NCBI GenBank assembly: GCA_902728285.1
Contig: CACVBU010000362.1
Coordinates: 1,655,540 to 1,719,539 of the forward strand
Length of the DNA: 64,000 bases
Origin: Clytia hemisphaerica
Lineage: Eukaryota > Cnidaria > Hydrozoa > Leptothecata > Clytiidae
Reading direction: 5' to 3'
Below are positions 1 through 64,000 of the stretch, one piece after another. The notes beneath the pieces are model-generated. The model did no database searches. It saw only the letters and a list, made by a program, of their open reading frames with translations, and had not been told where the DNA came from. Positions within the stretch are counted from its first letter, which is position 1, and every line of letters starts with the position of its first letter. Made by a program: the position numbers and the translations under genes.

Positions 1-96
1 TGAAATATAAGTCAATTTCCCAGTGGGGCTAAAATTCCAGGGTATTTTCCTACCGGGGACGAAATTTTTGCCAGATTTTCCAGCGTGGCTGCGGTA
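1..96. repeat. Fragment of the ACACCCC-ended MITE family
   Basis: Runs such as CCAGTGGGGCTAAAATT and CCGGGGACGAAATTT match the right part of the full copy at 58413-58680. Confidence 0.55.
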
Positions 97-295
97 AATA
101 AGCTTTCTTGATTTTGCAAAGAGCGCGCTTCGTCAAATCGAATGACAACAGAGTTACGTGATTGTGTTTAAAAATAGGGTGCCATATGAAAAATGTTAAA
201 GTTGTAACATTCCAGCGCAAAACAACAAGATTTTTGTTATGGACTATTTTTACAGATCCTAAGGTCCCTTACTACTACGACGACATATTTTTTAC

Positions 296-3200
296 CTCCA
301 CAAGTCGATAAGATTCGGCTAACAGCGCATATTGTAATCGATTGAGAACAAAGCCAGCGACTTCTTTTTTGACAGTGATCGGTGACATTCCACATTCACG
401 CCATAAAGATAAAGTCTTCTCAACTACTTCCTATGAATTCAATTAAAAATTTAAAAGTTTAAACTGAAAATAGACTGATGAAGAATTCAATGTTGTAATA
501 ATGCAATGGCACAAAATAGGGCCAAAACAAAAATGTCTCAACACTGCTCAACAATTTTCCTGATCAAGACTTTTGGAGGGGAGATCTTTCGGAAGATGTA
601 ATAGGTGGCCATATCGAAAAAAATAAATACTATATCAGCCAGGTGGATTTTTTTCGTCAACGAACGAAGACCTGATTTAACGACCGAATACCTGAAACTG
701 CGGCTTTCGCAAATCTACGAATAACTACAAATACGACCGAATACCTGAATATTCTTGATTAGTGTAATTTATTAGAATTCATCAAGTACTCGGTCAGTTG
801 ATAAATATTTGAGTGACAGAAAACACAGCTTTGCAGGTCCTCAGTCGTCTAATCAGGTATTCGACCGCTAGTGAATTATACCAATTGAGAAAATTCAGGT
901 ATTCAGCCGAAGTTGCAAGCAGTCGGCCTTTAGATTAGTGAAAACTGCAGTTTCAGGTATTCGGCCGTTAAATCAGGTCTTTTTCAGTTAACGAAAAAAA
1001 ACATCTGCTCCGGCGCGAGACAAGATTCTCGTTATAGAAGTGACTATTTTCCTCAGATGGTTTATTGTTAAGCGCCTGCAGAGGTTAAACGTGAGGTTAA
1101 ATGATGACCATTTCTAGATTAGGTTAAGTTTAAAGGGATCATTATGAAGGTACCTGGTTGGTTTCAGTAGATGGCACGACCTCCAAGAAAGGGCACAACG
1201 CTGGTGGATTGACCTGTTGTAAAGAAATAAATAAATTCTTATATGCATTGAGCAGGTTTTTTCAAGAAGATTGATATATGGAATGATTAACAGGTTGTAA
1301 AATCAATCTTCATTAATGTCTTCCTTTTTTTTCAATTCGGGGGAAAATCAGTCTAAAATAGGGACATATTAAAACATATGAGTAGGTCAAAATCGAAATT
1401 CTTTTCTAGTCCACCAAAACCATGGTTGCGCTTCCTTAGTTCATATATTTTTGAACCCTCCAATTTCATAATCAAGACTTGGGCCTTGAATCTTTTCGGT
1501 TGTCAATGATTTTCATTAAAATCAAATCAACACAAACAGTAATTCATGATGTGAGAGGATGCATCGGAGGTCTAGAGGGTTTTCATGTTTGGTTAAGTTG
1601 TTGAATTTCCACCATTATTGATGAAATTCGATTTGAGATGGGATCGCCTCTATAGATTTGAACGTATGGTTCCAGAAATGGCTGAAATCGGTAACTTATA
1701 ACCAAACATGACTTCTCTACTTACCGGATGAGAGACTATACAGTTCTTTGTATGTTTGAGATTGAGGGTGAATTTGGATGGTACAATGCATGAAGTAGAC
1801 GAACTGAGGATCATATCATCTGAAGCCAATGAGTCGAATTCTTTGAAGACTTTCTGTTTCAATTCAAGGTTCTCTGGAACACTTTCCTATGAATTTAGAG
1901 TACACAAAAATAGGTTTTTCAATCTCACAAACAACAAGCAACATGCTGAATGGACCTACCTGATGATAAGAATCAGATGAAAAATATGACAAAAGGGAAT
2001 TCCCCCAAATAAGAAAATCCGATTTTTACGGCCAAAAAAAATTTTCCGAAAAAAACTGCTTCAGCCTTTTAGAGAACCTTGCCCTCCATCTTTATGCAAA
2101 AAATCAGAAAAAACTAATGAAGCAATTTCACACACTAAGTCCAAAAAACTTTTTTAGGCACTTTTTGGCAAGAATTTCCCCGTAAAAATGCGTTCATCTC
2201 TTGGAAGACTTTGTGTTGCAAGGATCTCTGGATCAATGTATTAGTCAATCAATCATTCTAATTTCAAGAAAGTTATTATTTCCGGGAGGGCCCCAAGACT
2301 ATGTTCTATGAAAATTTGGAGGAAATCCAAAAATCTATTCATATAGTATAGAAAACAAGAAAACATTCTTCTTTGAGACATACCTGCAAAAAGAACGCTC
2401 CACTCATTGCTTCTTTCAAGTCTGTTGCTGTAGTGACGAAACTAAATGCATCGTCAGCAGTTTTGACAGCCGTGTATTTTAGTAATCCTTTGCTTTCGAA
2501 ATCATCAAGATTGGCTTTGATTAGAATCATGGCCTCCTTCAGTTGTTTTTCAACGTTGTCGTATAGACAGACTGAGTAACCAGCCTTGGAAAATATCTAA
2601 AAAGAAATAAAATCAAAAAGTTCCATTGAATGTTTATGGGGCTTTTCAAGAAAAAAAACGCTTGAGGAGATCCATTTCAGTTTCAAGGGGGTAAGGTTGT
2701 GGCAGAATTCCATAGAGAAATACAAAAGTCAAAAATAACTGCAAGTCCATTGACTTTTAAAATCCTACAAAAACTCAGAATTCAAAAGGGTTCGAGCCTG
2801 AAATTCAGGGGGTTTCGGCATTTCCAGCCGCCAAGGGTTGGACATACTTTCCGGAAAACCCATTTACTGTTATGTTTCATTTGAAAGTAAAATCGAATGT
2901 TTTGTGGAACCGTTATCACCATTACAAAGACAAGAGGAAATCTGCTGAGTATCTTGGTCGGTAACCCTCTCCATGGTTTTTAAATTTGGCAATCTGTTAA
3001 TAGGGAGAAGCATGATAATAAGCTTTTGAGGTAGTGTCGATCTTTACTTACCACAGCGAAACTTCGGCCAACCAATCCACTATAAGAAATATTAAAATGA
3101 AATGAGAATCCAGAACACACTTTTTGGCCTAAGTTTTAAAAGACCTCAAACTCATTTTCACTCGCTATCAGGTATAACCATATGGTGCTTTATATAAAAC

Positions 3201-3378
3201 CCTGGAGGTAGTTTCTCACTCGGCAACACAAAATCTTTGATAAGAGTTTTTTTGAGAGTAGCACCCGCAAAAAAGTGAGATGAGATGTTAAGTAAAAGAA
3301 TACGAGTTAGTAGAATCGTTACCTTCCGACGATGCAAATTTTGCCTTTACTTTCCACTTTTGTTCTTTCGTTGCTCAT
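296..3378 (-). CDS. CRYL1: Lambda-crystallin / L-gulonate 3-dehydrogenase-like protein, unit 2 (continues beyond left edge)
   Basis: The unit begins in the same exon that ends unit 1 (3323-3623), at an in-frame Met at 3378. Further exons are 3052-3079, 2384-2596, 1725-1886, 1154-1213 and 296-430. Their lengths and phases are the same as in unit 1. The unit has its own NAD-binding GSGLVG motif, the [12 protein letters not shown] strand, the HP-VNPP catalytic signature and [13 protein letters not shown], so both active sites look intact. The window ends after the residues LVE. The exons equivalent to unit 1 positions 3867-3975 and the C-terminus lie to the left. The Met could be a start from a separate promoter, but no stop codon separates the units. 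This looks like tandem duplication followed by fusion. Confidence 0.88.
640..1010. mobile_element. Foldback element with about 60-bp inverted ends
   Basis: The left end (TTTTTTTCGTCAACGAACG, then GACCTGATTTAACGACCG and AATACCTGAAACTG) recurs inverted at 950-1005. Short CCGAATACCTGAA motifs repeat inside. It lies in the last visible intron of CRYL1 unit 2. Confidence 0.65.
1340..1490. repeat. Dispersed repeat also present near 51330-51480
   Basis: Both places contain CATGGTTGCGC followed by TCCTTAGT and a CCCTCC stretch in the same order and spacing. The family is unknown. Confidence 0.45.
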
Positions 3379-6300
3379 CGTATCGCCGACGGTCGTCGGT
3401 ACAGCGATGCCCGCTTTCTCGTTAATCCGATGAACAGCGAGTGCGGAAAGTCGTGAATCCCGAAGTTTTGATCGTTCAATGATCGATTCGACAGGTGCGA
3501 TGCGACACATCGATTCGTGGATTTTATCAATTGTTTCTTGTTTGAAGACTGTATTAGCTTCAGTTTGTTCTTGTATGATAGGCTCCATACTGGCTGTGTA
3601 ACGCTCGAAATAATCTTTGACGCCTATAAGGGGAGTAAAAAAACACCCTTTTCGAATTTCTGTTCCAAAGAACAAATAAGTTCGTTCGATAGGTGAATTT
3701 CAATTATACCTCAATTAACGTGTTCTTTAATTTCGCTATTTTTGATTCTGTTCGATTTACATTGTTGACTGCAGCGTTTTGGCAGGTCACGTAAACAACT
3801 GGCCCCCTAGCGGTCAGCTTCATAGAAGATGTCGAATGCTATATATGATGAATAATTATCGTATACCTTTTGGGGCATTGAGATGTATTGTTTCGAATGG
3901 GCCAATGAGAGACCATCTCATAGCGAGTCCATCTGTTAATGTTGTGTTGACATCTTCGGGTGAACAAACACCATTCTATGAAAGATTGAAACAAATAAAA
4001 CATAAGTACAGGGTGTTCCGAAAAAAGTATCGAGTTCGAACATGATTCTGAGTAGAAGCCTACCTGTATAATGGTTCTCAATTTTTTTTGGTAGTAGAAA
4101 GAAAAGGTTTTCATTCAAAGATGTTAAGTTATCTTTCATGATTAAGAAAAGTTTACTATATCATTTCCCTGGTAAAACACCTAAAAATATAAATGAATTA
4201 TGGAGCGATGGCCAAGTGGTCAAAGGCGTCAGCGTCTCAAACTAGGGATTCGCAGTTCGAATCCCTGTTCCTTCCGTTCAGTTCATAGATAGCTGAGCCA
4301 GCTGGCCGTAGACCCCGTGAAAACAATCGAAAGACTGTATAAAAGTCCTAGATTACTGGGCTATCCACGTAAAATATCGACTCTATCTATCTAATGCTGA
4401 ATTGCATGATAAACAAAAAACAACAATAGAGTGCATCAATAGCTGTTGTTCCACAACAATGATCCATCATCCATTGGACATATCGACCAGAAGTACACTA
4501 TCCATCTCGTTTGAAGGCTGTGCAATCGTGGTTTTCATCTTGACATTACTTTCCACCAAGATTTCCCTAGGTGTTTCCAGAATTTCCCCCAATGTTTCCA
4601 GAGTTTCCCTCAGTGTTTCTAGAGTTTCGAGCGTTGCATAAACCACACATCGTTTTACAGCTTTGCTTGAAATAATCATCATATCTTAATTCCATTAATT
4701 TTCGCGCGCCTCTAATTTTCACGCCTTCAATTTCGCGCAGCTCGTAAAATAGAATATTCCCGAATCCTTCAATTTTCGCGCATCTTGCAAATTCTGGGAT
4801 ATTTTCTGAGTGTTTTTTACGATTTAAAGTGAGTTTTACTCACTTTCAGTGTGTATTCAAGCTAGATTTTATATCCCAGAGGCTTATTTACCATGAATCG
4901 AGGTCCCATTTTATTAAAAGAGCCCTAAAATGAGATATCTACACGTTCAAAACGATTACTAATTCGCGCCCCCTTAATTTTCGCGCGGCCAAGTGCGCAA
5001 AAATAGGCCTATTTCACGGATTGTTGAACTGTGTCTTTACATGTATTCCCACCTTGGTTTCCTCTGGTGTTTCCAGAATTTCCACCATTGCCAAAAAAAC
5101 CACAAGTAAATTTGCTGTCGTCCTTCATCCATGACACATATTGGCCACTTGTGCAATACACAGGTTGTTTATATTGGGCACAGTTCGTCTTTCTCATTGC
5201 AAAACTTTTCAACAGTGTTTACAGAGTTATGTTTTGTACGTCTGATGATTGCCGGTAATTTTTTTAAACTTCGAAATCTTGAAATAAATTTATGAATTTG
5301 CTCTACAAAGCACTCTTTTAAACGATGTTCGACAACAATATACAGGAGTTCTTCAAAAACGAATTTTATGAGCTGTATTTCGAAAGACAGCAAAAAGCAA
5401 AAAGGTTAAGGAATGTGTTTTGAGATTCAAGATCTAGAACGACATAGGGATATGTCTTAGATGAGCGCTCCGTATGGAAAAGAGAGGTTATGAGTTTCAA
5501 ACAATCGAGAAAACCGTTAAAGGTTTTGTTTTTAAATAAGAGTGATATCGTTTGCTTACTCGTCAATTTTATTTTACAAGTTTTTTTATATTGAATTGAC
5601 ACTGATGTGGAGCAAGATTGGTCAGGAAGAGGAGAGGACAAACATTTTTTGCTTATATCAGCGCAATATAATAATGGGCAGGCACTGTCCTGATATGAAA
5701 CATGTATCTGATATGAAACGAGAACGATTATGTAAAAATAAAACCGTTGAGAATGAGAACGTAAACGAGTATCAAAACAATGATACACTATATTTAAGAA
5801 CAATTCTATAAGAACAATGAGAATTAAATGACAAATAATAAGAACTATTTTTAAGAATAAAGTTGAGCCTGGCATTGCTGAGTATTTAGCAAATAAAGGT
5901 CAATATTGAAAATTTGATAAAAGGTCTAAAATACCTCAGTTTTACACTAAAAATAAGAACAGAAATTAAGAAAAAATTGAAGCTTAAAAGACAACTGAGC
6001 TCGACATAAATTTACTGGTTTTTATTAAGAAAGGGAGTGGACATTTTTAATCCTAGAACTTTTAGAAAGTTTTTCGAATATTCTTAGACTACCTATGGTT
6101 TTGTAGTGGTCTGCAATTCAGACTAGGCTATCTTATGAGCCAAAGGTAAAATGGAATGGAAGGGGGGTTTGGACTGGGAGCCAATGATTAGTGACAAAGA
6201 CATCTCAATGCTTTTCAAATTATTAAGGATTGGATCAATTCAGTATTTTTCATCAAATTCTTTGTATGACTATAAACTTCAAGATTATTGTGAAAAATAA

Positions 6301-9300
6301 AACTTTTCAGAGTTGCTGATCGATGCACAGGTGATGTAATGTAATAAATCTTTTAAAGTAAAAAAATAATAATAAGATATTGTACTCGCGACGTAATCTT
6401 CGAATAAATTATAATAAAAACATAATCTTTAAAATCAATATTCTCAGATAACGACCATTCAGCAAAAAATGCTTTGATTCAATTAAGAATAATTCAAAGT
6501 TTAATTCCCTTCTACATTTTCATCTTTTTTCAATTTTTCACCGAGAACTTGAGCATGTGGTCCATGAGCACCTTTAGTGACGTCAAAAGCGGCTTGGTCA
6601 TCAAAAGGAGCCGAATGAGCGGCGCAACCAACATCAAGTTCGGGTGCTTGATGCGGCATCGATCGAACATCATCTTCTTTAACACCATGTGCACCATAAC
6701 AAGCATGATCTTCAAATGGATCTTGATGTGCGCATGTCCGAGCTTCATCATCCAAATTTCGGACACCTTGGTTACCTAGCAACGGTTCATTCTCGTTGTT
6801 TTTTGGTTGACAAAGTTTTAACATTTGAAGACATTTGTTGGATAAATTGTCCATGAATTCGAAATATGTTTTTCTCAAATTTTTGTCGATGAGAATTGTG
6901 ATTACTGAGCTGACCATTGGGCAAATGAGTGTTGCACACAAATATTGATTAGGTTGTCCCTTAAAGAAATCTCCATCAACATCTGGACTGAAAGTAGTTC
7001 TCACATCTGACATTATATTGACGAAAATGAATAATGATACAGTAATGATGAAGAAGAACCATACAGTGTGAGGACGAAGCTTATTGTCTTGAAATCGATA
7101 TCTGGAAGCAAAAGCTATCATCACCAGAAACGATATAACAGCGATGAAACTGAAAGTTAAAACAGCGGCCAATAAACCATTATCGTTGTAGATTGGGTGG
7201 TAATATGCAATGATAGGTAGTGCTAGTGTTGCGAAAAAGTACAATAGTTTGTATCTGAGTAATATGTTAATGGTCCTATTGCGATAATAAGTTAAAATAT
7301 ATCGTAGAAGTATGTAAAGGAGGCTGTGTAGCTGTTGAACGAAAATCATTGTAAAAGCGGCGAAAACGAGTTTCCAGTTATTAAACAACCACTTGACGTC
7401 ATTGAATTCCCTGAATGTAGAAACAAATATATTGAAAACCAAAGTCATTGGAAAGGTGTACGCAATTATTTGTACGATCAAAGTTTGTTGATATAAAAAG
7501 ATTGCTGATTTTTCGATGTACGTTGATCGTTGAAATAATCCAATCAATAAAACATGCCAAAATAATGTCCATAAACATACGAGTCCCAATGATATTGCAT
7601 TAACTCTTGCATGTAATGGATCAATTTCTGTCCATTGCCTTATAATTATATAGGTTGTTTGACTGCGTGATGTTTTCAGGGTAACAGTTTTTGCTACACT
7701 GACCCAAACACAAAAATAAATAAAAAACAGCAAAGAAACAAAGATGATTATTTTGCCAAAAATATGTTCCATTTCTAAATGTTTAATGTTAAAGTAAAAA
7801 TCATCATATGTGTTCAATTAACGTAAACAAGTTTTATAAAGTACAATTTTGTCGAAATATCATACCATACCAAATAGCTCATATTACCATTACCTTAGAT
7901 AAACAAACTTTACAAGAAATTTTTGTTTACTAAAAGAAGTCTTAACAGTAGAAGTAAGAAATCACTCACAGCAACATTCAAATAGGCACAATTGGAGCGT
8001 CCATCGTCAACATGAGGGTTTTATCTGTCGGCTCACTTATATTTTTCCTTACCTTACTGTTTCTCATATATTTTTGCATTTGGATAAATCATGCTTATGG
8101 AGTTTCAGTTAAAACAGAATATAATCATCAAATATACCCGGATACGGAAGTCCAAAACCAATGGACAGAGATAATGCCCTCAGAGGCGAGAAACAATGCT
8201 ATAATTTTGGGATTCGTATGTTTATGGACATTATTTTGGCATGTTTTATTGATTGGATTACTTCAACGATCAACGTACATCGAAAAATCAGCCATCTTTT
8301 TATATCAACAAACTTTGATTTTTCAATTGGTGTCTTACGCGCTTGATATGGTTTTTTATGTATCGTATATCTACCTCAGACCACTTCCACCATATATCGA
8401 AGAGGGAAAACGTGTCAATACATATTTTTTTGAGCAATTTCAAACTATTGTAAACCATTTCACAAAAGGCATCACACTGAGTCAACAAATAAGTTGCATC
8501 TCATACATAGCTATGAGATATTTTCTGACTTTCCATCCGACAGGCACATACAAAATACATCTTTTCCTCAAATCACTCTTTTTCTTCATCACGTTTGGCA
8601 TTCCTATACTCATTGAATATAAAGATGACTCCAATATAGAATTAAACTACATGGCCATAGGAATAATTATACTAACAGTTTTATCCTTTCTTTTGATGAT
8701 TCTTATCGGATCAAGAAATCGACCGTACGGGAATAAACTTCAACACCATACTGTGTGGTTCTCTTTAGTGGCAACCACAACGAACACTTTACTCTGTGAT
8801 TTAGACTTTGACATCGATTTTTACCAAGACTATTATGAAAACAGTGTTTGGTCGCCAGAAATAATTGATATTCCACTACCATCAACAATGTTGCTTTTCC
8901 CAATGGTCAGCTTGATAATCACCATCCTCGTTGATAAAAATTTGAGAAAATCATATTTCGAATTCATGGACAATTTATCCAACAAATGTCTTCAAATGTT
9001 AAAACGTTGTCAACCAAAAAACAACGAGAATGAACCGTTGCTAGGTAACCAAGGTGTCCGAAATTTGGATGACGAAGCTCGGACATGCGCACACCAAGAT
9101 CCATTTGAAGATCATGCTTGTTATGGTGCACATGGTGTTAGAGAAGATGATGTTCGATCGATGCCGCATCAAGCACCCGAACTTGATGTTGGTTGCGCCG
9201 CTCATTCGGCTCCTTTTGATGACCAAGCCGCTTTTGACGTCACTAAAGGTGCTCATGGACCACACGCTCAAATTCTCGGAAAACGATCGACCGCAAATGA

Positions 9301-12300
9301 AAATGAAATAGTTAATGTGGAAAAATGATATGAGTACACAGAGGAGCAAACAAACATGAACATGAACATCGTCGATTTAGATTTAATAACTCTCCATTAT
9401 AAATTTGCACTCAATTGAAAATTTTAAACGAAAACAACGTTTTTAGTTTTAACCTTAATAATGTTCTTAACATGTTCTTATTTTCACCATTTTGTGGACA
9501 TTTTGTCCATTTTCCTAAGAAATTGGGTATTTTAGAGTCCCCAAAGCTTTAAAATGTTCTTAACTTGTTCTTAACATTTTGGCCATCGAAGCCTTATGTT
9601 CTTATATAGTTTGTTCTTATAAAAAACGTTTATTTGTGTAAATTAAATTTGTTAAAATGTAAAACAAAAGTTTCTTACTCTAAAACACCCGATTTCTTAG
9701 CAAAATGGACAAAAATACTGAAAATAAGAACATGTTAAGAACATTTTTAGCCTTAAAACTAGCAAAAAGTTAAAAAAACATCCGAAGGCTTCGAAATATT
9801 TGGATGTTCTTATAAAAAAACGTGTAGGTATTCTCTTTATGGAAACACTTCAATTTTAATCTTTTCAATACCAAAGAAACGCTTTCGCGTTCCCTCTTAT
9901 TCGAAAACGAATTTGTTCAATTTTTAATGTTTGTCATCAAAATAATTATTTTTTAATTTAGCTATATCAATATTTTGAACTGGATTCAATCACCTGTGAC
10001 CTTCCTTGATTATTTGAAAATCAGTTACATGTTTTAGTATGTCAAATGAATAAAAAATAGACTTTGAATGTTTGCTGACTCCAACTGAAACTGATTACAC
10101 GAATTACACGCTTTTTCTATAAGAACCAGTTTAAGTTTGGCTCAGGCTGAGCTGTTCTTAGTTTTTTTTTTGTAATTTTTCAGGCTATGTTCTTACCATG
10201 TTCTTAAAACGCTTAGTTTCTTTACTTAAAATGGGGATTAAAATCTGTTAAAATCAGCACTTTCTATAGTCTCTGAAGTCTGAGGATTGTTCTTAATTTG
10301 TTCTTAGGTTTTTGCCAATTATCAGCCCCGTGTTCTTATGAAATTGTTCTTATAAAAAAGTGTATTCATTCTTCCAAATTTAGTAGTTTATCATAAAATT
10401 TAGTAGCTGTTGAAAGTCTTTCAAAGTTAAAATGCACCTTCGAAAAAGAGGTATTAAATTCATGCAATCATTGATAAAAGCTTTTTTTTTTTTAAATCAT
10501 TAAAATATTTTCATGTACAATCTTTGTTTAATTTAATATTTTTCAAAAAAACTTTTACATCAAAAGAAACATTATTTTAAGAAGATAAACTTGCAACCTG
10601 AAAAAAGGTTAAGAACTTGTAAACGCTTTGAAAAGTTTTGATGTTTGCTTTGTTAGATGGATTTGATTGTCACTGGCAAAACTGATTGGAAAATTAATTT
10701 CAAAATTCTAGAACACTATCATCAATGTTAACTCAGAAGTTGAACGGGAGAGGGAGTTTCATCGTTGGCATAGTTACAAAGGACATAACAAATAATAAAC
10801 AGTTAACATCTCTCAACCTTCGCTCAATCTTATGCCTGAACCAACTTGAAAAGTAATCAAAATACAGACTTTAGTTATCAAATTACAAGAGCCTTAGGTT
10901 GTTTTTGTTCAGTTATTATTTTTGCTGATTCAATTTTTAATTTGCATTTATACCTTACTTTTATCACTTTACGACCTTCAATATTGTCAGCTGTTCTTGA
11001 AATTATTATTTTCGAATTCGAGTTTCATTGATCTTAAGCAAGCTTTTCATAGTTTTTCTTGAAGTTTCATTGGGCGAGCGAATATAAAATTCTTTTGATG
11101 GAATAGCTCCTCCATAAAAAAATATTGAACCTTCTAAGGGGTTTGGTGTACGTTACATAATATAAGAGTTTACTAGCTTTGTTATCTTTGTCAATCGTAT
11201 TGATAATAAAGCTGTCATAAATTCCTCAGGTTTCCACTGTGATTATCTGTCACTAGGTTTGAGGTCTTCCCCTTCTTATTGCTAATTTGAAGCACCGCGC
11301 ACACGACAAAAACATTTTTGCACTGATAACCTTTCGCTTTAAGCCAGACACCTTACCTGGAACCCAGATCTTTATCCGACAAGCTAAAACTCTGAAGATC
11401 GAGAAAGTTTCCAATATCTGGAAGGTTTATATTACGGACCGCGTCAAGGATTTTGCAGCAGGATATCTAGACCACAGCCCTCGTTTTCGGGGATTGGCGA
11501 GTCCAACTGAAATATTTTCAGATTTACGTGCAAGGGTAGTTGAACCCAACTGGGGATGCGGCACATCAAAGGCCGTCGTTTATTTTCCCTCTCTGATGGG
11601 AAATTGGGCCACTCCTTTAGAACTTTAATGTGACGTGTGCGGCCGCCAATCCGGCATCGGAATAATAGATAGCCAGACAATGTGAAAAAATAGCGATAGC
11701 ATGAACTTTTACCCTGACTACAGAATAACTTGATAGCCCAGCTGGCACACAACGTTTATCTAACGTTCACAACGTCCACATAACGTTAGATGAACGTTAA
11801 AATAACATTGTTTGCCAGCTGGGAGTTTTTAAACAATTGAAACGGAAACTGAGAAATGAAAAAAAAAAAGAAATTGAAAAACTTACCTCGACAAGGCGGT
11901 AGGCTTCACCCATCAAAGCGTATTGTAATCGATTGAGGACAAATCCAGCGACTTCTTTTTTGACAGTGATCGGTGACATTCCACATTCACGCCATAGAGA
12001 TAAAGTCTTCTCAACTACTTCCTATGAATGGGAGATATCCTTTTTCAAACGGGCCAATCTCATAATAGTCGAACGTGCGCAACGCACTGGGCTCAACTTC
12101 AGTAGCTTTAAATTATTTATAGGCCCAATTGTAGACCCCCCAGATATTCATTCATTCATCCACAAGGAACAAGTGTGTCCAAAATTTCAGCCTGATCCAG
12201 ATTGCTGCCCCAAAGTTTTAGCCTCATTTTTTTCTCACCCAGGCACCAAAAATAAAAGTTTCTGAAAAATGAAAAAAAAATCCCCAGATAATCACTTAAG

Positions 12301-15290
12301 GAACAAGTGTGCAAAATTTCAGCCAAATCCGACAATTTTTGAAGTTAGAATATTCAGAAAGTTGCCTCTTTTACACGAAAAAGGCAAAATAAAGGTCACC
12401 AAAAAAAAAACGGTGGCGTCACCTCAACTCGGACAGATTTGTTAGTTATGCAGACTCCACTGTTTCTTATCTTTGTAACATTAGACATTTTCATTTAAAG
12501 CAGAGAAATTGATTAAAGTTTTATTATGTCAGTTGATCTTCACAACGTTCATATTTGGAAAAGGGATTCGGAAATTACCTGGTCAGTTTCTGGTGAAGGG
12601 AGAATCTCAATGAACGGACACAGTGCTGGTGGATTGATCTATGGAGAAAGGATAGACCAGAGATATTTTCACGTTTTCATTGTTAATACTTGTTAGAAAT
12701 TTATACTTTCATATCATTCTCCTCACTAGCTCGAAAATTCCTTTTGATAAAAGATAAACAGATATAACGGCTAGATCCGAAACTCCTGGATGGGAAATGA
12801 AGCCACTTATTCCCCATCCAGAATACGCGACCCGTGTGTTTTCAAATAAAATTTCTAAATGTGGGGCAAACTTAAGGCTTCACTTTTGCTTATTTACGAG
12901 ATTCCTCTCTAGCCCATTCGGGGCTTCAAACTCAGTGATTTTCACATTCTGACCACTTTCTAGAATGATCAACGTAACATCTTAGCCGATAAATTTCGAT
13001 AAATTTTGGATTTTAGAAATTGACGTTGGGAAACTCTCATCAATTTATTGTATTAAAAAGAGCATTATAGTAGTAGGCAAACCCTTTAGGACCCGTGTCA
13101 TTTTTTATGCGGCGCAATCATACCTTGGTCCATTTCAAAAAATAAAGTATCTTTAAATCTTTTCGCGGGGGTGGTTTCAGCTAAGGTCAAGGAAACTTTT
13201 TTAGGACCCAAAAAATGACGTCACAGGCAAAACCCCAAAACCCCCCAAAAATTGACGACATCTCAAAGTCAATAAAACCCAAAACCACTTATGCCAATCG
13301 AAAGCTCTCAAAAACGATATAGAGGACTTTTAAGTGGATGCAGTCGATTTCTCAATCTCGAAAAAATTAACGTCAAAATTGCGTTTTGACGTCATTTCCA
13401 GTCGATTTACAAGAGCTACGTCACGGGTCCTTGCATGTACTATTAGGAATTTAAATTCAAACTTTCATTCCATTGTCAATACCTTAAAAAATCCTATTTG
13501 ATTCATTGACACAGGGGTGTGCGAAAGGATTGTAATTAACACTTACAGGGTGCGAGACAAGACAGTTCTTTGTATGTTTGAGATTGAGGGTGAATCTAGA
13601 TGGCACGATAGCCGAAGTTGAGGAGCTGAGGATCATATCCTTTGATGCCAATGCGTCAAATTCTTTAAAGATTTTCTGTTTTAATTCAAGGTTCTCTGGC
13701 ACACTTTCCTACAAAATGAAAAAAGGAGAAAGTGTGGAATAATCAAGCCAAATAACACCCAAAGACCACGCTAAATTAGTCTAAAAATGAGAAAGCGAAC
13801 ACGCATAATTTCCATTTTAGCAGTACAAGGAAAGTCAGAAAAGTGATCTACTTTGACCAGAAAAAGAAGGCTTCACGAATAATCCTCAACGCGATATTCC
13901 CCTTCTTGGAGGGAGAGGTTAACGTCAGGTAAGGTACCTCTACCCCATTGATATCTTGGAGTTGGAGATGAGTTTCTTTTATCCATCGAACTCTACTGGC
14001 AATGAATTAAATTAAGTGTTAAAAAAGAAAAATGAGTTTTTTATCATACTTATGATAATAAAAATATACCTGCAAAAAGAATGCTCCATCCATAGCTTCT
14101 TTCAAATCAAGTGTCGTTGAAATCATTGAAAATGCATCGTCAGCAGTTTGGTGAACACAATCTTTCAGTAATCCTTTGTTTTCAAAATCTTCCAATTGTG
14201 CTTTGATGAGTATCATGGCATCTTTCAGTTGTTGTTCGACTGTATCGTGTAGACTAACTGAATAACCAGCTTTGGAAAAAATCTGAAATGGAAAATAAGA
14301 CCCTGTTTTGTTTGTTCTCGAAACACACTGGTATGCAATAAGTCAAAAACCAGTAGAAGATTTCGATGATAACTTAGCGCATTCTTAGTTTAAAAAAACG
14401 GGACTTTTATCCCGCATCTGTTAAATTTCTCGCAATTTCATTACCCATAAGCCATCATGGGGATATTAAAAAATATACCGTATTTTTTCCCGCGCTAAGA
14501 TTCACAAAAAAAATTAGAGAGATTGAGACGGACAAAATTTTTTGAATGTTTTGAAGCACAATAGACGGACTGAATCGAAATCTGATCCAGAATTTGCTGG
14601 TCCATTATATCCCGTATCCCGTATTCTACCCTCGAAAACGGCGTAACTAATTATATTTAGTGTAAAGTTTACGCCCAAATGATATTATATAGAAAACTCA
14701 ATGAAAAAATGTTGCGCAGTATGATGCGTATTTAAAAAACTGAAAACTTACGACAGCAAAGCTTCGACCAACGATGCCACTAAAAAGATAAAACATTGAA
14801 CTGAAATCACAGACAGCTTACACAAAACACTAAACGGCCATTCCAGAGGAAGTACGTTATGTCATACCCGTTTTTTACTGGATACTGCGCCAGCAGGGAC
14901 CTAAGAGCGCCGCGACCATGCACCATTTAAGAGCACCCATAGAGGTGGTTCAATCTCCAAATTGTGATTGACAATTTCTCGGAATAACCCTACATTGTTT
15001 TTCTCGTGTGTTTAGGCAGAAATATTCATTATTTAAGACGAATCAATACAACAATTTTAAAATCACTATCCAAAGAATGTCCCAAACAACTCGTTCAGGT
15101 ATCAGAAATACATAAAAATTAGTACAATTTTGTTAAGATATTGGTAATAGTAAAATTAGGCTGTTTGGCCTCAGATAGAAAACCCACTTATGCTAGCTCG
15201 ATTTTTTTTAAAAATCTATCCTTACCTGCCTACCAAGCATACTTTTCCTTTGCTGTCAGTCTTGCTTCTTTTAGCATTCGGTTCAGCCAT
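3379..15290 (-). CDS. CRYL1: Lambda-crystallin / L-gulonate 3-dehydrogenase-like protein, unit 1 (N-terminal half of a fused two-unit gene)
   Basis: Eight exons on the minus strand: 15226-15290, 14752-14779, 14070-14282, 13547-13708, 12579-12638, 11887-12021, 3867-3975 and 3323-3623 (shared with unit 2). All have GT/AG borders and matching phases. The start is the ATG at 15290. About 339 residues precede the second unit. Visible are the Rossmann motif GSGIVG near residue 21, the ILSSSTS active-site strand, the catalytic-His signature SHP-INPP (His about 155), the [13 protein letters not shown] segment and the [11 protein letters not shown] segment. The family reduces or oxidises 3-hydroxy acids with NAD, for example L-gulonate to 3-dehydrogulonate, in the cytosol. 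The reading frame does not stop after the C-terminal helix (NEKAG) but continues into unit 2. Intron 6 (3976-11886) contains two other genes. Family is clear; substrate is inferred. Confidence 0.9.
4202..4400 (+). mobile_element. tRNA-derived SINE
   Basis: A polymerase III A-box (TGGCCAAGTGG) lies at about 4209 and a B-box (AGTTCGAATCC) at about 4254, in tRNA-like spacing. The acceptor and T stems do not pair fully, so this is not a working tRNA. About 120 bp of unrelated tail follows. It resembles a Leu/Ser-type tRNA head. The 3' end is uncertain. It sits in intron 6 of CRYL1 unit 1. Confidence 0.5.
4569..4640. repeat. 21-bp tandem repeat
   Basis: Three units of the form GTGTTTCCAGAATTTCCC. 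A related unit lies at about 5060. Confidence 0.5.
5517..5750. mobile_element. TTAA-flanked MITE (copy 1)
   Basis: The element starts after TTAA with AGGTTTTGTTTTTA and ends with TAAAAATAAAACCG before TTGA. It is the same family, in opposite orientation, as 63337-63575. TTAA targets point to a piggyBac-like or Kolobok-like mover. Confidence 0.65.
6501..7772 (-). CDS. Intronless multi-pass membrane protein, receptor-like, nested in CRYL1 intron (copy A)
   Basis: Single open frame of about 423 residues. An upstream in-frame Met at 7817 exists, but the Met at 7772 matches the start of the paralogue at 8012. By eye there is an N-terminal hydrophobic stretch (signal peptide or first helix) and seven more hydrophobic helices. 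The last is followed by ILIDKNLRK, which looks like the end of a 7TM bundle plus helix 8. The hydrophilic C-tail of about 120 residues carries an acidic dileucine sequence (NENEPLL) and three His/Asp-rich repeats of about 16 residues. I do not recognise the family. A lineage-specific 7TM receptor or transporter is possible. It lies on the host-gene strand and is divergent from copy B. Confidence 0.75.
   Translation of the reverse strand: MEHIFGKIIIFVSLLFFIYFCVWVSVAKTVTLKTSRSQTTYIIIRQWTEIDPLHARVNAISLGLVCLWTLFWHVLLIGLFQRSTYIEKSAIFLYQQTLIVQIIAYTFPMTLVFNIFVSTFREFNDVKWLFNNWKLVFAAFTMIFVQQLHSLLYILLRYILTYYRNRTINILLRYKLLYFFATLALPIIAYYHPIYNDNGLLAAVLTFSFIAVISFLVMIAFASRYRFQDNKLRPHTVWFFFIITVSLFIFVNIMSDVRTTFSPDVDGDFFKGQPNQYLCATLICPMVSSVITILIDKNLRKTYFEFMDNLSNKCLQMLKLCQPKNNENEPLLGNQGVRNLDDEARTCAHQDPFEDHACYGAHGVKEDDVRSMPHQAPELDVGCAAHSAPFDDQAAFDVTKGAHGPHAQVLGEKLKKDENVEGN
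7773..8011. promoter_or_regulatory. Spacer between the head-to-head membrane-protein genes (putative shared promoter)
   Basis: The two start codons are 239 bp apart on opposite strands, so promoters for both must lie here or overlap the 5' coding ends. The DNA is AT-rich. I see no convincing TATA box or long palindrome in it. The role is inferred from arrangement only. Confidence 0.4.
8012..9328 (+). CDS. Intronless multi-pass membrane protein, receptor-like, nested in CRYL1 intron (copy B)
   Basis: Single open frame of 438 residues. Hydrophobic segments lie at about residues 5-25, 63-84, 94-121, 156-172, 184-202, 214-233, 247-262 and 291-308. A hydrophilic tail follows from 309. Residues 52-100 are very similar to copy A ([39 protein letters not shown]). 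The middle helices diverge strongly, and the tail is almost identical at both protein and nucleotide level. The ENEPLL motif near 339 fits a [DE]xxxL[LI] endocytic sorting signal. Family unknown; the membrane topology is a reading of hydrophobicity only. Confidence 0.75.
   Translation: MRVLSVGSLIFFLTLLFLIYFCIWINHAYGVSVKTEYNHQIYPDTEVQNQWTEIMPSEARNNAIILGFVCLWTLFWHVLLIGLLQRSTYIEKSAIFLYQQTLIFQLVSYALDMVFYVSYIYLRPLPPYIEEGKRVNTYFFEQFQTIVNHFTKGITLSQQISCISYIAMRYFLTFHPTGTYKIHLFLKSLFFFITFGIPILIEYKDDSNIELNYMAIGIIILTVLSFLLMILIGSRNRPYGNKLQHHTVWFSLVATTTNTLLCDLDFDIDFYQDYYENSVWSPEIIDIPLPSTMLLFPMVSLIITILVDKNLRKSYFEFMDNLSNKCLQMLKRCQPKNNENEPLLGNQGVRNLDDEARTCAHQDPFEDHACYGAHGVREDDVRSMPHQAPELDVGCAAHSAPFDDQAAFDVTKGAHGPHAQILGKRSTANENEIVNVEK
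9430..9826. mobile_element. Rearranged CACGTTTT-family MITE
   Basis: It consists of pieces of the 60825-61157 element: its left half inverted, then its right half direct, ending AAAAAAACGTGTA. The many TTCTTA/TAAGAA motifs are typical of the family. Confidence 0.5.
10105..10364. mobile_element. TA-target MITE of the CACGTTTT family
   Basis: It starts TACACGCTTTTTCTATAAG and ends CTTATAAAAAAGTGTA, so the ends are inverted and bounded by TA. Confidence 0.65.
11737..11823. mobile_element. 87-bp palindromic MITE with CCCAGCTGGCA ends
   Basis: It begins CCCAGCTGGCACACAACGTT and ends GTTTGCCAGCTGGG. Several AACGTT motifs lie between. Confidence 0.6.
12050..12400. repeat. Single diverged copy of the 155-bp array element
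   Basis: The stretch from GTCGAACGTGCGCAACGCAC to the CAGATATTCA and GGAACAAGTGTG motifs matches the left end of 22840-24010. It is in intron 5 of CRYL1 unit 1. Confidence 0.6.
13070..13441. mobile_element. Possible TIR element (AGGACCCGTG ends)
   Basis: TTAGGACCCGTGTCA at the left and TCACGGGTCCTTGCATG at the right form imperfect inverted ends. No clear target duplication is seen. Confidence 0.35.
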
Positions 15291-16105
15291 TATGAATAGT
15301 ATTAGTGTAATTAATTTTTTTATTAGTACACTAGAAAAAAAATGAATGAATAATTAAAATATTAAGTGTAAAAATTCAGACGAGCAGTGATTTAAGGCTG
15401 AAAGAACTACCATTTATCACACTCCGGGGGAGGGGTACTAGGTTTACAAGTGACTAATTTGACCAAATTTCGATGTTTTTAGTGGGAATTTTTTTTCCGA
15501 CTCTTAATGGGACTGACATTTAACTTTCTGATTTTTTCAATTCTTACAGGGACTGTACACCCGTGCCATTCACTTGTCTAAGTATCCCCCCGATCACACT
15601 ATTAGTAAAGTTTCAAAACTGTAAGAGTTTAAGGGAAGATCTTGGATAAAATAAAACGAACAAAATGTAATGGTCGAATTGTATGGACACTTTGATGAAA
15701 TTGCAAGCATCCTAACCATTCTCCCAAATATATTGACAGAAGTTATCCGGAATACTATTTACTTCTTTGAATTGACTTGATTTGTCCTTGTATATATATA
15801 AACAAACGAGTTGCTAAACACTCAGTCCTCAAAATGGCCCAAAAATTATGTAACACTAGTTGTATGTACAATGTTTAAATATTCTTACACAACTTAAGCC
15901 TGGATACCAAAAATTCCTAAGAAAGTTCATTCCTCAGAGAACCTAGTCTTTGGTCCAAAATAAGGATTGTCTGTACATTTTTCAGGGATTTTTGAGAGTT
16001 TTTTTTTTTTCAGAAAAAAGTTTGAAACAATAACGTAACTTTGGCATCTTCATCAGATGGATGGCATGTAGTTTGAGAGTGAATAAAACAAAAAACTACA
16101 CCAAT

Positions 16106-17247
16106 CAGGGGGGGGGGGGTCAGTGTACTAGAAGGCGGCATGTATGTGTACTACAAGGTATTTTTCAAAACTTGACACCCACCCACCCCTGAAGTACACC
16201 ATACTACATGGAAAAATCCTAAAACCACCCCATACCCCCTATTTTCTACCCAGGTAGTACCTGGTAAAAAACCAAAACCACCCCATACTCCCCATTTACT
16301 ACCGGGTACTACCTCGAAAAATCCGGAAAATAGAGAAACTTTTTTCCGAAAATCGGAAAATCGGGTAAACATTTTTCCAAAAATCGGGAAATCGGGAGAT
16401 CGGGAAAACTTTTTTTCGGAAAATCGGGAAATCGGGAAATTGAGAAAACTTTTTTCCAAAAATCAGAAAAACAGGAAAATTTTTCTTAAAAATCCAAAAT
16501 GGGTGAGAAATCAAACTTTTCAAAAATTACGTGAGACCATGTAGAAATGCATGAGTCTCACACTCAATGCGTGAGAGTTGGCACCTCTAATGTACGAATG
16601 TTGAATGTTTGAATTCAAATGTTCGAATGTTTACATTGACTCGATAAACCTTCATTTCAGTGGGATCTGGTAGGATTTCAATTCATTCCAAGAAGTTTGG
16701 AAGAATGATCTTGCTTGGACAAACTTGGCTTGATCAATTTATAATAGAACAACTTTACATTTCTATTTTAGCAGATAATTTCTTAACCTTTTTGTTTCCA
16801 CACTGTTAACATCGATTTTGGACCCAACACCCCTATTTTGGTACACAGGTAGTAAAAATCAAAATCGATTTTGGACCCAACACCCCTATTTTGGTACACA
16901 TGTAGTAAAAATCAAAATCGATTTTGGACCTAACACCCCTATTTTGGTACACAGGTAGTAAAAATCAAAATCGACTTTGGACCCAACACCCCTATATTGG
17001 TACACAGGTAGTAAAAATCAAAATCGATTTTGGACCCAACACCCCTATTTTGGTACACATGTAGTAAAAATCAAAATCGATTTTGGACCTAACACCCCTA
17101 TTTTGGTACACAGGTAGTAAAAATCAAAATCGATTTTGGACCCAACACCCCAATTATAGTACACAGGTAGTACATGACAATTTTTTTTCTCAAACACCCA
17201 CCCACCCCAGGATACATGCCACCTTCTGGTACACTGACCCCCCCCTG
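16106..17247. mobile_element. Non-autonomous hAT-like element
   Basis: The ends are inverted: CAGGGGGGGGGGTCAGTGTA with AGAAGGCGGCATGTAT at the left, mirrored at 17207-17247. Flanks repeat CACCAAT (7 bp). Inside are GGGAAATCGGG-like runs at 16315-16500 and a 53-bp minisatellite at 16811-17172. There is no transposase. Confidence 0.75.
16811..17172. repeat. 53-bp minisatellite, seven copies
   Basis: Units begin ATCGATTTTGGACCCAACAC at 16811, 16864, 16917, 16970, 17023, 17076 and 17129. The spacing is exactly 53 bp. The array is part of the hAT-like element. Confidence 0.95.
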
Positions 17248-17527
17248 CACCAATATGTAAAAAAAAACAAGTCTTTAATTTTGAATTTCTTTCAGACAAT
17301 TATTTCTATAAATAGTGATAAACTTTCCAGTATCCTGTATTCAAAACAATCGACAAAAGCAAAGAAAGACTTTGATGGGATACATTAACATGTGTTAAAA
17401 TAGAGTCGAAATGGTTTCTATACTGAACATCATAAAATGTATATGCCAATCATAATACAGTTAGAGAACTTAGGTGAAAAAATAAAAAAACCTATCAACA
17501 AAGAAGCCATAATAAAAGGTTTCATTT

Positions 17528-20500
17528 TCATGATTTATCTTCTTCTTTTTTATCTTTATTTTCGCCTTCTTGGTTTTCGCTAAGTGCTTGTAATGCATTT
17601 TGAATATCAGCACTGTTAGGATCGACACCAGGTAGATTGCCAACAATTTGTTGTAAGAGTTCAGGGTTGTTCATGACTTCACTATAGTCTTGGTATTCAT
17701 CCATAGGTTGATCAGAAGCAGGTGCTGGTGTCTAGGAGGGAAAATATGGTAGGTTTAGAATAGACTTTTTTCTAGTTAGAATTATGCTGAATAAGTAAAA
17801 TCTCCAGCATCAAAATAATGAACAACCGATTAAAAATTATTTTTATCACCGTTTTGATGATGGAGTTTTAATTATTCAACATGACATCTTTATAGCAAAA
17901 GGTCCATAGTGCCATAAGTGTTTGAGAATGTCCTCAGAATATTGAGTACTAAATGGGTATTATTATCCATATAGCGGTCATTAAGTAAGCCATTAAAGAT
18001 TCGAACGGCGGGCGGTATTGAAAGGTTCTATGACTAAAATAGTCATACCCGCGCTGAGAAAAGGCGTCGCGCTTCTGAGGGCTGAAATATCATTAACCGC
18101 CCTGGTTATAGGGCGATAACGTCATTTGCGGCCCGCTCGGAACTTTATTGAAGTCGTTGCATTGAAGAGAAAAGACGAAACTAACGTCAGAAAAAAACAC
18201 TTTTTGGTCATTTGTGGCCCACTCGCAAGGGTACTCAAAACTTGTTGAAGTCATTGCATTGAAGCGAAAAGATTTGGCCGACGCTAGAAAAAAACGTTGT
18301 TTGAATGTCCGATATAAATAATAATAGTAATAGCGTTAAGCTTTCGTTCGTTGTTGTCATTAATTCTGCCCTTGCAGTTTGATTATTAGCCCTCTCGGGC
18401 TAATAATCAAACTGGGCGGGCAGAAAATAACAACAACGACCTCAAACTGAACGCTATTGTTATATTAATCGGTATAGAAAGCAAAATCTAACGAGTTCAT
18501 TTTTATGAGAGAGTTTTGTAATTTACATTAATACAGATCTAGTAGAATACAAAATCTAGTAAGTAAGTATGCGACCGCAGTTGGAGGCGACCCGAAGACT
18601 CCTCTTTCGATAGCTATCTACCCGAAGGTAGGGGAGGGCGTCACTCTTTCTCCCTGGATTTCTCCATTTACCCTTGATCATTCTCTTAATTGCCGAGCAT
18701 CAAGCAGACAGGCATCAAGTACTATTTTGAGAATCTTTGGTATGACCCGGCTGGGGGTTAAACCCCCAACCTTGCAAACTGTAGCCGAATGCTCTACCAC
18801 TGTACCACGGTTTGCCAAAATCTATCTTAGAACAATTGTGTCATGTTGTGTTAGATAAAGACCTCGTTATATTCGTATTTAGTTGATGAATGTTCTTTTG
18901 GACTCTCTCTCTTTTGGAAATTTCTATAAGGAATTTCGAATAAATCATCATATTGAAAAAACGTTCTCTTACATCAGTATCCATGGCGGTAGGTGTATCT
19001 TTTTTAGCGTCATCTGCATTAGCATCATTCATTGACATCTGTATGGCTAATGCGATTTGATCTTCCTCTGACATTGCATTGAAATCAACAGAGTTCTGAA
19101 GAAATTTGAGTTCGTAAGGTAATATTTCAAGTCATCAATATTAATAAAGGAAAATTCTGTATAACTGTACATATATTACAACTTCACGTCACCAAGGACT
19201 AAGCAAAGTTGTTTTTGTAGGAGCAACGGAACTCTAGTTTTTTTACAAATTTTATTTTCAACTGAGGATTGTTTGAATAAGACATGAAACTGTCAGTATT
19301 AATACGATAATTTTCACTGCCTCAACTATCATATAACTTTACATATAAATCTGTATGCAACTTTTACACAACTAGACCATTCTATTACAGAATAATTTTT
19401 TTAGAAACCAAGTCAAAGAAAGGAATCACACTTTTCTGAATCCTGACAAGATTTTACTAAAATATCTGTAAAAAGCATAAATTTCTTACGCCACCAGGAT
19501 ACATGGCGTTCATCAAAAGAGAATCTTCAGTTCCTCCAGTAGTAGCTTCAGTTTTTCCACCAGCAGCCGGTGTAGTGGTAGCAGCACCTTCTCCTTCAGG
19601 TTTTGTTGGGTCTTGACGCAGCCTTTGCTCTTCCATGGATACTCTCAAAGCCTGAAAAAGGTTAATTTCATTTCATTTTACTTAAGCTGTACTTCTGAAG
19701 GAAACACGTGACAGAGGCATTTGTATTTTTGCCTGTGTTATACTTCTAAAAGAATCTGTAAATCTTTCCAAAACATTTATCATTTTCTTACATTTTTTGT
19801 TAACTATATTATAGTAATTTTCAAGGGCATTGTCTTCATTAATCGAAAAGTTGATATTCTGTTCAAATATGAGTAGATTTAAAAGAGACAAAAATGAGCT
19901 CAAAACTCACCAATGCTAATTCAGGGTCAAGATTTGGATCTACATCAAAACCAGATCCAAAATCACCACCAGCCGGTGTGTAGCCATCTTCTCCTTGCAC
20001 AATTGGTGATGTACGTAAAGCATCTGTTAGGTTAGGACTTGGTGGTACAACAACCAAGTGACTCCTAAACGTTAAATGACAAGGATGTTTGATTTAAATA
20101 TTATACAATTATTATCCTAAAGAGTGATGCTTCTCTTAGACATGCAATAATGCCATACGAAGTCTTTGACAAAATGCATTTTAGGCAAAAATATATGATT
20201 GTAATTCTTTATGCAATATTTAAATTACATAGGGCAATCTCTCAAAGAAACTTGAAATCTGAATCAAATGAACATTTTTGTTTGTCAAAAATGAGTGATG
20301 TACCCTGTGCCTTCTTTTCCATTTATAGTTTCAACGAATTGTGTGAGTTTATCGTGGGTTGGTGTCTATAAAAGAAATACAAGATCAGGTTTTTTAAAGA
20401 GGTGAAAAATATACGACTTAATACCACTCAAGTTTATGGTTTATACTGCAGAAAACCAGAAGAATTTGAACCAATCACTAATAAAGCTGTTACTTACTAA

Positions 20501-23500
20501 CGGGCTAACAAGGGGTTGATTTATATAAGACTCTCAAGGTAGAAAAAAGCCAAAAAGGAGGTACTTACATTTTCACCTAATAACACGATATCCACATTGA
20601 CTTTTTCTTTCTTTAATTTCTTAGCTACTTTTGTGAGCTAAACATGAAAAATAGAAACAAAAATATTAAAATTTAGTTGTTACCAGTGGATATCCCTTAA
20701 AACCTACAATAAAAGAGGTTCCCTCGTATATTCTGATTGAGAAAAAGTAAGGGCTGACACTTTGTCTGGTGAGTTTAGGCTACCTATGAATTTCTTCCCT
20801 AGGTATGGTTTTTGGTAAAAGCTGATAAGAAAATTTTTATTGCTTCGTGAAAAATGCAGTTTTAGATATTTATTTACCTCTTAAAACCTACAAAATGGTT
20901 TTCTTGAATAACTTTTTATAAAATAGTCCTTTTGGTCTCCAACTTTGAACAGTGATTCACTGCAAAGTTACTAATGCTACAATTAGATCATTTGTACCTA
21001 AATAATTTCAAAACTGTATGTTAAAATCAAATTACACCTTAAACCCTATACTATTACACCTTAAAACCTACAAACATTGACCCGTTGCTCACAACTTACT
21101 GAAATTGTGAAAATGCAATTCAGGTGCTGAACCGTGATTCAATTGATCAAATACTTGCTAGAAATCCATTCCCAAAACAATTTTTCTATTTTTAATGCCC
21201 ATAATGCAATTGGGCCTGTTTTTTGTCATAAAATGGCTTTGAAGGGTCAAAACTTTTATTCAACTTTTATGTTTTTGGTATGCAATATGACCATGTTTTG
21301 AGAAATTCGATTTTCAGATTTTAGACAAAGTAAAGTATTTTTCGCTTACTTCTTTATCAACTACTTCAATAGGGCTGCCAACAAAGATTACAATTCTCAT
21401 GCGATGATTCTTTCCTTGTCTGTGCTTTAAGGCTAGCTGTAGATAAAAAAAAATAAGATATAAAAAATAAAATCATAATTTGAATGTTTTCAGGGATCCC
21501 ACGCTTGAATCTTAATCCCAATCTTAATTTTAGGACAAATTTTAGGAGAATTTTAGGAAAATTTCCAATTTTTTATAGGAGGATTTTAGGAAAATTTAAG
21601 AAATAAATTTCTAAAATCAACCTGAAGTCAGCAATCAGAAAGATGTTCTACTAAAAAAGATCACCCACAGGAAGACTGGAATAATGTAACAAAAATAAAA
21701 CTACTTTACGTATTGGTAAACTATTATTCGTTCTAAAAGAAATTCTCTCAATATGGCTAAATCACCAGTCATACATAATGCTAACTTAGAAGATCAAAAA
21801 TATTAACAAAAGTCATCTTGAATTAGAAAAACTGGGGACATATTTGAGATGTAATCTGAGCAATATAGACTGATTTTATTCAGAGTAACAAAAGATATTT
21901 CAACAGAAGGCTAGTTACCAAAAAACTTATCTTTAGATCTTCCAAAAATTGAATAGATAAAAAATACACGTTTTTTATAAGAATGGCGTAAATCTATTTC
22001 ATCATGGATATTCTTAACTTTTTTGGGAGATTCATCCCAAAATATTCTTACAGCATTCTTAGGTTAGAATCCTAATTCAGACTAGATTTAACATTTAGTA
22101 CATACGTCTCAAGCAGAAAATGGCATTTTTGTGAAAGGAGTGATCCTTAATTGGGGGTAATTGACAATTTATAATTGAAAATACTCTAAAAATGGCATTC
22201 TTAGCTTGAGTAGCAAAATTCCATGATGGTGATATTCTTAGCATTATTTTTAATTTTTTGGCCATTTTCATCATGGACATTCTTATAAAGTGTATTCTTA
22301 TTAAAAAAAAACGTGTAGACGATGATAGCAGATGAAATAGAATGGCAAAACATTAAAGCAGATTATTTAGAACATTTTGTAATGCAGTTTCCAGTTAGAA
22401 AATGGTTGTCAGCGTTCATATTTCTTTTCATTTTTGCTTAACGAAACAAAAGAATAGTAGATTAACAGGGAAAGGCATTGTATTGTAACAAAGCTTATGC
22501 TCAAGTAAAAAATTCACAGATGAGGGCGCAAACCACCAAACCTTGCTCTTAAAATATTTGAGCCCTCTTTGTTTAATAAAGTCTGCACTCTTTCAATAAA
22601 CATTTGTTTCAAATATTTCAGTGCAAAAATATATTTTAAACATGTTGTTTCAAGGTCAGGTAGCTTGCTCGCAGTTTGTTTTGACTTTACTGAGGAAAAA
22701 TCTTAGTTTCTTGTCTGATTATACAAATACACAAACATAATCAGCTACCGTGATTTCAGATTTTTTAGGAATTTAGGAGAATTTGTTGAATTTTAGGAGG
22801 ATTTTAGGAATTTTAGGAGGAGTGGGATCCCTGTGTTTTATAGTCGAACGTGCGCAACGCACTGGGCTCAACTTCAGTGGCTTCAAATTATTCATAGGCC
22901 CAATTGTAGACCCCCAGATATTTACCCAATGAACAAGTGTGCCAAATTTCAACCAAATCCGACCATTTTGGAGGGCTGTAGGCTGCTTCAAAGCTTTAGC
23001 CTCGTTTTGGCAAAAAACTCGTCCCCAGGCCCCAAAAATCTAAATTTTTGAAAAATGCAAAAAGCACCCCCAGATATTTACCCAAGGAACAAGTGTGCAA
23101 AATTTTAGCCAAATCGAACAATTTTTGAAGTCTCCAGGCTGCCCCAAAGTTTTAGCCTCGTTTTGGCGAAAAACTCGTCCCCAGGCCCCAAAAATCTAAA
23201 TTTTTGAAAAATGCAAAAAGCACCCCCAGATATTCACCCAAGGAACAAGTGTGCAAAATTTCAGCCAGATCGAACAATTTTTGAAGTCTCCAGGCTGCCC
23301 CAAAATTTTAGCCTCGTTTTGGCGAAAAACTCGTCCCCAGGCCCCAAAAATCAAATTTTTGAAAAATGAAAAAAAAACACACCCAGATATTCACCCAAGG
23401 AACAAGTGTGCAAAATTTCAGCCAGATCGAACAATTTTTGAAGTCTCCAGGCTGCCCCAAAATTTAGCCTCGTTTTGGCGAAAACTCGTCCCCAGGCCCC

Positions 23501-26500
23501 AAAAATCAAAAATTTTGAAAAATGAAAAAAACAACCCCCCAGATATTCACCCAAGGAACAAGTGTGCAAAATTTCAGCCAAATCCGACCATTTTTGAAGT
23601 CTCCAGGCTGCCCCAAAGTTTTAGCCTCGTTTTGGCGAAAACTCGTCCCCAGGCCCCAAAAATCAAAAATTTTGAAAAATGAAAAAAACACCCCCAGATA
23701 TTCACCCAAGGAACAAGTGTGCAAAATTTCAGCCAAATCCGACCATTTTTGAAGTCTCCAGGCTGCCCCAAAGTTTTAGCCTCATTTTGGCAAAAACTCG
23801 TCCCCAGGCCCCAAAAATCAAAAATTTTGAAAAATGAAAAAAACACCCCCAGATATTCACCCAAGGAACAAGTGTGCCAAATTTCAGCCAAATCGAACAA
23901 TTTTTGAAGTCTCCAGGCTGCCCCAAAGTTTTGGGACATACACACACACACACAGACACACACACAGACACACATTCTCAGATTCTAACTCAACTGAAGT
24001 TGAGAATACAGTTAATAAGCATGTATCAAACCTTATCTATTCGCAAGGAATAAAAAGGTTGATAGTTGAAATATTGTGCTCTGCAATAAGAATATGAAAA
24101 AGGTAAGTTCAAATCAAATTGCATCAAGTCGGATAAAGGTACCATTATAACAAAAATGCATTATCTTACATGTGCAATTTTAACTCCTGTTAAGAAGTTT
24201 GCACTTCCTTTTGGTTGAACATTGTGAAGTTTGGATAGTATACGTCCAACGTCTGTAGTCAAAGTTACAAGAACTTCCAAACTAAAATTGAAAAGAATTG
24301 AACAATTTACCAAATACTTTGCAAAAATTATAATAAATTACATATATTACACAAATAAAAATAGTTAGCTTCACAAACAAACTATCACTTGAATTGAACA
24401 GGATTAACCTAATATTAATTTCCAATAAAAAAGTCAATATCTTAATTAATATGTTAAAGCTTCAAATATTATTCAACTTGTCCATACAAATCCTCCTACA
24501 CACTGAGCACATTTTTGTAGTTGCTGATGAGCCATTCCAAGGAGTACCATAACATGGCTATTTATTGCATCTTACACAACCATTATGTACAACAAAAATT
24601 ATTCCTCTATCCAAAACATACCTAGCAGAAGTCATAAGTGCAACATTATTTTCTGGGTTCTGTCTTGTTTTTGCATGGCAAATAACACTAACAGCATCTT
24701 GTTGCGCAGAAATTCTTGTTGGCATAAAATCCCCATTCCTCATCCACTCACTGTTATCCACACTGTATGAAAGACAAAAGAAAGATGAAAATGACATCTA
24801 TAATGTTATGTTAACAATCATAGCCAAGCCTTGTTTTGACTTTTTTTCTCTATACAAAGACTGATCCAGATTACTTTCTGTAAATACAGCTTTCCCAAAC
24901 ATTTTTTGTAGCCCTCCACTATCTAGTATCAGGAGATAAACACACCCTTAGGATATATTTTTTTTCTTAGGGTTGTTAAATTTTTTCGAACTCTTTCTAA
25001 AAGTTTAGTATGTTGTCATTCTGTAAATTGGGCTCATAACAACAAGCCTAATCTGTCAAAAATATAGTTTCAATGAGTGATTCCTACCTTTCTTTAATTC
25101 CTATTTCTAAAGAAGCGTGAGAGTATTAGATTTGGGTTGTCCACAAATAATATTCAAAAGCTGTTAAAAGCTAAAACCCTTCTATCTTCCCTATTACAGC
25201 CAAAACCTAATACCCAGATGAAATCAATCGTACAATTTCGAACGAAAAGCGCAATTGAAACCAATAGAATATAATCCAACGGGATTGAATAATTACAATC
25301 CGATTGTCGAACGCAATCAAATCTCAATTGAACGGCCGATTCCTGGGTAATATTTGATTGTGTTGGATTGTGTTTGAATAACGTTCGATAGATTTTTAAT
25401 TACAGTCCATTGATCTTTCAATCTGTTCAATTACAAATATGTTCCATAAGTTTGATTGCAATTAAATTGGCTCACTCCTTTAGAGTGGGAAAACCAGATA
25501 CAAGCAAGCGCATGAGTACTGTATACTATGGGAATAAAGTAAGCAAATACAATTGAATGTAATCGAAGCAATGAAACAGCAGATCCTGGGTTATATTTGA
25601 CTGCGATTCAATTGCAGTTGACAATCAAATTGCAATTATTCTATTGCTTTCAATTGATTCAGCATTTGATTCTTTCAATTGACAACGTTTAGACATACCT
25701 CTCAAGACTTTTCCAAATTTCAATAAATGATATTATTAAATATGATGCGGGTTAACCACCAACCCTAGTTTTTGGTGCATATGGCTTGTGTGAGGGCAGA
25801 CATATTAATGCAAGCTAGTATTGGGCTGTTTCTTATTTTCAACTCTTAGACAAAAGCAGGAGTTTGATGTGAGAGTGTCACAAAAAAATCTTTCTTTTTG
25901 ATGAAAGCAAACAACTTTTATTTGAGTGGATGTTACTTTTAAAATAACCACCACATGGTTGGGTTAATTCTGACTTTAGTGGTTTTAAGCTAAAGCTCAA
26001 ATTTTTGCTTTTTCTGAAGTACAAAAGGTAATAGTTAGTCTATTGAGTTAGAGTAAAAGGGGAACCTTTTATCAAGAAGATATGGGCAAGAAAGACACTT
26101 TTTAGCAGAAATTAGATTTACTTACAATACACCTATGGACCCTTAACAGGATTTGAGGAAAATTGTTTCTCAGTAAGCAGCATTCTTAGCCTACATCTAA
26201 ATCAAACCAAGCAAATCCCTGCCAAAACCCTAGTAAACCAAATGACAAAAAATAAGATTTGCAATAATTTTGACACATTTACAGGTCTAAAAAGGCCAAA
26301 AAATGTAATTTTTCTCTAATTTCTGCATGTATTGCAAATCAGTACCCCCAGGGAGTTTAGGCAATTTTGGATTTCTGACATTAAAAATTGCAAAGAATGT
26401 CTTTTTGAAAATATGATCTCTTTTAAGGTGTTTTTGCATTTTTTTGCTGTTTTTACGCCATTTTAAGGATAAATTTTTCAGCAAACGCCCAAATTAAATT

Positions 26501-29500
26501 CCTGCCAAATTTAGTTTTTTCGTCCATCTGCCAAATTAAATTCCCTTTAAAAAACTTTTTCGGCCATCCGTCCAAAATTAATTCCCGCCAAAATTTCTTC
26601 CTTTTAGGTACATCTTGAATTTTTGACTTTGCTCTAAAAATGATTGTTGACACCCTACCCTGACATCACACAAAATCAGCCTATTCGGCCAATATAGGCA
26701 TAATTTTTGCATATCAATTTGGGAAATAGCGGAATTTTGCAGCTCTCGCTGTCATTCTCTATGCAACTTGCCAAGCTGATATAATTCAATATATGAAATG
26801 GAAAAGCAAAAAGACATTTTCCTAAATGCTAAGAGCGCAATGACCTATTTCCCTGTCCTATCTTTCACTTTACCTTGTTTCTTTGGACTTTTTGAGACTA
26901 AGTTTCTCATTTCTGAATGAGTTGCGGGAATTGTAAAATCTCTTAATCATAAAGGATGTCAACATCAGACCTACTTACGGTATGCATGACATCACTTTTA
27001 TGATATAAAGATATAGCTGCATTTTACAACCTGTAAATTTTGTAAATCAGGTTTTTTATTTAACTTTGTAATTTAATGACCAGCTGCCAGGCCATTCATT
27101 TGAGGGCTATGCATGTTTCCCTCTACTGATGCAAGTTACCCAACTTCACGGTAGAGTAGAGCTGAGAGCGGGAACATTTCTTTTGAAATTTTACTGCTTT
27201 GTTTGGTTAAGCTAATGAAAGTTACCCGATCTCATGGTACATTTTACAACATGCGAATTTTGTAAATCAGGTTTCTTTTGATTTAACTTTATATTTTAAT
27301 GATCAGCCAGGTTATTCATTTAACTTAATTTAAGTTAAACTTTTTGAAAATATGATCTCTTTTAAGGTGTTTTTGCATTTTTTTTGCTGTTTTTACGCCA
27401 TTTTAAGGATAAATTTTTCAGCAAACGCCAAATTAAATTCCTGCCAAATTTAGTTTTTTCGTCCATCTGCCAAATTAAATTCCCTTTTAAAAACTTTTTC
27501 GGCCATCCGCCAAAATTAATTCCCGCCAAAATTTCTTCCTTTTAGGTACATCTTGAATTTTTGACTTTGCTCTAAAAATGATTGTTGACACCCTACCCTG
27601 ACATCACACTAAATCAGCCTATTCGACCAATATAGGCATAATTTTTGCATATCAATTTGGGAAATAGCAGAATTTTGCAGCTCTCGCTGTCATTCTCTAT
27701 GCAACTTGTCAAGCTGATATTTTATAAATCAGGTTTCTTTTGATTTAACTTTATATTTTAATGATCAGCCAGGTCATTCATTTGAGGGCTATGCATGTTC
27801 AATCTTAGCCTCCACTGATACAAGTTACTCGATCTAATGGTACCACCTGAATTATGGAATGGCGGATAGGGAAAATTATTGAGGAAACAAATTGCCTGTC
27901 GCGCTTGAGCATTTAGTGAGATCTTGTGAAAAGGTCTATTATCAGCACATATGGAAAACTTCTCCCAAATCTCCAGGAAAGATTTTAAAGATTTTCCATT
28001 TTGAAAATAAAAATATCCCTGGCTTGGAATACAGTGAATGGTCCTAAATCCAACAGCCCTGCCTAAATTCGACTTTTAAAGTAGGCTTTTAAATTGAAAT
28101 ATGAAAAAAATCCGTAGTGGAACACACACGAATGTCTGGAACAAAGAAGACCATATAGACCTTTTTTTAAAGAGGCAGCCATGTTGAATAATTATGTACT
28201 CCAGCATAAAAACAATGATACAGCCATGCATAATTTTTAAAATATGTATGATACAGTAATTATGCATGGCTGTATCATTGTTTTTATGCTGGAGTACATA
28301 ATTATTCAACATGGCTGCCTCTTTAAAAAAAGGTATATTAGTGGCAAAACGATGGAGCGTTTGATGCCACTTCGTGCTGCAGGTTACACACTCGCTATTT
28401 GTTAATCCAATTGGGCGATAGTGGCAGTTAGGCGGTGGGCGTTCTCTAATTCTCCAATCGGTGGCGTCCGGTCATTTTGAATGAAAACAAAAAAATTAAA
28501 AAGGGCTCGCTATCAGTGAAAGTTATCGTGACATGTTATGATTGAGTATGATTGATAAACTTGGTGGAGTTATCGAAACAAATTTGTTGTCAAAGAGATT
28601 CAACAGTAAGTGAAAATACAGGCCAGATATCAACAGTCCCATCATGTTTCGTCCCAAGTTTAGCAACTCCAGAAGTAGCTGGAAGTAGGGAGGTCAGGGC
28701 AAAATTTCAAACTCATCTAATCACTTTGAAAATAAGTCCATTTGAAAAAGGGTAAAAAATGCAAGAAAATGAGGGGTCATAGACCTCTCAGAAAAAAGCG
28801 GTTCCGAAGATATGCCATTTTTTGTGGCTTAAAAAACAGCTCTTTCGGTAACAAATGGCTTAGGCTAAATGGGTAAGAGCTGACGGCACCAAAAACAGTG
28901 AAAAAATCACTTTTTCAGATTCAAAATTTAATATCTTTTCAACGGCTTATTCAATTGTTCTGAAATTTTCAGGAGAGTTAAACATGGATGTAAGCTTCCA
29001 AGTTTTGAAAAAAAGTAAAAAATCATTCTCTCGAAAATGTGTATTTTACAGACCCACCAGCTAATTCAAAGATCAAAGTAAAAATTTGATCAAAAACAGG
29101 TGTTCCTGGAGTCCGATTGGCTTGAAATCTTGCACACATGCTTGGATTCATGAAACTAGTCAAAATCTGAAATTAAAAAAGTTTTGGAATATCTGGCGGT
29201 ATTTTACAGACCGGTCTGTAAATTACACATTTTGATAAAAAAAGTGATCCTGTCGTCCAATTTACCTGAAATTTCGCACACAAGCTGGGATTCTTAAAAC
29301 AAGTCAAAATCTGAATTTTCAAAATTTTCGGAATATCTGGCGGTATTTTACAGACAGGTCTGTAAATTATTACAGACAGGTCTGTAAATTACACATTCTG
29401 GTCCAAAAAAGGGGATCCCGTGGTCCGATTTACCTGAAATTTTGCACACAAGCTGGGATTCATGAAAATAGTCTGAAAAGTTTTCAAAATTGTCTGAATA

Positions 29501-32500
29501 TCTGGCAGTATTTTACAGACCGGTCTTTCTACACAATTCAATTTGTTAATCTAGCATGTACCTAAATGCGCAAATTTTGCACACAAGCCACAATTCATTT
29601 AAGTCAAAATCGAAAACCTGAAAACAGTCCCAACTTTATGAGATTTTATGAGATTTCCAAAACTATGCCATTAGTTAACAACAAGTTTTTCCCACTTTCT
29701 TGAAAAAAAAATTTGCAAAGCAGATTCATTGAGATTTTCTTTTCTAGAAAAATTTCCTTGCAGAGAGGTCCAAAAAAATTTGAAACTGGCAACTCCTGAT
29801 ACAAAATTTCTACAGGTTGATTAAGTTCGGAGAAGTTTTACTTCTTTGAAATGAAAGTTTTCATTTTCCTATGAAAATTTGAGGGCTTTCCTATTTTGGT
29901 AGAAGAAACGTTTGTCTCAGGAGGACACAAAAGTGTCAAGGCAGTAGCAAGAGATTGGGAATTTAGAGAAGATTTATCAAGAAAATAAATAAGCTGAGAC
30001 AAATCATTTTATGTTACTTTGTTGGAGCTAACATCCCAAAAATCTGTAATTTTTTTTTGCATAAAAAATTTCTGAAAGCTGAGATTCAGTTGTTTGTTTA
30101 TATTTTCTGCCATTTTGAGAAAAAAAAAGACCAATCAAAAGGCAGTTCGAACGTCAAATGACGTCACATACAAATCAAAAAAATTGAAAAAGTTAATGAG
30201 AAAATTTGTCTTACCATACCATAGAAAACTGGCTCATACGTTTGAGCAGAACAAGTTTTGGAAAAACAAATTATATAGCTGAATAGCAGAAGCATTCAGC
30301 TTTGATTTGATACCACGCACTAGCAGGCCTCCCAGCCTCAATTATGTAAAATAAAACAGAAATAACGGACAAAAAAATTCAAAAATACAGGAAAATACAG
30401 GACAAATCGTATAAAAAAAACGGGATTTTCCAATTCTTTCAATCAAAACACAGGAATTTCTCAGCACTTTCATGTATAAAATAGCACTAAAAAATCGGTA
30501 AATCAATATACTATAATAGTAAAACTAGTAGTGAAAGATATTAACAAGAACTTGGTTGGAGTTTCATTGAGGAAGATCTTTTTTATAAGAACAATTTTTT
30601 TAAGATCAAGGCTAGGCTCCAAAAAAACAAAAATAAGAGCAACTAAAGAGCTACGCCTGAAATGACTGAATCTTAAGCAGTGAGAACGGGGTAAAAAGCC
30701 AAAAATATTAAAAAGTATCAAAGTACCATCGCGTAAATGAGGCGAAATAGAACAAACAAATCAGAATAAAATGTGACAGTTCTAGAGTATATTCAGGCTA
30801 GTCTTACTTTACCTAAAACCTGACAACAAATATCAACTAAAAAAGCAAATACATACAAACAAAATAACGACGAGAAGAAGAGTTCAGACAGTTCAAATCT
30901 TCATCTTTTTCTCTACTTCACTCAATTCCCATGGCTCGCACCCCCCCCCCCGCCTGAGCGGGGGGAGCTACACCTAAAATTTGCCATATAAGAGGTGGGA
31001 GCTGCTTGTTTTTCCTGACAGGCGGGGGGAGCTCTATCTTGGGGGGGGGGCCTGCATTAGTTTATGTAATTCTGGGGGCTAAATAACACTTCCTAAATAT
31101 TTTTCTTTACTGTTGGTTTTTAATTTCTCTAAACCTTTATGTTTTCATGCAAAGTGTGAACCCTTTAAGTGCCAATGTCGTATATATCAGACATGGGCTA
31201 TGTAGGAGGGCGAAGCCAAATTTGGCCCTGAGAAACTTAATTCTGTCCTCCAGCGAATTAGTTTGAAGTTCTACCACTCGGCACCTTTCTATCATTCAGT
31301 CAGGTCCGCGCCTAAATCGGGCGGCGCCAAAGGCGTCTAAAAGAAAGAGGAGACTCTAAGCTATCCAACGGACTATAAACGAGCTTCTAACTCCTTCTAG
31401 ATCTGGAGATATAAGCCTTTAAAGTTTGAACTAGCGATTTTCTTTAAAAAACTTAGCAAAAAAATGACCGTGGCACTTAAAGGGTTAAAATGCAAAAATG
31501 AAGACATTCTATTGCATTCTCTAAAAGTGTACACACATGTAAATAGAGCTTTGTGAATGCCATAAAATTTTTCCCCTATACTGGGACCTAAAATTTTATC
31601 AGGCTGGGGGGACCTTGTTCTCAGGGGGGACCTAAATTTGGCGGGGGGACCTAGAACCCCAGTCGGAGCCATGATTCCAATGAAAGTTCTGCTTTTCTTT
31701 TCAATCCCATACTTATTTTAGTTTGAGCACTGATTAGTTTATCTCTGTTTATGTTCTTAGTTTTAGTGATAGCTTCTAACTCTATGTTTCCTTCCTCAAT
31801 TGTTCTTTTGGCAGTTTGCATACTTGTTAGTTCTTCTGAACCTTCTCTTGTTCCCTTTTCCTGGTTTTTGTTTCTTCCTCTTCTTTTCTCTTTTCGCTGA
31901 GATAATACTGATATATGGAATGCGCAGACTCACATCACCTTCTCAATTCCTTTGTAACTTCAACCTTGTTACAACCTCCATTCTCGATAATAAAATCCTT
32001 GACAAATCTTAAAGCTTCAAGAGTATCTGTTTGCAATGAGAATCCATGGACTGCTAAGATTGCCTTGTTAATTGAAAATCCTCTCTCTGGCTCAGCATTT
32101 CCATGAGGAAGTTCTCCACTTCCATTACTTGCACTGAAGCTTTGATTTGGATCTACAGAATGAAGAGCTTCAATAACTTCTGCATTTTAATTCTTGCTGC
32201 TTGTCTGACAAAGTAGGGCTAGTAACAGTTTTCTTGAGAGTAAATGTTGAAGAAAACGCTTTCTGTCCTTTCATCAACTCTCTAAGTTCTTAACATGCGT
32301 TGCAGTCTGACTGTGCTGTTTTTAATATCTGAAATTCCACCATTGCTACATTTGAAAGCTTTATTAAAAATAAATACTACATCTAGCTGAGTGCTTATCC
32401 TCCTTCACTTGACCTAGCCAGTCATGACTTTCCTCCCATGATTTATTATACTTTGTTCTAGTTATTTCTTTTTAGTAAACTAAAAAACAAGCAAAGGCTA

Positions 32501-35459
32501 TAGAAAGACTGTTTAAAATTTAATGGTAAATGAGTAGTGAACTGTGTTAACCGTTTATAAACCTGAAAGACATTCCAATGTAACAATGCAGAGATTTGTG
32601 ACAGGCTTCATTGATTTTAAAACTTTGGCTAAAGCGGGTCTGAAAATACAGGAAAATACAGGTATATTTGTTTTGATGAAATACAGGAAAAAACAGGAAA
32701 AAAATAGGAAAATATCAGAATACAGGAAATACAGGAAATACAGGACGGCTGGGAGGCCTGCACTAGTAAAAATGTTGTGAAATTCCTTTTTTCACGCGTA
32801 GATTCAAAACAAACTTGAATCACGAGGGAAGACTATAGTGAAAAAATTATACGGCTAACGATTTTTGCTCAATTGTTATAACCTTTTGAAAAAGGCCTAT
32901 GTTTTGAAACGTCGGTGCCAGTTTCCGTGTCCGTCAAAAATGGTAGGCAGTCGGGTGTTTAAGATAAAAACTGCAATTATTGCTCTTTTCAGAAATTATT
33001 GCCGAAAACGGCAATTTTTTAACGAAGAAATGCTGAATCAGCAAAATGTGTTGTCCTTTTAAGGGCAAAGATGTCAGAGGTGTTTGAAAATAGTAAAATT
33101 GCATCGAGAAAAAGGTTTTTCGGATTTTTAAAAGTGATTTTTTTCAATTTTTCGTTGCTCAATAACATGAAAAGTTCTAAAATAATAAGTTAAAAGATCC
33201 TGCATCGATGCCGAAACACAGCCAGAAAGAGATAACAAAACCCCCGTTGTAAATTTGTTTACATATGACTCGATTTTGCTATCTGCATTTCCAACAAAAA
33301 CCAGTTGAAAACAAAACTAAGCGACAATAAGCGAGGCACAGTGGGCCTACGTCAAATACCACGTGTTCAATAATAAAATCAACTTTTATTTGCAAAAACG
33401 GCAATAATTGCCGAAAACGGCAATTTTCATTTATTTACTTTTTTATTTTTCTGCTGATTCAGCATTTCATCGTTAAAAAAATTGCCGTTTTCGGCAATAA
33501 TTTCCGAAAAGAGCAATAATTGCAGTTTTTATCTTAAACACCCGACTGGTAGGTGGGTTGCGATTATCGGACGATTGTGACTCAAGGAAGCAACGAAAAC
33601 GGCTTGTTTTTTTTTTAGAAGACAGATTAAGAAATTCTCTATACTTAAAAAAAAAGGTTTCTGAATATCTTTTTTCAAAGGTGAGATATTTATCTCCAAA
33701 CTTCTTTTTTACGAAAATCGGGAATTGTTACCGCTCCGCACGCGACCTCTCAGCCTCCCTACCAGAAGATTTTTAAGTTTGAATTTTTTTTTTCAAAACC
33801 TATCTTCTCGAGCTTTGAAACAGAAAGAAAATGAGAGGTCATAGGCCTCCAGAGGATAAGTGGTTGTAAAGACATTCAAATTTTAGTGTCAAAAACGTTC
33901 GGCACTTTACCAATTTGCCGTCTAGCCTGAGTAGCAACTCCAGAAGATTTTTCAAATTTTAATTTTTTTTTCAAAATCTATCCTATCTTGTAGAGCTTTG
34001 AAAAAGAAAGAAAATGAGGGGTCATAGGCCTCCAGAGGATAAGTGGTTGTAAAGATATTCAAATTTTAGTGTCAAAAATTTGACTAAAAATGTCAAAAAA
34101 AAGGTTAGGAAAATAGCTTGGAAAAATTCGAAAAATGTGTCAAAAAAGAAAAAAAATAAATTTTCCAGTCATGCTTCTTAAATTTTGCATATCTCTTTTT
34201 CTACTGTAGCTAGAGACCTCAAATTTGGAGGGAGAATTCTTTGATGGTGTTAAAATATTATTATATAAAAATATTTGTAAAATATTTTAGTATATTTATC
34301 AAAATAACGAAAGATATATTTTTTTGAAAAAAGAAGACATTGCATTTTTTATTTTTGTTCTTGAAGAAAATAGCTTGGAAAAGGTTGAAATGAGTCAAAA
34401 AAGGTGGTAGGACCCATTTTCAAGGGGTCTCTGGAAATGGAGGAACAAAAACTTATGAGTAAAGAATAAGTTTTTCTGAAAGGAGAAACCCCAAATGAAA
34501 AGAAAATCCATTTCGGCAGAAATAAAAACTTTTTTTTGGGACATTCCCATGCTAAAGAAGCAAAAAAAAAGTTAAAAAAACTAGATGAAAATGAAAGAAC
34601 TAGAATTAGCGATTGTGATTTTTGAATTCCTCACCCTTTTTCTGATAAACATACAAAGTTTCAGCCTTCAAACATATTTTCCTCCGTTTCCAGACACATT
34701 TATTCATTGAAAGTTGCAAAATGTTTTTCTCCCGTCGGCAAACAATTTTCAAAATGTTGCAAAACGTTCGGCATTTTACCAATTTGCCGTCTAGCCCGTG
34801 TCCACAGTGTTATATACCGCTGGAAAGCTAAGATCACGGGCTTTCATTTAGTAAAAACCGGAACGCTTTAGCATACATAGAAACAAAGTTCCAAGGGTTC
34901 AAAGTTCACGGAAAAATGAAACATTTGGTTTGACGTCAACGAATGTTGCATGACTTCTGGAGTCGCTAGCCTGAGTCCGCAGTGTTGTATATACTGGTGG
35001 AAAGCTAATATCACGGGCTTTCTTTTAGTAAAAACCGGAATGCTTTAGCATACATAGAAAAAAGTTCAAAGGGTTGAAAGTTCACGGAAAAATGAAACAT
35101 TTGGTTTGACGTCAACGATAGTTGCGTGACTTCTGGAGTCGCTAGACTCAATTCTATTCAATTTTCGAGAGTCGGGCGGGCGACGCAAAACGAAGATATT
35201 TGTGATTGCCGCCAAGTCCACAGAAAATTTCCACATGAAATCCAACAATGGCTTTTCCATTCCTGTATTTTGGTATACAATTCAAAGGAATGATGGAAAG
35301 GAGGCAAAAAGGTCTATTATTTTTGTAAACTCTCTGTATTGCGCCAGAAAGACTTTTTTGGGAGTAGCTCCTCTTCTCCTACATTTTGGTGAGGCAAGGT
35401 GGGGATGAGGAAATGTTATAAAAGCTCTCTTACCATACAATAGTTGATTCGAGGACCAT
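17528..35459 (-). CDS. PSMD4: 26S proteasome non-ATPase regulatory subunit 4 (Rpn10), ubiquitin receptor
   Basis: Ten coding exons: 35434-35459, 24622-24762, 24170-24281, 21350-21436, 20569-20637, 20304-20365, 19911-20064, 19490-19651, 18973-19095 and 17528-17731. They total 1140 nt, 379 residues, all in phase; human PSMD4 is close to this length. The first exon encodes MVLESTIV and half of Cys9. The VWA domain (about 2-188) contains [33 protein letters not shown] and [13 protein letters not shown]1 lies near 212-230 ([14 protein letters not shown]), UIM2 near 279-297 ([13 protein letters not shown]), and a KKEED tail ends the protein. It docks in the 19S particle and captures polyubiquitin chains. 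Intron 1 is 10.7 kb and transposon-filled. The gene shares a promoter with DENND10. Confidence 0.95.
18350..18441. repeat. Hairpin with a perfect 17-bp core stem
   Basis: CAGTTTGATTATTAGCC is followed after six bases by its reverse complement. Outer arms (TCTGCCC with GGGCAGA, TTGTTGT with ACAACAA) extend it imperfectly. It lies in the last PSMD4 intron. Confidence 0.75.
18559..18816 (-). mobile_element. tRNA-derived SINE with target-site duplication
   Basis: Read on the minus strand it starts GGCAAACCGTGG. An A-box-like GGTACAGTGGTAGAGC and a B-box-like GGGTTTAACCCCC follow, then a 180-bp body and an ACTTACTTAC tail. Both sides carry the 8-bp duplication AAAATCTA (18551-18558 and 18817-18824). 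It sits in the last intron of PSMD4. The head resembles a Cys-type tRNA. Confidence 0.8.
21965..22317. mobile_element. TA-target MITE of the CACGTTTT family
   Basis: It starts TACACGTTTTTTATAAGAAT and ends ATTCTTATTAAAAAAAAACG then TGTA. Internal TTCTTA motifs recur. It lies in PSMD4 intron 3. Confidence 0.75.
22840..24010. mobile_element. Element built around a 155-bp tandem array
   Basis: About 6.6 units of 155-158 bp start at 22914, 23070, 23225, 23383, 23539, 23694 and 23849, each with CCAGATATT and GGAACAAGTGTGC. They are followed by a CA/CAGA microsatellite (23939-23973). The outer sequences CTCAACTTCAGT and ACTGAAGTTGAG are inverted. The open frames across the array (both strands) are by-products of the repeat. 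Confidence 0.75.
26401..26781. repeat. 381-bp direct duplication, copy 1
   Basis: Nearly identical to 27340-27720 by eye, starting CTTTTTGAAAATATGATCTC. Confidence 0.85.
27340..27720. repeat. 381-bp direct duplication, copy 2
   Basis: It pairs with 26401-26781. Three copies of an 85-bp segment (AAATCAGGTTTCTTTTGATT) lie around it at about 27040, 27250 and 27725. Confidence 0.85.
28159..28334. repeat. Near-perfect 176-bp hairpin
   Basis: Arms of about 77 bp, from ACCTTTTTTTAAAGAGGCAG to GCATAATT, are exact inverted copies by eye. The loop is about 22 nt. Flanks are AT-rich (TATA on both sides). It may be a young MITE or a source of hairpin RNA. Confidence 0.85.
29040..29530. repeat. Tandem array of about 145-165 bp units
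   Basis: Each unit carries ATCTGGCGGTATTTTACAGA followed by the CCGGTCTGT half of a palindrome, and a shared GAAATTTTGCACACAAGC segment. Confidence 0.7.
30324..32760 (-). mobile_element. Degenerate hAT transposon
   Basis: Perfect 14-bp inverted ends (CAGGCCTCCCAGCC) are bounded by a CACTAG duplication (318-323 of the 30k block and 32761-32766). ATACAGGAAA motifs cluster inside both ends, like subterminal transposase-binding repeats. A C-terminal transposase remnant lies at 31935-32190. Confidence 0.8.
31935..32190 (-). pseudogene. hAT transposase C-terminal (dimerisation) remnant
   Basis: The minus-strand frame reads [16 protein letters not shown], which matches the hAT dimerisation motif (NADVER-FS-K). 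It continues about 40 residues to a TGA at 31935. Coding-like sequence further upstream (32200-32330) is broken by a stop and a frame change. Confidence 0.7.
32948..33548. mobile_element. 601-bp foldback MITE, copy 1
   Basis: It starts CAGTCGGGTGTTTAAG and ends CTTAAACACCCGACTG. The inverted arms exceed 90 bp and contain ATTGCCGAAAACGGCAAT palindromes. Flanks share GTAGG. Confidence 0.85.
34790..35146. repeat. 175-bp tandem duplication
   Basis: Two adjacent units contain GAAAGCTAA, ATCACGGGCTTTC and GAAACATTTGGTTTGACGTC. The following 75 bp (GAGTCGGGCGGGCGACGC and neighbours) recurs at 42780-42860. Confidence 0.75.
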
Positions 35460-35764
35460 TCTTGTGATGATTTATAATGATATAGACTTTATTGGCTGTT
35501 AGCTGCTTTTTGCTTAGTTTTTCTGCTCGATACTACTGCTACTGGATGTGGGTACAAAAAGTGAATCAGCAACCTTGTTTATTATTGCTTGGTTGCACGT
35601 GTTGACACTTTTATCCATAATGCAAAAGAAAGTTTAACATAGTAAAAACAACCACAAAATTTGTTAAAAGATGCTGACTCGGCAAAAGTATATCCAAGCT
35701 GAATGAGCACTCTCTGAATTTTTGGCTATGCTGAAAACTCTTGGATCTACCAATAAAAACAAAT
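35460..35764. promoter_or_regulatory. Bidirectional promoter between PSMD4 and DENND10
   Basis: The ATG codons of the two divergent genes are 305 bp apart. The spacer has a CCAAT box near each end (ATTGG at 35491-35495 and CCAAT at 35750-35754), a CACGTG E-box at 35596-35601 and a MARE-like site at 35672-35684. It has no transposon-like repeat, unlike the flanking 10-kb introns. This fits a compact housekeeping promoter serving both genes. Confidence 0.75.
35672..35684 (+). promoter_or_regulatory. MARE / antioxidant-response-like element (CNC-Maf site)
   Basis: The 13-mer TGCTGACTCGGCA differs at one position from the palindromic Maf recognition element TGCTGACTCAGCA. It also contains the CNC core TGACnnnGC. 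In other animals CNC factors (NFE2L1, SKN-1, Cnc) raise proteasome subunit genes through such sites. It lies 213 bp from the PSMD4 start codon and 81 bp from that of DENND10. Confidence 0.6.
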
Positions 35765-38700
35765 ATGGCGGCCGTTGTAGGTTTGCAAGGAGCTTCGATT
35801 TGTGGTAAGAAATTTTTCTTTTTTTGCTCTAAGTCTTGCATTTCTTTAATAAACTTTTCGAATTTTGTCTTCAAATTCTTATCTCTTACTATTCTTTATT
35901 ATTTGGACTTCGAAATTTTGCGGCAAAGCGCAAATTATTGTCAAAGTAGGATTTCTGAATGAGTCTAAAAAGTTTTTCAATAGGAATTTTTAAGTACTGT
36001 TAGAGTACCCTGCCCAGTTGGCGACCGAAATTTTTTTGATTCAAATTTTTCACTTACTTTTTACTTTTTTGAAAATCCTTTTCAACCAACGGTTAGACAA
36101 CTTTTAACATGCTCTTCGTGTTTGTTTTGATTTTTTATTTGAGGCGATCTTCTTAGGGGAGCCGTCCATTTTCATTTGACAACGCAAAACGTCAAATTGA
36201 CGTTATGAGGGGGTGGGGGTTTTCAAAAGTTAGGTTTGACGTTACAAGAAATCAAAGGTATACCTTTTTGTGAAAATCGCGGATATTTGTAACCACCAAC
36301 CACACTATACTTTATAAGCTTTCGAAAACATATTTGTGTATGAAGTACATGAAAATTTGCTGCTCGCATAATCCCATTGGCTCGCGCTATGATATCATTA
36401 CATCATATTTTCATTGTTTGCGCGATCGAGCGAACCACATCGCACAAGTGGGCAAAGAAAGGTTGTACGCCTAAAGCACGGTACGGACCTAGCGCCAAGT
36501 AAAGCTTTTAATTTCTTTTTTAAATAAAGGTCATTTGTTAAAAGATCACATACACGCACGGGTACAACCAAGTACGGACTTTGCGACGGAACGGGAAAAC
36601 TTTGATGAAAAATGGCTACAACTTTTGGTTACATATCGCTTGACGTTATCTGTGGGGGGTGGGGGGGTTCAGAGGATAACGTCAATTTGACGTTTTGAGT
36701 TGTCAAATGAATATGGACGGGTCCCCTTAGAATAAAAAACTTTCGAAGCGAGCGGTACTAGTACCCAGTTCTCGACCGACGTACCAGTCTGCGACCGATC
36801 GCAAGAAGGAAAAAATTAGTGCTCTACTTGCAGGTAAGGTCATATTAATTGATCAGGATGATAAAAAAACTTATAAGCTTTCCCGTATTAAATTTATTTG
36901 CACTCATTCATTTGTTTTAAAATAGTTTACTTACATTTCCCTTCGGCATGTTTTTTCAGAATTTTTCTTCAAGTCGCCATATTTTTCTAAAGTTTGTTTT
37001 TGTTTTGTTTTGAAAGTGGCGGGTCTATGGAGAGTCTTCATTTGATAAAAACGCGGGAATTTTTTATGTCTGTTTTTTTCTCTTTGCGTCTGGAATGTTT
37101 TGATCAGTCGGGTGTTTAAGATAAAAACTGCAATTATTGCTCTTTTCAGAAATTATTGCCGAAAACGGCAATTTTTTAACGATGAAATGCTGAATCAGCA
37201 AAATGTGTTGTCCTTTTAAGGGCAAAGATGTCAGAGGTGTTTGAAAATAGTAAAATTGCATCGAGAAAAAGGTTTTTCGGATTTTTAAAAGTGATTTTTT
37301 CAATTTTTCATTGCTCAATAACATGAAAAGTTCTAAAATAATATGTTTAAAAAGATCCTGCATCGATGCCGAAACACAGCCAGAAAGAGATAACAAAACC
37401 CCCGTTGTAAATTTGTTTACATATGACTCGATTTTGTTATCTGCATTTCCAACAACCAATTGAAAACAAAACTAAACGAGGCACAGTGGGCCTACTTATC
37501 GCGAGGGTGTCAAATACCACGTGTTCAATAATAAAATCAACTTTTATTTGCAAAAACGGCAATAATTGCCGAAAACGGCAATTTTCATTTATTTACTTTT
37601 TTATTTTTCTGCTGATTAGCATTTATTCGTTAAAAAATTGCCTTTTCGCAATAATTTCTGAAAATAGCAATAATGCAGTTTTTAATCTTAAACACCCGAC
37701 TGTTATCGCAATGTAGAGTCTTCTTTTCTTTTTTAGTTTGGTCGGTCGCAGACTGGACGTCAAATTCGAAGCTGATTGCATCAACTTTTTATCATATTCA
37801 AGCGAAGGAAACTGTATCGAGCTGATTTTACAGAAATGCTTTCTAACATATTCTCGTTTTGGACAGATTTTTTGGAGTGGGAGTTGAAGCGTTTTTCTTA
37901 CGAAGCTTTTTTGTCCACAGGTAGCCATTTTTTATTTTTTTTCGACAAAACGGGTTTTTCATGTGCTTCCGTGCAAATTGGATCTTTCGGATTCTACTCG
38001 TTCTTTTCTAGAACTTTTTTTTACACAGTACGGGAATAGGTCAAGGCAGATTACTACCAAAAGAAATGCTCAAGGTTTGTTTTTGCATGACTTTTCTGGG
38101 TTTCAAAGAGTCGGTCGCCAACTAGACCGGTCGCCAACTGGCAGGGGACTCTAAACCAGTTAAGTAATCGTTATATTTTAAGAATATACCAAACTGTGAA
38201 AGGTTGAGGCTTTTCTGAAAATATAGGCCCTGGAATGGTAGGAAAGGCCAGATGTTCGTTTTCATTTTTACATATCGAACTTAAAATAAAGAAACAGAAA
38301 GTCATCTTATGGAAATGACCTAATTTTTTTACAGTTGTTCCCTTAAGCCAATGATTATTGGCTAGAGAAGATCAACCATATTTTGACAAAATTTACCTTT
38401 TAGAGCCCTTAAGTGGCCTGATTTAGCCTTAAAGGGATAATCCCACTCTCGCAAATCAAAATATTATGGTCAGTGTCTGGAATTTGATGGTCGAGCGCGA
38501 TTCAAGTTACAATTTGATTGGTCGAACGGATTTCACTTCGTTTCGTAATCTAAACAACCGAAAAATACTTTGCGAATAAAAAGTCGAAGTTGGGAGGGAG
38601 GCGAAGAAAATCTTTCGTGTAATTTCTTCGTCTTGTTATACTTATCTGAAGGAAATTTTCTGTTTTGCTATGCCAAAATTGATTCACAAATGTAAATACT

Positions 38701-41700
38701 ACGCAAGAGTTTTCTATACACACAGAGATTGTGAGATGAGAAATTAACAGTTCTGTTTTGTTTTCCTGTGTTCTTTGTGTTTCCTCAAGTCAAGAGCATG
38801 AACAAAAACAAATAGTAATAAAGCATAAAATTTTTTGAAAAAAAATAACATCAATTACAAAATTCCTGTATACATTTGGATTTTGAAAACTATATAAAGT
38901 ATTTACAAATTCTTTATGGCTTCACTTTCAACAAGCAATAAGCAAAAGCTCGTCCCAGCGTTGAAAAACTCTTAAGCATATAGCTCTCACCCAACAAAAT
39001 TGTGAATTTTAAGAATTAGATATTCAAGAATCGATGAAAAATTTGCTTTTATGATATATAACATCATGGGGTTTTGTGAATGTGCTGGAAAGATATTGGT
39101 TCTTGAAAGGTCAATAAATGGCCCATTTTGGCTTAAAATTTGATGAAACAAAAATCACAAATATGAATAATATTATTCTCATCGTATTTCAACATATTGC
39201 CTCAAAACATATTAATATTTCCCAAGGCATGTATTTTCGAAGATCAAAAATCATATACTGAAAAATTAGCACTGTTTAAAAAATATGGACATTTTTGGAA
39301 AAAAATGAGAATGAAACATTTTTGAAAAAAAATCTGTTAGTATTTTTCCATTGGCTATTTCTAAGGTATGACTAAGTCTAAAATTAAATTTTAGCAGCTA
39401 AATATTTACCAGATGACTTGTTTAAGCATGTCATATAAACATCAAGTTGATTGATGAACAAGTTTTGGAGAAAAGATAATTTTAAAATGCCAACCTGGAT
39501 TTTCCGTCACGGCGCAACGCAAAACTTTAAAGTACACTAAAGAATTACCTTGGTGTTTTAAGAGTGAATTCCTTTAGTGATTCTCAACAGTCCTAATAGG
39601 TCTAATATTTTAAACATTTAAAAACTGAAAAAATTCTGCTTTGTTCAATTTTATTTAGAAATTATGATTTTCCGTCACGGCGCAACAGAAATTTTAGACC
39701 CCCTAAAAACTCCATTGGACATCTGAAAGACTTAATTTTCAGTTAACTTGAAAATTATCAATTTTTAAAAACATTTGGTAAGGTAAACTACTTTGTAGTC
39801 TTTATATGCCCATTTTGTAAAAATCTTGATTTTTGTGAGCTTTCCAGGGATTTTAGCCTGGAAATTGGAAATCTGGTCATAACTTTTCAATGGAGCATGT
39901 TCCTGCTCTGATTTTTTCACATATTGTTCATGAAATGATATTCTTTATGTCTATATAAAAAATTTTGACATTCTGAAAACTTCATTTTTTGCCATTTTTC
40001 AGATTTTTTGGGACGAGCTTTTTGCTTATTGCTAACAGTGATGTAAAAGTATTTGAATAATAATATGACCTCCTCTTTGAAGTTGCCTTCCAAAATATTT
40101 CTTTCCATTCAAAAAAAAATTCTCAATTAAAGCACCCTCAGAATTTTTCACACAGTAGCACTTCATAGGGAAAAAAGTTGCCTAGTAAATAAAATTTTAT
40201 CAAAACTGTTGGTGAAAAAATACTTCCTTTTTTTAGCAGAAAATGTTTTTAATATCTTAAAATTTTATCATTGAGTATTATGTATTTATCGTCACTTCAT
40301 ACAACATCAGTCACAATATTCCACATTCACTCAAGTTAAACAACGTAAATAAAATGTAAACAGTTCTTCTTACAGCAGCATATCCATACGACTGTAAAAA
40401 ATGCAGCTATGTCCATCCATCACGAAACAAACTGGTACATGAAAAATATGTTCAACTGGTACGAGGACTTTCAAAAAGGGTGCAGAGATATGTAGCTTCA
40501 GAGTCGAACCATGCCAGAAGCACAAGAAAACAAAGTCCCTTGATCGATGGTTTGATCTTAATTTTCAATGATAGTCACAGGATTTTAAATTTAATCAAAT
40601 CAATGTGTCTTACTGCTACTTCCTCAACATTATTTCATAAAATTCCAAATCAGTACAATATGATGCTCAGAACCAGAGTTTTTCATTCATCGTAGAGTTA
40701 CTTTTCACTTCATTTTATTTGGTTTGTGCAAAATCTCATGATACAGTGCTTTTATCGAGAAAATAATATCCGCGTTCCATGATTCTATCGAAGTATTCTG
40801 AAGTTATGTAGACTACTGTCTCCAGAGTTGATTTTTCAAGTCATTGGATGAACAAAAATGTCCCATATTCTGAAGTACGAACCATGAAAATCTTCTTTGA
40901 ACAAGGCTTTCTTGTCTTGATGAGTTTCATTCACTTCTCAGATCCATATATGCACACTTTCGAGAGATGAACAAGTCTTTCTTGTCTTGTTGATGAGTTT
41001 CATTTCACTTCTCAGATCCATATGCACACTTTCGAGAGAAAATAGAAATCTCTTTCTCCCCTTAGTAGGGGGAATTTTGTTCGATTTTTTGGAATCGCTC
41101 GACTGTTTTGTTAGAAGCACTTGTTATACATTTTTGGAAAGCTAAGGGGTAGGGGAATCGAAATTTCTATGTTTCCAATTTTTTTTCGGACACTTTGGTG
41201 TGATTTTCGGACGAATAAAACGGTCTCAGGCAAAAATCATAGGGTTAAAAATTAATGAAAATTTTAGCTCGAGAAAACGGAGACCTGTTGTATATTTTTG
41301 GAAAGCTCTCAAAAAATTAAGATTAGAGATATATTGCAGGTATAGGTGATTTCTGTACCTAACTCGAGATATTAACCCTTGAAAACCGTGTTTTTCAACC
41401 AGAAACAGCTATTTTGTCCAGTTTTTGCGCTTTTTGAAGCTCAATATCTCGAGTTAGGTACTAAAATCACCTATACTTGCAATATATCTCTAATCTTAAT
41501 TTTCTGAGAGCTTTCCAAAAATATACAACAGGTCTCCGTTTTCTCGAGCTAAAATTTTCATTAATTTTTAACCCTATGATTTTTGCCTGAGACCGTTTTA
41601 TTCGTCCGAAAATCACACCAAAGTGTCCGAAAAAAAATTGGAAACATAGTAATTTCGATTCCCCTAAACCTTAGCTTTCCAAAAATGTATAACAAGTGCT

Positions 41701-44700
41701 TCTAACAAAATAGTCAAGCGATTTTACAAAATGCCCTCTACTACCTTGAGTGTTCAAAATTGACTACATTGTTATTTAACTGAAAGAGGCAAGAGAAGAG
41801 ATAGTTCTGTATAAATTGGTTAGCAAAAGAATTCAACCTTGACATTAAATATCTTCTTGTATCTTCAGCATCATAGAAAAATAAACATTGAAACTTTGCA
41901 CAAAGATAATTGAATAAAAACACTTTATGATTTTGATAATATTAACATGTTATAGACACCTAAAAGTATATTTAATCAGTGGTAAAAATATAAACATTTC
42001 ACTGATCAAATTATTTCGCTTCCATTTTGAAAGCTTCGAAGCTTCTGATGCTAGTCTATCTTAACTTCATTTCTCTCGCAATTCCCGCACAAACTTTCCG
42101 TGAATCGTTTTTAACTTTGCTGGATAAAATGAAACAAGTTTATTTGCTAGCGTCTTTTGTTCTAGTATTGGATTATCCCTTTAAGAGGAAAAAAACAACG
42201 AAGTTAAGCAAATTTTCAATCGATCATATCTTTAAGAGACTTCAAACCCCCACTGAGATTTTTTGAGATTATAAACTAGACCTACTAAGGAAGCATTACT
42301 GAAAGTTTCAAAAAAATTTGTTGTGGGTTCAAAAAGATACGCCATCTTGAATTTTGCTCCAGATCTGCCAAAATAGCAATTTTTCGGCCATTTTTGACGG
42401 TTACGTAGAAATAGAAATCCTGAAAATGTTATTTTTGTGGCGAAAACCCACCAGTAAACCACTCCAGGTCAAAAGTTTGCTTCAAAAAAGTCTCAAGGAC
42501 CATCAGCAGCAGCAGTTTCGGACCATGTTCGGGCCAGATTTTCGAAAACTTGCTACGATTAAATTCCTTGTTTTAGCAAACAAATTCAAAAATCTTCATC
42601 TTTATTCAAATATTCAAACAACCGCACTATGGGTGGTTTCAAATTATGACCTGTGAACACTGTGACTCCCGACCAAAAATGGCACATGTAATTATAAACA
42701 AAGTCAAAATGCCGCGAATGCGGTGGAAATCTCTTTGAACGAAGGAGGGAAAAAGTCTGACAAATTTACCGACTCACTGACTCACCGACTCAATTCTACT
42801 TAATTTTCAAGAGTCGGTCGGGCGACGCGAAACGAAGATATTTGTGATTGCCGCCTTACCTACCTTTTTCTAGCTTATCAGGTTCCATTCTTTGGTTAGA
42901 TTTAGAATGCACAACTGGCCCACGCTTCTTGAGATTGAACTCGATCAAAATACAGGCCTCACATACGAAATGCCATTCAGAACATTACAACAGCTTTTCG
43001 AAAAAGGTGTTTGTCCACGGAAGAATATTTCAATAAATTCCAAAATACAACGCGCAGTCAGCGATTCCTTGAAAAGCGACCCTGTGTGCTATCTGGGGCG
43101 TCTGGGGTAGTCTCTCAAAAACAAATGATACGGACCCCGGGGCATAGGCAGGGTCGTTGTTTTCTCCGTAACTTTTAGTTCTAAGATCAGTTTCAGTCCA
43201 GTTTTCTGTGCGTTTTTCTGTGCGTTTTTGAGCTCGATTTTTTCCAGAGGCTACTGATCGAAGGTTCGATTATGATTGAAGTATAAAGTAAAGAGTGTTT
43301 CTAAGATCAGCTTTATAGTATCGTTTTCTTCGTAACTTTTGAGAGTGTTTCTAGGTTCACTTTTATCAGCTTGTCTTCTTTGTAACTTAACAGTTTGTTT
43401 CTAAGCACTTTTTTATCAAATCGTTTTCTTAGTATTTCTAAGTTCACTTCTTCTTATTAAGGTTAGAAAATATATCTTGTTGGTTGAAAAATTATGATAA
43501 TTAAAAAAAAAAGACTGAATAATTTAACCAAGAAGATAGAATTTGATTTTTACTGGTACTAGATTTTGAGTTTGACCCACTGGATTTGATTTCAGTTGGA
43601 CATAATGTCCAAGTGACTAAAATAAATTTATTTGCAGCCATAAGGTAGTGGTTTTAGTATGAAATTTTGTTTGCTTTCATTTTTGGTAGCTTGTGAGAGC
43701 CTGCTTGAATTTTTGGCTTTTTTGCCAAGTGCAAAAGTCTGACTTAAAAATTTGAAAATGAGATAAAATAGACTTTGAGAGAAAATATTTCAAGTTGCAA
43801 CTAAGGTCACATGGTTTTTTCTGATTTACTGTGTAAGGAAGCAGAACTAAGGTTATATTATGATTGTTATATGTATGTTATAGGATAATATATATTATAT
43901 GTTGCATGGATAATATGTTTGTATAATATATATTATAGCTAGGTCTACCATCTTTCCCTGACAGTAGAGATTATTGTTTGAACATGAGGCTAGTCTAGAT
44001 CTCTACTGGCCCCCAGTGCACTTCTCCTTTGAGTTCCTTGCTGGGAGATTGGGCCGAGTGAGCTCTCCTCCTTGTGCCATGTGGTTTTGAGAGTCCATTC
44101 TCTCCAGCAAGGACAGTTGAAGCCTGACCATCGACAAGACAACAATGAATCTTCATATTCATTTAACTAATATATTGGCATAATCCAGATCAGCTAAGAT
44201 AAAGTTTGGGATTATTTGGACAGTATGTCTTCATTGTCAAATATATATCTAGACTTTTTATAACATCATGTCTTCACCTATCGTTCGATCTCATCCAGCC
44301 CACACTAGCGTAACACGTTTTTTTTTTTTAAGAAACTAGTTTTACCAAGCAGCCTCAATGTTTCTTAAGAAATTGGCCTTTTGAGCCTTAAATGTTTCTT
44401 AGATGTTTCTAAACTTTTTGAAATAATCAGCCTATTTTTCATGCAAAGATTGGAAGGTTCTAAAAAACAGAGTTAAAAATGTTATTTTCTCATTCTCAGC
44501 CTCAGCATGTTTCTTAGATGTTTCTTAGTTTTTAGGCATTCTGAGCCTCATGTTTCTTAAAAGTGTGTTTCTTAAAAAAAAAAAAACGTGTAATCCGCTT
44601 TCTCACAACTGAAAGTACTTGTCATGTAAAGTGTCAAAATATCCATAAAAAACCATGTGACCTTGAACGCGCTTTCCATGATGTCGGCCTCTAGACAGTT

Positions 44701-47700
44701 CGTGGAAGTATATACTTCGATTTGTGAAGCGTCTTTACATCACATAGAACAAAAGAAAATAGCAAAAGAACAAAGGAATTACCCATAGCCACCATTTCGC
44801 AACCATGGAGAATCACGATTTTACGGAAATGGGAATCCTCATATCAAACAAAGCATCTTCTGAAGATGTCATTCTTCCCCATGAAGTGTTATAAAATTCC
44901 CTATAGAAAGACACATTCTCCTACGAAGAGGCTTAAAAAAAATCAGCATTTTTGAGAAAAATTGAGGCAAAAATGTTTTCTTAAGTGCGATTTTTTTAAG
45001 CTGGTGAGGCAAAAATAAGGCCCTGCCTACACCAGAAAAAGTTTCAAAGTTTTGAAAACCATTGAAAAGTACTGTTTACCACCAAAAGAGGGAAAACAAT
45101 TCCAATTTTCAATCACTGTGTAAGCCTTGAATTGTCAATAGCCTCTGTAAATCCCTTGTAAAGTGACCAGATTTTAGAGAATTTTAGAGGGTGGGCTATT
45201 GCAAAATTTCCGCATTTTAATCAAATTTTTAGACAAAATGTGACAAATCTAACCAACCAGTATCCGTATCAGAAACTCAACCAACCACCCTTAGTTGATA
45301 AATAAAAGTTTTGGTTTTAGGTAATGAGATCATTCAAATGAAACTGGGGGATAATAAGTTTTTTAAATATTGTCTTTCGAAAGAATTGCATTGTATGATC
45401 TAATAAGCACTTTTAAAGTATGTTAAGAAATGTTAGTCTGATTTTTTAAAATCTTATTTCTGTTTTTTTTAAATCTTATTTCTGTTTTTACTTTAGAAAG
45501 GGACACAGATGGCGAATGTATGTTTGTATGGGTTTATCCACAGATCAGTCCAGATCTTAAAGAAGTTATACTCAATAAATGTTCCATATTAACTGAGGAT
45601 CATTCTGAAACAAAGTTTTGTTTTTGTCAAGTGAAAGGGACCTGGTATTACATCCTTCGAACAGATATTTCTCAAGCACATGCAGTCAAAAATGTAAGCT
45701 TCCACTGTTATTTTTTTCCCTTTTTTAAAACTCTTTAACGTTTATATCATTTAGAAATTATATTTAGCAAAATTCTTTTGATAAAATTGTCTTGGATAAA
45801 GTTAAGTTATGTATAAAAATTGATTTTGAAAATCCTTTAAAACAAATTATTTCTTATTGTCCAATTCTTTTTCTTTAGGTCAATGATGTTTTCTTTGTCA
45901 TCTTAGCAGAGGTATTCATTATCAAAAGAAAATGTATTGTTAAACTTTAAGATGTTTTTCTTCAACAATGTTTTCAAATCTTTGCTGTTTCATTAGTAAT
46001 TTTCTACTTCTACTTCTCCTTCTGCTTTAGTTTCTCTTTTTTGAACATTTTTTCTTCTTTGAAATAACTTTAGTACATCCAAAACTGCCCCAAGCCATTC
46101 TTTATTGGAATAGCTTTATCCGAAACTACCCCTTAGGTACCCATTGTATTTTTTATGCTCATGTTGCCATGCTATCAATATCCTTACTAAAATTTTATAA
46201 ATTTTCAGGACTTCAATCCAGAATTATATCAAAATCTAGCAGAATGCAGCACAAAGGATTATTTGAAAGGACATTCAACAACAAAAGTGCTACAAAACTT
46301 TCTCACCATGTACACAAAAGGATACTGCCTAAAAGATGACGATAAAAAGTTAGTTCACACTGATTTTGATAAAAGGAAAGCATACATGGAAACTTGCATT
46401 AAAGGTGAAATGTTTTGTTTGTGTTGTGTTTTTTTATGAAGTTGACTCTCTCTAGATTGAACACGATTCCTTTTCACTTGTAAAGTAAGTTTAGGGTTTT
46501 ATTATTCTTTTAGAATTGTATCTGGAAAATAAAAAAAATATTGATAATGAAGCCTCCAAAAGAATTTATCCAGCTTTTATTTTTTATAGAGATGATCACA
46601 TTATTTGGAATGGAGTCTATTCTCATTTACGTTGCTGTACTATTGAAGAAAAGGATAGCTATTTATCATCCCAAACTCACCACCTTACACCATATATGCA
46701 GGTATAATATTCATTGATATTTATAGTTCTTTAAGTCTTAATACTACATTCTTCTGCATTCTTATCTGTCTAGACTTGTAAACAAGTCTGTAATTACTCT
46801 GGCTATAAGAACTATATAATAATAATAAAAAGTAAACTATAAATGTCCACGCACGGGGAAAAGGAGAATTACAGACTTGAAGCCTCTTCCACGCCTTTTT
46901 TTTCTTCAGCTAAAATCATAAGCTCAGACATACAGATTTCTGTATGTCAGGTGCGTACGTGTTTACGTTTATTTTTCTTTCTTTTTATTGCGTTTTAACA
47001 ATTGTTCTTTTATTTCTATGTTCCTAAGTTCAATGTTACTACGAAATAGCATTTAGTCAAAAAAGTTGGATGGTTTCTCAAAAATCTAAAAAAAGTTGAA
47101 AAATTAAACAACGTTTTTTGAGGAAAGAAGCTTCTAGTCGTTGAAATTAAAAAAAGAAAAAGAAACATCACTTTTTCCATGCTTTTCCTTTTGAGCTTGA
47201 ATTTTTAGATAGAGTCTGTTTTCAACGACTTGTTTACTAGTCTATTATCTGTCTAGCAGTAAAGCCGTTGAGAACTTTCAAATACATAAATAACTAAATA
47301 CTATTGAAAACGTGCAACCCTGTAATAGTGTTATGAGATTCTTAAAAATTTTAGTCACTATTCATATCATGATTTTCTGATGGGATAAACTTTTAGGGTT
47401 GTCACTATTTTTTTTTCTGGTTTGTAGAATTATATCACCTGGTCTGTGGCACTGGAGTGTAATTTGTTATTTATTTTGTCTTCCCTCTTTCTTTGCGTTC
47501 AAGATCACTGCCAGCTTTTTGCATCCACCGCAAGGACTGGAATATTGTGTATCCATTCTTAACACTGACAGGAGAGAAGGAATTGGAAGAAATCAAAAAT
47601 AAACGCACCTACGTGGCTGGTTTTACGAATGGTGAAGTTGAGAACAGACCCGATCTTTATGACATATATCTACAAGGTACTTTACTTGATAAAGTCTACT

Positions 47701-50361
47701 CCAACTTCGCAATATTGTATTTACACATGTGTGGTGATAATTTTCAAAGTAAAATAAAACACGCATGTCTAGTGTGTATGCTGCTCTAGTGTAAATGTTA
47801 GGGTGTGACTTTCAATTTCGAATGGTAGACCATCACCCCATGATGCATGAATTTGAGTCCATAAATGCCAGCAAAAATCAATCTTTTGGGCCCTTTCATT
47901 TACTTAGAACCCTAGAAGTCACTAAATTACCCCTCTTTTCTTCCAAAAAATCCCTTTTTATGCGCCTACAGAGGTTTATCATGTTTTATTTTTATTCCCG
48001 CCATCATGGAAGCAAACTGAAGCACACGTTCTCATCTGTAGAGGCGATCCCTTACGCGAATCGAACGTTTGCTTCCATAATGGCGGAAGTTATGCAACTT
48101 AACAAGGCATTGAACCTCTTTAATGACGGGAAGAAGTTTATTCCAGTTGAGTTCACAGCTTTTATAGTGTTAAAATCTTGGTTTTTCTTTTTAGCCTCGG
48201 ATGGAGAAATTGTATTGAACCCACAATCTAAAGGTAATGGTTTTTTTAATGCTTGCCACTATAACGCCTATTTTTTAACTTGTGAAAGTTGATATTGAAG
48301 TTTATATCACTTTTAAGGCCGTTCTCCACTTACGCACTGCGATCGCACCGTTTGGCTTCAACCCTTTTTGCTTGGAAAAAAGATTACGTCATAAAAATGT
48401 AGCGCTAGCCCGTTTCAACCGTTACGTCAGATCGCGCCAATGGAATTGCTTCATTTTTTCTTTTGACCAATAGTGTGGAAGCTTTGATAGATAAAGTGCG
48501 ATCGCAGCGCGCGCAAGTGGCGACCGGCCTTTAAAGCGTTCTACCAACTTTTAAAAAAAATCGCTGCAAGACTGATTCTTCTAAATCTGTCGCCCTCAGC
48601 TAAGCATGTATAATTTCGAGAGTAAAATTAATACTAATACTGCTTAATATAACAGCCTTGCAGCCCGTTAAAGATTTTAAATACTAAAATTGAAACTGAA
48701 GTTGATTTGCGAAAACGGTTTTATATTAAATCAAATTTTGATCCCTATTTTTAGTAAGATTTTCGGAAATCTAACGTCTAAAAATGGAAGTAAATCTACT
48801 CGGAGCTTACATTAAATTTGACTTACTTGCACTGTGCACCATCCATCTTCTTAGTGGAAAAGATTTAAACTAAATCGTAATTTCCATTCCCAATTGAGAT
48901 TTTAAGTTTGGAAAGTAAATTAATCTATGTATGAGGCAAAACTTAAACCACGCGTTTTTACTGCAATGTATAGACTGCCCATAAATTTTTTATTTCGTTA
49001 GCTATAACAGTAATAATAAAGTGATAGAATTAATACACTTTCAAAGGTTTTCTACGGGGAAAAAAGGAGCTTATTTTAGGCAGTGTCTTAATGCTGGGTC
49101 AGATATATTAAAGCTACTTTTTTGCACAACAATATCCTGCAAACAAGTGATCGAAAGTTGTTTCGAGATGTGACCTCACATTCTATTGCTTTTGTAAACA
49201 AAAAATACCAAAGCTGATTTCGAGCAAATTTACAACCGAATGTTTTGATTAAAAGATGGAAAACGTTCTATTTATTATAAACATAAAAACATTTGATAGA
49301 GTATCAGTAAAATTCCTTTTTTTGAGGAACTTTTTTTATACTACATGAACATCATCAGACCTTTCAATCAAAACAAAACCTTTAACAATGTCCGGTTATC
49401 GGCTGAGGTAAATTGAATGGTTGTAAAGTATTTTTAAATGAAGAAATCATACCAATACTAAATGGCTATTTGTCTAAATTAAGTACAGAACTACGACGCT
49501 CTCTTATTCGATTTTCTTCAATCTTCATCGAATAAGAGAGCGTATCGAATAATACAACGTCGTTTCTTGTTGACCACCACTTTCAATATTATCGAATAAA
49601 GGAACGCACTTAGTAGTAGAATGTCGAATTTGAGAGCATCAACTGTACTTTAAATATAACATTATTAAAAAAAAGTTCATACTAACACAGTCCTTTTTAA
49701 AGCAACATTGATATATTTTGATAATAAGTTGTAAATCTTGGTTTTCACTTGCTTAGAATGCTTTCAAATGGGTAAAATGCATAAAGAAATAGCCAAATTC
49801 TTGTTGCAAGCGTCCGAAAATGAAGATATGGCAGATGAAGACATTATTAAGGTATAAACATATCATCAAAGTTTTCCTGATTGAATCTAACCCCTTCATT
49901 ATTGGGGAAGTCGATTTTTTATTTCATTTAGATTACTGAGAAAATTTTAGATCACTGTTGAAGTTGTCTTTTAATTTTCAGAAATGTTATTGTTGATAGA
50001 TCTCCCATGCTGATTTTTTTCGTTACAAACTCACTGCAAACTAATTTAAAATGACCACTGAATTTGGGAATTAATAATACAATGGATCGCCAAATTTTTG
50101 TGAACATTCTAGGAGAGATTTTTAAAGAAGATTTTGCAACGTTGATTTTTCCAAAGACTGAATGGTTGTTATCAATAATTTTCATTATAGGAACTCACCA
50201 GACGAACAAAAGACATAATCAACAATTTACGATCTTTGGATGGAGAAAATCCTGATGACCCTCATATTTCTTTGGAATTGTTACAATCTAAGAACCTTAC
50301 AAATGTGATGCAAACATTTCTGTTTAATCTGGCCTCAGCTGAAGGTTTGGTTCGCTTATAA
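35765..50361 (+). CDS. DENND10: DENN domain-containing protein 10 (FAM45-type)
   Basis: Exons: 35765-35804, 45497-45693, 45879-45911, 46209-46404, 46514-46701, 47504-47676, 48195-48233, 49757-49851 and 50191-50361 (TAA). Recognisable parts are ERDTDGE then a VWVYP strand, KDxDF-DKRKAYM, RSLPAFCIHRKDW, YVAGFTNGEVENRPDLYDIYL, MGKMHKEIAKFLLQ and a C-terminal FLFNLASAEG. All match the human DENND10 order. Exon 1 encodes MAAVVGLQGASIC and ends in phase 1 at a GTAAGA donor, joining cleanly to exon 2. The junction between 46701 (phase 0) and 47504 (needs phase 2) is unresolved. A 29-nt micro-exon at 47428-47456 would restore frame and give about 386 residues. The family acts on late endosomes with Rab27-type GTPases; here function is inferred. 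Confidence 0.87.
36001..38153. mobile_element. 2.15-kb TIR element with two nested elements
   Basis: The left end TAGAGTACCCTGCCCAGTTG (GCGACCG follows) matches the inverted right end at 38120-38153, with TA at both borders. Nested inside are 36150-36733, whose inverted ends contain GTCAAATTGACGTTAT, and 37105-37704. Confidence 0.75.
37105..37704. mobile_element. 600-bp foldback MITE, copy 2
   Basis: Same ends and interior as 32948-33548 (CAGTCGGGTGTTTAAG to CTTAAACACCCGACTG). It is inserted inside the 36001-38153 element. Confidence 0.85.
38934..40033. mobile_element. 1100-bp TIR element
   Basis: Inverted ends AGCAATAAGCAAAAGCTCGT (CCCA follows) and TGGGACGAGCTTTTTGCTTA (TTGCT follows), with possible AACA flanks. 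TTTTCCGTCACGGCGCAAC occurs twice inside. No transposase is seen. Confidence 0.75.
41055..41745. repeat. About 690-bp foldback with arms of roughly 330 bp
   Basis: Sequence up to about 41385 returns inverted from about 41405. Landmarks are ATCACACCAAAGTGTCCGAA, ATATACAACAGGTCTCCG and CTCGAGTTAGGTAC. The loop is very short. Confidence 0.85.
44311..44592. mobile_element. TA-target MITE of the CACGTTTT family
   Basis: TA then ACACGTTTTTTTTTTTAAGA at the left, and TTCTTAAAAAAAAAAAAACG then TGTA at the right. GTTTCTTA motifs recur inside. Confidence 0.7.
47428..47456 (+). other. DENND10: Tentative 29-nt micro-exon of DENND10
   Basis: It lies between the exons ending at 46701 and starting at 47504, whose phases do not match. 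It is preceded by a pyrimidine tract and TTTGTAG and followed by a weak GTGTAA donor. It has the required length (2 modulo 3) and stays open in the needed frame. No family similarity supports it. Confidence 0.3.
47987..48094. repeat. Short foldback in DENND10 intron
   Basis: TTCCCGCCATCATGGAAGCA (AAC follows) is mirrored by GTTTGCTTCCATAATGGCGG (AA follows). Confidence 0.6.
48313..48534. mobile_element. TTAA-flanked MITE with GGCCG ends
   Basis: TTAAGGCCG with CCACTTACGC at the left, and GCGCAAGTGGCGACCGGCCT followed by TTAA at the right. GCGATCGC palindromes sit inside both ends. Confidence 0.7.
49493..49651. mobile_element. Diverged Tc1/pogo-like MITE
   Basis: CGACGCTCTCTTATTCGATT at the left and GAGAGCATCAACTGTAC at the right. 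It is related to 58070-58305. Confidence 0.5.
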
Positions 50362-50555
50362 TGGTGCATGCAATTCAGTAAGAAAAATAGGCTTTCCATG
50401 ATAAGTAATCTTATCGTTTTCTTCTGAAACCTTACCATTGATAGGGAAAATGATATCTTGAATCTATTCCATTTTCAAAACCTGTCCACATCTAACCAGC
50501 GAGCTGTAACCTAGCTGACCCAACCATTCAAATATATCAGATAAATTAGACCGAT

Positions 50556-50632
50556 CTTGATTTTGATTTTGATTTTGATTTTGATTTTGATTTTGATTTT
50601 GATTTTGATTTTGATTTTGATTTTGATTTTGT
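50556..50632. repeat. (TTTTGA)n microsatellite
   Basis: About 12 hexamer units in a row just 3' of DENND10. Confidence 0.95.
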
Positions 50633-50757
50633 TATTGTTATTGTAAATATTTTGAAAACAACCTGCATTTTTTCAGAGCTAATTTCATAAGCAAGGAGAG
50701 GCTGGGGAAGCTGCTATTTTTTTCTTTATTGAAACAAAAACACAGATATAATATACG

Positions 50758-52351
50758 GGGCCCCCCAGCGGTTTGCGTGAATGCGTGAATGGGCTTTTTT
50801 GGTTGCGTGAATGCGTGAAAATCGAAAAAAAATTGCGTGAATGCGTGAATTGAAAAAACTTGCGTGAACGTGAAAATCCATATTTCTATTGTGTGAATGC
50901 GTGAATCTGCCCTGTTTTTTGCGTGAACGCGTGAATTTTTCCTTTTCACAGTTTGTAGAAAACCCCAAGGTGCGCACCTATCCCAAATTCAAGGGATGCC
51001 AGGTGAAGGTGCACAAAAAATCAGCAACTTTCAAATTCTCTATTTTATTAAACGATTCATGATTTAGATGCGCTTTCTAGCAATCTAGACACCTTAAATT
51101 TCCAGATTTTTTCGCTCGGGCCAAACATGTATTGGCCCTCGAATCTTAAATAACTCTAATTTGCCCCCTTGAAAGTGTTTAAGACAAAACCATTGTTATG
51201 CATGATGAGTGATCCGGGGCCAGGGCCAGAGCCACTGGGGTCAGGAGGCGGCCATGACTTCACCACGTTTTTGCAAATAAAAATAAACTTATTTCAAAGA
51301 AATTTTTACCCATGATGTAGACTTTCGATAACCTGATTTTTGGCAAAATTAGTCTGAAATAGAGTCGTATTTAAGTACATCAGAGGGTTAAAATAGAAAT
51401 TTTCTCCTGTCGGCGCAAAACATGGTTGCGCCTCCTTAGTCACTATGTTTTCGCCCCCTCCACGTTAGGAAATTAATTTGCGAGCCCTGATTAAAACCTT
51501 TCTTTTTAATTTTTTTTTGATCGATTCGCTTGCAACAAATGTTCATTCTTTTACCTCATTTTACAAGCTATCAAGCAATCGTACCTTGCCTCTAACGAAT
51601 TTAGACTACATTCTTTTTCAATGGTGTCAAAGAGAGCATTTTTAGCCAAACGCGAGTGACAAAAATGCAAAAAATTCCTCTCTGCGTAAACCATGGTTGC
51701 GCCTCCTTACCCCTGAGCTAAGCATCATGGTGTCATACTCGAGTTTGTTTGACCAATTTTTGATAATGTTTAAGCTATTTTTTGTACAAAAATTCGCCTG
51801 CGGCGCATATTCACTTTTCACTTACTATCGCGATACGTTAACTGCAGAAGCTTCACCCTTTCCAAACGATCGTGACAAGTTAGAAGAATCAAATATTTTG
51901 CGTGATGGCATGTGATAAAAGTTGAAAAATTACGTAACACTTTCTATTTGGGGGCTTCTTGTGACGCTACCAAACACGGTGTTTTATAGTCAGGTCTACA
52001 GGAAAAAATCACTACTGAGTTAAGTTTTTCTCAAGTGCATGACCAGATCCGGTCGAATAATATCTCAAGTACAGCCTTGTCATATTTTTTTATGCAAATA
52101 CAGCCTTGTCATATTTTTTTATGCAAATCGAACGTTTTACTCCATTAATGGCGGAAATTACGTAAATTACGTAACTTAACGAAATGTGCAAGATTTCTAT
52201 TTTTGACATTTTCCCCGATTTTTCCCGAAAATTTCCCCGATTTCCCAAAAAATTGGGTTTACGCGAATTTTGAGAAAAACTTGCGTGAATGCGTGAATTG
52301 CGAAAAATCTTTGCGTGAATGCGTGAAATTTGGGTCCGCTGGGGGGGCCTC
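50758..52351. mobile_element. 1.6-kb TIR element with GCGTGAAT repeats
   Basis: Ends GGGCCCCCCAGCGG and CCGCTGGGGGGGCC are inverted and flanked by ATATACG on both sides. Just inside each end are runs of GCGTGAATGCGTGAA. The 7-bp duplication fits a hAT-like mover. No transposase is seen. Confidence 0.75.
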
Positions 52352-53078
52352 ATATACGAACATGTACGAACATAGAATAGAATACAAGTAGGCATAATAG
52401 TCCCTCCTTTCCCTGTTTTTTACTTTAAAAAGTCCAACAGAAAAAATCTATTACCTTGAAAGCCATAGGTGAGAAGTCAATAGGACACTCCTGAAGGGGA
52501 CTAGCTTTTTATTGGGAAATAGTTAGTTACAGCATCGATGATTACAGTAAATATGCGATACCATTGATTTGGATTTACTATCAAGAATATTTCAATTTTG
52601 ATTACAATAATATTTTAAATTTCTTTATTTTGTACGTAGAAATTTGTAAATTAAACCATTATATTGTCGTAATTTCGAACAGAAAAAACTAAAACTGAGA
52701 TTCTGCAACTTATCTATACTCGAGTGGCCAAAGAAAGGTACCTTTTTTGGTCTGTTTGGTCTGGGCAAAATTTAAAAACAAGAAATTTTTTTAACGTGCA
52801 AAAACTAGAATCGGTGTTCAGACATTCCAACAATTCTTACATGCCCATCCAAATGAATACATTTTGTTAGAGAGTCCTTAAATGTAGGTTTCGTTTTTTG
52901 GAGCCCAGTGAGTAATTTCTTTGTCTAGCCTTTGATTTGCTTCAAAAAAATGCATTCCGGGTAGAGGGTTATTCTTAAAATTGTACAGCGTAATATTGTG
53001 GGGGATTTCTTAAATTAATTAAGTCTTGTTGCTGTTTGAAAATGCTTCTAATAAAAAAATAAACATCTTTGTACTAAT

Positions 53079-53320
53079 GGGCTCTTCCAGGAAAAAACCG
53101 CTTATAGGGTGTGGAAGATATATTTTCAAAGGGTATTGGAAAAATCTTGAAAACCTGCCATGGTCCATGAGGTGAATTTGCAGTGTGCAGGGGTTCAATT
53201 TGATGCTTGTCCAGGGATAAAACGCGTGTCCAGGGGGTGAAAAGTCGAAATGTCCAGGGGCAGATCATTAAAAAGATAATGCCCATAAACTCCATGAACG
53301 GATTTTATCTGGAAGAGCCC
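53079..53320. mobile_element. 242-bp MITE
   Basis: Inverted ends GGGCTCTTCCAG and CTGGAAGAGCCC, each followed inside by an AAAA-CCG sequence. The interior repeats GTCCAGGGG. Confidence 0.75.
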
Positions 53321-54036
53321 AATCAAATGATGGCGATGATTTTACCTACCCTTTAAAGGGCCTTCTTTTACTTTCGCGTACACACAGTGATTTAATTTGA
53401 AATTTCTTATCCAATTATTTTAAAGGAACAAGATCAAAAATCTAATTTTGAATTATTTTTAGAAATTAATCCTAAGAATGTTCACGTCAGCTTTAAAACT
53501 TTGAAATATGTGGAAAAAATCACTCAATAGTCGCGACAGTGGTTTGTTTTAGAGGAAAACTTTCCAACCGTGATCTACTAAGAATATATGGGAAAAACTC
53601 ATTTATTATTATAATGATAGGTTTTATTAAGATGATAATCAGATAATCAATCAGCAATTTGGCTCAAATTCAACTAATCAGTATATAGAAATATGGTGTA
53701 ACAGACGAGATATGAAATCCTTAAGTCAGCATTTTACAATCAAACCATAATGACATCTTTTTTCTAAATAAACTTTCAGCATTGAAATGATTTTAAATGG
53801 GTTAGTTTCAGGTTGCCTTGATTTAGGCATTTAATATATTCATAATCCATCCCATTGGTTTCCATTCTGAAATCAAATTTTTTTGGTAAAATTTTGCAAT
53901 AAAACTTAGTCTATTGTACTTTAATGTTGATTAGATACTTTGTCAATTCTTATAGAGAAAGTTCTAAAATTTGCAGAATGTTGAGTCGAAACATCAGATT
54001 TATTTAAGAACATTGGACTCTGATTTAAACCGAAAA

Positions 54037-54306
54037 CACACCCCTTTCTCACAGACACCTGGTAGGATTTTTTCAGGCAGCGGGGGTAAAAATAACGTAC
54101 TAAAACTAGATGGGGATTGATATTCCTATGTTTTCGAGCCAGTGGGGATGGAAAAAATAGCACAAGATTTTGCAGTGAGGATTTCCTTTCTGATTATTTT
54201 CAATGGAGGACAAAAAATCGGAGGATAATTTTCCACTGGGGACGATATTTTGGCCAATACTTTTTCAGTGGGAAGGGATTCCAGTGGATCTGTGAAAAGG
54301 GGGTGT
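54037..54306. mobile_element. ACACCCC-ended MITE, copy a
   Basis: CACACCCCTTTCTCACAGAC at the left and ATCTGTGAAAAGGGGGTGTG at the right. The interior repeats short blocks of the form GTGGGGATGGAAAA. Confidence 0.7.
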
Positions 54307-55073
54307 GAAACAGATTAAGATATGGAAATTTTAACCTCACAATGAGGAAGTAAGACACTATTAAAAATCTTTTTAGAAAATCACGAAAGAATGACTACAG
54401 AAGTCTGTCATTCAAAAATGTTGTGCTCTCCAAAATTTCAACATCAGAAATATAGATGGGAAAGAGGAAAAAGCTCCTAGAGGTTTTATTTCAACCATTT
54501 TGTTTCGACAGAATAATTCTATTATTTCCTATTTATTTGATGTTTTTCTTATATAGACGTCAGACGAAAATTATTTAGTCCTTGATAAAACTTAAAACAG
54601 AAACTAAAACGTAATGATATGCTTATTATTCAGTTTTGTATTGTAAAATCATAAAAGTAAAAATTCTTTAAAGATTACCTACCCCCTATATTGTTACGAG
54701 CACCCCTTTAAATAGGGGGTAAAAAGTCGTTCGAAACCTAGAGATTTTCCACTTTGGATCTTGAAATTGTAATGATCGTTTGTGTTTAAATTGAAAAAAA
54801 ATCAGAACCAATTTTCAAACATTTGATACTGAAGCCTACGTTAACAGTGGTGCTCATTGCAGCACGCCAGAGATACTTAACTATGCTTCAGTAGTATAAA
54901 GAAACCAAAAATGGCTACAATAGTATTTAGCAAGTTTTGTTATGCAGCTGAGAGCAGTTTGAATTTCGTGTTTCATATAGCTGTCTACTTGAAGTTAGGG
55001 GAGAGTGCGTGGATTTTCTCTAATATTTAACCTTTAAACTACAGTTGCATAGCTTAGCTTGACTTATTTTCCT

Positions 55074-55197
55074 GGAAATTACCAAGTTAATGTATATGTG
55101 TTTTTCTGCGATGGAGACGGAAAGATTCTAATTTGTCTACATCCTGACTGACTGAGGACGATGGTAAATCAGTGCTTTTACCGTCCTCAATTTTCGG
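55074..55197. repeat. Inverted repeat arm upstream of the TRPA-like gene
   Basis: It is mirrored at 56972-57098. The shared core is CTACATCCTGACTGACTGAG followed by GACG and a CAGTGCTTTTACCGTCCTCA block. Confidence 0.85.
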
Positions 55198-55420
55198 GAC
55201 AAAACTGCGGGTTTTTCCAAACCGCTTCACTGCACCGTCCTCAAAAGTACAAATACGTAAACTCGCTACTGTATAGAAAAGCTCGGAAATGGCCCACAGT
55301 ACAAATAGTCTTTAATCTTGGCAACATGAAAGACTATTGGTTTGCTTAGTAAATGTCTTACTGGGAAAATGCATTAAAGCGCCAATAAAGCGAACCAGCG
55401 TTCAGAGGACCAGCTTAAGA

Positions 55421-55605
55421 ACACCCCTGTATCACAGACCCGGTGAAAATCCTCTCATATCACAGACCCGGTGGAACTTTTTTTCTCAATAGGGATAAAA
55501 ATTACTATTAAAATCCCGATGGGGATGGAAATTCCTTTGTTCCAAGGTTAAAAAATTCAGTGGCAATGGTTTTGAAGTGCAATTTTTAAACATTGAATTT
55601 CGAAT
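55421..55605. mobile_element. ACACCCC-ended MITE, truncated copy b
   Basis: ACACCCCTGTATCACAGACC start, a repeated TATCACAGACCCGGTG block, then the same interior as copy c. The right end is missing. Confidence 0.65.
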
Positions 55606-55846
55606 GGGCCAATCATAGTTTTGCATTGTTTGTTAGGTTAATGGCACCATTTTACCAGCCTATAGACTACATTCCCCATTGAGTAGGAGTTATTTTTATT
55701 TGCATTGTGTAGATCTTAGAAGTAAACAAATTTAAATCTGTTTGATTTTTATTAGATTGGATTCAATCTGTTCTTCCTGTATGGAGTCTACCAGATTGTA
55801 TTTTCCATCCCCTTTTCAACAGTAAGATGGAGTGCAATGAGCTTCT

Positions 55847-55854
55847 ATATAAGG
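55847..55854 (+). promoter_or_regulatory. Possible TATA box upstream of the TRPA-like gene
   Basis: TATATAAG lies about 155 bp upstream of the start codon. A single motif match in AT-rich DNA is weak evidence. Confidence 0.25.
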
Positions 55855-56005
55855 AAATGCAATAGGAAGTTTAGTTCTCCTTTGTAGAGATTTTTATTAG
55901 ATTTTATCTAAAAAGGACTAGATTAATTTTGTTAACAGATTTGAAAGAGTTTATTTTCAAATTGTTTTCGAGATTTTCAATTTTTAATAAAAGAAAAAAT
56001 ACAAT

Positions 56006-59000
56006 ATGGAGAATAATTCGCCGACAAACTCGGTAACTTCTGCTAGTGAAGTTCCTTTGATAAGGAGTTGTAAAGAGGTGGAGATGAGTGATGCTATTTA
56101 TTTAACTTCTTCTTCTTATGGTTCGCTGAAGGTAGGTGTTACTCGTTTTTTGAGGCGTTCTGGAACTTTATCAGGGAACGTTCCTATTGTGAAGATGAGT
56201 GCTACTTCGATACTTTCTTTTATTCATGATGAGTCTTTCTGAAAACTTTTAAAATCCCCCCCCCCCCCATTATGTCACTTAAACAATAGAAAAAGTGACG
56301 CATTGGGTGAAAATAAAAACAGAAAAGTTGCATAATTTCATAAAGTCGTTGCAGTGGTGCATATCATGAATTTTGGGTAACGTCTATGCCTATTTCTAAG
56401 CTGTTAAAAACGTCAAAAAAAATAAAAAAATATTTCTAGTTTGTGCTACTGTGGCTTATCTTAATCCTCCAATAAAAATGTTTCAGGGGTTGTATTGGGA
56501 TCTGAAGTGAGGTGTATGGTAAACTGGTTATGAATAGAATGTTTATTATTCATTTTTCTAATTTTGATTTTTTTAAGGAAACAATGGCACATGGTAGATC
56601 TGGGAAAATTTCCATTTGTTATCCGAATGAATTTCATGATGTAAGTTCAATAATTTTCATATATATAAGATTACTATGATTTGACTCGATCTATTGAAGT
56701 GATTTCATCCCAAAGAATAACTCATTGAGAATTTACTGTCTGCTAATATTTTATTTCTTTTTGAGCCGGGAACCTGGCAATTAGCATTTGGAGAAACCCA
56801 GCTCTGACAGACGAGATGGAGTTTTTATAAGATAATTTAATGATTGGTCATTTGAAGTAATAAAAATGACGCGTTTTTTAGAAAAAGTAACAAATTTGTT
56901 TTATTACTGGTTAACGACCAACCAAATCAAATAGGAGCTTGTAAAAACTCCATCTCGTCCCAGCTCTGACCCAGAAAATTGAGGACGGTAAAAGCACTGA
57001 TTTACCGTCGTCCTCAGTCAGTCAGGATGTAGACCAATTAGAAGTTTACTGTCTTCGTCGCAGAAGAACACATATACATAAGCTCGATATTAATTTCCAT
57101 TTAGTCAAGGAACCTGGCCATTAAAACCCATTTGCTGAATCCGATCATTCTGATTTTTATACCGGGTGCACCACAAAAATTTTAATGAATTTTTGACCTT
57201 TTATAGAAGAGTTTTTCAAAATCATAAAATCATAAAATCATTTTCCTTTGTAACTTTTTTAATATTGGTCAGAATTTAATGAATGGTACACCAAAATTTA
57301 AGTTACCCTTTCCTCTTTACGATACAAAAAAAACTTCTTCAAAATCCTAAATACTTTTCGAGAAAATTGGTTTCAAAGAGAGAAACTTTTTTGTAGCGTT
57401 CCCGGTAAGCGATGGCTTCAGCAACGGGTTAGCTGTATATCTCGCCAAGAATCAAAGCTAGATCCTCTGGCTAATTTACATTAAGTTTTTTTTTCTAATG
57501 ACGAGTAGATTTACACCTTATCCCAAGTATGTTGTTTCACACATCACGAACTATCCTATATACCTTTTTGTCCGTAGCCGCCAATCGCTGCGCGGGCACT
57601 TTTATGTCCGTTTATCCCTCTAAAACCGTCTCAGTCTTTTTTCTCACATAAAAACAAAAAAAAAAGGTGTTAAAAAAGAGTGGACTGAGTTTAGGGGTAA
57701 TTAAGTAATCAAATGGTATGCGCCTGACTGCGCGACTACGGATGAAAAGGTGTATTACTAACATGCTGGCACTTTGACTTCACTAAATACACAATGCCCC
57801 ATGGGGTCCGTTGTTACCCATCATGATTAATGTTCCGAAAATAAACTTAATCTTACCTGAAGCATTTGTAACATTAACGTTTTAGGCCGCGCGTCACAAT
57901 CGAGTTGAAGATTTACGCCGAATCTTATCAGCTTACAGCGGGAACAGCCATAAAATCAGTTCATTGAACAAAGAACGATTGAGTGCACTCCACTATGCTG
58001 TCAGATATGGTCATATACAATGTGTATTGGACATTATCCAGGCTGATGAATCAAGTATGTCTTGTTGTATATAGTTGACGCTCTCTAATTCGATTTTCAA
58101 AAAGAATTGTATTTTCATCGAATAGGCGCTGGCCCTAATTTAACGCTGGCCCCTTTTACGCCGGCCCTTATTACGCCACGAGCCCAAAAATAACCCCAAT
58201 AAGGGCCGGCGTAAAAAATGCCGACGAGGTAGTAGAACGTCGTTTATGAGGATTTCTTGTTGATAGTGACTTTCAATGTTATTGAATTAGAAAGCGTCAA
58301 CTGTACATTGGAAAGGTTAACTTCGATGGCTGTATATAGTAATTTGAAGTAATAACTTTGTTAAAGGAAGGAGATTGTGAATCATGTCTGATATTCTCGC
58401 TATACAAATGTAACACCCCTGTCTCACAGCCCCGGTGGAACTTTTTTTCTCAGTGGGGGTAAAAACTCCTATCTAAATCCCAACGGGGATAGAAATTCTA
58501 TTGTTCAAAGGTTAAAAAATCTAATGGGGATGGTTTTGGAGTACAATTTTTAAACTTTGAATTTCTAATGGGGATGAAATCAAAATCAATATCCCAGTAG
58601 TGGGGCTGAAATTTCAGGTTATTTTCCCACCGGGGACGAAATTTCCCAGTGGGGTTCGGTTCCCAACGGGTCTAGGGTGTAATTTACGGGCTACTTTTTG
58701 CAGTGTGCCGATTCGAAACTTTCTTGAAATATTCATGCCGTAAACAAGAATTCAAAATTGATATCTGACTCCAATCAGGGGGACGGCTAAAGTCGCCTTT
58801 AAAGATATTGATGGATTTACCATTTACCCCGTTATTTTCTACAATTACATGTTCTTTGCTTCAGGTGTTCGTCGAAAGGGCAAACATGATGTTCAACCCA
58901 TTCATTACGCGGCACGTTTCTACCGGAAGACGGATGACGGTAAGCAAACTTTGCGAGTAGAGATATTTTAATTTTGAAAAGTTACAGTTCTGTTTCGTTT

Positions 59001-62000
59001 TCCGTAACAAAAAATAAACAGTTCATTTCTTACAGTTTAGGCTATAGTAGTTTAGCTGATAAAGTAGTTTCATTTTATTTTTAATCCGGCCCGCAACGCT
59101 TGTTTCGGTGGTAGCTAATATGTAGTCTACTGCTTTTGTAAGGCGTTTTTAAGCAAAAGAATACACATAAAAGCGCGACCTTATAAGTGAGTGATTTTTT
59201 TAAGTGACCTACTTCCAAAGGCTCTAATTCCTATGGTGCGGAAGCGATTTAGAGGGTTTACAACCAGCTGGGAACAGTAGTTTTGCCAGAAAACAGGTTT
59301 TTAGGCCTCCAGAGCTGCTTGGGCTTTCTTCCTCGATGGTTTGTAAGGCAACTCAACGTTATCAAATTGGAGAAACATAATTTAAATTTTTTTATTTACT
59401 CTGCATTTCTTATACAGCCGATGAGAATGTGATCGAAATCTTGTTGAAACATGGTGCAGACATAGATGCTAAAGATTCATTCCACTACACACCGCTTCAA
59501 TATGCTGCCGTCAGCGGAAATGTGGACGCGCTCCGAATATTACTTAATCATTTTAAGGAAAATATTGAGGTAAGATTTAGTTGTTCTTTAGTAAAAAAAC
59601 TTCAAGAGTATAACATTTTCCAAAAAGTACGATGTGAAAAGTCTTATACCAACTTTTCATATGTGATTAATTTTCAAAATCAAATTCTCTGTAGGTACAG
59701 AACGGAAGATACCAAACAAAAGCTGCAATACACCTTTTCGACCGTAGCTGTCAGTTGCAGCGCGAGTATTTTTTTGTCAGTTTTACCAACCTAAAACCGT
59801 CCCAATCTTTTTTTCGCACCTAAAGACAATAGAAAAACGTGTAAAAAAAAGATTGGATCGAGTTTAGAGTGGTAAATTAAAAAATAAAGTGGCACGCGTC
59901 TGACTACGGTCAAAAAGGTGTATAGTTTTTTAGTCGTTTTTACTAAATGACTGATGCTTAAAGTTATTTAGTTTACTTATGTTTTTCCTTTTCATTACGT
60001 TTTCACAGCACGCAGATCCAAGTGGTGTCACTGCACTGCATAGCACTTGTTTGAAAGGAGAGGTGGAATGCGCTTTATTGCTTATCCAGAATGGTGCCAA
60101 AGTTTTTCAAACAGACAATAAGAAAATGAATGCTATTCACTATGCTGCTAAATCAGACTCCAGACAGGTTTGTTCACTTTTTTATAAAATCTAACGACCT
60201 TCTCCCGTGGTCTTGCGGTTACAAATAAACCTACAGCACTGGCTCTTGTAGCGAAGTAGTCTTTATCACAAAATGAATGTAAATGTAGTTGAATGTAGTT
60301 TTTCCTTCTCAAAGTGATCAATAGTCTCTTGTAATGCTATAGTACGACAGTATAGAAATATTTAATAGTTACTAGTTGTCAGTTGCTAAAAAGGCCTCAG
60401 AATTGATTAAATTTAAGCCTAACCAGGACAGGGTATTACGATGGAGATTAAACACTGATTTAAACCATGCTTCTTTTGAGATTCAAAACTGATTCCCTAC
60501 ACTACTAGCATTCCTATTATTGAAAATTTGCCCTCTTATCAATAATGATAAACCCCCCTGGATGATTGTTAAATATCCCTTGAATCAATCCATTGATTGA
60601 TTTACCAGATCTTAGATCCATTAATTCAACTATTGGAGCATGATAACAACGCTTTGATCAACGGTGAATCACTATCTGTTCTTTTGAACATTGCCAACAT
60701 CAACGGCGAAACTCCTCTCCATCTGGCTATCCTTGAAGAGAATCTGGAAGCTTGTAAAATTCTGATCGCCAAAGGTGCCGATGTCAACTTAGCCAAACTT
60801 AGAGGTGATTATTTCTTACAATTATACACGTGCTTTTTTTATAAGAACAAACTATATAAGAACATAAGGCGTCTATGGCCATAATACTAAGAACAAGTTA
60901 AGAACATTTTAAGGCTTTGCGGACTCAAAAACACTCGATTCTTTAGGAAAATGGGTCAAATGGTCACAAAATGGAGAAAATAAAAACATTTTAAGAATAT
61001 TTTTAGGCTGAAAATCGAAAAAGTTAAGAGCATCCGAAAGCTTCAAAAAATTTGGATGTTCTTATAAAAAAATGCTTTTGCGCCTCCCTTTTTTTGAAGC
61101 AAACAAAATCTTGAGATTCCATACGTCATGTTTTTTCGGAGTTAAAAAAAACGTGTACGGATTTGACTTGAGGTCACTTCCCCTTCATCTGAAGCCTTCT
61201 CCCTCTGTCGTGGATCATTGATCGACCTTTTTTCATTTATCAAAAGGGTTAATCCAACATTGAAAAGCTTTGGTGTGTATTATCTAAAGCCATAGGCGAA
61301 GCGAGATACCCTGCAAAATTTATGAGGGAGTGCAGACGTTTATGACATATTCATTATCTTTAGATAAAACAAAGACAATAATTACAGTGTCATAAAAACC
61401 GCTCTCATCCATAAACTTTGCAGGGTATCTCGGTACGCCTATGAAAGCTTATGTTAATAACAATGCTATTGGTATTGGCTGAGCCTTAGAAAATACTGCA
61501 ATATACTAGCTTATTCGAGCTTCTATTATTCGAATCTTTCTATAATTCGAACTTATTTCCAGTCCCCGTCGATGAGAAACCCTCTTAAAATACTTTCTCT
61601 AATTCGAATCTCTCTGTTATTCGAGCAAATAAGATTCCCCGTTCGAGCTCGAATTAGCGAGAGTCAATTGTACTTGATGCTTTTAGGCTCACTAGACAAA
61701 TGCTTAAACATCGAACCTATAATTTTCAAATTTGAAGGACTAACGCCATTACATTTGGCATGCGTGAAAGATAGTGTGGAAATAGTCAAGTTGTTGGTCA
61801 GGGAAGGTGCTCGAGTGACGGGTACTGATGAAATACGTGAAATCCCTTTACATAAAGCTGCTCGTAATGATAAAGTGGAAATCGTCAAATTCCTCTTGGA
61901 AACGTAAGTCTCAGATTTTCGTACAGGTAGTGACGCAACGTTCATTTAACTGCATACCTAATGTCTAAACTCTAGTTTAGACGGCCCACTTTTCGCCCTG

Positions 62001-63274
62001 CCTATTCTATTTGTGAATTAAGGTGGGCAAAAAGTTGGCTGTCAATGCATTACCCTCTTTTGACGTCAATATAATGACTTTTATTGATTTTAAATGCCAA
62101 CTTTGTGCCCACTTTTTGCTTACTCTAACAATTAGAAAAAGAAAGCAGGAAAGAATATGGACCTTCTAAACTAGAGCAAGGCTAAACTTCCAAATCTTAA
62201 ATTACTAACTAGGGTATGTCGAAAATTGATTTTAAAAAATAAAGGAAATGTTGTTCTATATCTCTATACTGCAGTTAATAATCGACAAAGCATTGTTTAG
62301 GAAAATATTTAATTTTATTCCTTAAAAACATTATTAAGATGAGTAACTTCTCATTAAAGTTCCCGCTTATTTAATCTGACCCTTCCTTGTTACCAACATT
62401 TGCAGTGATCCAAGCCAAGTAAATATTGAGGATTTGGACAAGCAGACTCCTTTGATTGAATCTGCAGCCAAAAACAACTTTGCTATCACTGAGTTATTGT
62501 TAAGTCATGGTGCTGGTATAGAAGCTTGTGATAAATTTATGAAAACATCTTTGTTTTGGGCTGCTGAGAAGAACTCACTGGAAGTTTTCAAAGTAAGTTT
62601 AGTGTTGTATTATGAATGGAGGTAAATAAACACGGAAAAAGTAAACCCGGAATTATACAAATGAAGCTGCTATTAACCTTTATTACATATTAGCAGTACC
62701 ATGAGCCCCGTGAATCTTAAGAGTGTAATCTTAAAGCTTCCTCTTTAATAGTTCATCGAAAAGTTTGTTAAAGAAGAGTTTGCTAATCTTTCTTCGCTAC
62801 TGTATTACTGTATTTTAGCGGAGTTACCCATCCCAGGGTTGTTAGATTCTATCTATCCGCAGACACGTGTTTCGTCCTTCCCAGGATTCATCAGTGCAGC
62901 TCGGGTAAGCGAGCATAGACTGCTGTTGTTACTAGAGTGCTCAAAACACTTAGTATTGAGCTTCGCATAATCGCTTGTGGTGAACGGAGAAGCAGAGCTT
63001 GCCTCTCCATAGAGTCTATACCTATATTCGTATATTTATTTACTTTGGATCTTTCTGTCCAGGTCTTATTACAACATATCAAAGACAATGAACTAGATTT
63101 GAAAGAATTAATCGAGCAACGTGACACATACGAACACACTCCACTTCATATCGCAGCAAAAGGTGGACACACGGAGATAGTGCAAATCCTGGTGGAGCAC
63201 GGTGCCACGGTGAGCACGCTCAATGATCAAGAACGGACGCCGTTACACACTGCCGCTGATAATGGATTTATTGA
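56006..63274 (+). CDS. TRPA-like channel, N-terminal ankyrin-repeat part (continues beyond right edge)
   Basis: Ten exons in consistent phase: 56006-56131, 56578-56640, 57886-58054, 58865-58939, 59418-59569, 60009-60167, 60609-60804, 61738-61903, 62406-62592 and 63063-63274. They give about 501 residues. A short N-terminus rich in Ser and Thr is followed by about 12 ankyrin repeats with LHYAV, PIHYAA, TPLHLA and TPLHIAAKGGHTEIV cores. The array has the longer insert in repeat 5 and the LLQ-loop before the late repeats that recall TRPA1. TRPA channels use this array as a cytosolic spring and sensor before six membrane helices, which would be to the right. Another long ankyrin protein cannot be excluded. 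The start Met is the first in the open frame. The frame would run on past 56131, but a GTAGGT donor there joins to the next exon. Confidence 0.75.
56810..56959. mobile_element. 150-bp Mutator-like MITE
   Basis: Inverted ends GACGAGATGGAGTTTTTA and TAAAAACTCCATCTCGTC are flanked by an 11-bp duplication, CCAGCTCTGAC (56798-56808 and 56960-56970). This length is typical of Mutator-like elements. Confidence 0.8.
56972..57098. repeat. Inverted repeat arm in TRPA-like intron 2
   Basis: Partner of 55074-55197. The pair brackets exons 1 and 2. Confidence 0.85.
57551..57756. mobile_element. TA-target MITE with ACACCTTTTTG ends, copy 1
   Basis: TATACCTTTTTGTCCGTAGC at the left and CTACGGATGAAAAGGTGTA at the right. 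Same family as 59733-59922. Confidence 0.75.
58070..58305. mobile_element. Tc1/pogo-like MITE with a nested hairpin
   Basis: TATAGTTGACGCTCTCTAAT at the left and GAAAGCGTCAACTGTA at the right, with TA borders. A second inverted pair (TTTTACGCCGGCCCTTATT and its reverse) lies inside at about 58155-58220. Confidence 0.7.
58413..58680. mobile_element. ACACCCC-ended MITE, full copy c
   Basis: ACACCCCTGTCTCACAGCCC at the left and CAACGGGTCTAGGGTGT at the right. The family also occurs at 1-96, 54037 and 55421. Confidence 0.7.
59733..59922. mobile_element. TA-target MITE with ACACCTTTTTG ends, copy 2
   Basis: TACACCTTTTCGACCGTAGC at the left and ACTACGGTCAAAAAGGTGTA at the right. It lies in TRPA-like intron 5. 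Confidence 0.75.
60825..61157. mobile_element. TA-target MITE of the CACGTTTT family
   Basis: It starts TACACGTGCTTTTTTTATAA and ends AAAAAAAACGTGTA, only 20 bp after the donor of the TRPA-like exon 7. Confidence 0.7.
61500..61676. mobile_element. Tc1/pogo-like MITE rich in TTCGA
   Basis: TTATTCGAGCTTC at the left and AATTAGCGAGAGTCAATTGTA at the right, with many TTCGAA-type motifs. It ends about 60 bp before TRPA-like exon 8. Confidence 0.5.
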
Positions 63275-64000
63275 GTAAGATTCTTACTTATTGTTCATGA
63301 CAATTTATATAGCTGACGATTCGATAAAGATGAAATTTAAAGGTTTTATTTTTACATAAGTGTTCCCGTTTCATATCAGACACTTATTTCATATCACGAC
63401 AGTGTCTGTCTATTGTTATATTGTGCTGATATTTATAAGCAAAAAAAGGTTTTTCTTTTCCTCTTTCTGACCAATCTTACTCCACATCCGTGTCAACCCA
63501 ATGTGAAAAAGCTTGTAAATTAAAAATTAAGAGTAAGCAAACGATATCGCTCTTATTTAAAAACAAAACCTTTAAAGTACTATCATAATTCAACTTTTGT
63601 TTTTTTTTCTTGCACACTGTATGAAGCTCTGGTCCTGATGTGATCATCGGGCACTCTTTGAAGGAATCATCTATCACTTATTGATATTCGTTATTCTTAT
63701 AAACGCGCCATTTCACCATTTAATGGTGTAAACTTTTACTGAGCTGGAATCATGAGAAGACCAACTATTTAATTTTGCTTTAAAACATACCTACAATACC
63801 GGCCATAATATTTGAGAAAAAAGGGAAATTCTCACGAAGTCTTATAGCCACAATCGATTTGGAAGCGCTGTAACTTAGGTTAGAAGGGTAGAGTTTTAAC
63901 ATGAGATATAAAACTCAAAAGTCTAAAAGTTCAAGAATGGTTCAATAGGGTTCAGAATATGGCCTGGAAGTCTATAAACCCCACCCAAATTGAAATTGAA
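63275..64000. other. Intron DNA after the last visible TRPA-like exon
   Basis: Apart from the TTAA MITE at 63337-63575, I see no further ankyrin exon or other gene before the window edge. Confidence 0.6.
63337..63575. mobile_element. TTAA-flanked MITE (copy 2)
   Basis: Perfect TTAA on both sides, with inverted ends AGGTTTT and AAAACCT. The interior matches 5517-5750 in reverse complement. It sits just after the last visible TRPA-like exon. Confidence 0.7.

Follow-up and report, generated by a model that had tools for sequence, protein, structure and literature searches.

Two CRYL1-type dehydrogenase units in one open frame in Clytia hemisphaerica: a probable single gene for a covalent tandem enzyme

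The stretch of DNA analysed here, 64,000 nucleotides of Clytia hemisphaerica (contig CACVBU010000362.1:1655540-1719539, part of a 417-Mb assembly; from here on referred to as the window), contains two CRYL1-type dehydrogenase units that follow each other in one open frame, and judging by their sequence they probably belong to a single gene in which two such enzymes would be encoded as a covalent tandem. One fused gene had been proposed in the original prediction and this was upheld at the DNA level, where the units were found to have an exon in common, with no stop codon, splice consensus or poly(A) signal identified between them and an AATAAA following unit 2, together with a low dN/dS, while the search of the assembly yielded no further CRYL1 locus. 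The covalent protein is what we infer from this gene.

Gene structure and the junction between the units

The window is recognisably eukaryotic from its spliced genes. The gene model is situated on the minus strand and consists of 15 exons, with GT-AG borders in 14/14 introns, and it encodes 666 aa with a calculated mass of 73,967 (74 kDa), the terminal TAA being the sole stop. Thirteen CRYL1-type exons lie in the window between 15290 and 296 (-) and the final two were read from the adjoining 10 kb of the same contig (L006). Position 296, previously taken as the end of the gene, is actually the 3' border of exon 6 in unit 2, with two further exons located outside the window. A stop is present in frame upstream of the first ATG of unit 1, and an AATAAA is found 201 nt 3' of the TAA stop of unit 2. 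The features of the gene are given below, where positions with a minus sign are relative to the window (0 = the base before the window).

15226..15290, minus strand: unit 1 exon 1, with the start codon (donor gtaagg)
14752..14779, minus strand: unit 1 exon 2, 28 nt, binding loop (GT-AG)
14070..14282, minus strand: unit 1 exon 3, 213 nt (inside the 3HCDH_N match)
13547..13708, minus strand: unit 1 exon 4, 162 nt, SSSTS (exon model)
12579..12638, minus strand: unit 1 exon 5, 60 nt, with residue 167 aligned to rabbit E157 (exon model and 3ado alignment)
11887..12021, minus strand: unit 1 exon 6, 135 nt, AGFVLNR (exon model)
3976..11886, minus strand: unit 1 intron 6, 7.9 kb, holding two intronless divergent reading frames (exon model)
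3867..3975, minus strand: unit 1 exon 7, 109 nt, DGLAMRW and IGPFET (inside the 3HCDH match)
3323..3623, minus strand: fusion exon, 301 nt, with the coding end of unit 1, the 11-residue junction and the start of unit 2 (open frame; no inner splice site by the set criteria)
3052..3079, minus strand: unit 2 exon 2, 28 nt (exon model)
2384..2596, minus strand: unit 2 exon 3, 213 nt (exon model)
1725..1886, minus strand: unit 2 exon 4, 162 nt, SSSTS (exon model)
1154..1213, minus strand: unit 2 exon 5, 60 nt (exon model and 3ado alignment)
296..430, minus strand: unit 2 exon 6, 135 nt, AGFVLNR (exon model)
-191..-299, minus strand: unit 2 exon 7 (same contig, L006)
-839..-1059, minus strand: unit 2 exon 8, ending in TAA (same contig, L006)

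When analysing exon 3623-3323 in the frame fixed by its flanking splice sites it was found to be open throughout, beginning with VKDYFERY, and stops appeared in both other forward frames. A consensus scan, in which a donor was defined as GT-purine-A-G/T and an acceptor as AG with >60% pyrimidines in the preceding 14 nt, revealed neither donor nor acceptor inside the fusion exon, including the part before the second Met. The proposal that one unit runs into the next in this exon, with no stop or intron in between, agrees with both the open frame and the scan. The C-terminus of unit 1, VHRINEKA, is followed by 11 residues and the second Met, a correction of the 12-residue linker first proposed, and the corresponding C-terminus of unit 2 reads VHRNNEKAKL before the stop. 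Between the final residue aligned in unit 1 and the first strand of unit 2 the tether amounts to 31 residues. Neither AATAAA nor ATTAAA was found over the 346 nt that lie between the unit 1 C-terminus and exon 2 of unit 2. An ATTAAA is located at 3731, in intron 7 of unit 1, and a premature 3' end there is possible on the strength of this motif. A 71-nt junction query, run for the origin of the linker, had no second match of >12 nt in the surrounding 104 kb.

Several other elements were observed in and around the gene. The two frames in intron 6 of unit 1, at 7817-6501 (-) and 7958-9328 (+), are intronless and arranged head-to-head (438 and 456 aa), by eye hydrophobic and multi-pass, and they are identical to each other at 226 of 422 aligned positions, with no Pfam match for either. 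Identity reaches 93.7% over the 3' 411 nt but the middle has diverged, and gene conversion may have occurred between the two frames. The region 4201-4400 consists of a tRNA-like head (GGAGCGATGGCCAAGTGG...AGTTCGAATCCC) and a tail, uncalled by ARAGORN and perhaps a tRNA-derived SINE, of which a second copy was absent at E 1e-3 in 104 kb; the tRNA scan and the Rfam scan of the window gave 0 and 0. On the 5' side of the gene a pyrimidine tract followed by TAG (TTTTTTTTCTAG) is situated at 15331-15345 (-), 40 nt 5' of the first ATG, and possibly marks a 5' UTR intron or a trans-splice acceptor. Beyond it follow a tandem array at 16811-17172, with a unit of 53 nt in 6.8 copies and 95% matches, and exons at 17528-20093 (-) that by eye resemble the C-terminal half of the proteasome subunit PSMD4/Rpn10, three of which, tried one by one, gave no Pfam match. 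Directly downstream of the fused gene (L006:1068-3680) there is an ATCGAT-rich stretch of about 1.3 kb in two adjoining copies, 99.2% identical over 1315 nt.

Relationship to lambda-crystallin and comparison of the units

Pfam searches identified 3HCDH_N (PF02737) twice and 3HCDH (PF00725) twice in the 666-aa protein. When each unit was compared alone, the best solved relative was rabbit lambda-crystallin, 3ado (E 8.9e-80 for unit 1 and 8.7e-81 for unit 2), then human 3f3s; the E values per unit against these two ranged from 1e-76 to 8.7e-81, and the next best, 4om8, reached 5.7e-32 with the whole protein. The closest solved relatives are the lambda-crystallins and not HADH or FadB. The alignment to lambda-crystallin is nearly full length (residues 13–320 of unit 1 and 11–318 of unit 2), with an identity to 3ado over 243 positions of 45.7% for unit 1 and 46.9% for unit 2. 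The closest NCBIfam model is that of the bacterial 3-hydroxyacyl-CoA dehydrogenase PRK06129 (NF004783), whose 315 positions correspond to one unit and which scored 347.3 bits with unit 1 and 336.8 with unit 2, the cut-off being 347.

Among 11 inspected positions, eight are kept by both units: D36, S124, H145, N148, P154, E157, N196 and R231 (rabbit 3ado numbering), of which D36, S124, H145, E157, N196 and R231 were chosen as what we take, from work on L-gulonate 3-dehydrogenase, to be catalytic or NAD positions. Rabbit Y151, Y152 and I153, close to the catalytic His, are replaced by A, L and C in both units, so that the loop after HPxNPP reads ALCP instead of YYIP, and the substrate may therefore differ from that of the vertebrate enzyme. 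The motifs said earlier to be kept by both units were all recovered (GSGIVG/GSGLVG, SSSTS, HPINPP/HPVNPP and AGFVLNR). CRYL1 is L-gulonate 3-dehydrogenase, EC 1.1.1.45 (PMC12435205). The reaction of the units predicted from their sequence is likely to be the NAD-dependent oxidation of L-gulonate. A CRYL1 chain normally consists of a single unit and forms a homodimer. The fused gene is like CRYL1/lambda-crystallin/L-gulonate 3-dehydrogenase (3ado, 3adp, 3f3s) in its 3HCDH_N and 3HCDH domains, the near full-length alignment and the eight positions kept per unit, but differs in having two units per chain and ALC in place of Y151-Y152-I153. With two units in one 666-aa chain it was filed as a fused variant of the CRYL1 family and not as an ordinary member.

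When comparing the units with each other (339 and 327 residues, unit 1 being counted to the second Met), 260 of 324 aligned positions were identical (80%) and exon lengths were equal in all six comparable exons, 2 to 7 (28, 213, 162, 60, 135 and 109 nt), which together point to more than a chance open frame. Substitution rates between unit 1 and unit 2 were dN 0.135 and dS 0.99 with NG86 and dN 0.133 and dS 1.15 with YN00, giving a pairwise dN/dS of about 0.14 that is an average over both lineages. The low dN together with a dS of about 1 indicates that the duplication is old and that the pair is under purifying selection. The introns of the two unit regions share no match in blastn, the four matches obtained covering exons 6, 4, 3 and 5 and reaching no more than about 20 bases beyond them. 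Similarity between the units is higher in exon 6 and in the latter half of exon 8 than elsewhere. A 52-nt run identical between them had a site-shuffling probability of 0.0008 while two synonymous-codon tests for gene conversion were not significant (0.14 and 0.16), all of these being shuffles that take no account of uneven constraint. With the evidence mixed in this way, gene conversion between the units is a possibility suggested by the pattern of identity.

A search with unit 1 against the whole 417-Mb assembly gave 16 matches from 16 candidates. Of these, 13 were exons of the fused locus, which left unmatched among its 15 exons only the two of 28 nt, and the other three belonged to dehydrogenase genes with 27–28% identity. 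The family search with PF02737 gave five matches from 22 candidates, namely two exons of the fused locus and the same three dehydrogenase genes. Protein search with the best candidates scored thus revealed no second CRYL1 locus among the 417 Mb, and these counts are lower bounds, as a diverged copy could escape; the assembly is also collapsed and an unfused allele would not show in the locus count. A third unit or further copy was looked for as well, and none was found in the 104 kb around the gene or, again as a lower bound, in the assembly. Matches to 3-hydroxyacyl-CoA dehydrogenase at the loci L001 and L002 lie in frames that run uninterrupted for 333 and 340 aa and are perhaps intronless, unlike the fused gene. 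When searching genome contigs for relatives, 142 stretches fitted one of two patterns and none of them encoded a relative; both patterns were narrow, being made from near-identical units, and the search is for that reason uninformative on bacteria.

Possible origin and product of the fused gene

Most simply, the gene would have arisen from an ancestral CRYL1 gene that was duplicated in tandem, with subsequent loss of the stop codon, the 3' end and the 5' end between the copies, probably through a deletion that brought the final coding exon of copy 1 together with the initial coding exon of copy 2. Transcription from a single promoter upstream of 15290 to a single poly(A) site beyond unit 2 would then give one mRNA and one 74-kDa protein. 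With an intron 6 of 7.9 kb containing two other reading frames, this assumes transcription across the intron. In the protein the 31-residue stretch would serve as a tether and the two units would most likely pair as an intramolecular dimer in place of the usual homodimer, each unit presumably using NAD+ to oxidise L-gulonate or a similar 3-hydroxy acid. As a speculative extension, put forward only tentatively, the sole CRYL1 of the species may be an obligate covalent dimer that goes back to a duplication of considerable age (dS about 1) and in which the units are starting to specialise, so that an intramolecular heterodimer replaces the homodimer; it might then accept two substrates and have a shifted pocket (ALC for YYI).

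It is also conceivable, though rather unlikely, that the fused protein exists while its units are not paired together, forming instead chains of dimers via other chains, or that one unit is a mere scaffold. With YYI changed to ALC in both units, substrate and geometry may differ from those of the vertebrate enzyme, which gives this arrangement some room. A tether of 31 residues could nevertheless span a dimer, the checked catalytic positions are kept in both units, and the dN/dS speaks against a dead unit, though as an average over both lineages.

That the units are instead two tandem genes sharing or overlapping one exon and giving separate mRNAs, unit 2 from an internal promoter at MSNERTKV and unit 1 with a different, unseen last exon to terminate it, is improbable. 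Such an arrangement would fit with unit 2 beginning like a CRYL1 protein at a Met of its own, with the other reading frames in intron 6 and with the ATTAAA at 3731 in intron 7, but the shared exon contains no stop for unit 1, and read-through into the next intron stops only past the N-terminus of unit 2 (at ...KICIVGR). It is further contradicted by the junction itself, where the set criteria place no acceptor before the second Met in the shared exon and neither AATAAA nor ATTAAA occurs in the 346 nt that follow the unit 1 C-terminus. Even though tandem repeats tend to misassemble and the locus was judged from the assembled sequence, an assembly or sequencing error (two genes misjoined, or a lost base masking a stop) is very improbable, as the joined sequences, a unit end and a unit start, are non-homologous and would not be joined at that point by a repeat collapse, the junction query has no second match of >12 nt in 104 kb, the frame holds on both sides with both splice sites fitting, and a single locus was found in the assembly.

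Known gene fusions and implications

Larger relatives such as PaaH and FadB add other domains and are not known to add a complete second unit. Fusions involving a 3HCDH enzyme have been described in the rotifers Adineta, Didymodactylos and Rotaria, where it is joined to DUF1907 (Galperin 2025, PMC12435205); in these the partner is the BKG decarboxylase, which acts next in the pathway, while in the fused CRYL1 gene the partner is its own copy. To judge from the titles of the studies, duplication and fusion of a single-domain gene also gave rise to two-domain arginine kinases in clams and sea anemones and to two-domain taurocyamine kinases in flukes (Compaan & Ellington 2003, Suzuki 1997 and others, cited in PMC6429109). 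As far as these titles tell, they likewise have two full homologous units in one chain, but they belong to an unrelated family, and in the fused gene the CRYL1 units join within one exon. Among the papers found in a literature search with subscription journals mostly outside its coverage, none reports a tandem CRYL1 fusion by its title or abstract opening. The expectation that a covalent tandem would be unusual stands, as far as seen, for the CRYL1 family, but does not extend to enzymes generally, where the principle of duplication and fusion is already known, as in the arginine kinases.

For gene-prediction pipelines the locus is a warning, since such a gene may be split in two. For the family it appears to be a natural case in which a homodimeric oxidoreductase became a single chain by stop loss between tandem copies, the genome search having revealed no unfused copy as a fallback, and it allows the direct question of whether covalent linking frees two active sites to diverge.
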